Assembly (NCBI GenBank): GCA_030649165.1
Contig: JAUSGG010000011.1
Coordinates: 1 to 41,059, forward strand
Direction of reading: 5' to 3'
Origin: Armatimonadota bacterium
GTDB taxonomy: Bacteria > Armatimonadota > UBA5829 > JAUSEB01
Length of the DNA: 41,059 bases
The notes beneath the pieces were generated by a model that was not told the origin of the DNA, did no database searches, and was given only the letters and a program-made list of their open reading frames with translations. Positions 1 through 41,059 of the stretch are shown in pieces (positions within the stretch are counted from its first letter, which is position 1; the number at the start of each line of letters is the position of its first letter). The position numbers were made by a program, and so were the translations under genes.

Positions 1-72
1 GGTGGTTCGTGGTTAGTGTGAAGGGCCGGAACCGTCAACAGACAGCCGATCTGAAAGCTGAGGACTTGATGG

Positions 73-211
73 CCTGTATTATTCACGAACAACGCCCCGG
101 AGATTGTCATTCTGAACGAAGAGAAGAATCTTGTTTTGCTATTTCGCCAGGTGGGGCCTGTTCAAACCTCACGTGGTATTTTTGTGATACGAGATCCTTC
201 GCTGGCGCTCA
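73..211 (+). repeat. Dispersed 139-bp repeat, left copy
   Basis: This segment aligns without gaps to 40920-41058, with four mismatches by eye. Its core reads GTCATTCTGAACGAAGAG and it begins CCTGTATTATTCACGAAC. A shorter, diverged, inverted relative lies at 37941-38024, and the core alone recurs at 33341-33366 and 33409-33437. No transposase is present, so it behaves like a non-autonomous (MITE- or REP-like) element. The short open frame across it (9-269) has no convincing protein features. Confidence 0.85.
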
Positions 212-693
212 TGATGACGTGATCGCGGAGTGTAGGCAAAACACGCGCATGCTGAATAATCCGGGATAGCCAATAGCTATCCCATCTGCGTCCATCCGCG
301 TTCATCGGCGGTTTCAAATGCTTTTAGCGCACGTGCAACCGTACGAACGAATTGATCTTTCACAACTGAATAAAGCTCGCGCCCCTCGGAGACGAGGTAT
401 TTGAAAACTCTGGTAAAACCATCCGAAACTGTACTGAAACTTGCCGAAACCGCTGTGGAACCGACGGGTTCTCATGCGAAACCGCCGCGAAATAGCGCAA
501 AACCGCGCGGAAACTGTCCGTAGAGTGACCAGTAGCAAGGCCGGAACTCCATTCAGCGCAATCAGCAGCTTCCGCGTCTCAGCGGTTCAAAAAGACGCGC
601 GAGACGCCCGGCAACAAACAACCAACAACTAACAACCAAAGCGCTATACTATAGACCATTAGTCCGGTTCAGTATACGCTGTGGAGGGATGGA
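212..693. other. Gene-free region upstream of the ADP-ribosylglycohydrolase
   Basis: I see no credible gene here. It holds a small hairpin (GGGATAGC, 5-nt loop, GCTATCCC at 263-283) and a phrase of the type ATCTGCGTCCATCCGCGTTC at 284-303. It also holds the phased A-tract tract at 404-513 and a low-complexity CAACAA/CAACTA run at about 610-636. A possible -10 box (TATACT, 645-650) lies 44 nt before the next start codon, without a recognisable -35 box. Confidence 0.6.
404..513. other. Helically phased A-tracts (predicted curved DNA)
   Basis: Short A-runs, mostly inside GAAAC, are centred near 405.5, 416.5, 427, 438, 448, 459.5, 480, 491, 500.5 and 512, with a TT step at 469.5 filling the one gap. 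The mean spacing is about 10.6 bp, which matches the DNA helical repeat. Phased A-tracts are a known cause of intrinsic curvature. The tract lies 180-290 bp upstream of the gene at 694. A role as an upstream activating or nucleoid-protein-binding site is inference; it could also be a decayed 10-11 bp tandem repeat. Confidence 0.6.
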
Positions 694-1995
694 ATGTCTT
701 ACTTTAACAAGCAGAGCCATAGGATGGGCGAGCTTCACCGATGGCTCGAAATGCGCAAGGAGCAGGGCGCGGAGGTTGCGACTCTGGTCAAAGAGATCGA
801 TCGCTCGATCGAACGATGGATCAAACAGGCCGAGGGACTCAAGGGTCGGCCCGGCAAGTATGTGGAGCCGAATCCGCTGAAAGACATAAGGGCGGTCAGA
901 CCAAAGGGGCCCCGCAAGCTGCCCTACAATCTTACTGACTCCCAACTGCGGGACAAAATGCTCGGGGCGCTGCTCGGACGATGCGCGGGGTGCGTGCTCG
1001 GTATTCCCGTGGAGGGGAAGCCGAAAGCGCAGATCAAGGATTGGGCGGAAAAGCTGGGCCAGCCTTATCCGCTCGCGGAATACTGGAATGATTATCTCGG
1101 CGCCAACGCGCCGCATTACTACGACCGTATGGACGATTTCCTCAAGCCGAACCTGGATCACGTCGGCCAGGATGACGATTTGGCCTACACGGTCCTTGGG
1201 CTGCTGATACTCGAAGAGGCAGGGATCGACTTCACCGTCGAGGACGTCGGCAAGCTTTGGCTGAAGTATCTTCCGGTCGCCTGCACGGCCGAGTACAGAG
1301 CGCTGACGAATCTGAAAGCCGGCCTAAAGCCGCCCAAGACGGCCACGCGGAACAATCCGTACGCCGAGTGGATCGGGGCCGACATCCGATCCGACCCGTG
1401 GGGCTACGCCGCGCCGGGACTCCCGGAACTGGCCGCCGAGTTCGCGTACCGGGACGCCTCGCTGAGCCACGTGATGAACGGCATATATGGGGAGATGTTC
1501 TTCTCAGCCGCGATTGCCGCCGCTTTCGTTGTTGACGATCCCAAGCAGATATTGAAGATCGCGCTGACGGAGATTCCGGCCAAGTCTCGAATGGCGGAGA
1601 CGGTCAAAGAGGCGATCAGATGGTGTGAGACCGACGGCGACTGGGAGATAACGTGGGCGCGAATTGACCGGAAGTACGCCGGAATGCACGGCGCGCACAC
1701 GCTGAACAACGCCGCGCTGACGATAATGGGTCTGCTTTACGGCGACGGCGATTTCGAGAAGACGATATCGATCACAGTGATGGGCGGTTTGGATACCGAC
1801 TGCACCGGGGCGACCGCGGGGTCTATCATCGGCGCGATCCTGGGCGCGGAAAAGCTGCCCGGCAAATGGGCAAAGCCGCTGGGAGACAGGCTGGACACGT
1901 ATCTGATCGACGCCGAGGAGCACAGCATCCGCGATTTGGCGGACAGGTTCTGCAAGATCGCCAAAGAAGTCAGGGGAAGGGTCTTAGGGTCATAG
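694..1995 (+). CDS. ADP-ribosylglycohydrolase family protein
   Basis: The 433-residue protein matches the ADP-ribosylglycohydrolase (DraG/ARH) superfamily, di-metal enzymes that remove ADP-ribose from proteins or small molecules. The first glycine-rich motif, GALLGRCAGCVLGIPVEG, lies near residues 91-108. The metal-binding GQDDDLAYT lies near 158-166, and the C-terminal GGLDTDCTGATAG near 364-376 carries the conserved Asp pair. An N-terminal stretch of about 80 residues precedes the domain and looks helical. The ATG is 5 nt after GGAGGG (683-688). The last codons and the TAG stop lie inside a tandem TAGGGTCA array, so the extreme C-terminus is repeat-derived. There is no obvious operon partner, since the next gene converges from the other strand. 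The substrate cannot be told from sequence. Confidence 0.9.
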   Translation: MSYFNKQSHRMGELHRWLEMRKEQGAEVATLVKEIDRSIERWIKQAEGLKGRPGKYVEPNPLKDIRAVRPKGPRKLPYNLTDSQLRDKMLGALLGRCAGCVLGIPVEGKPKAQIKDWAEKLGQPYPLAEYWNDYLGANAPHYYDRMDDFLKPNLDHVGQDDDLAYTVLGLLILEEAGIDFTVEDVGKLWLKYLPVACTAEYRALTNLKAGLKPPKTATRNNPYAEWIGADIRSDPWGYAAPGLPELAAEFAYRDASLSHVMNGIYGEMFFSAAIAAAFVVDDPKQILKIALTEIPAKSRMAETVKEAIRWCETDGDWEITWARIDRKYAGMHGAHTLNNAALTIMGLLYGDGDFEKTISITVMGGLDTDCTGATAGSIIGAILGAEKLPGKWAKPLGDRLDTYLIDAEEHSIRDLADRFCKIAKEVRGRVLGS

Positions 1996-2012
1996 GGTCA
2001 TAGGGTCATAGG
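1985..2012. repeat. Tandem TAGGGTCA repeat overlapping a stop codon
   Basis: Three perfect 8-bp units (TAGGGTCA) run from 1985 to 2008, followed by a partial unit. The first TAGGGTCA supplies the last sense codons of the preceding gene, and the next unit supplies its TAG stop at 1993-1995. The array then continues into the gap between two convergent genes. Similar AGGGTTCTA-type sequence, on the opposite strand, lies at about 5485-5515. Confidence 0.8.
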
Positions 2013-2031
2013 TTGTTAGGTTGGCAGTCAA

Positions 2032-3114
2032 TCACCGGATCGTGGCCCCCAAGACCCTAAGAACCTGAACATAATGCCTGTAGTGATCGAATGGGACTTC
2101 CGGTGGGACCATGTCGTCGAGGGCGGGGAAGTAGCCGCCTTCTTCGATGAGCGGCGTTAGTCGCTCTAATGCTCGGTCGATCGCCTTCGGACCGGCGATC
2201 AGGGCCTCCTTGGCGACTCCCCCGGCCAAGAGCAGGTCGGGCCCATACTCGGCCCTGAGCGCGATCGGGTCCATGCCCGATCCCTGCTCCAGCGGCCACG
2301 CGCAGTTGAATCCGTGGTCCAGGAGGGTTGGCAGGAGCGGACGAAGGTTGCCCGCCGAGTACATGCAGATCACCGGCGCGCCCGCGCTCTTGAGCTCGCG
2401 GATGATCGGCTCCTGGTACGGAAGCCAGAACTCCCGGTAGATTTGCGGCGAGATGTGCGGACCTCCCTTGTAAGCGAGGTCTTCGCCGAAGCTGACGAAA
2501 TCCAGCTTGACCCGTGAAATGAACGGACGTATCACTTCAATGACGAACTCGCTCCAGAAGGAAAACATTTCGCGGATCAGGTCGGGCGAGTCGTAGAAGG
2601 CGGTCATGAACCGCTCCATACCCATCAGGTAGAAGCCCTGCCTGAAGAAGAAAGGGAATATCTCCAGTCCCACCGGGTCTTCGCCGGCGTTGAACCCCGC
2701 CGCCGCGGTGTCGATGTCCGCGGGCAGTCTACCGAGCGAATGCGGGTCATAGCGCCGGTCTCTGTACGCGCGCCAGTCGTCGAGATTCTTCACCGGGTGA
2801 TCGACATAGCCGTAGTACATGCTCGGCGCATCTCTGCGCCTGCGCACTGTGGCCCCGAATAGGTCGGTCTCGACGTAGTACTCCGGGGTTTCCGAGATGA
2901 CCTTCGGTTCGAACGCCGGGATTGGGCCGAGGTTGACCGGCAGCTTGCGCAGGAGGTCCATACCGAGGAACTCCTCGGGCGATTGGTCTTTCGGCAGCCC
3001 CTCGCGCCGCCAGCGCTCCAGACCGGCTTGCTCGTACGGCTCCAGGGCGAGAACCGGCACGCCGTCAACGGGCTCGTATCTGAATATCCGTTGGAATCGT
3101 TCTCTGGCGTTCAT
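2032..3114 (-). CDS. Uroporphyrinogen decarboxylase (URO-D)-like protein
   Basis: The 360-residue protein has the URO-D fold signature. It starts MNARERFQRIFRYEPVDGVPV, a typical start of the non-haem URO-D-like clade, and continues with segments such as DFVSFGEDLAYKGGPHISPQIYREF and a glycine-rich ICMYSAGNLRPLLPTLLDHG stretch. This clade includes corrinoid:coenzyme M methyltransferases and many uncharacterised proteins common in biomass-degrading bacteria. It is not expected to be the haem-pathway HemE, because no other haem genes are nearby. It lies downstream of the beta-propeller gene (start 4681) on the same strand with only a 28-bp gap, so co-transcription is likely. A second family member lies at 15660-16760. 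The substrate is unknown. Confidence 0.85.
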   Translation of the reverse strand: MNARERFQRIFRYEPVDGVPVLALEPYEQAGLERWRREGLPKDQSPEEFLGMDLLRKLPVNLGPIPAFEPKVISETPEYYVETDLFGATVRRRRDAPSMYYGYVDHPVKNLDDWRAYRDRRYDPHSLGRLPADIDTAAAGFNAGEDPVGLEIFPFFFRQGFYLMGMERFMTAFYDSPDLIREMFSFWSEFVIEVIRPFISRVKLDFVSFGEDLAYKGGPHISPQIYREFWLPYQEPIIRELKSAGAPVICMYSAGNLRPLLPTLLDHGFNCAWPLEQGSGMDPIALRAEYGPDLLLAGGVAKEALIAGPKAIDRALERLTPLIEEGGYFPALDDMVPPEVPFDHYRHYVQVLRVLGATIR

Positions 3115-3142
3115 CGATGCTTCAGTGTTTCGTATAGCGCCT

Positions 3143-4681
3143 TTAGTTGTTGGTTGACGGTTGACAGATCATTCCGACACTGTAAAGCCTGCATCCATAA
3201 CCCAGGGATACGCGCAGCGCCGCGACTGCGCTCGCCAAAGGCCTGTCCCACGCTACTTTGCGGTACACTCCTTCAACCGTCTCGCCGGTCAATCGCCCCA
3301 GGGCGAGAGGCGTTCGGGACCGATCGAGAGCGGAAACAGCGATGTCGTCGCCGTCCGCGTTTATATAAATGTCTCCAAAATGGGCTTGTACGGTCACGCT
3401 CCCCGGTCCTTCGGCATACGCATACCGGTCCCGCGGCAGAGTTGCGAGACCCAGGTAAGCAGGAGCGAACATCGATCCGCGCCGCTCAGGGCTTACCATA
3501 TAAGGCGGCGGCCAGGAGTTGTAAATGTTCGGGCAGCCGATGTAGTAGATGTAGACTTCGTCGCCGACCTCCTGCATTGCCGACGTGGTCGTCACCAGCA
3601 GGTTTTCGTCCCAAAAGCCTTTCGGCCCTGTGGCTACGAGCGGAGCGCGCGGATGGACGCGGCGGAATTTGCGGCCATCCTCGCTCACAGCCAGCTTCAG
3701 ATCGCCGTGGATGGGATTGCGGCTGAAGTTGTCGGACTCGAAGAGCATCAGGAATTGTGCGCTGCTTTTTGGCGGCCCTCCAGGTAAGGTACCTGGAGGG
3801 ATAGATTTGGCTCCGATCGGCGGCCCTCCAGGTAAGATACCTGGAGGGATAGGAGAGATACCTGGAGGGATAGGAGAGATACCTGGAGGGATAGGACACT
3901 GCCCGTCCGATTTGCGCACTGAGGCAAAATGTAGTTCTTCGTCGATTCCTTGTTCCGGAGCGAGCGACACCGGGTCCGCGGCGCCGGCCAATTGGTCTAT
4001 AGCGGTTCCGTGCGCCAAGCCGATATGACGGACGCCATCCCGGCCATCGTAGGCGCGCTTGCGTATCAGTTGCGAATAGGCCCTTATCCTGAATTGCGGG
4101 TCCGGCTCCTCCGCGTCGTACACTATCTGGCTTATATCCTGGAATGAGGCGCGATCGAACGGGATACCTTCGTACACCGTGCGCTCGCGGGTCCAGTGGA
4201 TTCCGTCCGGCGAATACGCCAGCCTCTTACGCAGGTATGACATCCCATCGCCGATCTCGGTCCAGAGGGAGGCGAACCGCTTGCTCTCCGCGGCGGCGGG
4301 GTCGGGGTTCTCGAAAACGCAGCTCAGCAAGGAATAGCCCCAATCGACTTCGATCCGGTTCGTATCCGCGCCGAGGAACTCGACCTGGCCCAAATCCGGC
4401 TTTACCCAATGGATCCCGTCCTCGCTTTCGGCATAGCCCGGCTTCCAGAAACGATCCGGCGACTGGATAACGTCGAGGCCCGAGTACCAACATCGGAACT
4501 TCTTCTCCTCCGGGCTGTACAGGACGGTGGCGGGCCAGCTTATCTGCAGGCTGTCCCACTGATGGGGCTCACCAGGCAGCATCACCGGGTTTTCGGGATG
4601 TTTGACGGCCGGGTTCAGGGCGAAGGTGACACCTTCGTGCCGCGGCGCGGACTGTTCATCGAGTATCAGGTGGGTTCGCAA
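3143..4681 (-). CDS. Beta-propeller (GH32/43/130-like) protein with in-frame repeat insertion
   Basis: The 512-residue protein carries repeated blade-like motifs, for example KFRCWYSGLD, YAESEDGIHWVKPDLG, LAYSPDGIHWTRERTVYEG and LKLAVSEDGRKFRRV. These are typical of five-bladed glycosidase propellers (GH32/GH43/GH130-like). No signal peptide is seen. I chose the TTG at 4681 because TAGGAG lies 6 nt upstream and the previous gene stops 9 bp away, which suggests an operon with the secreted protein at 4691-5236. The middle of the protein (about residues 262-303) is interrupted by a Pro/Gly-rich stretch built from IPPGISP units, encoded by a palindromic 21-bp repeat. The flanking propeller sequence reads on in frame. 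Enzymatic activity is not established; catalytic acids cannot be assigned with confidence. Confidence 0.7.
   Translation of the reverse strand: MRTHLILDEQSAPRHEGVTFALNPAVKHPENPVMLPGEPHQWDSLQISWPATVLYSPEEKKFRCWYSGLDVIQSPDRFWKPGYAESEDGIHWVKPDLGQVEFLGADTNRIEVDWGYSLLSCVFENPDPAAAESKRFASLWTEIGDGMSYLRKRLAYSPDGIHWTRERTVYEGIPFDRASFQDISQIVYDAEEPDPQFRIRAYSQLIRKRAYDGRDGVRHIGLAHGTAIDQLAGAADPVSLAPEQGIDEELHFASVRKSDGQCPIPPGISPIPPGISPIPPGILPGGPPIGAKSIPPGTLPGGPPKSSAQFLMLFESDNFSRNPIHGDLKLAVSEDGRKFRRVHPRAPLVATGPKGFWDENLLVTTTSAMQEVGDEVYIYYIGCPNIYNSWPPPYMVSPERRGSMFAPAYLGLATLPRDRYAYAEGPGSVTVQAHFGDIYINADGDDIAVSALDRSRTPLALGRLTGETVEGVYRKVAWDRPLASAVAALRVSLGYGCRLYSVGMICQPSTNN
3776..3896 (-). repeat. Palindromic and tandem repeat cluster inside a coding gene
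   Basis: Two perfect inverted repeats (CCCTCCAGGTA, 3-nt loop, TACCTGGAGGG) lie at 3776-3800 and 3824-3848. The right arm of the second begins a direct array of 21-bp units (TACCTGGAGGGATAGGAGAGA) at 3838-3858, 3859-3879 and a partial unit to 3896. Because 21 bp is seven codons, the host reading frame stays open and gains SPIPPGI heptapeptides. The unit resembles mobile palindromes that insert in frame into genes. Confidence 0.9.
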
Positions 4682-4690
4682 CGCTTGCTC

Positions 4691-5236
4691 CTAGTCGGCT
4701 CTGAACTGATACAGGCGGACGTCCAGTGGCTCGAAAGTGTCGGTGATCGACCTTCCGGCGGCTGAAGCAGTCCCGTTCGACTCGATGAGCGCCTTCAAAT
4801 CCCGGATTCCGCCAATGCGCTCAGGCATCTCTATGCGCACACTATGCTTCCTGTTCTCGACGTTCGCGGCGAAGAGATAGTAAGCGCCATCCACTTTCTT
4901 CAGGAGGGTCCGTATGGGCATCGTGGATTCGGAATCCGCGTCGGGACCGGATATGAATATCTTGTAGTCGGTGGGATCGCCGCGGCTCAGTATCACCTTC
5001 TTCAGATTTGCCAGCTCGGCGTTGATCCGCGCCGCCGTTCGCCAAAGCTGCCTGCTCCGAGCGGCGACCCTGGGCGTGGTAATCACGCCTTCCCTCGCCA
5101 CCCTGGCCCTTTGTTCCTTGGTTCCCCAATCGGTGCGGCTGCCCGATACGTCGCGCTCCGCCCAGGCTCCCGCGGAGAAGACCAGTAGCACGGCTAACGT
5201 CACGATCGGAGACGGTTTTCGAAAGGTTCGTGGCAT
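4691..5236 (-). CDS. Small secreted protein, possible remnant of a glycosidase C-terminal module
   Basis: The 181-residue protein has a clear Sec signal peptide (hydrophobic VTLAVLLVFSAGAWA, cleavage expected after AWA). A helical segment with RTAARINAELANLKKVIL (about 65-85) follows. The final part contains DGAYYLFAANVENRKHSV and ends with TFEPLDVRLYQFRAD. That last section resembles the C-terminal beta-sandwich of large secreted glycosidases, where YYLFAVN-type and FEPYDVHVY-type phrases recur. No catalytic domain is present, so it may be an internal-deletion derivative that kept the signal peptide and tail. It ends 9 bp before the TTG of the propeller gene and probably shares its transcript. 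The function is unknown. Confidence 0.6.
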   Translation of the reverse strand: MPRTFRKPSPIVTLAVLLVFSAGAWAERDVSGSRTDWGTKEQRARVAREGVITTPRVAARSRQLWRTAARINAELANLKKVILSRGDPTDYKIFISGPDADSESTMPIRTLLKKVDGAYYLFAANVENRKHSVRIEMPERIGGIRDLKALIESNGTASAAGRSITDTFEPLDVRLYQFRAD

Positions 5237-5377
5237 CTCAAAGCATCCTTACGCAACGCGAACCGGCATTCCCGCGGAACGAAGAGCCCCGACTGTTTCG
5301 CTGGTCCAAAGCGGCAATGAATTGCCACAGTCCAAATGTGGGTCATTGTGTAAGAGTTCAGAAATGGAGAGAACTTT

Positions 5378-5417
5378 CACCCTCACCCTAACCCTCTCCC
5401 TCAAGGGAGAGGGGATT
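5378..5417. repeat. Dispersed CCCTCTCCCT palindrome
   Basis: The arms CCCTCTCCCT (5392-5401) and AGGGAGAGGG (5404-5413) are separated by CA and preceded by CACCCTCACCCTAA. The same element recurs at 11664-11684, 11735-11757, about 17691-17714, about 30364-30390 and 30471-30493. The gap 5237-5529 otherwise holds only this element and an AGAACCCTA-type short tandem run near 5486-5515. Confidence 0.85.
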
Positions 5418-5529
5418 ACGCTCGTGTTTTCCCAAAGGGTGAGCAGCGAGGAGAGTCGTACCGACCATTCCTGAACTGTTACGCCTTAGAACCCTAGAAC
5501 CCTACAACCCTTGAAATGAGGTAACATAA

Positions 5530-6147
5530 GTGCCGGGAAGATTCAGAGTGAAGATCGAAGAAGACGATGGCGAGCGCAAGCGCCGGAAGAGCGCGGATGA
5601 GGAATTCCAGCAAACCGCCGAGGAGATAGCCGAACTCGTGTCGGAAGAGACCGGCGCTGAGAAGTGTCTTTCCGAGACCGACGCGGCTCAGTTGCGATCC
5701 GAGATCGAATCGGCCAGGCGGGCTGTCGAGGAAGAGCACAACCGATATATGCGCGCGCTTGCCGACTTCGTCAACTATAAGCGCAGACGCCAGGAGGAAT
5801 GCGAGGCTCAGGGCCAGTTCGCCAGTCAGGAACTGATTCTCAAGCTGCTGCCCGTGATCGACAACTTCGAAAGAGCGCTGCAGGCCGCGCAGGAAAACGA
5901 GAATTTCCAGGCCCTCGCGGATGGGGTGTCGCTCACGCTCAGACAACTGCGGGATTTGCTCGAAAAGGAAGGCGTTACGCCAATAGAGGCGGTCGGACAG
6001 GAATTCGATCCGAACGTCCACGAGGCCGTGATGCGTGTAGAGTCCGACGATTACCCGGACAACACTGTCGTGGAGGAACTGGAAAGAGGCTACATGCAGC
6101 GGTCGCGCGTGCTCCGGCCGTCCAAGGTGAAGGTGGCGACGAGGTAG
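5530..6147 (+). CDS. grpE: GrpE, nucleotide exchange factor of DnaK
   Basis: The 205-residue protein is GrpE, which releases ADP from DnaK in the cytoplasmic Hsp70 cycle. An acidic N-terminal region (to about 45) leads into a long coiled coil containing EEHNRYMRALADFVNYKRRRQEE. The core LLPVIDNFERAL (about residues 107-118) and the C-terminal beta domain with EFDPNVHEAVM and PDNTVVEELERGYM follow. These are signature GrpE segments. The start is GTG, placed a few bases after ATGAGGTAA, which serves as a weak ribosome site. Unusually, neither dnaK, dnaJ nor hrcA is adjacent; the next gene is a membrane protein about 200 bp downstream. No CIRCE-like inverted repeat is visible upstream. Confidence 0.95.
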   Translation: MPGRFRVKIEEDDGERKRRKSADEEFQQTAEEIAELVSEETGAEKCLSETDAAQLRSEIESARRAVEEEHNRYMRALADFVNYKRRRQEECEAQGQFASQELILKLLPVIDNFERALQAAQENENFQALADGVSLTLRQLRDLLEKEGVTPIEAVGQEFDPNVHEAVMRVESDDYPDNTVVEELERGYMQRSRVLRPSKVKVATR

Positions 6148-6182
6148 ATGGTCGCGCGCCTGCGTAGGAGGCGGGATTGCGG

Positions 6183-6330
6183 TACGTTTTGCGGGAACTA
6201 GCCGGCGTTGTATCCTACAGTTAGTCTTATTAGACCGTTCCCGCATGATAGAACTTCCATACGTTTTGCGGGAACTGACTTACATGGAATCCCGCAGTTA
6301 GTATTACCAGGCCGTTCCCGCATGATAGAA
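6183..6330. repeat. Two near-tandem 71-bp hairpin repeats
   Basis: Units 6183-6253 and 6260-6330 are each 71 bp. Both begin TACGTTTTGCGGGAACT and end CCGTTCCCGCATGATAGAA, with diverged central bases. Within each, GCGGGAAC near the start pairs with GTTCCCGC near the end, so each unit forms a long stem-loop. The second unit ends 13 bp before the Shine-Dalgarno site of the next gene and would lie in its leader if transcribed. Confidence 0.9.
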
Positions 6331-6361
6331 GGTGCGACCAGATAGGAGGGAAACACCCGAT

Positions 6362-7357
6362 ATGGGCCGCGTGAATCGCTTGCTTCGCCCAATGACGCTC
6401 CTGGACATTCTGGACGGAGCGTTCGATATATACAAGACCAACCTTGCCACGCTGATAGGCATTGTGGCTGTCATCTACGCTCCCGTCCAAGCCCTGGCGA
6501 CAGTCGCGCGCATTTTCGTCGGCTCGCATAATCCGCTGGCTTCAACGCTGATCGATCTCGCGTATATTCCCGTTCTCACAGTCGCCAGCTTTCTGGTTAT
6601 GGGACCCTCCATGTGGGCCATATCGGAAGCCTATCTCGGCCATAAGATATCCGTAGTGGCCGCGTATCGAAGAATGCTCCCGCGTGTTTTTTCTTTCGGG
6701 ATTACGTACCTGCTGTGGCTCGTCGCGCTGCTTATCCCTTACCTGTTCGGGGCGCTGATTATAGGAGCCGGCATAGGCTTCGGAATAGCGCTGATCGACA
6801 AGAGCCCCGTGATGGTATTGGCGATAATCGCGGCTGTCTTCCTGGGCCTCTCCGCGATGCTTATCGGCGTGGGTTTCTACGTTTCGCTGATCTTCACCTG
6901 TCCTTCGTTCGTCGCTGAAGACAGACGTTACTTCTCCGCCCTGCGGCGAAGCTGGCAGTTGATAAAGGGCTATTACTGGCGCACTCTCGGCATCGTTCTG
7001 CTGGCTTTTTTTCTGATCATCGTAATATTGCAGGGAGTCTGCATTGCAGCCCTGTTGGCCGCAACGGGGCTGCTAAAAGATATGCTGCTCCATCCCCAAA
7101 CCGCGTCTCTTGGCACGCCATATATCCTTTACCAGATAGGCGCTATGATCACGTCGATCGCAATCGAGCCCGTGTGGCTCATCACGATCATCCTGGTCTA
7201 CTATGATCTGCGAATCCGCAAGGAGGGTTTTGACCTGCAAGCCCTGGCGGCGGAGATGGGCTATCGGGATCCCGAACCGGCTCAGGCAGCGCCCGCTTAC
7301 GCCGAGGCTGCTCCGGGACCCGCGACAGCCTCCCAAGACCCTCAGCAGCGCGAGTGA
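6362..7357 (+). CDS. Multi-pass membrane protein, GPDPase-membrane-domain-like
   Basis: The protein (about 331 residues from this start) has six or so hydrophobic segments. It begins with a short amphipathic N-terminus containing LRPMTLLDILDGAFDIYKTN, the hallmark of the glycerophosphoryl diester phosphodiesterase membrane-domain family (YciC/DUF975-like region) found as stand-alone integral membrane proteins. The ATG at 6362 is preferred because AGGAGGG (6344-6350) sits 11 nt upstream; a GTG at 6332 would lie upstream of that site. The C-terminus is a Pro/Ala-rich cytoplasmic tail. The TGA stop overlaps the ATG of nfo by one base, indicating translational coupling. The family's role is uncertain, and no phosphodiesterase catalytic domain is present. 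Confidence 0.75.
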   Translation: MGRVNRLLRPMTLLDILDGAFDIYKTNLATLIGIVAVIYAPVQALATVARIFVGSHNPLASTLIDLAYIPVLTVASFLVMGPSMWAISEAYLGHKISVVAAYRRMLPRVFSFGITYLLWLVALLIPYLFGALIIGAGIGFGIALIDKSPVMVLAIIAAVFLGLSAMLIGVGFYVSLIFTCPSFVAEDRRYFSALRRSWQLIKGYYWRTLGIVLLAFFLIIVILQGVCIAALLAATGLLKDMLLHPQTASLGTPYILYQIGAMITSIAIEPVWLITIILVYYDLRIRKEGFDLQALAAEMGYRDPEPAQAAPAYAEAAPGPATASQDPQQRE

Positions 7358-8217
7358 TGCGATTAGGCGTCCACGTCAGAATCGCGGCGGGCCTCTCCAA
7401 GGCAATCGCGGTGGCGGAACGTCTCGGATGCGAGACCATTCAGCTTTTTGCGAGCAACCCGAACGCCTGGCGGGAAAGCGTAGTGGATCAGAGGACTGCC
7501 TCCGATTTCCGCCAGGGCGTCTCCAGAGTGAGCATCTATCCCGTCATTCTGCACACGGCTTATCTTCTCAACCTGGCCTCCGCGGACGAACTCATCTACT
7601 CGCGCAGTTCCAAAGCTTTGGCGCTTGCGCTGCCGCGGGCGGACCTCCTCGGAGCGCAGCACGTTGTAACGCACATCGGCAGCCACGGCGGAACGGGATA
7701 CGCTCAGGGGATACGGCGGATAAACGAAGCGGTTCGCCGGGCGCTCGATGCGTCTCCCGGGGACCACATGGTCCTGCTGGAAGGCGGAGCGGGGGCCGGC
7801 AATACGATCGGCTCACAGTTCGATGAAATGGCGGAATTGCTCGATGGATTTGGCGACTACTCAGAACGCGTCGGTATCGCCTTGGACACGGCCCACTTGT
7901 GGGCGGCGGGGTACGATCTGTCGAACGAGGACGCCGTGGACCGGACACTGGCGGAGTTTGACAGGACGGTGGGCCTGTCCCGGCTGCGTCTCCTCCACTG
8001 CAACGACACGAAGATGGCCTTGGGATCGCACAGAGACCGTCACTGGCACATCGGGGAGGGCAATATCGGCATCGCCGGCTTCCGCGCTATCGTGAACCAC
8101 GAGTCCCTGCGGGATGTCCCTGGGATACTGGAGACGCCTATGGACGAGCCGGGTTTGGACGAGCGAAATCTGAGTCTGTTGAAATCGTTGCGAGAGCCTC
8201 CCGGGCCGGAAGAATGA
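7357..8217 (+). CDS. nfo: Endonuclease IV (AP endonuclease)
   Basis: The protein (286 residues) is a zinc-dependent AP endonuclease IV of base-excision repair, with a TIM barrel. Its start, RLGVHVRIAAGLSKAIAVAERLGCETIQLFASNPNAW, is diagnostic. Later come VILHTAYLLNLAS, VVTHIGSHGG, VLLEGGAGAGNTIG, GIALDTAHLWAAGYDL, RLRLLHCNDTKMALGSHRDRHWHIGEGNIG and ILETPMDEPG, which supply the expected His, Glu and Asp metal ligands. The length is normal for the family (about 280). I chose the ATG at 7357 in a TGATG overlap with the upstream stop; a GTG one codon earlier is possible. It is followed by a convergent intergenic region. Confidence 0.96.
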   Translation: MRLGVHVRIAAGLSKAIAVAERLGCETIQLFASNPNAWRESVVDQRTASDFRQGVSRVSIYPVILHTAYLLNLASADELIYSRSSKALALALPRADLLGAQHVVTHIGSHGGTGYAQGIRRINEAVRRALDASPGDHMVLLEGGAGAGNTIGSQFDEMAELLDGFGDYSERVGIALDTAHLWAAGYDLSNEDAVDRTLAEFDRTVGLSRLRLLHCNDTKMALGSHRDRHWHIGEGNIGIAGFRAIVNHESLRDVPGILETPMDEPGLDERNLSLLKSLREPPGPEE

Positions 8218-8312
8218 CGAGGAAATGACCGCCATGCCAGTATAAGCGCTGGGTTATTTAACTGCCTTGCTAGAAGACAGGAAAAAAATATCCAGTTTTT
8301 TTTCAAATAGTG

Positions 8313-8341
8313 TTGACAAGGCTCAGTTTGCTTGCTATACT
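8313..8341 (+). promoter_or_regulatory. Consensus sigma-70 promoter with no downstream ORF
   Basis: TTGACA (8313-8318), a 17-bp spacer and TATACT (8336-8341) form a near-perfect housekeeping promoter reading rightwards. Transcription would start near 8348. No plus-strand gene follows, and the next gene is on the minus strand and converges. This suggests a small RNA or antisense transcript. Confidence 0.7.
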
Positions 8342-8347
8342 GCCCTC

Positions 8348-8411
8348 GCTTCTTTTCTCCTTTCTTTCTCCTGTTGGGCTTGGCTGGCCGCCCAACGGCC
8401 AAGTCCTTTTT
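8348..8411 (+). ncRNA. Candidate small RNA (about 65 nt)
   Basis: This is the predicted product of the promoter at 8313-8341. A pyrimidine-rich 5' part is followed by stem CTGTTGGGC (8371-8379) with GCCCAACGG (8390-8398). The loop bases TTGGC (8380-8384) can pair with GCCAA (8398-8402), giving a possible H-type pseudoknot or an alternative terminator stem. TCCTTTTT (8404-8411) could then act as a terminator tract. No known RNA family was recognised. The hairpin might instead be only a terminator between convergent genes. Confidence 0.35.
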
Positions 8412-8435
8412 CCAGGGGGAAGATCTCCGGCTCCC

Positions 8436-8909
8436 CTACTTCACGATCTTCATCGCGCGCATTCGCTCGACGGCAAACTTGTCCGCCTTCGTCTGCTTGT
8501 AGCGGCCATTCCTGCCTTCCAGATGATCCAGATAGTGCGAGAACTCGTGGAGAAAAATGGCCAGCGCCAGGCGCTCAGCGGTGTGGAACGTCTCGTAGCG
8601 AAGTTTCTGGTAGATGACCTCCCTGCCCTTCTTGTCTATGCGGGTAATGTAGTCGGAGGTCTTGAACGCCACCCGCAGCGGGTATCCGTTGTCCTTGTTG
8701 ATCCTGAGCCTGATCAGCTTGCCGTCGGGCCGTCCGGGGGCTTCCCTGTAGTACGTCCCGGATACGAACCTGCCGGAACAAGACGGACAATACTTCACTT
8801 CCACGGTCAGGCCGCTGTGATCGAATCCATCCACAGCCTCCGCGAACAGTCTCTTCAAATCGTAGTGCGTCTTATTGCATATTTCCATCGCATCGACCAC
8901 CAATCTCAA
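8436..8909 (-). CDS. Putative zinc metalloprotease (HExxH protein)
   Basis: The 157-residue protein has an HEFSHYLDHLEG motif (about residues 121-132) followed by KADKFAVERM. This is an HExxH zinc site with a possible third ligand, as in small minigluzincin or SprT-like proteases. A CPSC pair near residues 41-44, upstream of the catalytic motif, may form half of a zinc site. No signal peptide is visible, so it is probably cytoplasmic. The TTG at 8909 abuts the stop of the upstream oxidoreductase gene; an ATG at 8888 is an alternative. The same-strand arrangement suggests co-transcription with the oxidoreductase, but a functional link is not apparent. Family assignment is uncertain. Confidence 0.6.
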   Translation of the reverse strand: MRLVVDAMEICNKTHYDLKRLFAEAVDGFDHSGLTVEVKYCPSCSGRFVSGTYYREAPGRPDGKLIRLRINKDNGYPLRVAFKTSDYITRIDKKGREVIYQKLRYETFHTAERLALAIFLHEFSHYLDHLEGRNGRYKQTKADKFAVERMRAMKIVK

Positions 8910-9932
8910 CTATGTTCCCAGGCGGGGAGCGCCGGCCTTTCGGTAAATCTTCGTGAGCGCGTCGACCGCCAATCTCGCGTCCCTTCCCGTCACAAAGGGC
9001 CGGCGGTCCTCCCGTATCGCGTCAACAAAATCCTGCAACTGAAAAGCGTGCCCGGTTAGGCCGATATCCCTGGCGTCGGCGCGCCCGTCCACCTTCGCCG
9101 TTTCGGAGGCGATGTCTATCTCCTCGCCCAAGACCTTGAAGGAAGTCACAGTGGGACCCTCAAGCGAAGCCGATCCCTTCTCGCCTATGATCTCCGTCCG
9201 GGTCGTTACGCCCGGGTAGGCGCAGGTGGTGGCTTCCACGACGCCTTTTGCGCCGTTCTCGAAGGCCAGGACGGCTATGGCGAAATCCTCTGCCTCGATC
9301 TTCCGCGCCGTCGTCGTGACATACGCGTACTCAGCTTCCTTGACCGGTCCGCAGAAATAGCATAGCTGATCGACGCTGTGGACCGCCTGGTTCGACAGGA
9401 CGCCGCCATCCAGCGCCCACGTCCCGCGCCACGCGCCGCTGTCGTAATAACTCTGATCGCGCCACCATTTTACGTAGGCGCTGCAGGACAACAGCCTGCC
9501 CAGTTTGCCGTCGTCGATCAACTGTTTGGCCAAACGAGCTTCGGGCCCCACTCGGTACTGGAAAATGCAGGCCAGCTTGACTTTCGCCCGTTCGGTCGAC
9601 TCGATCAACCTGTCGGCCTTAGCCAGGTCGATGTCCATCGGCTTCTCGGTCAATACGTGCAGCCCGCGCTCCGCGGCCAGTATCCCCTGCTCCGCGTGCA
9701 TTCCTGAAGGCGTGCAGATGTCCACCGCGTCCAGCTTCGCCCTGGCCAGCATATCCCCATAGTCGTAGTAAGCCTCAGAGCCGAACTTGGCGGCCGCTTC
9801 CTGAGCTCTTTCCGGGACAACATCGCATACCGCGACAACTTCAGCGCCGGTGACCTTGGACCAGAGGTCGAGATGATAGATGCCGATAACGCCGTAGCCG
9901 ACGAGACCGACTCGAAGCGCTCCTTCTGACAT
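8910..9932 (-). CDS. Gfo/Idh/MocA family NAD(P)-dependent oxidoreductase
   Basis: The 340-residue protein has an N-terminal Rossmann fold with LRVGLVGYGVIGIYHLDLW. The DAVDICTPSGMHAEQGILAAERGLHVLTEKPMDIDLAKAD region contains the conserved EKP motif (about residues 96-98), and the alpha/beta substrate domain begins with IFQYRVGPEARLAKQLIDDGKLG. A motif GGVLSNQAVHSVDQLCYFCG carries the family's catalytic-region His. Such enzymes oxidise or reduce sugars, inositols and related compounds in the cytoplasm; the exact substrate is not predictable. The start is ATG with a purine-rich GGAAGGAAA upstream. It is divergent from the gene at 10146 and directly upstream of the HExxH protein. Confidence 0.92.
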   Translation of the reverse strand: MSEGALRVGLVGYGVIGIYHLDLWSKVTGAEVVAVCDVVPERAQEAAAKFGSEAYYDYGDMLARAKLDAVDICTPSGMHAEQGILAAERGLHVLTEKPMDIDLAKADRLIESTERAKVKLACIFQYRVGPEARLAKQLIDDGKLGRLLSCSAYVKWWRDQSYYDSGAWRGTWALDGGVLSNQAVHSVDQLCYFCGPVKEAEYAYVTTTARKIEAEDFAIAVLAFENGAKGVVEATTCAYPGVTTRTEIIGEKGSASLEGPTVTSFKVLGEEIDIASETAKVDGRADARDIGLTGHAFQLQDFVDAIREDRRPFVTGRDARLAVDALTKIYRKAGAPRLGT

Positions 9933-10145
9933 GGTGATTGAGATTTCCTTCCCCTGTGGTGAATACGCAGTCGCTATGAAGCCACTTCCGCGGGAAAAGA
10001 GCGAGTTCCTCCCAATGTATCGAGGGTTTTTGCCCCAATAAGTCGATAAAGTTTATGTCGATTGCAGAGCGTTGCCGCAGGGTTTTTCGCGACCTCCGCA
10101 AAACACTTTAACAGTATTCAATTCGCTGATTCAGGAGGGAGCCAG

Positions 10146-10922
10146 ATGAGCGCGTCCCGCGTACTGCGCATTCGACAGGTGACGGACCTCCCGCACCAGA
10201 CGATCGGTTTCGAACTGACCGATCTGCCCGGCGATGAGTTTCTGCTGGTCGTGCCCGAGCTTGTCTCGGATGCGGAGGAGGCGCTTCTGCCATGGAGCCA
10301 CCCGAGCCCGCGGTGGGAAATTGGACAGGACTCCGCCCACTGTATGATAGACATCGACCGGGCAATCCTGATGGAGGCTGACGTGGTCTTCCGCGGTGAG
10401 GACATCAGTATTGCCGTCACCGTCACGAATCTGTCCGAACGTATCTGGCGGCTCGCGAATCTGTTCACGTGTTTCGCCTTCTACCGGGCGCCGCGGTTCA
10501 ACGACCCCGATTTGCGGAGGACCTTCATACCGATTGGAGCGCGCCGGTGGAAATCGGTGGGTGAACTGTTCGCCGAGCGAGACCCCGGTCCCGACCGCCA
10601 TACATTCTTCCCTGTGCGCGGCGGTCCGCCGCTCGAAGAGATGTGGGTATGTCGCGCGATCGATCAGAACCATCCGCAGGTAGCGTCACAGGGCGCCATG
10701 TGCGTCGTCTCCAGCGACGGCGAGTGGGTCGCGGGCATGACCAGCCCCAAGCCGGTTTACCTGTTCAACAACCGGCGCCTGCACTGCATTCACGCTGATC
10801 CGCTGTTGGGAACGGTGAGGCCGGGCCAGGTGGCGCAGGGTGTCAGCACGCTGCATATTTTTCGGGGAACGTTGGAGGATTACGAGAAGCGGCTCATTGA
10901 CAGCGCATGCCTCCACGGATAG
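10146..10922 (+). CDS. Conserved hypothetical protein, beta-rich
   Basis: The 258-residue protein starts at ATG 10146, 7 nt after AGGAGGG (10132-10138). An upstream in-frame ATG at 10062 has no such site. There is no signal peptide or membrane segment. The sequence alternates short beta-type segments (ISIAVTVTNLSERIWRLANLFTCFAFYRAPRFNDP) and ends with a VSTLHIFRGTLEDYEKR tail, suggesting a beta-sandwich or jelly-roll fold. I do not recognise a family. It is divergent from the Gfo/Idh/MocA gene, and the 213-bp gap between them could hold a shared control region, although no clear promoter boxes are visible. Confidence 0.65.
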   Translation: MSASRVLRIRQVTDLPHQTIGFELTDLPGDEFLLVVPELVSDAEEALLPWSHPSPRWEIGQDSAHCMIDIDRAILMEADVVFRGEDISIAVTVTNLSERIWRLANLFTCFAFYRAPRFNDPDLRRTFIPIGARRWKSVGELFAERDPGPDRHTFFPVRGGPPLEEMWVCRAIDQNHPQVASQGAMCVVSSDGEWVAGMTSPKPVYLFNNRRLHCIHADPLLGTVRPGQVAQGVSTLHIFRGTLEDYEKRLIDSACLHG

Positions 10923-10955
10923 CACACGGACAAGGCCGTGGACTTATGCAATTGA

Positions 10956-11546
10956 CTAACGGTGTCTGCGCCGCCGGAATGCCGCCCCTGCAAGACCGCT
11001 CAATCCCAAGGCCACGGATACCAAGCCTGCCGGCTCGGGAACGACAGCGGTTCCCTCCACAACCAGACTGACGGAGTCGAGATCGCCCCACGGCACGTCA
11101 GAAGCGGTGTAGTCGCCGTTCTCCGGTGCGTAGGCCGTCTCCAGGATGGCTCTGCCGTCAAGCAGGAAGTCCCAGGAGTTGGCGCCCTGGTAGGCGCTTT
11201 GGGTGTCGAAGGAAACGGACGGAAAGCTGTAGCTATATGGACTCCACGGACCGGAAGCGACCGCCATAATAGAGTTCGGAGACTCTATCAGGCTGGACTC
11301 GAAACGTCCTCGCACCGGCAGCAGGAAGTCGTCGTAGCCTGTTGTCACCATTCCCGACCAATCGATGCTGACGCTCTGAATGCTGGAAAACTGGAGACCG
11401 AAGTCCACCGATTCCTGCCAGTATTCGTCAGCGTCGTATATCCCGGTCCAATCACCAGTGAGCGAAAGTGTATAGGTATCGCCGTGCGCCGTAGTGACTC
11501 CGCAGACCACAAAAAGCAGAACCAGACAGAACAACCTGCGATTCAT
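10956..11546 (-). CDS. PEP-CTERM sorting domain protein
   Basis: The protein (about 196 residues) has a Sec signal peptide (LFCLVLLFVVCGVTTAHG). A beta-rich, Ser/Tyr/Asp-rich extracellular body follows. The C-terminus is a PEP-CTERM anchor: the VPEPAG motif, a hydrophobic stretch (LVSVALGLSGLAGAAF) and a terminal RRRRHR cluster. Such proteins are processed by an exosortase and often associate with exopolysaccharide. No exosortase (EpsH/XrtA) lies in this window. The ATG at 11546 is favoured because GGGAGGG sits about 8 nt upstream; the GTG three codons earlier is too close. It is a single-gene unit with dispersed repeats upstream. Confidence 0.85.
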   Translation of the reverse strand: MNRRLFCLVLLFVVCGVTTAHGDTYTLSLTGDWTGIYDADEYWQESVDFGLQFSSIQSVSIDWSGMVTTGYDDFLLPVRGRFESSLIESPNSIMAVASGPWSPYSYSFPSVSFDTQSAYQGANSWDFLLDGRAILETAYAPENGDYTASDVPWGDLDSVSLVVEGTAVVPEPAGLVSVALGLSGLAGAAFRRRRHR

Positions 11547-11654
11547 CTTGCACACCCTCCCCGATCATCCAGATGGCCAAACTTCACCAAACGGAAAGAC
11601 GATGCAAGAATCGTGCCAATGCTTGTCTTCTCGTCAGGCTTCCGAGTCCTTCTG

Positions 11655-11775
11655 TTCCCCTCCCCCTCCCCATTCAGGGGAGGGTTGGGGTGGGGTCATC
11701 TCTCGGCGAAGAGTCGAGCGAATCGAACGCAACCCCCTCTCCCTACGAGGGAGAGGGCTGGGGTGAGGGTGGAAG
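11655..11775. repeat. Two dispersed CCCTC-type palindromes
   Basis: Copy one has arms CCCTCCCC (11664-11671) and GGGGAGGG (11677-11684), followed by TTGGGGTGGGG. Copy two has arms CCCTCTCCCT (11735-11744) and AGGGAGAGGG (11748-11757), followed by CTGGGGTGAGGGTGG. They lie about 50 bp apart in the gap between the PEP-CTERM gene and the GH51 gene. Confidence 0.85.
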
Positions 11776-11796
11776 TCTTCGAACTGAAGCGACCTG

Positions 11797-13311
11797 TCAC
11801 TCCCGGGATTTCTTCATCCGCAGAACGCTGTAAGACAGCTTTGGCAGAACGGCGGTAAGCTTTCCGTCGTCGATCGACGCGGCGGCGGCCCTGCGCGGGA
11901 CAACGTTGTCGGGTCTGGCTTCCGTGTTGGACGCATCCCAGTCTTCGTGAGCGAGCAGCCATTGCTCATCCACCTTATAGTCGCCGACGCCGCGCAGGTC
12001 GCATTCCAAGGCGAGATCGTCTTCCTGCGATCTGTTCACGGCGAAGATCGTGAGCGCGTCGTGTTCGTCGTCCAGAATGGCGATGCCGTCAAGTAAGGTC
12101 ACCGGGCCGAGGTCTTTGCTCTCGTAGACCGGCGAGTCGATCAGCGTGTTGAGGGCGACGCCCCTTCCGTACTTGGAGGCGAGCATGAGCGGGTAATACG
12201 TCGCCTGCGGCCAGACCGGTCCGCCGGTTCGAGTCGTTATGCAGGCGATGGTGTTTACAAGTTCGGAGAAGCACGCGATTTTGACACGGTCGGCGTGCTT
12301 GAGCAGCGTGATGATCATCAGCCCGACCACGACGGCGTCCTCGAACGAGTAGACCTCTTCCAGATAAGGCTGCGGGGTTGTATGGAAGGATCTTACGTTC
12401 TTCTCGGGCTCACGCTCGCGCCACCACACGTTCCACTCGTCCAGGGATATGTACAGGGGTTTCCTGGACCGATGCTTGGCTTTGACTACGTCGCAGATGC
12501 TGACGACCGTGCTGATGAAGGAGTCCATCAGCAGTGGCCTTGCCATATACTCGGCGGTTCCCTCAACGGGCTTTTGGAGATATGTGTGGATCGAGATCAT
12601 GTCGATCTGTTCGTACGCCTGCTCCAGAATCGTAATGTTCCAGTCGGGGAAGCTCGGCATTCCCCAATAGGCGCTGCCGCTGATGGTCAGTTCTATGCTG
12701 GGATCGACCATCTTCATCAGCTTGCCGCTCTCTCGCGCTACGATGCCGTACTGGTCAGCGGGCTTATGGCCCATCTGATGGTGACCGTCCATCTCGTTGC
12801 CGAGGCACCACACTTTGATGTTGTGCGGGTCCTTATAGCCGTGGCTAATGCGCAGATCGCTCCAGTAGCTGCCTGACGGGTGGTTGCAGTATTCGACGAT
12901 GCTCCGGGCGGCGTCCAGTCCGCGGGTCCCCATATTGACGGCCATCATAGGCTGTGCGCCTACGCGCCTGGTCCATTCGCAAAACTCGTTCGTGCCGAAT
13001 TCGTTTGTCTCGACCACATCCCAGACCACATCCAGCCGCTTTGGCCTGTCCGCAACGGGGCCAACGCCATCCTCCCAGTTGTACGCGGATACGAAGTTTC
13101 CGCCCGGATACCGGATAATCGTCGGGCCGAGTTTGCGGACCAGATCCATCACATCCGTGCGGAAGCCCATGTCGTCCGCCGACGGATGGCCCGGCTCGTA
13201 GACGCCCCCGTAGACCTGGCGTCCCAGGTGCTCGATGAAGGACCCGTACAGGCGATCGTCCACGGCGCCTATGCGGAAATCGCGGTCGAATTTCATACGT
13301 GCTTTTATCAA
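11797..13311 (-). CDS. abfA: Alpha-L-arabinofuranosidase, GH51
   Basis: The 504-residue protein is a GH51 alpha-L-arabinofuranosidase, a retaining enzyme that removes arabinose from hemicellulose. DRLYGSFIEHLGRQVYGGVYEPGH, IIRYPGGNFVSAYNWEDGVGP and EYCNHP are diagnostic. The acid/base Glu sits in VWCLGNEMDGHHQMGH (about residue 173) and the nucleophile Glu in LYISLDEWNVWW (about residue 293). A C-terminal beta domain follows (about 380-504). It has no signal peptide and so is probably intracellular, acting on imported oligosaccharides, as is usual in this family. The TTG start is 5 nt after GGAGGT; an ATG five codons later lacks a good site. Length is normal for the family. Confidence 0.96.
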   Translation of the reverse strand: MIKARMKFDRDFRIGAVDDRLYGSFIEHLGRQVYGGVYEPGHPSADDMGFRTDVMDLVRKLGPTIIRYPGGNFVSAYNWEDGVGPVADRPKRLDVVWDVVETNEFGTNEFCEWTRRVGAQPMMAVNMGTRGLDAARSIVEYCNHPSGSYWSDLRISHGYKDPHNIKVWCLGNEMDGHHQMGHKPADQYGIVARESGKLMKMVDPSIELTISGSAYWGMPSFPDWNITILEQAYEQIDMISIHTYLQKPVEGTAEYMARPLLMDSFISTVVSICDVVKAKHRSRKPLYISLDEWNVWWREREPEKNVRSFHTTPQPYLEEVYSFEDAVVVGLMIITLLKHADRVKIACFSELVNTIACITTRTGGPVWPQATYYPLMLASKYGRGVALNTLIDSPVYESKDLGPVTLLDGIAILDDEHDALTIFAVNRSQEDDLALECDLRGVGDYKVDEQWLLAHEDWDASNTEARPDNVVPRRAAAASIDDGKLTAVLPKLSYSVLRMKKSRE

Positions 13312-13684
13312 GTTCTACCTCCAAGAACGATATGCTTTCGGTGATTCGGAGAACGGCTCGTCGCTAGGCAGGAGCCTTCTAACGTTGATGATGATGGTCA
13401 CGGCCTTTGCGAGACCATCGTTAGCGAGCAGAAGTCATTGGGAGTGAGGACCTTGCGTTGGACAACAGAGAAGTATATCTCAATCTGACTAAGCCAACTC
13501 GCATGAACCGGCAAATGCACGGGCACGATGTTCGGCCACGCCTTCTCCTGTGAACTTGACGTTCTTTACTACAGAATGCTTGGCTGCAGTGACTCTTCTA
13601 TCCTAACTCAAAACGTTATAGTGCGCATCCGTGTTCTTCCGCGGATTTCCCTTAACCCCACCTCTCGACTCTTCCCACTCCGGC
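13312..13684. other. Gene-free region
   Basis: Between the divergently placed GH51 start and the stop of the next minus-strand gene I see no credible gene, RNA or repeat. Apart from the Shine-Dalgarno site of the GH51 gene at its left edge, nothing stands out. Confidence 0.5.
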
Positions 13685-14317
13685 TCAGCCGAACTTCGCC
13701 AAAAACGCCGCTACTTCGCCGAAAAGGTAGTTGTAGGCAGAGTCCATCCAGAGTTCGATCTTGTCGAGGCTGGAGAACGGCGTCGGATGCTGCACATCGA
13801 GCTCCACGTAGAGCTGGGAGGTATCGTTGAAGAATGGCTCGATCTTCAGCTCGTGGACTCCCTCGCGGTGCAGCACGATTCTGATCCCCGTGCCCTGCCG
13901 GCCGTCCCCGAGGGTGTCGAGCGCATCCGATAGGCCGCCGAGCATACTTTCCTCGACGAGCGCCACGGCTTCGCCCGGACCGTCGAGCGCCGCGAAGGCG
14001 GTGAGTTTCACACCGAATGTGAGGAACTGAGGGATTTCGAGATGCTCCTCAACGGTGGAGAACAAATCCAGAGACTTCTCCTTTGCCGTCTGCCAGTGGA
14101 CGATTTCCTCGTTCACCTGTACCCGCGTGACCTGGATAAAGAAGTCGTTCTGCGGATTCGCCATCCTGGCCCCGTCAGGCAGATGGGTAAGCGACTGGTA
14201 GGGGTATCTCTCGGTGATGATGGCGTAGAGCCGGTTGACCATAACGGGCTCTAGCGCAAGGGGCGGGTACACGAGTCCCGCTGTCATACGGCGGCAGGTA
14301 AGAAGTTCGGGGTTCAT
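13685..14317 (-). CDS. Conserved hypothetical protein
   Basis: The 210-residue protein starts at ATG 14317. It has no signal peptide. It contains FFIQVTRVQVNEEIVHWQ and LTFGVKLTAFAALD, and a C-terminal segment with LDKIELWMDSAYNYLFGEVAAFLAKFG. The pattern (beta strands followed by a terminal helix) is somewhat like the sporadically distributed TIGR04255-type proteins, but I cannot claim membership. Codon use looks like its neighbours. It appears to be a single-gene transcription unit, ending before a gene-free region. The function is unknown. Confidence 0.65.
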   Translation of the reverse strand: MNPELLTCRRMTAGLVYPPLALEPVMVNRLYAIITERYPYQSLTHLPDGARMANPQNDFFIQVTRVQVNEEIVHWQTAKEKSLDLFSTVEEHLEIPQFLTFGVKLTAFAALDGPGEAVALVEESMLGGLSDALDTLGDGRQGTGIRIVLHREGVHELKIEPFFNDTSQLYVELDVQHPTPFSSLDKIELWMDSAYNYLFGEVAAFLAKFG

Positions 14318-14485
14318 TAGCTCCTCAACGGTTCTGTTAATGCTGGCTTGCCAATTCTAGCGCCTGGGGAGGGGAGAGTCAACAGATTTGGTTGATGGTT
14401 GGTAGTTGATGGTTCATCGGACGGATCAGACTGATCTGACGATCCACACGCAGGTTGACCAGGCCCCGTCGCCGAATACCTACTA

Positions 14486-15556
14486 ATGATGATGAGCGCA
14501 ATCGACCCGGCCATACACAGACTGATCCAAGACGGGACGGCGATCCCAGCCAGCCCGTTGGCGTTGACCGCCGAGCGCAAACTCGACGAGCGCAGGCAGC
14601 GCACGCTGTGGCGGTACTACGTCGCGGCGGGGTGCGGCGGGATCGCCGTCGGCGTTCACACGACGCAGTTCGCCATTCGTTACCCGAAGATCGGCCTGCT
14701 CCGGCCTCTGCTGGAGCTTGCGAAGGAGGAGATGGACCGCGCCGACGCCCGGCAAGACCGACCATTGGCGCGCATAGCCGGCGTCTGCGGCTCAACCGAC
14801 CAGGCCGTCGCCGAAGCCTCGCTGGCCCGCGACCTCGGTTTCTCCGCCGGCTTGTTGAGCCTAGCTGCCCTCAAAGACGCCGACGACGATCGCCTGATCG
14901 ACCATTGCCGCGCCGTGGCCGAGGTTATGCCGGTCTTCGGCTTCTATCTGCAGCCGAGCGTGGGCGGGCGGGTCCTTTTCTACAGCTTCTGGCGGCGGTT
15001 TGCCGAAATCGAGAACGTGATCGCCGTCAAGATCGCGCCTTTCAACAGATACCAGACACTCGACGTCGCGCGGGCCGTGGCCGAATCCGGGCGGAACGAC
15101 ATCGCTCTCTACACCGGCAACGACGACAACATCGTGATGGACCTGCTGACTCCATTCCGTTTCCGCGTCAATGGCTGCGTTGTCGAGCGTCGAATCGTTG
15201 GAGGGCTGCTGGGGCATTGGTCGGTCTGGACTCGCAGGGGCGTCGAGCTGCTCCGGGAATGCCGGGAGGCGTCAAAGCTCGACGGAATACCCGCCGGCCT
15301 GGCTGCGAAATCGGTCGAAGTCACCGACTGCAACGCAGCGTTTTTCGACGCGGCCAATGGATTCGCCGGTTGCATAGCCGGTCTGCACGAGGTCCTGCGA
15401 CGGCAGGGGCTTTTGAAGGATATCACGCTGCTCGATCCCAACGAAACGCTGAGCCCCGGCCAGATGGAAGAAATCGACCGCGTTTACGCCGCGTATCCGC
15501 ATCTGAACGACGACGAGTTCGTATCGCAGCGCCTTGACGAATGGCTGGCGGGATAG
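14486..15556 (+). CDS. Dihydrodipicolinate synthase (DapA)-family aldolase/lyase
   Basis: The 356-residue protein fits the DapA/N-acetylneuraminate lyase TIM-barrel family. GGIAVGVHTTQFAIR near residues 50-64 is equivalent to the GTTGE segment, though the motif is altered. ARIAGVCGSTDQAVAEASLARDLGFSAGLLS and FGFYLQPSVGG (with the Tyr of the active site) follow. IENVIAVKIAPFNRYQTLDV places the Schiff-base Lys near residue 180. It is longer than typical DapA (about 290), mainly at the C-terminus. The substrate is not predictable, and the biosynthetic DapA role is unlikely because no lysine genes are nearby. Three ATGs occur in a row at the start. It converges on the URO-D-like gene at 15660, with an inverted-repeat terminator between them. 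Confidence 0.85.
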   Translation: MMMSAIDPAIHRLIQDGTAIPASPLALTAERKLDERRQRTLWRYYVAAGCGGIAVGVHTTQFAIRYPKIGLLRPLLELAKEEMDRADARQDRPLARIAGVCGSTDQAVAEASLARDLGFSAGLLSLAALKDADDDRLIDHCRAVAEVMPVFGFYLQPSVGGRVLFYSFWRRFAEIENVIAVKIAPFNRYQTLDVARAVAESGRNDIALYTGNDDNIVMDLLTPFRFRVNGCVVERRIVGGLLGHWSVWTRRGVELLRECREASKLDGIPAGLAAKSVEVTDCNAAFFDAANGFAGCIAGLHEVLRRQGLLKDITLLDPNETLSPGQMEEIDRVYAAYPHLNDDEFVSQRLDEWLAG

Positions 15557-15575
15557 CATTATCGGATACGGAGAA

Positions 15576-15643
15576 CGAAGAAAGCACGAAAGCCAAGGAA
15601 GACGTGTAGTTTTTTCGCGCTTTCCTGATTTCGTGCTTTCGTG
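15576..15643. terminator. Inverted repeat between convergent genes, probable bidirectional terminator
   Basis: The left arm CGAAGAAAGCACGAAAGCC (15576-15594, continuing to 15600) pairs imperfectly with the right arm TTCCTGATTTCGTGCTTTCG (15622-15641, continuing to 15643). A T6 run occurs in the loop region. It sits between the stop codons of two genes that face each other, as expected of a shared terminator. It may also be a member of a dispersed family. Confidence 0.55.
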
Positions 15644-15659
15644 ATAAGACCAGTTCCGG

Positions 15660-16760
15660 TCAGGTTCGTCCTTTGCCCCGGTCTGACGCCGCCTTCCGCG
15701 CAAACCGTATGAACTCGTCCACGGTCTCCCGCGAATCATAGCAGCCCATGTGCAACAGCAGTCCGCGCGGGGACAGCTCTTCCAGCAGTGTTTTGGCTTC
15801 GTCCATACCGGCCCAGCAGGTCAGCATCTTGCCCGCGCGCTGCACCTTCTTCAACAGCGGAAGCCATTGCAGAATCGGCCCGCCGCCGGAGCCTTGGATC
15901 CACTGAATGCCGGTGATCTCCGGCGCGGCAAGAAGCGCGTCCAGGTGCCTCACTGCGCCCGGTCCGTCCAGATGATAGATCACATGGTCCAAATACCTTC
16001 CTTGCTCAACGAGTTCCGGCAGAACGTAATCTTCGAACATCCGAGGGCTGATCATGCAACTGAAGTCGCACTGCAGCGGGTAGGTCTTGCCCGGATGCCA
16101 GATGCCCATCCACGAGCACGACCCCTCCATTTGACCGTCGCGGTTCACGATATCGTAGAGTTCCTCGTACAGTCCAAACCATATCTTCGTTGCCGCCGCG
16201 CGGGCCTTCACGACCTTTTCCGGCCTCTCCAACATATCCACGCACAGTTTGTCGGGACCGCACAGATGGGAGAGAATGTCCGTTACCCCGCTCAAGTCGG
16301 TGTGGCCGACGAAATACCTGCCCTTGCTCGCCGCGACGGCCGCGGCGGTCATGTCCTTTATGAGCTTCCACCAGCGGTTGTCGGGATCGATTCTGAACTC
16401 GAAGGAATCCCAGTCCTGCACAATGTGCTCGAACCAGCACGTCTCCGGCTTGAAATCGATGCCCGAGCCAAGAAACGACGCCGTGCAGCCCGGTCCGAGG
16501 TTGCACCACATGTTCGGTATGGACTCGCCGCCATAGTAAAGGTTTCCGCCCAATTCCATTTGGGCAAGCCTGTAGTCGATGTCCGTCCACCGGTGTTCAA
16601 GACTGTCGGGAGCCGCTATGTCGGGAAAGGGCCGGACTTGAGCCGTAATCTGAAGCGCGGCCCGGTCGAGCGCGTCCCCGTACCAGAAGGCTTCGAGTCG
16701 CTTTCGGCGATCGGGCCAGTCATCTACCCAGTCGATATTCATCCTGCGTGTCGTCCTCAT
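15660..16760 (-). CDS. Second URO-D-like protein
   Basis: From ATG 16760 the protein is about 366 residues. Features are WPDRRKRLEAFWYGDALDRAALQ at the start, GRYFVGHTDLSGVTDILSHLCGPDKLCVDML in the middle, and VIYHLDGPGAVRHLDALLAAPEITGIQWIQGSGGG with KMLTCWAGMDEAKTLLEELSPRGLLLHMGCYDSRETVDEF towards the end, as in URO-D-like proteins. The long open frame extends to 16874, but a TATAAT box on this strand (16842-16847) lies inside that extension, so a start at 16760 or at ATG 16742 is more likely. The substrate is unknown. DUF1638 proteins, such as the one at 17840, often occur with corrinoid methyltransferases of this clade, which is suggestive only. Confidence 0.8.
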   Translation of the reverse strand: MRTTRRMNIDWVDDWPDRRKRLEAFWYGDALDRAALQITAQVRPFPDIAAPDSLEHRWTDIDYRLAQMELGGNLYYGGESIPNMWCNLGPGCTASFLGSGIDFKPETCWFEHIVQDWDSFEFRIDPDNRWWKLIKDMTAAAVAASKGRYFVGHTDLSGVTDILSHLCGPDKLCVDMLERPEKVVKARAAATKIWFGLYEELYDIVNRDGQMEGSCSWMGIWHPGKTYPLQCDFSCMISPRMFEDYVLPELVEQGRYLDHVIYHLDGPGAVRHLDALLAAPEITGIQWIQGSGGGPILQWLPLLKKVQRAGKMLTCWAGMDEAKTLLEELSPRGLLLHMGCYDSRETVDEFIRFARKAASDRGKGRT

Positions 16761-16933
16761 AGAGAGTCGCCGGCGGGCACGGCTAAAGGCGCGGCCTCCG
16801 CCAACCGACAAATATAATGGCCGCGCCGGGCTTTCAACTCGATTATAGCAGACGGAGAGTTGACCGGGTATCATCGGCCACGAGCGCGTGTGGAATAACT
16901 AACTTAGACGACTGACGGCACGGAGGAAGCGCT

Positions 16934-17218
16934 TTGGACATTTCTGAGATCAACATGAGACTATCGTCGCTTGCCTGGACCAGCAGCAACGGCGCCGGCC
17001 CCGGCGGCGACGTACGAATTTTCCCCTCGGCTAAGAACGACTTCGAGGTTATCGGCGCTTACGATCGCCTGGCCGCGGACGCCCAGCGGTTTGAGGTTGT
17101 CTGTCAGGATGGCCAAGTCTACGTTAGGCCGTGGCTGCCGGAAACGACGAATGCGGCAGTTGCGTCTCGGATGCCGTTAGAGGAAGAAGAAGCGGTAATA
17201 AGGCTGAAGGCGGCTTGA
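16934..17218 (+). CDS. Small hypothetical protein
   Basis: The 94-residue protein starts at TTG 16934, 6 nt after GGAGGA (16922-16927). It is acidic and lacks signal or membrane segments. It contains FEVIGAYDRLAADAQRFEVVCQDGQVYVRPWLPE and a terminal EEEEAVIRLKAA helix. I do not recognise a family. The strong ribosome site and coding-like composition support it as a real gene. It stands alone, facing a gene-free stretch. Confidence 0.5.
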   Translation: MDISEINMRLSSLAWTSSNGAGPGGDVRIFPSAKNDFEVIGAYDRLAADAQRFEVVCQDGQVYVRPWLPETTNAAVASRMPLEEEEAVIRLKAA

Positions 17219-17839
17219 GCCGGAAGCCGAGCGCCTGGCAGAATATGGGGCTTAACTCCAGATCTTCCCGATCCCCTGTCGCTCGACTCCACAGCAAAGT
17301 TGCCGGGATAGCCATCCCGGGCGCCGTTCCGAGACGGCCATCCGCGGCAAAACCTGCATTGAAGGCAAGAACACGGTGTTGAGCAGGAGGGAGCGCTTTT
17401 CGGAAAAGTGGATTAATGCGCCTAGCCAATATATACAGCGGACGGCGCATTCTTGTCAATAGGTTAGAGGCCACTTTAGGAAATATTTTTGTGCCTGATC
17501 GGTAATTTCTCTCGCGAGGCTGGGTTTGGACCCGGAAAAGCCTTCCGTTTTCCGCCCGCAGGCCGGCGCTACCCCATTGCATATTTCGTAATTCAGGGCC
17601 TTGTGCCCGCCCGAACGTAACTCTTCAGGATTAGGAGCACGTTCGTCGTCCTCTCACCACCCTCGGTAGAAGACGAGCGTTGCGCGTAATCCCCTCTCCC
17701 TTGAGGGGAGAGGGTTAGAGCCTGCCCTGAGCGCAGCGAATGGGGTGAGGGTGTGGAATCTGCTCTTGACTCCTGAACTCTTGCGTCCAAACGCCCATAA
17801 GCGGCTATGCTGCGACTGCGTAGTTTGGCCAAGCGGGTC
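17219..17839. other. Gene-free region with a minus-strand promoter-like site and a dispersed palindrome
   Basis: No credible coding gene is visible. On the minus strand, TTGACA (17454-17459) and TATATA (17430-17435) are separated by 18 bp, so a leftward transcript could start near 17423. It would include hairpins GCCGT/ACGGC (about 17325-17340) and CCGGGAT/ATCCCGG (17303-17320). A CCCCTCTCCC/GGGGAGAGGG palindrome lies at about 17691-17714, followed by a related GGGGTGAGGG tail to 17751. Confidence 0.5.
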
Positions 17840-18574
17840 CTACACCGTCTTGACCACAAAGCCATCGAACGACTGTGCTATGGACCTGCCCGGTGGGACC
17901 ACGAGAAAACCCTGCTCATTCCAGTCGCCGTCGATCAACCGCCGTATCAGACGCGCATCGGCCTCGATCTCCTCGTTCGCCCATCCGTGGGTCGCGGCGA
18001 CACGGGCGGTAAAACGCCTGTAGCCCTCCACATCGCCCAGTCCGGTGTTGATGAACGCCGCGCGGTTGTAGTTGCTCAGCCACCGGCTCTCCTGCTCGAT
18101 CAGGAATAGCGCGTTGTCCTCGCCGTACTTCTCCTTGTAATCCTCGAACCGGCGGTCGCGGTCCCTTTCCTTCAGCTCTACGATATTTCCCTGTTGGACC
18201 TCGCCATCCGCCCGCTCGATCCAACCCGATGTGTAGTAGTAAGTGCCGGGGTTGCCGGAGAATTCCTGGTCGTAGCGTTCCCGCGAACCGAGGAATAGCG
18301 TTATGCAGTCGTGGGCCCTTGGCAGGACCAGGGGGACTTGTCCCGCCGTCAACCCGGATGCGCCTCCGCTGCAAAGGCCATAGGCCAGAGCGACGACATC
18401 GCACCCGCCGGGCTCGACGGAATCGATTTCCTGCTGCAGCCGCGCCCTGAGCTGTTCAGGCGAGCAGTGGAGTCCAAATGGAACGAAGGTAATATCGAAG
18501 ATGTTTTTGCTGCTTGCGGCGAAGTGGCAAACCTCGCGGAAGAAGACTTCGCAGGCGACTAACTTGATTCTCAC
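17840..18574 (-). CDS. DUF1638 domain-containing protein
   Basis: From GTG 18574 (5 nt after GGAGG) the protein is 244 residues. It matches DUF1638 across its length. KLVACEVFFREVCHF, DITFVPFGLHCSPEQLRARLQQEID, DVVALAYGLCSGG, PLVLPRAHDCITLFLGSRERY and PGTYYYTSGWIE are the family's signature blocks with conserved Cys and His residues. The family is of unknown function. Family members are often found near corrinoid methyltransferase systems. An alternative TTG at 18586 lies in the expected start region of the transcript. The consensus promoter just upstream leaves a leader of only about 10 nt. Confidence 0.88.
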   Translation of the reverse strand: MRIKLVACEVFFREVCHFAASSKNIFDITFVPFGLHCSPEQLRARLQQEIDSVEPGGCDVVALAYGLCSGGASGLTAGQVPLVLPRAHDCITLFLGSRERYDQEFSGNPGTYYYTSGWIERADGEVQQGNIVELKERDRDRRFEDYKEKYGEDNALFLIEQESRWLSNYNRAAFINTGLGDVEGYRRFTARVAATHGWANEEIEADARLIRRLIDGDWNEQGFLVVPPGRSIAQSFDGFVVKTV

Positions 18575-18590
18575 GACGGCCTCCAAGTGT

Positions 18591-18620
18591 ACTATAGGGG
18601 GTGAGGGTGAGGGGTGTCAA
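18591..18620 (-). promoter_or_regulatory. Sigma-70 promoter for the DUF1638 gene
   Basis: On the minus strand TTGACA (18615-18620), an 18-bp spacer and TATAGT (18591-18596) precede the GGAGG site by a few bases. The spacer reads CCCCTCACCCTCACCCC, the tail of the dispersed palindrome family, so the promoter seems to incorporate repeat sequence. Confidence 0.65.
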
Positions 18621-18630
18621 TATTTGGGAA

Positions 18631-18648
18631 GGAGTCGGAGGAGTCGGA
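18631..18648. repeat. Two GGAGTCGGA nonamers
   Basis: Two perfect 9-bp units (18631-18639 and 18640-18648) lie at the 3' end of the nucleotidyltransferase remnant. They belong to the same nonamer family as the array at 19672-19707 and a degenerate inverted run at about 30509-30545. Confidence 0.75.
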
Positions 18649-18649
18649 A

Positions 18650-18874
18650 TTAGCTCACAGCGCTGTCGTAAACAATCTCACCGGTCCGCCTGATCTCCTC
18701 GAGAAAACCGCTTCCGTCGATAGGTGTGTCTATCAGTACCGGCTCGATGGCAAGATCGATGTCTCTTCGCAGGCGAAACAACTTCGCTGATGCTTCAAGC
18801 CAGTCGTGTGCAGGCCTGTTCGTGATTACGGCGACGTCGATATCGCTGTCTTCAGTGGCCGCGCCAACCGGCAA
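18650..18874 (-). pseudogene. MNT nucleotidyltransferase remnant
   Basis: The 74-codon fragment reads EDSDIDVAVITNRP and continues to the end of a minimal nucleotidyltransferase fold (DIDLAIEPVLIDTP). The N-terminal half with the canonical GSxARG motif is missing or out of frame: the sequence before EDSDIDV reads PVGAAT instead. It overlaps the truncated HEPN gene in a different frame. It looks like the antitoxin of a second MNT/HEPN pair, fused by deletion to the toxin of the first. Confidence 0.7.
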
Positions 18875-19106
18875 CGGAAATCACAATTCCACGAACTCGC
18901 TGGCTAAAGAGCGATAGAACCCCGCTGTGCTTAGCGCTCGACAGCCCTTTGCTCAACAACAGCGCGTTGACGGCATAGGAGCAGGCGTAATACGTCCTGT
19001 TGACGACACCGGTAGTGAACCCGACGTCGAGCAACGCACTTGCTTCCGCCAGCGCTTCCCTGGCCCTCTGCAGTCTGTGCCTTATTAACTCAGCGTCCTG
19101 ACTCAT
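18852..19106 (-). pseudogene. Truncated HEPN-domain toxin
   Basis: From ATG 19106 (ATGA overlap with the upstream MNT gene) about 84 residues are read. LQRAREALAEASALL and NRTYYACSYAVNALLLSKGLSSAKHSGVLSLFSQ match the first helices of PF05168-type HEPN proteins, which act as RNase toxins or regulators paired with MNT antitoxins. The frame then runs into unrelated residues (RGIVISVAGWRGH) derived from the MNT remnant. In another frame the bases encode SEFVEL, close to the expected continuation, so a frameshift plus deletion is likely. The C-terminal helices and their catalytic residues are lost, and the protein is probably inactive. Confidence 0.7.
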
Positions 19107-19459
19107 ACGACAAGACACTCCTTTACGATGTTCTTGTAGTACGGCGATGCTTTGACCAGTGGCGTACTCCGTTCCTGGGTGGAGTACAACATTACCGACA
19201 CTACAGCGTCTTGCGCAAGTTCAACCTCGTATACCGCGTCGTAGATCGTGTCCTCTTCTTTAGTAGACAACCGGTGAGGGGTAATGACCAATACGTCGTA
19301 GTCCGAATCCCGCGTGGACGTCCCACGAGCTACGCTTCCATACAGGAGTATCCGGGCCTTGGGCTGATGACGCAGTATCGCGAGTTTCACATCTCGAAGC
19401 AGAGCCTTGTCGGCAGGGCTAACGGTATCTGAGACTTCAAGTGGTTTCACAACGGCCAT
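19103..19459 (-). CDS. MNT-type nucleotidyltransferase, antitoxin of a HEPN/MNT pair
   Basis: The 118-residue protein is a minimal nucleotidyltransferase. ARILLYGSVARGTSTRDSDYDVLVIT (about residues 35-60) contains the GSxARG motif and the DxD metal site. These proteins can neutralise HEPN toxins by AMPylation. The C-terminus is short but complete. The TGA stop overlaps the ATG of the HEPN gene, the usual coupled order. Here the partner toxin is broken, leaving what may be an orphan antitoxin. Confidence 0.82.
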   Translation of the reverse strand: MAVVKPLEVSDTVSPADKALLRDVKLAILRHQPKARILLYGSVARGTSTRDSDYDVLVITPHRLSTKEEDTIYDAVYEVELAQDAVVSVMLYSTQERSTPLVKASPYYKNIVKECLVV

Positions 19460-19519
19460 TTCTCCTATGACATCATGCCACTATTCTGCTTCGTCCATTG
19501 CACCCTGGTGACAGAGTTC

Positions 19520-19597
19520 TGGTCGGGGCGGCGAGATTTGAACTCGCGACCTCGTGTTCCCAAAACACGCGCGCTAACCAAGCTGCGCTACGCCCCG
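19520..19597 (-). tRNA. tRNA-Pro (anticodon UGG), CCA encoded
   Basis: Read on the minus strand, acceptor arms CGGGGCG (19591-19597) and CGCCCCG (19524-19530) pair. The anticodon stem CGTGT/ACACG encloses loop TTTGGGA with anticodon TGG, and the T-loop contains GTTCAAAT. The discriminator A (19523) is followed by an encoded CCA (19520-19522). The C1-G72 closing pair is usual for bacterial tRNA-Pro. Confidence 0.96.
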
Positions 19598-19671
19598 ACT
19601 GATGTGGGGAAATGTGAGAGGTCCCATAGGCGATTATATCCCGGCTCTCGCCCGCGGTCAAGCACACGGGA

Positions 19672-19707
19672 GGAGTCGAAAGAGTCGAAGGAGTCGGAGG
19701 AGTCCGA
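19672..19707. repeat. Nonamer tandem array (GGAGTCGAA-type), four units
   Basis: Four 9-bp units, GGAGTCGAA, AGAGTCGAA, GGAGTCGGA and GGAGTCCGA, lie end to end between tRNA-Pro and ftsH. The nonamer recurs at 18631-18648 and, inverted and degenerate, at about 30509-30545. It resembles short tandemly repeated sequences of some bacterial genomes. Confidence 0.85.
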
Positions 19708-19738
19708 CAACCACCAATTCCCCAACCGTCTCGCTTGT

Positions 19739-19766
19739 TTGTTGGAGGGGGGCCGGTATGGTATAA
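19739..19766 (+). promoter_or_regulatory. Probable ftsH promoter
   Basis: TTGTTG (19739-19744), a 16-bp spacer and a perfect TATAAT (19761-19766) precede ftsH. The predicted start near 19773 gives a leader of about 27 nt. Confidence 0.65.
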
Positions 19767-19799
19767 TACGAGTGTCCGTGCCGGACGGCGCGGGGGAGG

Positions 19800-21731
19800 A
19801 TGTTGCTCTTGAACCGATACGCAAAGAATATCGCGATAGTGGCCATTGTGGTCCTGGTGGCAGTCGCTTTACACGGTAATATCAGACCGGAAAAACCTCA
19901 GGTAAAGTGGAAGTACAATAAGTTCGTATCCGAGGTCGAGAAGGGAAGAGTCAATAGCGGCGAGCTATCGAAGACGCAGTTTGCGGGCGAGACAAAACGG
20001 GGGCAGCGATTCTATGTCCCTTTGTTGGAATCTGAGCCCAAGGCCGACATCAGAGCGCTGTTACTCAAGCACCACGTTATCTTCGAGAATAAGAACCAGG
20101 GCTTCACCGATAGTCTTGGCGCGATGGCGCTTTCTTTCGTGCTGCCCGTCGCCCTTCTGATATTCTTCTGGTTCATCATCATGCGCCAGGCGCAGATGGG
20201 AGGCAACCAGGCGATTGCCTTCGGCCGCAGCCGGGCCAAGAGGCTCTCGGAGAACGTGCCCAAGGTGACGTTTGAAGATGTCGCCGGCGTGGACGAAGCA
20301 AAACAGGAGCTTGAGGAGGTAGTCGAGTTCCTCCGAAACCCCAAGAAGTTTCAGTCCCTCGGCGCGAAGATTCCAAAAGGCGTGCTGCTGCTCGGACCTC
20401 CGGGATGCGGCAAGACTCTGCTCGCGCGGGCAATCGCGGGCGAGGCTGGAGTGCCGTTCTTCCACATCAGCGGCTCCGATTTTGTGGAGATGTTCGTCGG
20501 CGTGGGCGCTTCCCGCGTCCGTGACTTGTTCGATACGGCCAAGGCCAACAGGCCCAGTCTGATCTTCATTGACGAGATCGACGCCGTGGGCCGCCAGAGA
20601 GGCGCGGGCCTCGGCGGGGGCCACGACGAGAGGGAGCAGACACTGAACCAGCTTCTCGTCGAGATGGACGGGTTCGATCCCAACGCCGGAGTCATCCTTA
20701 TCGCCGCCACCAACAGGCCGGACGTTCTCGACCCGGCGCTTTTGCGCCCCGGACGCTTCGACAGGCGAATCGTAGTGGACAACCCCGACGCCAACGGGCG
20801 CCGCGCGATCCTCGGCATTCACACCCGAGGAAAGCCGCTCTCGGAGAACGTGAAACTCGAAAGCCTTGCCCGACGCACTCCGGGATTCTCCGGGGCCGAC
20901 ATCGCCAACCTGGTGAACGAGGCCGCCCTTCTCGCGGCCAGGCGCAACAAGACCAATATCGAGATGGTCGATATGGAGGACTCCATCGACCGTGTCGTGG
21001 CGGGTCCCGAGCGCAAGAGCCGGATCATAAGCGACAAGGAAAAGGAAATGGTTGCCTACCACGAGGTGGGGCACGCCATAGTCCTCGAAGTGCTTCCGCT
21101 TGCCGACCCGGTGCACAAGGTGTCGGTGCTTCCGCGCGGAATGGCGCTTGGCTACACGATGCAGCTTCCATTGCAGGACAAGTATCTGACCACCAAGAGC
21201 GAACTGCTCGACGACGTAGCCGGGCTGCTCGGCGGTCGGGTTTGCGAGCAATTGGTCTTCAACGAAGTCACGACCGGCGCGAACAACGATTTGGACCGCG
21301 CGACCGACATCGCCAGGTCCATGGTCTGCGAATTCGGCATGAGCGAGACGCTCGGCCCGCTGACCCTCGGCCGCAGGCACGGCAACCCGTTCCTCGGCAG
21401 GGACATAATGGAAGACCGGAATTACTCCGAGGAGATCGCCATGTCGATCGACAAGGAGGTCCGGAAGATCATCGACCACGCCTACGAGCGCGCCAAGGAG
21501 ATACTGTCGAGCAACCGCCAGAAGATGGACGAGATCGTCCGTGTTCTGCTCGAAAAAGAAACCCTGGAGCGCGATGAGTTCGAGGTCCTCATGTACGGCG
21601 CGGTGCGCACGCCGAGCGAGAGGGGTGAGAGTGAGACGACCCTGTCCCCCGGCGAAGGCGAAGCCTGCGCGGAGCCATCGCCGACGGTAAGGCCGGAGCG
21701 CAAGCCGAGGCTGGAGCCGGGAGTGGCGTAG
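19800..21731 (+). CDS. ftsH: FtsH, ATP-dependent membrane zinc metalloprotease
   Basis: The 643-residue protein is FtsH, a hexameric AAA+ protease of the inner membrane that degrades misfolded and regulatory proteins. Two membrane spans lie at about residues 5-24 and 104-124. The AAA domain has Walker A GPPGCGKT (about 199-206), Walker [12 protein letters not shown], pore loop FVG and second region of homology [19 protein letters not shown]. The protease domain has HEVGH (421-425) and a distal Asp ligand in [15 protein letters not shown] 19800 sits directly against GGGGGAGG, whereas the in-frame TTG at 19809 is 9 nt away, so either start is possible (three residues' difference). The C-terminal 35 residues are low-complexity (Glu, Pro, Arg) and unusual. 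Confidence 0.97.
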
Positions 21732-21910
21732 GATAGCCGATAGTCGATAGTCGGTAGTTGTTAGTAAGGGCCGGTTGAGCGGGAGCTAAACCGGCCTTTT
21801 CCATTGCGCCGGAACAACGTTTAGGCCCTATCGAACCTGTGGAACAAGTATGTGTGGCCGAATCCGTGACGTGGGGGCGAAAATAATCTGACTTTTTTCG
21901 CTCATCGCTA

Positions 21911-21938
21911 TTGACAAGGCAGGAACCGAGCGTATAAT
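21911..21938 (+). promoter_or_regulatory. Perfect-consensus sigma-70 promoter of the TPR/C39 locus
   Basis: TTGACA (21911-21916), a 16-bp spacer and TATAAT (21933-21938) are both exact consensus hexamers. Transcription should begin near 21945, leaving a leader of about 97 nt before the TPR gene. Spacing of 16 rather than 17 is slightly short. Confidence 0.8.
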
Positions 21939-21947
21939 GGTTGTTAC

Positions 21948-21981
21948 CTGTTGTTCGGGAATTATCTTCCCGACACAACAG
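21948..21981 (+). promoter_or_regulatory. Strong hairpin at the 5' end of the TPR/C39 locus transcript
   Basis: CTGTTGTTCGGGAA (21948-21961) pairs with TTCCCGACACAACAG (21967-21981) around a 5-nt loop, with a single bulge. It lies within a few bases of the predicted transcription start. It could be an operator, an attenuator or a 5' RNA-stabilising stem. Confidence 0.65.
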
Positions 21982-22041
21982 TATGGTTAGAAGCAGTTCG
22001 CAACACCGAGTAGTACGAGATCGTGCATTCTGGTCAATCGG

Positions 22042-23739
22042 ATGAGTATACAAAGCAAACTAGAAGTCTATCCTCAAGACGCGCTGTCCCTTATGCACAT
22101 GTCCCGAATCCGAGGACTATGTTTCTCAGTATCTATGGTGGCCTTGCTGTCCCTCGCGTTCCTGGCCGCCCCGCTGTTCGCCGATGAAGCCGCCACCGAC
22201 CAATGCGAGAAAGCTAAAACGGAGCTTGCCGTTGCGGGCGGACACCGCTCGAACGGCGAGCTTGATAAGGCCGTGGAAGCCTACCGCGCCATCGTTAAGG
22301 AACGCTCATCCTGCCGCGTCCAGGCGGCCGAAGCGCAGATGCATATCGGCGAGATATACCAGAACGAGAAGAAATGCGCCGAGGCGGTGGAGGCGTTTGA
22401 GGCCGTGGTTCGCAGCTTCAAGGACCAGCCGGATTTGTGTGTTGCGGCCTTTGGCAAAATGGCCCGGACTTACAAGGCTTCCGGTAAGCTGGAGCAGGCA
22501 TTGCAATCGTACAAGCGGATAATCCAGGGCTATCCATCCCGTCCCGCGGACTGCGCCGACGCGATGCTTGCGCGCGCGTCCATATACGAAGAAAAACAAG
22601 ACTACGGCAAAGCGGAGATCGAATGCCGCAAGCTGATGAGGGCGTACGGCTCGAATCCCGCTCTCAGGCCGCACTGCCGTTTTGCTCATTTCCAGATATG
22701 TTGCGAGATGAAGGCGGCCGGACGGCTTGACGAGGCTCGGAAGGCTTTCGAAGGGATCAAGGACGATGCAGGCGACTCCTACGCGGCCCAGGCTTTGCTA
22801 AAGCGGGCTGAGATATTCGTCACGCAGGGCAAGAATGACGAAGCGATCCAGGAATTTCAGTCCCTGATAGATCGTTACCCTCAGCACAAGAATACCTGGC
22901 TGCAGGCCAAGTTCCTGCTGGCGGATGTCTATCTTGACAAAGGCGACATGGAAAGCGCCCGCGCTATCGTGAAAGAGATCTCGGAGGGCGAGGCCATCAA
23001 GGGTTTTGGTTATCTGTACTACGACCTTATGTCCCTCCAGCATCGCTGCGGCGACGCCGCCTGGCGAGATTCAGCTAAGAAATACATCAAGTACAAATCA
23101 ACATCGAGTGATCGAGGACAGGCGGACTTTCCACCGGTCGAGATAGCTTTTAACTTTGAGAATGACCTGCCGAAGGCTCAGAAACTCGCCGTGGAGTTCG
23201 TTGAAAAGCATCCGAATCACCCACTGGCGGCGACAGCAGCGTTTATGCGAGGGAGTTGTCTGCTTGCCACAGGCGACAAGGAAGGCGCGCTGGCGGTTTT
23301 TGACACGCTGATAGCAACCTACAGCAAGCTGCCAGACGCCAGAAGCTACACGAATGCCGCACTGGAGGCGTCGGCCGACATTGTGCTGGAGTCAGGACGT
23401 CCGGACGAAGCAATTCGGAGAATCGAAAGGATGGATGCCAGGACGGCAACGGAAAAAGCATCGAAGCTTGATAAGATGGGCCGTGTGTACGTGCGAGTCA
23501 AGGATTGGGCGCAGGCAACCACAGCGTTTGATCGGGCGGTTCGGACGCCGGGCGCATCGGCGGACACGATTTACACAGCATTATTTGATCTTGGCAACTG
23601 CTACTATCGCACTGGCGATATTGCCGCTGCTCGCGCGTGCATGTCAAGAGTAGCGAGCAAGGAGCCGGACAGTCAACAAGCGCGCAAAGCGCAGGCAATG
23701 CTCTATCTGTGGAGTACAGCAGAAGGTGGGTCCTGGTGA
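22042..23739 (+). CDS. Secreted tetratricopeptide-repeat protein
   Basis: The 565-residue protein has a hydrophobic export signal (VSMVALLSLAFLAAPLFA, about residues 31-48, cleavage after LFA) and then tandem TPR units. Examples are LAVAGGHRSNGELDKAVEAYRAIV, AEAQMHIGEIYQNEKKCAEAVEAFEAVV, AFGKMARTYKASGKLEQALQSYKRII, and more to the end (DLGNCYYRTGDIAAARACM). TPR proteins serve as scaffolds. Cysteines are unusually frequent, suggesting disulfides outside the cytoplasm. The ATG at 22042 gives a long N-terminal region before the signal; ATGs at 22093 or 22099 would give a normal signal peptide and may be the true start. It heads the locus that continues with the Cys-rich peptide 139 bp downstream. 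Confidence 0.85.
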   Translation: MSIQSKLEVYPQDALSLMHMSRIRGLCFSVSMVALLSLAFLAAPLFADEAATDQCEKAKTELAVAGGHRSNGELDKAVEAYRAIVKERSSCRVQAAEAQMHIGEIYQNEKKCAEAVEAFEAVVRSFKDQPDLCVAAFGKMARTYKASGKLEQALQSYKRIIQGYPSRPADCADAMLARASIYEEKQDYGKAEIECRKLMRAYGSNPALRPHCRFAHFQICCEMKAAGRLDEARKAFEGIKDDAGDSYAAQALLKRAEIFVTQGKNDEAIQEFQSLIDRYPQHKNTWLQAKFLLADVYLDKGDMESARAIVKEISEGEAIKGFGYLYYDLMSLQHRCGDAAWRDSAKKYIKYKSTSSDRGQADFPPVEIAFNFENDLPKAQKLAVEFVEKHPNHPLAATAAFMRGSCLLATGDKEGALAVFDTLIATYSKLPDARSYTNAALEASADIVLESGRPDEAIRRIERMDARTATEKASKLDKMGRVYVRVKDWAQATTAFDRAVRTPGASADTIYTALFDLGNCYYRTGDIAAARACMSRVASKEPDSQQARKAQAMLYLWSTAEGGSW

Positions 23740-23878
23740 GAGTGATCGCATCGCACGAGGAACTCTATGATAACTTATAGAAGAGAGGTGTTGAGTATCT
23801 ATATGATCTTACGAGAATGGAAGAAAGTAACAGGCCTAGAGCCTGCATATCCTAGATGAGATTACGGAGGAAACGCTG

Positions 23879-24265
23879 ATGAGAGTGGGAAGTGTGTTGG
23901 TTTGTTGTGCTTTGTGCCTCGTCATGTTGGGTTGCGCTGTCATCGCAGCAAATGCGGCTCGATTACTGACTAGCGAGGACTTGGCGGCTTTACACGGAGG
24001 AACTGGAGTCTGTGGGGTTGCGAAATACTGCCCACGTGGGAGCTGTGGTATACTCCCCAGGGCATGTTCCAAGTGCGATGATTGGCAAACCGATCTTGAC
24101 TATTGCAACTGGAGCGCAACGCCTACTGACCACTGCCTGCCAAGCTCTGATCCTACGGGGTGCGGCGAGTGGTATGACGGCACGTGCTTTGTGTATAGTT
24201 GTATTGGCCTCTCCCCTAGAGGAACACCCTGCGCATCTACGAAGGCTGTGAATTGGTGCCCATAA
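23879..24265 (+). CDS. Secreted cysteine-rich protein with double-glycine-like leader
   Basis: The 128-residue protein starts at ATG 23879, 8 nt after GGAGG. A Sec signal (VLVCCALCLVMLGCAVIAANA, cleavage expected near residue 26) is followed by RLLTSEDLAALHGG (residues 28-41), which resembles GG-type leaders cut by C39 peptidases. The remaining 87 residues hold 12 cysteines in CxxxxxxC, CxxxxC and similar spacings with many Gly, Pro, Tyr and Trp, as in a disulfide-rich secreted domain. No family was recognised. A C39-like peptidase is encoded two genes downstream. The combination of a Sec signal and a GG leader on one precursor is unusual. That it is a peptide product is inference; it could instead be a structural surface protein. 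Confidence 0.8.
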   Translation: MRVGSVLVCCALCLVMLGCAVIAANAARLLTSEDLAALHGGTGVCGVAKYCPRGSCGILPRACSKCDDWQTDLDYCNWSATPTDHCLPSSDPTGCGEWYDGTCFVYSCIGLSPRGTPCASTKAVNWCP

Positions 24266-24281
24266 GCACGGAGGTATCGCT

Positions 24282-25175
24282 ATGATAAACAGGAAACGAG
24301 TAATCTTGGTGATAGGCATTGGACTGGTTCTTGGCTTGGCTATGATGGTCGCACCCAAGGTGGTCGTGCAGACGGTGAAGGCCCAGGCGGACGTTCCGAC
24401 CGCTGATTTCATTGCGGCAGCCATGAAATCTCAGATCGCAGCGCGTGGGGAATCGCTGCAGGCCGAATATACGGTGCGCGCCGCTGTTGACCGCACGGTA
24501 GGTGAACAAAAGCGGTACAAGTACACGTATGTATGGACTCCGACGACCGTGTTCGTCAAGATAGGATACGAATCGAGCGACGACGGATCCAATTGGGTGC
24601 GGTACGCTACCAAGATAACGTCGTTCGACGTGGAGAAGGTCCGTCACAGAATGCTACGGACTACAACAAGCGGGACATCTATAGGCCGCGATCATACCGA
24701 GGCGCCTGGCGATGATTGGTGCACGCTCGACAAGATGGAAACCGGCTGGCGCTACCTTGTCGATAAACCATTGTGCGAAGCGATCAAGGGCGGAACTGTC
24801 AGCGAACAGAAGGAAGCCATTGACGGACACGACTGTTGGCGGGTCGACGTTCCATTCGGACCCTCAGCGATGTGGCACGTATGGTGCGACCCAGCACTGG
24901 ACTTCTGTCCGCGCCGCATCGATGTAGGAACGGGCGAAACACATCCGTTTTCCCTTGAGATCAGCGAGTATAGCCAGACCGACGGTGTTTGGTTTCCACA
25001 CAAGCAAGTTCTTAAGACTGTGACTCCGGACAGCGCTTACCAATCCGTCAGCACACTCGATTCCATGGTCGTCAGACAGAGTGTACCGGCTAGCAAGCTG
25101 ACTGTTGAATTCCCGTCGGGCACTACCGTCATGGTGGGTGATTCGAAGCACAGCACTAGGGTGGTCACGCCCTGA
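24282..25175 (+). CDS. Exported LolA/LppX-like protein
   Basis: The 297-residue protein starts at ATG 24282 with GGAGGT upstream and lies 16 bp after the peptide gene. An N-terminal membrane or signal segment (VILVIGIGLVLGLAMMVAP) is followed by a beta-rich domain. It has repeated strand motifs (SLQAEYTVRAAVDRT, YKYTYVWTPTTVFVKIGYE), a GWRYLVDKPLCEAIKGG region, and GHDCWRVDVPFG and WHVWCDPALDFCPRRIDVGTGE. This pattern fits the outer-membrane lipoprotein-sorting (LolA/LppX) half-barrel superfamily. Four Cys residues suggest disulfides. It could bind a lipid or peptide product of the locus. Confidence 0.6.
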   Translation: MINRKRVILVIGIGLVLGLAMMVAPKVVVQTVKAQADVPTADFIAAAMKSQIAARGESLQAEYTVRAAVDRTVGEQKRYKYTYVWTPTTVFVKIGYESSDDGSNWVRYATKITSFDVEKVRHRMLRTTTSGTSIGRDHTEAPGDDWCTLDKMETGWRYLVDKPLCEAIKGGTVSEQKEAIDGHDCWRVDVPFGPSAMWHVWCDPALDFCPRRIDVGTGETHPFSLEISEYSQTDGVWFPHKQVLKTVTPDSAYQSVSTLDSMVVRQSVPASKLTVEFPSGTTVMVGDSKHSTRVVTP

Positions 25176-25200
25176 TGGAGTGATGATTATCTGGAACGCG

Positions 25201-25230
25201 CGCTCGCCCCTGATATCGGAGGGGCGAGCG
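25201..25230 (+). promoter_or_regulatory. Perfect 11-bp intercistronic hairpin
   Basis: CGCTCGCCCCT (25201-25211) pairs exactly with AGGGGCGAGCG (25220-25230) around an 8-nt loop. It lies between the LolA-like and C39-like genes. No U-run follows, so it may stabilise RNA, attenuate expression, or partly terminate. Confidence 0.75.
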
Positions 25231-25267
25231 TGTCGTTCTAGGATTAGAGGGCGGGTGTCGTGTAAAG

Positions 25268-26671
25268 ATGTCTTGGCGAGCGAAGCCTCAAATACTCTTG
25301 ATTGGCCTGTTAGCGCTCTGCTGTGTAGTGGTCTCCGGAAGCAGAGCTGACGAGAGAGAGCGCCTCTGCGGCCCGGAGAGCCTTCTGATTGTCTGCGAGC
25401 AGCTTGGTGTGAGGACGACGTTAGATGAACTCCTAACTGCTACAGCGACTGACCCACAGAAGGGTACAACTCTGCTCAGTTTGCAGGCCGGCGCCAGGTC
25501 ACTGGGCCTGGAGGCAGTCGGTGTCAAGCTCAGTGCCGCCGAACTATGCGCAATGAAGACCACCGCCATAGCCCATCTGTGGGGCGATCACTTTGTTGCC
25601 GTTGTTGCTGACGGTACGGATAGTCTTACGGTCACGGACTTTCCAAAGAAGGCCACTCGAATGACCGCCGACATGTTCAACATTCGGTACTCTGGTTTTG
25701 CCCTGCTGGTGAGCAAAGCGAAATTCAAGCTTCCGGAGTCGGTGGCAAGCGGCTCCGACATGAGGGTAGATCACTACGTGTGGAATTTTGGCTTTGCGAA
25801 AGAGGGAGAAGACCAACAACACGCATTCGTCTGTCGAAATGTTGGGACAGATCCTCTTGTTATCACGGGTGTGGAGACTACCTCCAGCGATCTGGTGGCG
25901 GCCGCGGAGGAGAAGGTTGTCCCGCCTGGCGGCTCAACCGAGATCCTGGTTGTTGTCACTCCCAGCAGGCAGCTTGCCTCGAAAAACCAATACGCAATAG
26001 TGAGGTGCAATGATCCCGTCACCCCGATAGTTAGACTGGGTGTGGAAGGAACAACAACGCCGGCCCACGTGATCTTGCATCCCAACAGTCTGAACTTCGG
26101 CCAGGTCAGGCGTGGGGAGAGTGCTAGTCTGGAAATTTTCCTGCCTTACTCCGGCAGCCACCGTCTTCGGATCACCGGAGTGACAACCGACTCGAAGCGA
26201 CTCAACGCGACAGTTGCCGAGCGCCGACACAAGGACGGCCTCTCCGTACAAGTGAAGCTAGCGGCGCGCCTCCCTTTGGGGGAATTCAGAGGAAGACTGC
26301 GCATCCACACGAACCATCCGCTTGACCCTACCGTCGAGGTTCCGGTTGTGGCGAGGATAACTGGCCCAGTCAACGTAACGCCGGATGTGCTTTTCATGGG
26401 AACGCTCAGATCAAGAGATGTCAGGTCAAAGCCGACGGCGGTCATTTCGTATCAAGGTCGCAAGCCTTTCCAGATAAGTAAGATCGTAAGCCCATTGGAT
26501 TTTGTGGACCTGAGCGTCAGACCCGGACCCAAAGAAGGGAGCTTCCTTCTTTCCGCGGCAGTGAGGCCCGGCGGCCCCCCGCGGACGGTGAAATCCGAAG
26601 TAGTGATCCGGACCAACATCCGGGAGCAACCGGAGATAAGATTGCCTCTGTACGTGTTGGTTGAGGACTGA
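25268..26671 (+). CDS. Exported C39-like peptidase fused to DUF1573/ASH-type domains
   Basis: The 467-residue protein has a signal peptide (ILLIGLLALCCVVVSGSRA). Just after it is a C39-like papain-fold domain (about residues 29-155). Candidate catalytic residues are Cys34 in LCGPESL, His108 in GDHFVAVV and Asp124 in LTVTDFP. The usual Gln six residues before the Cys is Asp28 here, so activity is not assured. About residues 170-467 form three Ig-like segments of the DUF1573/ASH (HYDIN-like) type, e.g. HYVWNFGFAKEGEDQQHAFVCRNVGTDPLVITGV, LNFGQVRRGESASLEIFLPYSG and FMGTLRSRDVRSKPTAVISYQ. The start is ATG 25268 with only a weak ribosome site. C39 domains normally sit on the cytoplasmic side of ABC exporters, so an extracytoplasmic one fused to ASH domains is unusual. 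Downstream is another DUF1573 protein. Confidence 0.75.
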   Translation: MSWRAKPQILLIGLLALCCVVVSGSRADERERLCGPESLLIVCEQLGVRTTLDELLTATATDPQKGTTLLSLQAGARSLGLEAVGVKLSAAELCAMKTTAIAHLWGDHFVAVVADGTDSLTVTDFPKKATRMTADMFNIRYSGFALLVSKAKFKLPESVASGSDMRVDHYVWNFGFAKEGEDQQHAFVCRNVGTDPLVITGVETTSSDLVAAAEEKVVPPGGSTEILVVVTPSRQLASKNQYAIVRCNDPVTPIVRLGVEGTTTPAHVILHPNSLNFGQVRRGESASLEIFLPYSGSHRLRITGVTTDSKRLNATVAERRHKDGLSVQVKLAARLPLGEFRGRLRIHTNHPLDPTVEVPVVARITGPVNVTPDVLFMGTLRSRDVRSKPTAVISYQGRKPFQISKIVSPLDFVDLSVRPGPKEGSFLLSAAVRPGGPPRTVKSEVVIRTNIREQPEIRLPLYVLVED

Positions 26672-26796
26672 GGCGCAACGATGAGGCAGTCTGGCTATGC
26701 CGCACCAGTGGGTACTAGACGAGATGATAAATGCTAGGCCACATGTCGTAGACAATGGCGCAGAGGTCCACGACAAGTGTCGGACGGAGGTCAGAA

Positions 26797-27498
26797 ATGA
26801 TGGCAGGATTCTCTCTTCGTAAGCTGTGCATTGCTGTTTTCGTGACCTATCTCGCCGTGTCCAGCATAGCGCATGGCGCGCCATGTGTGAGCGTCGAGAA
26901 GACCACGCTTGATGCGGGCGATCTTCCGTTTGCATCCGCGATCACCGCCGCATTCAAATTCAGCAATACTGGCGATCAGGAGCTTGTCGTCCAGGGGGTA
27001 GACGCGACCTGCGACTGCACAAAGGCGACGGTAGGTAAGTCGCGATTGCAGCCTGGGGAGTCCTCGACCGTTGAGGTGAAGTTTCAGTCGGCTGGCGTCA
27101 CCGGAGCTTTCCAGAAATCCGTCCTATTGCGAACCAACGATCAGCGCAATCCCTCCATAACTCTCCAGCTTGTGGGGCAGGTTCTTCCAGTAGCCGCGCT
27201 GTCACCCGAAGAGGTCGATATCGGTTCAGTTTCGCGGGGCACCGTCTTAGATAAGACGGTAACCGTAACTCCTGCAAACTCTTCCGCATTCAAGGTGGTG
27301 AGTGTCGAGAGTCACGGAAAGCATGTGAGGATTCAAGAATGCGAGAGGATTGACGATCAAAAGGCTATCTATGTGATCCGCATGAAAATTGGTGTCGGCG
27401 ATCGCCCTGGGAGACTTATGGAGGCAGTCCAGATTAACACTTCCGTTGATGGAGCCAAACTGGGTTTTCTAGTGTTTGGAAAGATCCTCAATAGATAA
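26797..27498 (+). CDS. Exported DUF1573-domain protein
   Basis: From ATG 26797 (6 nt after GGAGG, 26786-26790) the protein has 233 residues; the longer frame from 26755 has no ribosome site. A signal peptide (LCIAVFVTYLAVSSIAHG) is followed by a DUF1573 domain. The core is FASAITAAFKFSNTGDQELVVQGVDATCDCTKATVGKSRLQPGESSTVEVKFQSAGVTGAFQKSVLLRTNDQRNPSITLQLVGQV, with the characteristic CDC pair after ...GVDAT. Further ASH-like strands follow. The product is periplasmic or surface-exposed and of unknown function. It ends the TPR/peptide/LolA/C39 group, probably the same operon. DUF1573 proteins are also recurrent neighbours of secreted peptide systems in Bacteroidota. Confidence 0.85.
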   Translation: MMAGFSLRKLCIAVFVTYLAVSSIAHGAPCVSVEKTTLDAGDLPFASAITAAFKFSNTGDQELVVQGVDATCDCTKATVGKSRLQPGESSTVEVKFQSAGVTGAFQKSVLLRTNDQRNPSITLQLVGQVLPVAALSPEEVDIGSVSRGTVLDKTVTVTPANSSAFKVVSVESHGKHVRIQECERIDDQKAIYVIRMKIGVGDRPGRLMEAVQINTSVDGAKLGFLVFGKILNR

Positions 27499-27652
27499 TG
27501 GCAGATACACTACGCCACCTGTCCCCGCAACTCAAGTTGTGTAGCAGAGCGACTTCATCACCCGGCTTTGGGGTAGCGTGCGTTGGACCTAGTTTCCGAC
27601 CGCGCCGAAGCAACCCCTCACCCTGTGACCGCCTGAAGCAGCAAGCGCGTCT

Positions 27653-28889
27653 TTACTCCCACCTCAACGCATCAATCGGATGCAGCTTGGCTGCCTTTCG
27701 CGCCGGATAGATGCCGAAGAATATTCCTATGGCGGCGGAGACCACAAATGAAAGCAGCACCGCGCGGGGCTGCACGAGCGCCGGCCAGCCGAGCACGCTG
27801 CTGATCACCTTTGACCCCAGATAGCCCATCGCTATTCCGATCACGCCGCCGAGGATGGAAACGACCAGCGACTCGGTCAGGAACTGCGCCAGGATTATCG
27901 TTTTCCGTCGCGCCGACTGCCTTGCGGATGCCGATTTCCCTCGTGCGCTCGGTGACGGAGACGATCATTATGTTCATTATGCCTATGCCGCCGACTATCA
28001 GCGAAACGACGGCGACGCCTCCGAGCAGGGCGGTCATCGTCCCGCTCACGCTCTGAAAGGTCTCCTGAAGGGCCGATTGGCTTCTGACAGTGAAATCGTC
28101 GTTATCGGGGAACGGAGGCTGCAGATGATGGCGGCGGCGGAGCAAAGCCGTTATCTGCTCGCTCGCCAGTTCCATCTTCGACGGCGACGACGATTCCACA
28201 AAGATGTTGCTCAGATGGGTCCTGCTGAACACCCGGCGCAGAGCCGTGGACACCGGAACGACAATCACGTCGTCCTGGTCTTGCCCAAACGCGCCGCTGC
28301 CCTTGGACCGCAGGACGCCGACTATTTTGAACTCAACGCGGTTGATGCCTACCGTTCTGCCGACCGGATTCTCTCTCGCGCTGCCCAGCAGGTTCTCCAC
28401 CACGGTCGGACCTACCACGGCGACTTTGAGCCGGCCTCGAACGTCGCTGTCCCTGATGAACCGCCCGGCCCTGACGCCGGCGTTATTCACCCTCTGATAC
28501 TCCGGGACCGTGCCGATGAGGCTCGTCTGAGTGTTCTTGCCTCCCATTTTGAGCGTCACCGCCCCGCGGGCGGCAGGCGCGACGTTGCCGACGGTAGTCC
28601 TCAGGTTGCGCTTTATCGCGTCGGAGTCTTCTATCACCAGCGTGGTGATTGGCTGGCCGCCTCCCCCGAACCCTCCACGAATCCTGGGATTGCCGGGCAA
28701 GACCGTTAACAAGTTCGTGCCCATCGCGGAAATGGAGGCTGAAATGCGACTCGAAGCCCCCTGGCCGATGGCGAGCATCGCTATGACGGCCCCTACCCCG
28801 ATAATCACACCCAGCATAGTCAACGCCGTGCGCAGCTTATTGCCGGCAAGACTCCTCAACGCAACCTTGATACTCTCTATGCCTATCAT
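27653..28889 (-). pseudogene. MacB/FtsX-type ABC permease with a frameshift
   Basis: The first 325 or so codons read as a MacB-type permease: N-terminal membrane helix region with ALRSLAGNKLRTALTMLGVIIGVGAVIAMLAIGQGA, a periplasmic domain, then SVSGTMTALLGGVAVVSLIVGGIGIMNIMIVSVTERTREIGIRKAVGAT. At about 27900-27908 the frame shifts. The true end (LAQFLTESLVVSILGG..IGIFFGIYPARKAAKLHPIDALRWE) continues in another frame and stops at 27653. A one-base gain or two-base loss near GATEN explains it. The reported open frame to 27672 ends in nonsense. It may be a pseudogene or a sequencing error. The start is ATG 28889, directly abutting the ATPase stop. Confidence 0.85.
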
Positions 28890-29132
28890 CTAAGAACCCT
28901 CTGATGCGCCGCGCAGGATGTCGGCGGCGCGCGTAGGATTGGCGACTCGCTCGTCGTCCACAACAATGCCGTCTCGCACGCGGACAATCCGCTTTGCGTG
29001 CCTCGCCACGTCCGGCTCGTGAGTGACCATGATTACGGTGATCCCGTCATCGTTCAACTCCTGCAGGATTCCGAGGATCTCCTCGCCCTGCTGGGACGCC
29101 AGGTTACCCGTCGGCTCGTCCGCCAGGATCAG
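28890..29132 (-). pseudogene. C-terminal fragment of a MacB-type ABC ATPase
   Basis: About 80 codons encode LILADEPTGNLASQQGEEILGILQELNDDGITVIMVTHEPDVARHAKRIVRVRDGIVVDD and a short tail. This is the Walker B, D-loop and H-loop end of a MacB/LolD-type ATPase. Walker A, the Q-loop and the LSGGQ signature, some 150 residues, are missing. At about 29132 the frame runs into the serpin fragment on the opposite strand. The usual ATPase-permease operon is therefore broken here. Confidence 0.85.
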
Positions 29133-29133
29133 C

Positions 29134-29577
29134 ATGTATATCTTCTTGCCTGACCGCGACTCCAACCTTGAAGCGTTCTACAGGAATCTGAGCCCTGGCA
29201 AGTGGAAATCGTGGATGGCCGGCTTCAATGGCTCGGGTAAGGTCATCAAATTGCCCCGGTTCGAATTGGACTGCAGAGCCGATATGAAGCGAACACTTAC
29301 GTCATTGGGAATGGGCATCGCGTTCGACAAGGAGAAAGCGGACTTCCGGGAGATGTGCTCGGCCCACGTGTGGATAGAAAAGGCGCTGCAGAAGACATTT
29401 GTCAAGGTCGATGAGGACGGCACAGAAGCCTCGGCGGCGACAAGTGTCAAGTTTAGAGCGTCAGCCGTTGATCTGTATGATGGCACGGTGGTCATTGATC
29501 GCCCGTTCTTCTTTGCGATACGGGACGACAAGACGGGGGAAATCCTGTTCCTGGGCTCGGTCGTGGATCCGAGGTAG
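29134..29577 (+). pseudogene. C-terminal half of a serpin (serine protease inhibitor)
   Basis: From about 29134 the plus strand reads MYIFLPD, then VIKLPRFELDCRADMKRTLTSLGMGIAFDKEKADF, KALQKTFVKVDEDGTEASAATSVKF and VIDRPFFFAIRDDKTGEILFLGSVVDPR. These are the C-terminal serpin signatures, including hinge VDEDGTEASAAT and the closing DRPFFFAI. The N-terminal two-thirds of the approx. 400-residue fold is absent. Reading upstream gives antisense ABC sequence, so the serpin is truncated exactly where the ATPase is. A truncated serpin cannot fold as an inhibitor. Confidence 0.88.
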
Positions 29578-29581
29578 CCCG

Positions 29582-29627
29582 CGGTGTACGCAAAATGCGT
29601 ACAATCGTACGCATTTTGCGTACACCG
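29582..29627. repeat. Perfect 21-bp inverted repeat with internal symmetry
   Basis: The arm 29582-29602 is the exact reverse complement of 29607-29627, with a 4-nt spacer AATC. Each arm contains GTACGCA and TGCGTAC separated by 3 nt, so the heptamer occurs four times in alternating orientation. It lies just after the serpin stop and before the PhoU stop. It could be a bidirectional terminator (without a T-run), a multi-site operator or a fold-back element. Confidence 0.9.
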
Positions 29628-29670
29628 TCAAGCCGCCACGCCCTTCCGCTGATAGCTGACAGCTTCCAGG

Positions 29671-30333
29671 CTAATGCAACTCCTTCAACGTCCCCGTCTC
29701 CATATAATACACCCGCTCGCAGACGTTGGTTATGTGGTCGGCGATGCGTTCGAGGTAGCGGACTATGAGGATCAGCCTCATCGCCTGATACACGACTGAA
29801 GGGTTTTTCTCCATGTATCCGACGAGTTCGTCCGTGAGCGCCCGGTTGTAATTATCAACCGCATCGTCCTCCGTGACGATCTGCTCAAGGAGCGCCGTGT
29901 CGTGGTTTACGAACGCCTGCAGCGATTCGCGCAACATCCTCTGGACGATCTCGGCCATTCTCGGAATATCCACCAGCGGTTTGAACAGCGGCTTCTCAGC
30001 CAGGATTTTGGCGGTCTTGGCTATATCGACCGCGTAGTCGCCCATTCGTTCGACGTCGGTGATTATCTTGAGCACCGCGGCGATGGTCCGCAAATCGCGC
30101 GCCATCGGCTGCTGGAGCGCAAGAAGTCGAAGGCAGTGGGTCTCGATGTCGAGGTTGTAGCCATCGACAATGTCGTCCATGTTGATGGTCTCATCCGCCA
30201 GGGCGACGTCGCGCTCCACCAGGGCCTTGACGCACATGAAGAGCATTTGCTCTACCACGCCGCCCATTCTCAGGAGTTCCTGCTGAAGCTCTCTCAGTTG
30301 TTCGTCAAAACTGGCCCTGGTATGCTGGTCCAA
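29671..30333 (-). CDS. phoU: PhoU, regulator of phosphate signalling
   Basis: The 220-residue protein is PhoU, a peripheral regulator that links PstSCAB to the PhoR/PhoB pathway. FDEQLRELQQELLRMGGVVEQML begins the first three-helix bundle. CLRLLALQQPMARDLRTIAAVLKIITDVERMGDYAVDIAKTA carries the Glu/Asp metal-binding ExxxD-type motif, repeated in the second bundle as AMRLILIVRYLERIADHITNVCERV. The TTG at 30333 is 6 nt after GGAGG. It is the last gene of the pst cluster, about 210 bp after pstB. The gap contains two dispersed palindromes. Confidence 0.95.
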   Translation of the reverse strand: MDQHTRASFDEQLRELQQELLRMGGVVEQMLFMCVKALVERDVALADETINMDDIVDGYNLDIETHCLRLLALQQPMARDLRTIAAVLKIITDVERMGDYAVDIAKTAKILAEKPLFKPLVDIPRMAEIVQRMLRESLQAFVNHDTALLEQIVTEDDAVDNYNRALTDELVGYMEKNPSVVYQAMRLILIVRYLERIADHITNVCERVYYMETGTLKELH

Positions 30334-30363
30334 ATCCGTCCTCCATTAGACTGTTGAGAGTTG

Positions 30364-30493
30364 ACCCCACCCCAGCCCTCCCCTAGGAGGGAGCGCGCTC
30401 GACCTCTGAGGTAGCGCGTCGAGGGGATGGAAAGGCGGGTTCAGCACGTTCAGTTCAACCCTCACCCCAGCCCTCTCCCTTCCAGGGAGAGGG
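30364..30493. repeat. Two dispersed CCCTC palindromes between pstB and phoU
   Basis: One partial copy lies at about 30364-30390 (CCCCACCCCAGCCCTCCCCT). A full copy follows at 30461-30493 with arms CCCTCTCCCT (30471-30480) and AGGGAGAGGG (30484-30493). A degenerate GACTC-rich nonamer run follows at about 30509-30545. Confidence 0.8.
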
Positions 30494-30545
30494 AGTTTAC
30501 CGGTTTCCCTCGACTCTCGACTCTTTCGACTCCGACTCCTTCTCC

Positions 30546-31382
30546 CTACCCGAACCTTCCTGTCACATAATCCTCAGTCCGCTTTTCCCGCGGAGTGGTG
30601 AAGATCGTCGTGGAAAGCCCAAACTCGATCAGCTCGCCGCTCAGGAAAAAGCCCGTATAAGTTGAAACGCGAGCCGCCTGCTGCATATTGTGCGTAACTA
30701 TAATGATAGTGTAGTCTTTCTTCAGCTCGCTCATCAACTCCTCTATGCGGAGGGTCGAGATGGGGTCGAGCGCCGAAGCCGGCTCGTCCATCAGCAGCAC
30801 CTCCGGCTGTACGGCCAAAACACGGGCGATGCACAGCCGCTGCTGTTGACCGCCGGACAAGTCCATCGCCGACTTGTTCAGATTGTCCTTCACCTCGTCC
30901 CACAGGGCCGCGCGAATAAGGCTCTGCTCGACTGTCTCCTCCAGTTGATCGCGGCGCCGAATACCGTGAACTCTGGGACCGTACGCGACGTTGTCGAATA
31001 TCGACTTCGGGAACGGGTTCGGGCGCTGAAAGACCATACCGACCCGTTTGCGCAATTCCACCACGTCGGTCGCCGGTGACAGTACGTCCGTGGCGTCCAA
31101 CCATATCTCGCCTTCGGTCCGCGCGCCCAGTATGAGGTCGTTCATTCTATTCATCGAGCGGAGAAAGGTCGATTTGCCACAGCCGGACGGCCCGATCAGC
31201 GCCGTTATGTCCCTGGCGCCGATATCCATGGTGACGTTCTTGACCGCCTGGTTGTCACCGTAATAGACGCTCAGGTTGCGTATGGATATCGTGTCATTCG
31301 CCGACACTGGACCGGATTGGGCTTCCCGTTTCGTAAGTTTCTCGGCCACGATGTCCTTTAACCCTAGAGTTTCTTTTACCAC
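30546..31382 (-). CDS. pstB: PstB, phosphate ABC transporter ATPase
   Basis: From GTG 31382 the protein has 278 residues, the usual PstB length. GTG is 8 nt after GGAGG and overlaps the stop region of pstA, so the longer open frame from 31472 is rejected. [19 protein letters not shown] opens the domain. Walker A is GPSGCGKST, the signature LSGGQQQR, Walker [14 protein letters not shown], and the H-loop is [14 protein letters not shown]. It energises phosphate import with PstA and PstC at the inner membrane. Confidence 0.96.
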
Positions 31383-32233
31383 TTGCGAGCCCTCCGGAAA
31401 CGCAGTCGGATGACGGTAGCGACGAGGTTCATCCCCAGCACGATGATCAACAGTGTCAGCGCCGTGCCCCACTGTATATGCGGCGGGGCGTCCGGGACTT
31501 GGGTGACGAGCACGTACAGGTGATACGGGAGAACCATTGCCTGGTCGAAGATCGATCGGGGCAGGGACGGGAGGTAGTACGCGGCGACCGTAAAAAGGAT
31601 AGGGGCGGTTTCCCCGGCCGCGCGGCTGACTCCGAGTATGATGCCGGTTATCATCCCCGGGACGGCATTAGGCAGAACTACGCGCTGTATGGTCTGCCAC
31701 TTTGTAGCGCCGAGCGCCAGACTGGCCTGCCGGAACGACTCAGGCACCGCGAGAAGCGCCTCCTCCGACGCGGTTATTATGACCGGCAGCACGAGCAGAG
31801 CAAGTGTGAGCGAACCGGCAAGAATGGAAGCTCCAAATTTAAGCGCGAGTACGAATAACCCCAGTCCGAACAAGCCGAAGACTATCGACGGCACACCCGC
31901 GAGGTTCACTATCGCCAGGCGCACCGCTCTGACAAATGGCCCCTGTTTCGCGTACTCCGTGAGGTAGATGGCGGCGAGGATTCCGACCGGGACCGAGAAC
32001 ACGAGAGTTCCGGTCATCAGATAGAGTGTGCCGACGATGGCCGGGAATACGCCGCCCTCGGTCATGTGGTTTCGGGGAGGAGAGGTGAAGAACTCCCATG
32101 TCATGCCAGCCCCCCCCCGTGATATAAGGAAGTACACTATTAAGATAACGGGCGCGACCACGACCAGGGCCGAGATGGCCAGCAGGCTGTAGATGAAGCG
32201 CTCGTAGATTCTTCGGCTTATCCCGGCGCTCAA
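31376..32233 (-). CDS. pstA: PstA, phosphate ABC transporter permease
   Basis: The 285-residue protein has six hydrophobic spans and the inner-membrane binding-protein-dependent permease domain. It contains [36 protein letters not shown] and the EAA-like loop [46 protein letters not shown]. The TTG start sits in a TTGA overlap with the pstC stop, 7 nt after GAGGAGGT, which indicates translational coupling. Its stop overlaps the start of pstB. Confidence 0.95.
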
Positions 32234-33150
32234 CGTCGCGACCTCCTCAAGGCTACATCAGCGGCCAAATTCACCGCGAAAGTGATGGCGAAGAGCACTA
32301 GCCCCATGGCAAACAACGCATGGTAATGCGCGGAACCCTGGACGGCCTCTCCCATCTCCGTGGCGATCGTGGCGGTTAGTGTGCGCACGGAGTCGAACAG
32401 CTTGGGCGGCAAGTGGAGGGCATTTCCCGTCACCATCATGACCGCCATGGTCTCGCCTATTGCCCTGCCGACCCCGAGCATTACGGCGGCGGTTATGCCG
32501 CTTTTGGCCGCGGGGACCAATGCCCCACTGATGGTCTGCCAGTGCGTGGCGCCGAGCGCGAGCGAGGCGTCCCGGTATTCCGAGGGGACCGCGACAATTG
32601 CGTCTTCCGAGATGGAGATGATGGTAGGCATCGCCATAAACGCCAACGTAATAGCTCCAGTGAGAGCAGTGAGCCCGGAGTCCAGGCTAAACAGTTCTTT
32701 GACCAACGGCGACAGGATCACGAGACCGATGAACCCGATCACGATGGACGGTATTCCCGCGAGAATCTCGACGGTCGGCTTCAATATCTCCCGCACAGAT
32801 CTGGGCGCTATCTCGGCTATGTAAATGGCGCAGCCGAGGCTGACCGGGAGGGCGATCAGAATCGCGACGGCGGTCACGAGGAGAGACCCGAGGATGATGG
32901 CCAGTATCCCGAATATCTCGTCCAGCGGGTACCAGTTTCGGCCCAACAGGAATTCCGTGACGCTCACGTATCTGAAGGTCGGGATGGCGTCCTTCAGCAG
33001 GAAGAGCATGATGAGCGCGACCGCGATCATTGCCACGGCGCCGTTTGCCGTGACGAAAAATCGGATCAGCGTTTCCTTCCGGGCGCGTTTTCTGGTGACG
33101 GCCCCGGCTGTTATTCTCGTCTCAGGAGGCCTTGTTGTCTGGGTGGCCAT
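32230..33150 (-). CDS. pstC: PstC, phosphate ABC transporter permease
   Basis: The 306-residue protein is the second permease. AVALIMLFLLKDAIPTFRYVSVTEFLLGRNWYP is a typical PstC N-terminal region; VEILAGIPSIVIGFIGLVIL and the EAA loop [45 protein letters not shown] follow. It starts at ATG 33150 and overlaps pstA by 4 bp. The 340-bp gap to pstS contains fold-back elements. Confidence 0.95.
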   Translation of the reverse strand: MATQTTRPPETRITAGAVTRKRARKETLIRFFVTANGAVAMIAVALIMLFLLKDAIPTFRYVSVTEFLLGRNWYPLDEIFGILAIILGSLLVTAVAILIALPVSLGCAIYIAEIAPRSVREILKPTVEILAGIPSIVIGFIGLVILSPLVKELFSLDSGLTALTGAITLAFMAMPTIISISEDAIVAVPSEYRDASLALGATHWQTISGALVPAAKSGITAAVMLGVGRAIGETMAVMMVTGNALHLPPKLFDSVRTLTATIATEMGEAVQGSAHYHALFAMGLVLFAITFAVNLAADVALRRSRR

Positions 33151-33225
33151 TTGGCGATATGCTCCGTGCTTTTGCCCGGTGTCCTTCGGCAGCGTCGCTG
33201 CCGCTCTGCTACCGACGGATCGAGG

Positions 33226-33302
33226 TTTCGGGATTTCCGGGTTGGGATGCGAGGTTCTTCTTTATCCTCGCAGGTATGACGCCCAACCCTCAAATCCCGA
33301 AA
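33226..33302. repeat. Nested fold-back element between pstS and pstC
   Basis: The outer arms (33226-33246 and 33282-33302) are 21 bp with two mismatches. They enclose an inner perfect stem TGCGAGG (33248-33254) and CCTCGCA (33266-33272). In a transcript this would form a long two-part stem-loop that could pause or protect RNA and so favour pstS over pstCAB. Confidence 0.75.
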
Positions 33303-33340
33303 CACCAGGGTCTGCTTTTGGACCAAGGCCCCGGAAAAAG

Positions 33341-33437
33341 CAGATTCCTCGTTCCTCGGAATGACGCCGTGTGTGGCCTTCTTGAGGCCATGGGCGCGGC
33401 TGACAAAGCAGATTCTTCGTTCCTCAGAATGACGTCA
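33341..33437. repeat. Two copies of the dispersed GAATGACG core
   Basis: CAGATTCCTCGTTCCTCGGA (33341-33360, continuing to ATGACG) and CAGATTCTTCGTTCCTCAGA (33409-33428, continuing to ATGACGTCA) match the inverse of the core in the repeats at 73-211, 37941-38024 and 40920-41058. They are 68 bp apart. Confidence 0.8.
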
Positions 33438-33490
33438 TACGCGGTCCTTTTCGACGCCATCTCAACTCCCACTTTCGTTGGGTTTGCCTG

Positions 33491-34366
33491 TTATTTCACT
33501 TTCTTGAGCGGGACGAATTCCTGGTCTGCTACTATCTTCTGGCCCGCTTCGCTCAGCGCAAAATCGACGAACTCCTTCACGCTGCCTGCCGGCTCCTTGG
33601 CGGTGTATAGATATAGCTTCCTTGAGATCGGGTATTCGCCGGAGGCGGCGGTCTTTTCGGTGGGAGAAACGTACGGCCCCGTGGAAGTATTAGCGACCGC
33701 CACCGCTTTGTGCTTTGCTCGGTCGAGCCAGCCGAGTCCGAAATAGCCTATGGCTCCGACGTTGCCGGCAACCTCATCGCCGACTGTCTGAGAAGACGGA
33801 AGCATAAGGACGTTCGGCGCGAACTGTTCGCGTCCTTTCGCGTTGCCCTTCCGCAATACGTGTTCGAGGAAGTACACGTGAGTGCCGCTGTTCTTCTCTC
33901 TGGAAAGCGCGACTATTCGCCGGTTGGGCCCGCCGACCTGCGACCAGTTGGTGATCTTTCCGGTGTAGATGCCGGACAATTGGTCGATTGTGAGCTTGCC
34001 CACAGGGTTTTTTGGGTTTACGGCAACAACTATCGCGTCTATCGCGACGGGGAATTCCTTGGGGTCGCGCCCGGCCTTCTTCGCTTGATCGATCTCCTCT
34101 TGCTTCATCTCACGTGAGGCGGTCGCAATGTCCGTTGTGCCGTTGATCAGCGCCGCAATGCCTGTCCCGGATCCGCCGCCCGTAACGGCCACACGGATGG
34201 TGAGGTTTTGTTTCATGAACTCCTCCGCCCACGCCTGGGCGAGAGAGACCATGGTGTCCGATCCTTTGACTTGCACCCCGCTGGATGGTCGCCCGGCCCG
34301 TCGCGCACAGCCCGATATGACAAACGCCGCCAAAACACAGCACAGCACAGCGATTTTCAAACGCAT
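33491..34366 (-). CDS. pstS: PstS, phosphate-binding lipoprotein
   Basis: From ATG 34366 (6 nt after AGGAGG) the protein has 291 residues. An ATG two codons earlier directly abuts the ribosome site, and still longer frames are not supported. The N-terminus AVLCCVLAAFVISGC is a lipoprotein signal with lipobox ISGC. The PBP-like domain contains VQVKGSDTMVSLAQAWAEEF, VTGGGSGTGIAALINGTTDIATASREM, AIVVAVNPKNPVGKLTIDQLSGIYTGKITNW and SREKNSGTHVYFLEHVL, the phosphate-binding PstS signature. It captures phosphate outside the inner membrane for PstCAB. Confidence 0.95.
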   Translation of the reverse strand: MRLKIAVLCCVLAAFVISGCARRAGRPSSGVQVKGSDTMVSLAQAWAEEFMKQNLTIRVAVTGGGSGTGIAALINGTTDIATASREMKQEEIDQAKKAGRDPKEFPVAIDAIVVAVNPKNPVGKLTIDQLSGIYTGKITNWSQVGGPNRRIVALSREKNSGTHVYFLEHVLRKGNAKGREQFAPNVLMLPSSQTVGDEVAGNVGAIGYFGLGWLDRAKHKAVAVANTSTGPYVSPTEKTAASGEYPISRKLYLYTAKEPAGSVKEFVDFALSEAGQKIVADQEFVPLKKVK

Positions 34367-34410
34367 CTTCATCCTCCTTTTCGCGGTATCAACCGCCGTC
34401 GAGTTCCGTT

Positions 34411-34440
34411 TCGGGCGCGATGGCGGCATATCGCGCCCGA
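34411..34440. promoter_or_regulatory. Inverted repeat in the pstS upstream region
   Basis: TCGGGCGCGAT (34411-34421) and ATCGCGCCCGA (34430-34440) are perfect 11-bp arms around an 8-nt spacer. They lie 45-75 bp upstream of the pstS start, so they could be an operator or a leader hairpin controlling phosphate genes. The sequence does not resemble an enterobacterial Pho box. Confidence 0.6.
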
Positions 34441-34465
34441 TCAGCTTTGCAGCCGCCATGAACAG

Positions 34466-34493
34466 CTTAACCGGCAATTCTTACCGCAAGATT
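34466..34493. promoter_or_regulatory. Adjacent 14-bp direct repeats upstream of pstS
   Basis: CTTAACCGGCAATT (34466-34479) and CTTACCGCAAGATT (34480-34493) are an imperfect tandem pair about 100 bp upstream of the pstS start. Tandem direct repeats at this distance are the usual form of PhoB/PhoP-type sites, although the sequence differs from known Pho boxes. Confidence 0.3.
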
Positions 34494-34662
34494 ACAGGAA
34501 GCTTGCCATAGCCTTATAAACAAAACGTGGTCTGCTTGAAACGGGCGGGCGGACACGTGGGGCCCTCCAATGGACGGGACGGACGAAGTGGACGGGATGG
34601 ACACGAAACGCCTGCCGATCAAACGGGGTCACGGCGAACCGTGCCCTTGAGAACGGTTCAGG

Positions 34663-37263
34663 TCAGTCTGAGGTCTTTTCCGAAAACCCGGACGCGGAAC
34701 CGACATTGAGGATACGCTTCCCTCTGTAATCAGAGCCGGTTCCCCCAGCCTGGAAGGCGTAAACCATCTTACCTTTCTTGTCGATTCGGATGACAAGAGC
34801 CGAGCCGTCGGTCTTGATTCTCCCATTCTCAAATGAGAGCAGGCTGCCGGGTTTGCTCGAAATGACAATCGCGTCGAAACCGTAGTCGGTCGCAACTCTG
34901 ACGCCCACGGCATCCTTGTCTTCCGTTACCGCATCCATCTTGAGCGCTGTCGTAGTGATCTCCGGAGCCTTAGCTCCCTTGAACGGAAGTATCAACGTGT
35001 CGAAAGTTGCCGGCAGAGCCTGTTGTTTCCTGTATCGGACGGACTTGGTCGGGACAAGCGAGCCGACCAGGGCGATGGACGAGTCAAGTATCTCCGGCTG
35101 CGCCGATTGGTCCACGAGCCGGATTAGCGCGTTGCCGCCGCTGGGATAAGTGGAGAGAACCGAGCCGGAAACGACTTTGGGATTCGCGTCAGCGCTGAAG
35201 TGGAAGTTGAAGTCCAATTTGTGGTTTCCGGTTCCGATAACGGCATCGTGTATCAGCCAGTAGTCGGGCGCTCCGGCTATCGGTTTTAGAAAGACTATCT
35301 GCCTGCGGTGTGTGATCCCGGTATAAGTGTCGCATTGGCCATCCACGAAATCGGCTCCCGTCGCCGACACCCAAGCCTTCTCCGTTCCGCTAATCTGTGA
35401 CTGGTCCTTCTCATCCACACAGATCGTGCTGTGGGCGGAGGTGGGGTGAACCTGATCCTCCTTCGGCGTTCCGTAACTCGGCATACCGGGGTCGGTCAAA
35501 ATCTCCCGACCATACGCGTACATCGTGACTTCTAGCTGGTCGGGATGTCCGTGTCCGCGCGTGGTTGAGCACTTGAAGAACATCTGTCGCGCGTCTTCAT
35601 ATGGCTTTGTGTCCCAGGCGGTGCGCATTATATACCATCCGCCGTCAGAGAATGCCCTTGACGCCCGCGACGGCATAGCTCCCTGTTTGCCCTGCGTTTT
35701 GATATACAGCAAATCGGGCTTGTTGAAGAGCTTCAGATAGTCATCAGGTACGACCACCGCGTTCTTCGCCAAAGGGGAATCCCGATGGCAGTCGCCGATC
35801 GTAGGGTTTGAACTGTCAGGGTAGTTCATCCACGCCATACAGTCGTAGATGCGCGACATCTTCTGTTCGGACTCAGCGGAAATGGTCACGCCGGCATTCT
35901 TTATGCTGACATACGTCCCGAACAACTGGCTCGTCGCAAAGGGCATATACATCGTGCTGTCTTCGATTTCCTTGCCCGACGGATGGAAGTCCCTGGACAG
36001 GCTCAACTCGAATGCGGACTTCGAATCCATCAGCCACTCTTTCTGCTGCCGGAACTCCGGGAACATAAGCGCGGTTTCATGGAGGCTGCCGTTCACGTTG
36101 GTCAGCCAGTTCCCCCCAAGCTCAGGCGCTATAGCGCATAAGAAGTTAAGGTTCTCCCACTCCGAGTACAGCAGGTTGATCTTCATATCTCGGTTGAAGG
36201 CGGAATCTTTGGCGGTAAACATGTAACCTATCATTGGGCCGAAGACGGCTGTTCGGGCGCTGACGTTGAGCCCGGCCCAGCCCGGCACGATGTCGCCGTC
36301 CTGTCCCCTGTGGACTCCGGGGCATGGCAAGTCCTGGAGCCAATCACGGAGAAGAGCGGCAAGTTGCTTTGCATATACCTCGTCGCCCGTTTTGGCGTAG
36401 GCGGTTGCGATCAGGGCGAAAACCGTGGACCCGCCCGGGGGGAGGCCAATGGCCCCACTCGAGGTCTCCGCTCTCCGTTGTAACCAATCCCAGTCAGCGC
36501 TGGTGAACTTACGGCCTTCGATGGTGTTCTTCATCCACGGTCTGATGGTATCCGCCAGCCACTGTTCTATCTTACCCTTTGGCTCAGGCTTGGAGTAATG
36601 ACCGATGATCGCGTCACAGGCGGCGTCCCACTGCTGGGCGTCAACCGCTTTCCAAAAATCTTGCAGGCCGTCGGCGTCCCTTCTGAACTCAGTGCAAAAT
36701 GTCTTCATCAGCTCCGGCCCGGACTTGAGAAGGCGCCGCTTGAATATCTTGACCTTTCCGACGCGGGAGCCGACACCGTCTTTGTTGACTCCCAGGTCGA
36801 AATGCAGCCAGCGTACAGGGACATTGTCCAGAGTGAACGAGTCGGCAACATCCGCCGGGTCTTTCGTGTAGACGGTCTTCCAGGGGCCCTCCGCGCTTTT
36901 GGTAGAGATGCTGACCGTAAGGCTGTTCGGCACGCGCTTGATTTCTCCGTACACGGGTGCGGTCGTGTTTACGAATATGATCTGTCCGAGCAGGCGCTCC
37001 CTGCCCAGGTCGATGGTGAACTCCTCGCGCTGCTCGATACCGTCGGCGAAAATGCACCCGTCTTCGTCTTTGCTGTGGTCCAGAATCCGCTTGATATCGA
37101 GGCCGGGTAGTGTCTTGCACGGCGAAGTGATCGACGCGCCTTCTTTGGATGTGGCCCAGTCGAAATAGTATTCCGAAAGCTGGCCCGCGGCCGTTGCTCC
37201 CGTGATAAGGGCGACAATCAGCGGAACAGCCGCAAGAGCAAGGATGCAGGGTCTCGTTTTCAT
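34663..37263 (-). CDS. Secreted heparinase II/III-like polysaccharide lyase, copy A
   Basis: From ATG 37263 the protein has about 866 residues. A signal peptide (ILALAAVPLIVALITGATAA) leads to a discoidin-like domain (about residues 60-165, with EEFTIDLGRERLLGQIIFV and VRWLHFDLGVNKDGVGSRVGKVKIFKR). A helical (alpha/alpha) domain follows to about residue 500. A heparinase II/III beta domain comes last, with TTRGHGHPDQLEVTMYAYGREILTDPGMPSYG near residues 565-600. Such lyases cut uronate-containing polysaccharides outside the cytoplasm. GGAG lies 11 nt upstream of the start. It is a full-length paralogue of the gene at 38034-40643. The substrate is unknown. Confidence 0.85.
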   Translation of the reverse strand: MKTRPCILALAAVPLIVALITGATAAGQLSEYYFDWATSKEGASITSPCKTLPGLDIKRILDHSKDEDGCIFADGIEQREEFTIDLGRERLLGQIIFVNTTAPVYGEIKRVPNSLTVSISTKSAEGPWKTVYTKDPADVADSFTLDNVPVRWLHFDLGVNKDGVGSRVGKVKIFKRRLLKSGPELMKTFCTEFRRDADGLQDFWKAVDAQQWDAACDAIIGHYSKPEPKGKIEQWLADTIRPWMKNTIEGRKFTSADWDWLQRRAETSSGAIGLPPGGSTVFALIATAYAKTGDEVYAKQLAALLRDWLQDLPCPGVHRGQDGDIVPGWAGLNVSARTAVFGPMIGYMFTAKDSAFNRDMKINLLYSEWENLNFLCAIAPELGGNWLTNVNGSLHETALMFPEFRQQKEWLMDSKSAFELSLSRDFHPSGKEIEDSTMYMPFATSQLFGTYVSIKNAGVTISAESEQKMSRIYDCMAWMNYPDSSNPTIGDCHRDSPLAKNAVVVPDDYLKLFNKPDLLYIKTQGKQGAMPSRASRAFSDGGWYIMRTAWDTKPYEDARQMFFKCSTTRGHGHPDQLEVTMYAYGREILTDPGMPSYGTPKEDQVHPTSAHSTICVDEKDQSQISGTEKAWVSATGADFVDGQCDTYTGITHRRQIVFLKPIAGAPDYWLIHDAVIGTGNHKLDFNFHFSADANPKVVSGSVLSTYPSGGNALIRLVDQSAQPEILDSSIALVGSLVPTKSVRYRKQQALPATFDTLILPFKGAKAPEITTTALKMDAVTEDKDAVGVRVATDYGFDAIVISSKPGSLLSFENGRIKTDGSALVIRIDKKGKMVYAFQAGGTGSDYRGKRILNVGSASGFSEKTSD

Positions 37264-37426
37264 TGCTCTGCCAACTCCTTTTGCGCCGTGGCGCAGCGCG
37301 TGATGTTTCAGTGTAGAGTTAGGCGAGGGTAAGGGAGATTCCTTGCAGGGATCGTTACCGGCTTGGATCTGTGTGATATAGTACGCTGGAGCAATCAGAT
37401 GGAACCCGGACCGGATTATCTTCCGC

Positions 37427-37687
37427 GTGTATGCGGTTAAACGGATGTTTGAGCGTGGTGTCAGCGCAGATGAGGTCAGACAGGCGCTGGCTTCTGGAGA
37501 AGTCATAGAGGATTATCCTAATGATCTGCCATATCCCAGTCGGCTCATATTGGGGTGGCGCGGGGCACGCCCAATTCATGTTGTTGCCGCGCACGACCGA
37601 GTTGAGGACCAAACGATAGTTATTACTGTATATGAACCTGATGCAAATCTGTGGGAATCGGGTTTTCGAAGGAGGAGACGGACGTGA
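37427..37687 (+). CDS. DUF4258 protein (toxin-like)
   Basis: The protein (86 residues, GTG start) matches DUF4258: KRMFERGVSADEVRQALASGEVIEDYPNDLPYPSRLILGW, RPIHVVAAHD, TIVITVYEPDANLWESGFRRRR. Such proteins pair with YgiT-type or HTH antitoxins in type II toxin-antitoxin loci. Sequence before the GTG (RIIFRVYAV in this frame) also looks like the family, where a His is usual instead of the Tyr, but no start codon is available before the stop at 37379, so the true start is uncertain and the N-terminus may be damaged. The GTGA stop overlaps the start of the YgiT-type gene. It is absent from the second copy of the unit. Confidence 0.7.
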   Translation: MYAVKRMFERGVSADEVRQALASGEVIEDYPNDLPYPSRLILGWRGARPIHVVAAHDRVEDQTIVITVYEPDANLWESGFRRRRRT

Positions 37688-37911
37688 AGTGTGTGGTTTG
37701 CAAGCAGGGAGAAACGCTGCTTGGAAAAGCTACAGTCACACTCGACCGCGACAACCTGACGCTGGTCGTTAAGGGAGCGCCGGCACAGGTATGCTCGAAC
37801 TGCGGTGAAGAGTATTTGGACGAAGAGATCGTTGCTGAGCTGCTGGGAACGGCTGAGGAAGAAGCGCGCGCGGGAACGCAGGTAGATGTGCGGGAATACC
37901 GGGCCGCCTAG
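37684..37911 (+). CDS. YgiT/MqsA-type zinc-finger antitoxin
   Basis: From GTG 37684 (8 nt after GGAGG) the protein has 75 residues. KCVVCKQGETLLGKATVTLDR and PAQVCSNCGEEYLDEEIVAELL are the paired CxxC motifs of the YgiT-type zinc finger, N-terminal domain of MqsA-like antitoxins. The C-terminal DNA-binding HTH seen in MqsA is absent. The GTGA overlap with the DUF4258 gene shows coupled translation. A truncated copy lies at 40804-40962. Confidence 0.85.
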   Translation: MKCVVCKQGETLLGKATVTLDRDNLTLVVKGAPAQVCSNCGEEYLDEEIVAELLGTAEEEARAGTQVDVREYRAA

Positions 37912-38033
37912 GCGCGCGACCAGCCCCGATCCATCGGGGCCAGCGAAGGATCTACTCACGTAACGTGGTTAGATTCTTCACTTCGTTCAGAATGACGATC
38001 TTCCAAACGTTTTTCGTGAATAATGCGGGCTGG
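37912..38033 (-). repeat. Hairpin and diverged inverted repeat copy
   Basis: A short hairpin CCCCGATCCATCGGGG (37924-37939) follows the antitoxin gene and might terminate it. From about 37941 to 38024 the minus strand matches parts of the 139-bp repeat (CATTATTCACGAA, CGTCATTCTGAACGAAG, GATCCTTCGCTGG), though the arrangement is shorter and diverged. The repeat sits at the boundary of the two duplicated units. Confidence 0.75.
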
Positions 38034-40643
38034 TTACGGATCCCCCTGCTTTTCGCGGAACCCGGCTCCGGCCTCTACGTTAAGAATCCGTTTCCCCCGG
38101 TAATCCGCGTGCGTCCCACCCGCCTGGAACGCATAGACCATCTTGCCCTTCTTATCCACCCGGATAACAAGAGCCGAGCCGTCGGTCTTGATTCTGCCGT
38201 TTTCAAACGACAGCGCGCTGCCCGGTTTGGTGGACATTACGATCGCGTCGAAACCGTAGTCCGTAGCCACCCTGACGCCGATTGCATCCTTATCCGCGGA
38301 CTCGGGATCCATCTTGAGTAGTTTCGTGGCGACAGCCGGGGCCTTTGCGCCCTTGTAGGGCAATATGACCGTGTCAAATGTGGTGGGAGGGGCCTGCTCT
38401 TTCCTGTAACGCACTGTTTTGGTCGGCGTGACGGACGTGAGCACGGCGATCGAGGAGTCAACTATTTCGGGTTTTACGGACTGATCCACAAGCCTGATCA
38501 GCGCGTTGCCTCCGCTGGGGTAGGTCGTGCAGACGGACCCGGAGACGAGTTTTGGTTTTGCCCCTTCGCTCAAATGGAAATTCAGGTCGAGCTTGCGGTT
38601 TCCGACGCCGGTGATGTCGTCGTGTATGAGCCAGTAGTCGGGCGCGCCCCCTACGGGTTTGAGGAAGATTATCTGCCGGCGCTGGTAGAGTTCCTTGTAG
38701 CCCTGGAACTCGCCGTCCACAAAATCGGCGCCTGTTGCGGAAACCCATGCCTTCTCCGTGCCGCCGGCGACAGACTGGTCCTTCTCGTCAACGCAGATTG
38801 TGCTGTGCGCGGAGGTCGGGACCACGTTCGCTTCCCACGGCGTCCCGTAGCTGGCCATACCGGGATCGGTGATGATCTCCCTGCCATACGCGTACACCGT
38901 GACCTCAAGCTGGTCCGGGTGTCCGTGTCCGCGCGTCGTTGCGCACTTGAAGAACATCTGCCGCGCATCTTCGTAAGGCTTCGTGTCCCAGGCGGTCCTC
39001 ATTATGTACCAGCCGCCGTCGGAGAACGCCCTCGACGCCTGGGCGGGCATTGTTCCCTGTTTACCCTGAGTGTTGATGTAGACCAGATCGGGCCGGTCGA
39101 ACAGATCCAGGTAACCGGCGGGGAGAACGCCACCCTCCTTAATAAGCTGGACTTCGCGGTGGGCGTCGCCGATTGCGGGCAGCGATCTGTCGGGGTAGTG
39201 CATCCACGCCAGGCAGTCGTACAACCTCGCCATTCGCTCCTCCGCCTCCGGCGCCAAAGCGACCTTCGCCTTTCTCATATTCGAGTAACTCCAGAGCAAC
39301 TGCCCGGAGGCGATGGGCACGTACATCGTCGAGTCTTCCTTCTCCTTGCCTGACGGGTGGACGTCCCTGGACATACTCAGCTCGAACGTAGACTTCGAGT
39401 CTTCCAGCCACTGCTTCTGCTGGACCATTTCCGGGAAGCCGATCGCCGCCTCGAATTGGTTCGCGTTGACGTTGGTCAGCCAGTTGCCGCCGAGCTCCGG
39501 CGAGATGGTGTGAAGAAATGTGCAGTGCTCCCATACGGAGTAGAGCAGGTTGATCTTGAGGTCTCTATCGAAGCCTTCCTTGGCGGGGAACACCACCCGG
39601 ACCATCCGCCCGAACGATGACGCCCGGTTGCTGGCGTTGAGCCCGGCCCAGCCGGATACGATGTCGCCGTCCTGCCCTCGATGCGCGCCTGGGCATGGAA
39701 GGTCCTGCAGCCAGTCGCGAAGCAGCGCCGCAAGCTGCTTTATGTACGGCGTCTCGCCGGTGGCCGCGTAAGCCGAGGTAAGCAGGTGGAGAATAGTGTA
39801 ACCGCCGGGACGTATGCCAAGCGGTGAGTGCGGACATTCGGATTTGAGCTGAAACCAGTCCCAATCGGCGCTGTCGAACTTGTAGACGCAGTCTTCACCG
39901 CCTTCGACGTTCTGCATCCATGCCTTCACGCGCGGGCTCGCGTCTCCCCTTGGCTCCGGCTCGGCGTGCGAATAATGCTCTATTATCGCGTCGCACGCGG
40001 CGTCCCACTGCCGGGCATCCACGGCTTTCCAGAAATCGCCCAGACCCTCGGCATCGCGACGGAACTCCTTGTGGAAGGTCTTCATCAACTCCGGCCCGGG
40101 CTTCAGAAGGTATCGTTTGAATATCTTGACCTTGGAGACCCGCGAGCCGACGCCGTCCTTGTTCACCCCCAGGTCGAAATGCAGCCAGCGGGCGGGAACG
40201 TTGTCGAGCGCGAATGTATCCACCACATCAGCCGGGTCCCTCGTGTACACGGTCTTCCACGGCCCCTGCGCGCTCTCGTTGGAGATGCCGACGGTAACGC
40301 TGTTCGGCTTTCGCTTCAACTCGCCTTCGTATACGGTCGAGGTGGTAGTGATGAACATGATCTGCCCGAGTTGGCGCTCCTTGCCCAGATCGATCGTGAA
40401 CTCCTCCCGCTGCTCGATTCCGTCGGCGAATATGCAGCCGTCCTCGCCTTTAACCGGGTCCAGTATCTTCTGAATACCCAGCCCGGGGATCGTCGTGCAG
40501 GGTGAAGCGATAGACGCCCCCTCCGTCGATCTGGCCCAGTCGATGTAATACTCGGTCAACTGGCCCGTGGCTTCCGCTCCCGTTACAAAGGCGAGAGTCA
40601 ACAGAACGGCCGCGAGAGCGAGGATGCGGGGTCTCGTTTTCAT
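38034..40643 (-). CDS. Secreted heparinase II/III-like polysaccharide lyase, copy B
   Basis: The 869-residue protein has the same layout as copy A: signal peptide (ILALAAVLLTLAFVTGAEA), discoidin-like domain with EEFTIDLGKERQLGQIMFI, alpha/alpha domain with LAALLRDWLQDLPCPGAHRGQDGD, and heparinase II/III domain with TTRGHGHPDQLEVTVYAYGREIITDPG near residues 565-600. Long identical stretches across both proteins, and similar upstream regions, show recent duplication, but divergence is widespread, so both may be functional and specialised. The substrate is probably an acidic polysaccharide. Confidence 0.85.
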   Translation of the reverse strand: MKTRPRILALAAVLLTLAFVTGAEATGQLTEYYIDWARSTEGASIASPCTTIPGLGIQKILDPVKGEDGCIFADGIEQREEFTIDLGKERQLGQIMFITTTSTVYEGELKRKPNSVTVGISNESAQGPWKTVYTRDPADVVDTFALDNVPARWLHFDLGVNKDGVGSRVSKVKIFKRYLLKPGPELMKTFHKEFRRDAEGLGDFWKAVDARQWDAACDAIIEHYSHAEPEPRGDASPRVKAWMQNVEGGEDCVYKFDSADWDWFQLKSECPHSPLGIRPGGYTILHLLTSAYAATGETPYIKQLAALLRDWLQDLPCPGAHRGQDGDIVSGWAGLNASNRASSFGRMVRVVFPAKEGFDRDLKINLLYSVWEHCTFLHTISPELGGNWLTNVNANQFEAAIGFPEMVQQKQWLEDSKSTFELSMSRDVHPSGKEKEDSTMYVPIASGQLLWSYSNMRKAKVALAPEAEERMARLYDCLAWMHYPDRSLPAIGDAHREVQLIKEGGVLPAGYLDLFDRPDLVYINTQGKQGTMPAQASRAFSDGGWYIMRTAWDTKPYEDARQMFFKCATTRGHGHPDQLEVTVYAYGREIITDPGMASYGTPWEANVVPTSAHSTICVDEKDQSVAGGTEKAWVSATGADFVDGEFQGYKELYQRRQIIFLKPVGGAPDYWLIHDDITGVGNRKLDLNFHLSEGAKPKLVSGSVCTTYPSGGNALIRLVDQSVKPEIVDSSIAVLTSVTPTKTVRYRKEQAPPTTFDTVILPYKGAKAPAVATKLLKMDPESADKDAIGVRVATDYGFDAIVMSTKPGSALSFENGRIKTDGSALVIRVDKKGKMVYAFQAGGTHADYRGKRILNVEAGAGFREKQGDP

Positions 40644-40774
40644 TGCTCTACCAGTTCCTTTCGCGCACGCAATAGCGGGATTCGCGTGAGGGCAGCGCGT
40701 GGTGTTTCAATGTAGAGTTAGCCGAGGGTGGGGGAGAATCCTTGCAGGGATGAACCTCGCTCGGGTTATTGTGA

Positions 40775-40780
40775 TATAAT
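40775..40780 (+). promoter_or_regulatory. -10 box before the truncated antitoxin
   Basis: TATAAT (40775-40780) lies in GTGATATAATCGGG, equivalent to GTGATATAGTACG at 37373 in the other unit. The -35 region is not clear. The conserved position between the duplicated copies supports it as the promoter of the toxin-antitoxin genes. Confidence 0.45.
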
Positions 40781-40803
40781 CGGGTTTGATGAAGGAGACG
40801 GAC

Positions 40804-40962
40804 GTGAAGTGTGTGGTCTGCAAGCAGGGAGAAACGCCGCTTGGAAAAGCTACAGTTACACTCGACCGCGACAACCTGACGCTGGTCGTTAAGGGAGCGC
40901 CGGCACAGGTATGTTCTAACCTGTATTATTCACGAACAACGCCGCGGAGATTGTCATTCTGA
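40804..40962 (+). pseudogene. Truncated second YgiT-type antitoxin
   Basis: GTG 40804 reads KCVVCKQGETPLGKATVTLDR and on to APAQVCSN, then switches to LYYSRTTPRRLSF and a stop at 40960. The change occurs exactly at 40920, where the 139-bp dispersed repeat begins, so the second CxxC pair is interrupted after its first Cys. The preceding DUF4258 gene present in the other unit is missing here. Confidence 0.88.
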
Positions 40963-41059
40963 ACGAAGAGAAGAATCTTGTTTTGCTACTGCGCCAGGTG
41001 GGGCCTGTTCAAACCTCACGTGGTATTTTCGTGATACGAGATCCTTCGCTGGCGCTCAG
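40920..41059 (+). repeat. Dispersed 139-bp repeat, right copy
   Basis: This is near-identical to 73-211 (four mismatches, no gaps) and extends to the end of the window, where it is cut. It interrupts the second YgiT-type gene. The full extent and the far end of the element cannot be seen. Confidence 0.9.

Follow-up and report, generated by a model that had tools for sequence, protein, structure and literature searches.

The window, by which we mean the whole 41,059-nucleotide stretch of DNA analysed, belongs to a 5.48-Mb, 99% complete Armatimonadota genome (G000). It holds a glycosidase-like gene on the minus strand that contains a cluster of short hairpins, here called family A, and further along a pair of longer hairpins, family B. 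The features are as follows.

3143 to 4681, minus strand: host gene, 512 codons, TTG start, propeller glycosidase-like (GH32/117/130-like by profile)
3752 to 3916, minus strand: 55-codon block between FASV and LMLFESD, 7 codons in the closest homologue (from the alignment)
3776 to 3804, plus strand: family A element, copy 1, perfect hairpin, ATAG tail at 3801-3804
3824 to 3852, plus strand: family A element, copy 2, perfect hairpin, ATAG tail at 3849-3852
3853 to 3873, plus strand: 21-nt half-copy (right arm and ATAG)
3874 to 3894, plus strand: second 21-nt half-copy (right arm and ATAG)
6191 to 6251, plus strand: family B hairpin, 61 bp, ATAG tail, intergenic
6268 to 6328, plus strand: second family B hairpin, 61 bp, intergenic

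At 3776-3800 and again at 3824-3848, the arms CCCTCCAGGTA and TACCTGGAGGG form a perfect 11-bp stem with a 3-nt loop. The entire 3776-3894 stretch is open in the minus-strand 512-codon frame, where it is translated as PIPPGISPIPPGISPIPPGILPGGPPIGAKSIPPGTLPGGPP. The original prediction had described two perfect 11-bp palindromes and 21-bp repeats maintained in frame, and we verified all of these in the sequence. When up to 3 mismatches were allowed, TACCTGGAGGGATAGG matched 5 times in the whole window, 4 of them inside the cluster (0.20 expected), and 5 matches were reached in none of 100 shuffles. Two other repeats were seen in the window: a CCCTCACCCTAACCCTCTCCCTCAAGGGAGAGG repeat at 5380-5413, with similar sequence near other loci (for example L031 and L107), and a short tandem GGGTCATA repeat at 1986-2012, at and after the end of an ADP-ribosylglycohydrolase gene.

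Pfam and NCBIfam searches of the host protein gave no match. A profile built from 17 sequences (the window protein and 16 of its 19 homologues) matched PDB propellers of the GH32/117/130-like group, the best being 6n1a (2.9e-11). In the closest homologue found (G114, 57% identity), the aligned block comprises 23 residues, compared to 71 in the window protein; the 55-codon block, whose coordinates were worked out by hand from alignment residue numbers, includes the net gain of 48 residues. The original prediction of an insertion of about 40 residues was therefore right as to the insertion and slightly low as to its size. The inserted segment was present in 0 of the 19 homologues when these were aligned, so that conservation of the segment as an ordinary feature of distant homologues, the outcome that would have told against the prediction, was not observed. 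From the alignment, the insert appears to lie between two consecutive strands of one propeller blade. A single-sequence AlphaFold2 run on the window protein yielded a model too poor to use (pLDDT 32, pTM 0.20). A collagen-like loop, which had also been proposed, was rejected because the segment has no G-X-Y period. The effect of the insert on the enzyme is most likely neutral.

The suspicion that this palindrome recurs elsewhere in the genome was borne out: the 13-mer CCTGGAGGGATAG has 100 exact copies in G000, and its reversed control has 0. A family A 28-mer with at most 3 mismatches gave 153 matches on the two strands (control 0), a figure in which many places are counted on both strands because the element is a palindrome. 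The element measures about 29 bp and consists of an 11-bp stem, a 3-nt loop and ATAG; on the opposite strand this reads as a CTAT tag 5' of the hairpin. Across 102 relaxed A copies, 914 of 1122 stem cells were Watson-Crick paired, 69 were G-T and 139 were mismatched, and in 6 of these copies one stem pair was changed on both sides, from CG to GC. In 65 of 71 A stems, GATA marked the tail of one side or both, as judged from the neighbouring bases, a count biased upwards by the tail-containing patterns with which the A and B stem stretches were fetched. A 19-base A pattern was found in 3 of 121 genomes, namely G000 and two genomes of the same order, G002 and G004. A scan of further genome contigs gave only two isolated matches that look like chance, and the viral contigs scanned gave 0.

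Most A copies lie outside genes. By a crude coding score, 52 of 78 A clusters were intergenic, 22 were at an edge, 1 was associated with a frame change and 3 were inside coding frames; this classifier left L056 unflagged, and L030 and L058 fell outside its list because of too many mismatches. Nine loci of G000 appear to lie in genes or at gene edges (the window, L011, L019, L030, L041, L045, L054, L056 and L058); they were hand-picked from 75 cluster-spanning open frames, among which are several chance words that do not represent elements. The copies at L011, L019 and L041 are near N-termini, and the true start may be downstream. At L054, the gene encodes an RND transporter in which the ACR_tran domain (49-1082) extends across the A site; at L030, a GH38 enzyme carries the copy within Alpha-mann_mid; and another in-gene copy sits in a sulphite reductase-TusA fusion. 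A Pfam search of the L019 and L045 genes gave no match. In the small, hand-picked set of 13 in-gene sites made up of these nine loci and four sites of one G002 gene, a Pro/Gly frame (PPG or PGG) was used at 11 and an SLQ frame at 2. The RNase HII gene at L041 (1996-3063) apparently contains several repeat families in frame (a PPG repeat, ETPSPCGGGLGRG and RSGNPETN). In several proteins (L041, L045, L058 and L191), a further repeat, TCCTTCGGCAGCG...CTACCGAAGGATCGG, is translated in frame as DPSVAER.

The G002 gene, which encodes a VWA-domain protein (contig C45; L061, L064 and L155), has four A copies, all reading PPG(K/M)IPGG. Three of these correspond to gaps of 30, 30 and 45 bp, all multiples of three, in G017, G014 and G011, whose identities to the G002 gene are 85%, 78% and 70%, respectively; the fourth lies in a poorly alignable protein tail. 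No long direct repeats were visible at the three gapped sites. A further A copy lies 148 bp from a G002 RAYT gene, which is itself flanked on each side by hairpins of its own. The counterpart of this copy in G017 (L198) was considered as an empty site and rejected, as it keeps a 15-nt remnant.

Direct repeats were seen at a minority of A sites. At 8 of 73 A anchors, an upstream direct repeat of at least 11 bp (14-36 bp long) begins again within -1 to +3 nt of the tail; with 12 starts of this kind spread over the following 56 offsets, about 1 would be expected at the tail. An earlier permutation test (63 A sites, score 10) gave 5 against 0.15 expected. Two of the eight sites (L097 and L099) carry the same truncated 114-bp MITE. 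At six loci (L023, L033, L044, L056, L097 and L099) the layout is X-[variable 5' part + hairpin + ATAG]-X, and a search for a donor of the L023 insert matched elsewhere only the A element itself. The window copy has no long direct repeat of the 14-36-bp kind at its tail. A 40-bp repeat at L047 was rejected as an insertion and left out of the counts, since it looks like a 144-bp tandem duplication.

The two family B hairpins of the window stand in tandem between a reading frame at 5530-6147, which we take to be GrpE-like, and the next gene. The family B layout is GCGGGAAC, about 45 nt, GTTCCCGC, two bases and GATAG; the interior varies while the length stays fixed at 61-62 bp. Full copies numbered 122 in G000, 13 in G001 and 1 in G014 among 61 genomes searched. 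When B stems were judged by the stem alone, 55 of 67 were followed by GATAG, a count that the fetching patterns again bias upwards. Direct repeats at the tail were found at 2 of 64 B anchors (about 1 expected), which is no excess.

In the sister genus (G001, contig C311), B hairpins bracket a RAYT gene, two on its upstream side (at 316 and 114 bp) and one 67 bp downstream; the encoded protein scores 78.2 bits, just below the model cut-off of 80. RAYT matches were present in 15 of 28 genomes, many of these without family A. G000 has 10 RAYT-like matches, 2 of them above the cut-off, and such proteins also occur in G002 and G004. In G000, no A copies bracket a RAYT gene, and no hairpin with GATAG was found on either strand near the four Y1_Tnp loci. 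A different repeat brackets the G000 RAYT gene at C180, where a hairpin related to the TCCTTCGGCAGCG...CTACCGAAGGATCGG repeat lies on both sides.

Taken together, these results demonstrate that family A is repeated genome-wide, is missing from the homologues of the host gene, lies in frame in several other genes and, in G002, occupies sites that are empty in related genomes. We propose that the family A cluster is probably of REP type, ATAG/CTAT-tagged, moved in trans by a RAYT-like enzyme, and inserted in frame. RAYT-like movement is proposed because the other ATAG-tailed family, B, stands on both sides of a RAYT gene in the sister genus, which suggests RAYT involvement in the movement of A; the RAYT-like proteins of G000, G002 and G004, all of which have A, also favour it. 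Points against the proposal are that this sister-genus RAYT scores just below the cut-off, that the G000 RAYT genes are not bracketed by A, that RAYTs occur in many relatives without A, that the tag is neither GTAG nor CGTC, and that 139 of the 1122 stem cells are mismatched. In this proposal, a RAYT/TnpA-REP-like HUH enzyme would act in trans on single-stranded hairpins, and an A copy would have inserted where a turn joins two strands of a propeller blade. The insert may have been tolerated because the CTAT strand is open in all three frames and, in the frame used, codes for a brief Pro/Gly turn, IPPGxLPGG. Duplications restarting at the tail would then have enlarged the site, with 48 residues added in all. 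The 14-36-bp direct repeats at 8 of 73 A sites are not accounted for by the REP/RAYT explanation, as plain RAYT action is not known to make long direct repeats.

These repeats have a place in an unlikely reading in which ATAG-tailed hairpins form a mobile class of their own, defined at the hairpin and ATAG end alone: this end would be nicked, any 5' sequence carried along and a 14-36-bp target duplication made, with the stems of A and B, and perhaps others, sharing the tail and the stop-free CTAT strand letting genes tolerate the insert. Unlikely, too, is host template switching, in which no dedicated enzyme takes part: replication would stall at a hairpin, and the growing strand would switch to other copies and return, so that the element spreads and is duplicated. 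Consistent with such switching, tandem half-copies follow the tail in 15 of 74 tailed A copies (one copy set), in the arrangement seen in the window; L027 holds an (X-element)x4 array; and at L040 a 56-bp stretch of the inserted piece, upstream flank included, matches the neighbouring copy some 330 bp away at 96%. However, the breakpoint falls at the tail, after the hairpin and not within it, G002 has bare 30-bp insertions, and family B is linked to a RAYT gene, all of which argue against it. The X-[variable 5' part + hairpin + ATAG]-X layout at the six loci would also suit a LINE-like, RNA-templated (target-primed) insertion, with its constant 3' end, variable 5' end and long, variable target duplications. 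This reading is highly improbable and already largely refuted: a search of the 99% complete genome for a reverse transcriptase (RVT_1, PF00078) gave no match at E <= 0.001, and the search for a donor of the 5' part of L023 found none.

It is very unlikely that family A is debris left by an IS-derived MITE of 114 bp that has inverted TACACTCAGCGTCATAA ends and two A-type hairpins. Although this unit is common to L095-L103, and is truncated at the tail in L097 and L099, the outer MITE sequence is absent from most A copies, and in G002 and G004 A stands by itself; the MITE has more probably acquired two A copies than given rise to A. The 114-bp repeat also sits at both ends of contig C152. Identity of A itself with a DDE MITE (IS terminal inverted repeats and a fixed-length duplication) was rejected, given the bare 30-bp insertions in G002 and the 14-36-bp variation of the repeats in G000. 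An ordinary Pro/Gly loop that lengthened through slippage, without any mobile element, might have been read from the tandem 21-bp units, but it has next to no probability and is ruled out by the genome-wide family: the same hairpin stands at dozens of other places, mostly intergenic, and the segment is missing from the homologues.

The proposed REP-type family A can be set beside described systems. As portrayed in PMC3733652 and PMC8266576, GTAG REPs and REPtrons share with it hairpins of 20-60 bp that have a tetranucleotide next to the stem, high copy number, a mostly intergenic location, an arrangement in pairs and clusters, and some copies in frame. Family A fits the definition of a GTAG REP as a 20-40-bp hairpin of high copy that is mostly extragenic, but in place of GTAG it carries CTAT 5' of the hairpin, the complement of its ATAG tail. 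Like REPtrons, family B here brackets a RAYT gene; for family A, no such bracketing was found in G000. According to PMC6006769, RAYT subclass 2.6 and class 3 are similarly flanked by hairpins without GT[AG]G. PMC8266576 and PMC6006769 state that the tag guides RAYT cleavage and that some RAYT classes have hairpins without GTAG, and the former adds that the mechanism of REP dissemination remains to be elucidated.

The original prediction had likened the element to the mobile palindromes of Rickettsia, and this held in that family A is dispersed, inserted in frame and found at filled and empty sites, although it is not an RPE itself. As in RPE/CGTC repeats, palindromes stand in frame in conserved protein genes. 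However, family A is mostly intergenic, its tail is ATAG, and the CGTC tag, reported for Rickettsia RPEs in PMC3733652, is absent from the bases neighbouring 71 A stems; going by the description in PMC2229807, which covers RPE and YPAL, RPEs measure 105-146 bp against about 29 bp for A. The same paper gives YPAL/RU-2 of Yersinia internal inverted repeats and variable 3-26-bp target duplications, which resemble our observations, but these elements are 168 bp long, and in family A direct repeats are confined to a minority of sites. Because its tag fits neither, we did not file family A under the GTAG or the CGTC families. Small dispersed repeats of cyanobacteria, reportedly discussed by Elhai in 2008, are said to be very small mobile repeats.

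PMC3733652 describes REPs of the GTAG and CGTC types inside genes, where clusters of them encode 43-82 residues. A search of open-licence papers found no ATAG/CTAT-tagged REP family. In-frame REPs are thus already known, and what is new here is a tag other than GTAG or CGTC. With these findings, the range of REP-type palindromes that invade protein genes in frame grows by one more lineage and one more tag. Furthermore, the filled and empty sites of the G002 gene and its relatives at 70-85% identity could show how such elements insert.

Follow-up and report, generated by a model that had tools for sequence, protein, structure and literature searches.

An ABC exporter, its C39 peptidase and the double-glycine leader of its cargo are commonly viewed as a single unit. 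The leaders of the peptidase-containing ABC exporters (PCATs) follow the consensus L-12xxxE-8L-7xxxxG-2G-1 (PMC6959990), and LahT150 was found to cleave leaders shortened to the final 13-14 residues and to tolerate GA and GS (PMC6363468). The closest precedent for the locus described here is the periplasmic C39 protein FapD of the Pseudomonas fap functional-amyloid operon (PMC5557850; NCBIfam NF058616). It demonstrates that a C39 protein can function after export and that its Cys is required, FapC secretion depending on this active-site residue (PMC5557850).

In this study, a window comprising a whole 41,059-nucleotide stretch of DNA of an Armatimonadota bacterium (contig JAUSGG010000011.1) was analyzed. 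It contains a cassette encoding, in this order, a TPR protein, a Cys-rich protein with a GG leader, a LolA-fold protein, a C39-DUF1573 fusion and a stand-alone DUF1573 protein, all of which are apparently exported (Table 1). The gap between the genes of the Cys-rich and LolA-fold proteins is 16 nt, and that between the C39-DUF1573 and stand-alone DUF1573 genes is 83 nt. The 128-aa product of the open reading frame at 23879-24265 starts with a hydrophobic signal sequence with AxA at residues 24-26, continues with LLTSEDLAALHGG to residue 41 and ends with 87 further residues; no Pfam match was found for it. All features that an earlier, sequence-only reading had ascribed to the Cys-rich, C39-DUF1573, DUF1573 and TPR proteins were found, by sequence and Pfam, where it had placed them.

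Table 1. Genes of the cassette and their parts, in window coordinates
Feature	Coordinates	Strand	Basis
TPR protein, apparently exported (cassette gene no. 1)	22042..23739	+	Pfam TPR; hydrophobic segment near N-terminus
Sec signal peptide of Cys-rich protein, aa 1-26	23879..23956	+	Sequence; AxA at 24-26
15-residue double-glycine leader ARLLTSEDLAALHGG, aa 27-41	23957..24001	+	Leader profile, leave-one-out and leave-genome-out tests; fits PCAT leader consensus
Mature Cys-rich region, 87 aa, 12 Cys	24002..24262	+	Sequence
Exported LolA-fold protein	24282..25175	+	AlphaFold2 model and Foldseek to LolA3 of P. gingivalis, NE2245, LprG
Exported C39-DUF1573 fusion, 467 aa	25268..26671	+	Pfam; paralogues, close relatives
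C39 domain, aa 29-151	25352..25720	+	Pfam PF03412; Foldseek to PCAT1
C39 residues Cys34, His108, Asp124	25367-25369, 25589-25591, 25637-25639	+	Alignment of 12
DUF1573/ASH Ig-like chain, aa 167-467	25766..26668	+	Pfam DUF1573, HYDIN-like Ig; Foldseek to ciliary ASH proteins
Exported stand-alone DUF1573 protein	26755..27498	+	Pfam

Residues 29-151 of the fusion protein match Peptidase_C39 with an E-value of 8.8e-17 (61.6 bits against a Pfam cut-off of 22), its DUF1573 part also exceeds the Pfam cut-off (E 1.7e-15), and all five C39-DUF1573 paralogues of the same genome (5/5) lie above the Pfam C39 cut-off. The AlphaFold2 model of the C39 region is papain-like, as had been anticipated, and Foldseek matched it to the C39 domain of PCAT1 (8vpb_A, probability 1.00, rmsd 3.4 Å, 129 columns); pLDDT is about 72-90 in this part of a model with a mean of 67, which, like the LolA-like model (mean 61), was built with only three aligned sequences. 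Moreover, the C39 profile matches PCAT1, ComA and LahT in the PDB, and HlyB domains as well. The Pfam, fold and PDB profile matches led us to reject the possibility that the C39 assignment is an artefact.

All 12 full-length C39-DUF1573 proteins in the alignment keep the catalytic Cys and His (12/12 each). The third triad position holds Asp in 8/12 members and in the window protein, and otherwise N, S or G. The Gln six residues before the Cys, typical of the family and proposed as its oxyanion residue, is absent from 11/12 members and present only in one paralogue (C78); in the window domain, where the Cys is C34, position -6 is occupied by Asp28, exactly as first noticed. The ensuing suspicion that the domain might be inactive or altered is weakened: in the LahT150 co-crystal this Gln lies 4.3 Å from the oxyanion, and it was the catalytic His that was suggested to take that role (PMC6363468). 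In PCAT1, L-7/L-12 are bound by two residues, A55 and I59. The equivalent of the former is constantly hydrophobic (L/M in 9/9), whereas that of the latter varies among the C39 domains studied here; only one of the two positions holds, and conservation of the whole leader-binding groove was therefore rejected.

The loss of the Gln in 11/12 members and the variable third triad residue, together with the HlyB matches and the absence of the Cys from a related protein (L019), would fit a C39-like domain that acts outside the cytoplasm as a leader receptor or chaperone without cutting, as the HlyB C39-like domain does for its substrate. We consider this unlikely: domains that only bind have lost the Cys, whereas Cys and His are invariant in the 12 C39-DUF1573 proteins and kept in the LolA-C39 fusions described below, and the conserved small residues at -2 and -1 of the leader fit a cut site better than binding.

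We identified 32 Cys-rich proteins in which a second leader, of the bacteriocin type recognised by C39 peptidases (L-12, M/L-7, V/I/L-4, G-2, G/A/S-1), follows a Sec signal peptide and is consequently not at the extreme N-terminus. In 30/32 homologues a signal-peptidase-like site is fixed 15 residues ahead of the GG cut, with A/G/S/T/V at -18 and A/G/S/C at -16 relative to that cut. As to the GG among homologues of the peptide, Gly is conserved at position -2 in 30/32 (Ala in 2/32), and position -1 is G in 18, A/S/T in 12 (T in three), and R and L once each, with G/A/S reaching 27/32; R, L and T at -1 would suit a classical C39 peptidase badly. Among the first 18 peptides, the counts were 17/18 for L-12, 14/18 for M/L-7, 18/18 for both V/I/L-4 and G-2, and 16/18 for G/A/S-1. 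In a leave-one-out test the leader was recovered, and very few of 2365 ORFs competed with it. When the profile was built from other genomes only, the window peptide was the best match in its whole genome, and out of sample four of the five cassette peptides (those of the window, C238, C78 and C13) all ranked in the top five of that genome, in which complete leader matches are confined to the cassettes. The leave-one-out test, the leave-genome-out ranking and a search of 291 genomes spoke against a chance origin of the leader, which was rejected. Inspection by eye revealed no consistent lipobox, and a lipoprotein assignment of the Cys-rich peptide was likewise rejected. The Cys count is odd in 18/32 of these proteins and even in 14/32; full pairing into disulfides is therefore not supported.

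The product of the gene directly downstream of the Cys-rich gene had been called LolA-like, and its predicted fold bears this out: the top Foldseek matches of the model, the mean pLDDT of which (61) is modest, are LolA3, DUF1329, NE2245 and LprG. It has no Pfam match, placing it below the Pfam LolA cut-off, and its relatives fall below the PF17131 cut-off.

The cassette of peptide, LolA-like and C39-DUF1573 genes is present five times in this genome and also in about a dozen further Armatimonadota genomes. In the other cassettes of the same genome and in L056/L057/L061, the peptide gene likewise comes after a TPR gene, and a stand-alone DUF1573 gene also follows the C39-DUF1573 gene in the C78 cassette (L017). 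The arrangement is more than chance, because it recurs at five places in one genome and across the phylum, and the conserved linkage of Cys-rich GG-leader genes with C39-DUF1573 genes in related genomes, where the adjoining peptides share little beyond the leader and signal region, agrees with what had been proposed. In the phylum search, 14/291 genomes were leader-positive, and of the 12 genomes that carry C39-DUF1573, 10 belong to these; the hypergeometric P of this co-occurrence, 6e-14, is partly circular because the leader profile was trained on those loci. At loci newly found by the leader alone, a LolA-like gene lies directly downstream in 8/8 assessable cases, with C39 or DUF1573 in several. 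Overall, a LolA-like gene directly follows the peptide gene in 26/31 assessable cases; at L133 and L135, both on short contigs, a LolA-like gene is present and no C39 was found nearby. Of all its partners, it is the LolA-like protein, and not the C39 gene, that accompanies the peptide most constantly. A scan of named genomes yielded two Armatimonadetes loci and one DUF1573-only locus, and no relatives of the system were detected in the plasmid collection or in viral contigs. In the open-licence literature, no earlier description of a pairing between GG-leader Cys-rich proteins and an exported C39 was found.

In most genomes the fusion partner of C39 is DUF1573, in others a LolA-like protein; such LolA-C39 fusions adjoin peptides of this kind, reach the Pfam level for C39 and keep the Cys and His. 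The genome under study contains eight C39 domains, five in C39-DUF1573 proteins and three in long proteins of about 1530-1570 aa, of which the two scanned are TPR-C39-RHS proteins. As all eight reside in non-ABC proteins and no PCAT or other C39-ABC exporter was found in this genome, there is no C39 exporter to cut these leaders.

One could also imagine that C39-DUF1573 acts on another exported substrate, e.g., a surface or amyloid-like protein, with the Cys-rich protein as a co-regulated neighbour or leader-binding inhibitor. The nearby TPR and DUF1573 proteins, the unsettled target of FapD and the lack of canonical leaders in FapD partners are compatible with this, but the leader displays a specific C39 recognition pattern, complete matches to which occur in this genome only in the cassettes, and the linkage persists through paralogue families and alternative fusions, which makes such a scenario quite improbable. 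Least probable of all, and scarcely credible, is that leader and C39 derive from an ancestral, cytoplasmic C39-exporter system and persist as relics, with a signal peptide gained later and the motif now without a role. The absence of a PCAT from this genome and the similarity of the C39 sequence to NHLM/PCAT exporters would fit, but the motif and its distance of 15 residues from the signal-peptidase site are kept across many families of the phylum in proteins otherwise at most 36% identical to that of the window and highly variable after the GG.

Maturation of the Cys-rich protein outside the cytoplasm, as originally envisaged from a C39 domain meeting a GG leader there, gains support from the fold, the linkage and the conservation of G-2, with the cleavage itself as its putative step. 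The signal-like N-termini, the leader motif with its spacing, the linkage, the paralogous cassettes, the alternative fusions, the lack of a C39-ABC exporter in this genome and a predicted C39 fold with conserved Cys and His can all be read from the sequences. The sequence of events that we regard as probable is Sec export, signal peptidase I, LolA-like chaperoning and C39 cleavage after the GG. The Cys-rich protein would leave the cytoplasm via Sec, and signal peptidase I would take off the signal peptide, exposing a 15-residue leader whose conserved positions are those used by C39 peptidases. The LolA-fold protein may hold or carry the unfolded proprotein, and the exported C39, tethered to its Ig-like DUF1573 chain (in certain genomes to the LolA-like protein instead), would dock the leader and cut after the GG. 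The freed protein could then form disulfides outside the cytoplasm, and the TPR and DUF1573 proteins may provide a scaffold. More tentatively, and with somewhat more doubt than confidence, we propose a general Armatimonadota Sec-plus-C39 pathway, in which families of hypervariable Cys-rich effectors, possibly bacteriocin-like or signalling in role, each with its own cassette, would be exported unfolded with a 15-residue GG leader. A dedicated LolA-like chaperone would carry them, and a C39-DUF1573 or LolA-C39 protease would set them free outside the cytoplasm. If true, this would constitute transporter-free double-glycine processing.

We know of no GG-leader partner of the PA2778-family C39 proteins. 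These (NCBIfam NF033920) share with the window protein the C39 domain and a weak profile similarity, but at 14.6 bits it falls far under the family cut-off of 150. FapD resembles the present system in that its C39 peptidase has its own Sec signal and acts outside the cytoplasm, and differs in lacking any described DUF1573, LolA-like or Cys-rich partner, in having an unsettled substrate and in that the Fap proteins are without a canonical leader; its NCBIfam model matches 1/9 of the C39 domains studied here, weakly (E 9e-5), and not the window domain at E 1e-3, and inspection of the ORFs revealed no FapC or FapF genes in the cassettes. The protein downstream of the peptide shares its predicted fold with the LolA/RseB/LprG superfamily; by sequence, however, it is not a housekeeping LolA, and it is paired with a Cys-rich protein and sometimes fused to C39. 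PCAT1, ComA and LahT have in common with this system the C39 fold, the Cys-His pair and the leader pattern L-12, L/M-7, V/I/L-4, G-2, G/A/S-1; however, their C39 domain is cytoplasmic and fused to the ABC exporter that moves the cargo, whereas in the present system C39 is exported and joined to DUF1573 or LolA, the cargo is predicted to leave via Sec and a signal peptide precedes the leader. The leader/C39 pair appears to have been detached from its exporter and reassembled downstream of Sec, outside the cytoplasm, where a LolA-like carrier stands in for the transporter. It offers a concrete candidate substrate for exported C39 peptidases, a question open since FapD, and, with the leader conserved and the mature part free to vary, a search handle for secreted Cys-rich families.

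The window is contig 143 in a draft genome of 5.48 Mb (completeness 99%) and carries the cassette as five genes on one strand, separated by intergenic gaps of 139, 16, 92, and 83 nt. A hydrophobic signal-like segment was found at or near the N-terminus of all five products, and the Cys-rich protein is laid out as ...AVIAANA, ARLLTSEDLAALHGG, and TGVCG.... The sequence-only reading of the cassette proved correct in each detail checked, and for the product of the 24282 gene a LolA-type fold was predicted. At window positions 27672-29577, a MacB-type permease apparently loses its reading frame near the C-terminus, and its ATPase partner is represented by the last ~90 aa only (28890-29165, -), overlapping head-to-head with a serpin C-terminal half (29023-29574, +; profile positions 213-370 of 370). 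The arrangement suggests a junction produced by rearrangement or misassembly.

Products of the window cassette, LolA-like-C39 fusions, and long C39 proteins
Protein	Location	Features
TPR protein	first gene within 22042-27498	Pfam match
Cys-rich protein	second gene	128 aa; 12 Cys after GG
24282 gene product	third gene	297 aa; no Pfam match
Peptidase_C39, then DUF1573	fourth gene	467 aa; Pfam-level matches
DUF1573 protein	fifth gene within 22042-27498	Pfam match
LolA_like-C39 fusion	L148 2890-4407
LolA_like-C39 fusion	L148 4861-6357
LolA_like-C39 fusion	L068 4960-6441
LolA_like-C39 fusion	L147 1998-3542
Long C39 protein	L020 3592-8301 (-)	about 1530-1570 aa
Long C39 protein	L021 5393-9994 (-)	about 1530-1570 aa
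Long C39 protein	L022 (contig 212)	about 1530-1570 aa

Four paralogues of the C39-DUF1573 gene were identified in the same genome (contigs 13, 125, 238, and 78), all in the same gene order, after a LolA-like gene and a gene for a small exported GG protein (GG segments LLSTHNANAVMGG, LGAAEMGMLQGG, LSLQEMASVHGG, and LSSGEQAAVMGG). The three full-length paralogues share 27-39% identity with the window protein; that of contig 125 (L015 2530-3944) is broken by a stop or frameshift, with its peptide and LolA-like genes open. The window peptide, used as a query against this genome, recovered none of the four paralogous-cassette peptides, which therefore have little in common with it beyond signal and leader.

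Within the phylum, fusions including the C39 part were found in 12 of 291 Armatimonadota genomes (E 1e-30), and the named relatives are Armatimonadetes MAGs. An exported Cys-rich leader protein is encoded in nearly all of these fusion loci (those cut by contig ends excluded), which provides the conserved linkage set as a test by the earlier reading. In loci discovered by the leader alone (L131 three times, L133-L137), a LolA-like gene lies directly downstream in all eight judgeable cases, and several such loci also hold C39 or DUF1573 genes; over all peptides, the LolA-like gene follows immediately in 26 of 31 (profile). At one locus (L058 2153-4493), the genes directly upstream of the cassette encode an ECF sigma factor and a TPR protein that has a hydrophobic stretch close to its N-terminus, suggesting envelope-linked regulation.

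Fusion of C39 to a LolA-like protein, and not to DUF1573, occurs in two distant lineages, where the fusion genes adjoin exported Cys-rich proteins with the leader or its near variant LSEVQMENAKAG (as alongside the L148 and L147 fusions). The alternative fusions link C39, LolA-like, and DUF1573 proteins in one process.

Among the first 18 peptides, L-12 occurs in 17, M/L-7 in 14, and V/I/L-4 and G-2 in all. Over all 32 peptides, position -2 is G in 30 and A in two, so of the GG whose conservation had been made decisive the first Gly is retained in nearly all homologues; at -1, 18 peptides have G, six A, three each S and T, and one each R and L. Residues suited to signal peptidase I stand at -18 and -16 in 30/32 peptides; a 15-residue leader would therefore remain after its action. 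In leave-one-out tests of signal-leader profiles, nearly every left-out peptide scored above all unrelated ORFs (set of 2365), the weakest being G022a (missed) and that of contig 125. Two hits that at first seemed to be false positives, L093:3393-3857 and L100:1982-2620, proved to be further members inside cassettes. A 36-residue profile, searched against the 291 genomes, gave exactly five matches in the window's own genome at E 0.1, all in cassettes. With a profile built from other genomes only, the window, contig 238, and contig 78 peptides ranked first to third there and the contig 13 peptide fifth; the fourth match covered the signal part only.

In one genome (G282, loci L131 and L093), the signal-leader regions of five peptides agree at 30-36 of 44 residues, and the Cys-rich mature parts of these peptides have about 22-41% of aligned residues in common. 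A conserved leader with a variable core is known from toxins and bacteriocins, and the resemblance is suggestive only.

The AlphaFold2 model of the C39-DUF1573 protein (three aligned sequences; mean pLDDT 67, C39 part about 72-90) yielded the papain-like fold for which structure prediction had been advised: its C39 part matches the PCAT1 C39 domain, and the remainder matches ASH/HYDIN Ig-like chains. A profile of nine C39 domains retrieved PCAT1, ComA, and LahT from the PDB (E 5e-16 to 5e-11). In 12 full-length proteins, Cys34 and His108 are invariant and Asp124 is Asp in eight. Gln at -6 from Cys occurs in the contig 78 paralogue only. The caution about the missing oxyanion Gln was fair, but in the LahT150 co-crystal the corresponding Gln lies 4.3 A from the oxyanion and His was suggested for that role (PMC6363468). 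LahT150 also cleaves leaders of which only the final 13-14 residues are left, and it tolerates GA and GS (PMC6363468), which is consistent with the leader predicted to remain here and with the GA/GS variants in relatives' peptides.

The Cys-rich proprotein would be exported via Sec and presumably cut by signal peptidase I, after which the 15-residue leader would dock on the exported C39 domain and a cut after GG may release the Cys-rich product; the LolA-like protein could serve as a chaperone and the TPR/DUF1573 proteins as a scaffold. Genetics and motifs point to this route, its cuts and roles being putative. Linkage, leader motif, and C39 fold support the originally proposed pairing of exported C39 and GG peptide; the GG cut itself we infer. 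The eight C39 domains of the window's own genome belong to five C39-DUF1573 proteins and three long proteins (the two of these that were scanned are TPR-C39-DUF6531-RHS repeat proteins); none is in a C39-ABC exporter, so there is no such exporter to cut leaders on the cytoplasmic side. Locus L019 (1206-8437, -) encodes a radical SAM protein, a Cys-less C39-like-DUF1573 protein, and three WD40-type proteins with twin-arginine-like N-termini and a terminal Cys-rich CNC...YWxPN tail, possibly a second exported peptide-modification system.

Compared with known systems, the cassette leader has the residue pattern of double-glycine leaders, and may act as one, but not their usual place, as it lies behind a Sec signal. 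By its fold, its profile match, and its Cys/His pair, the window enzyme belongs to the C39 family, yet it is not a PCAT. Our search of the open-licence literature turned up neither an account of a Sec signal followed by a canonical GG leader with a dedicated exported C39 nor any experimentally studied exported C39 besides FapD, whose target is unsettled (PMC5557850). The partners of FapD are without a canonical leader (PMC5557850), whereas the Cys-rich peptides of the cassettes carry the leader pattern.
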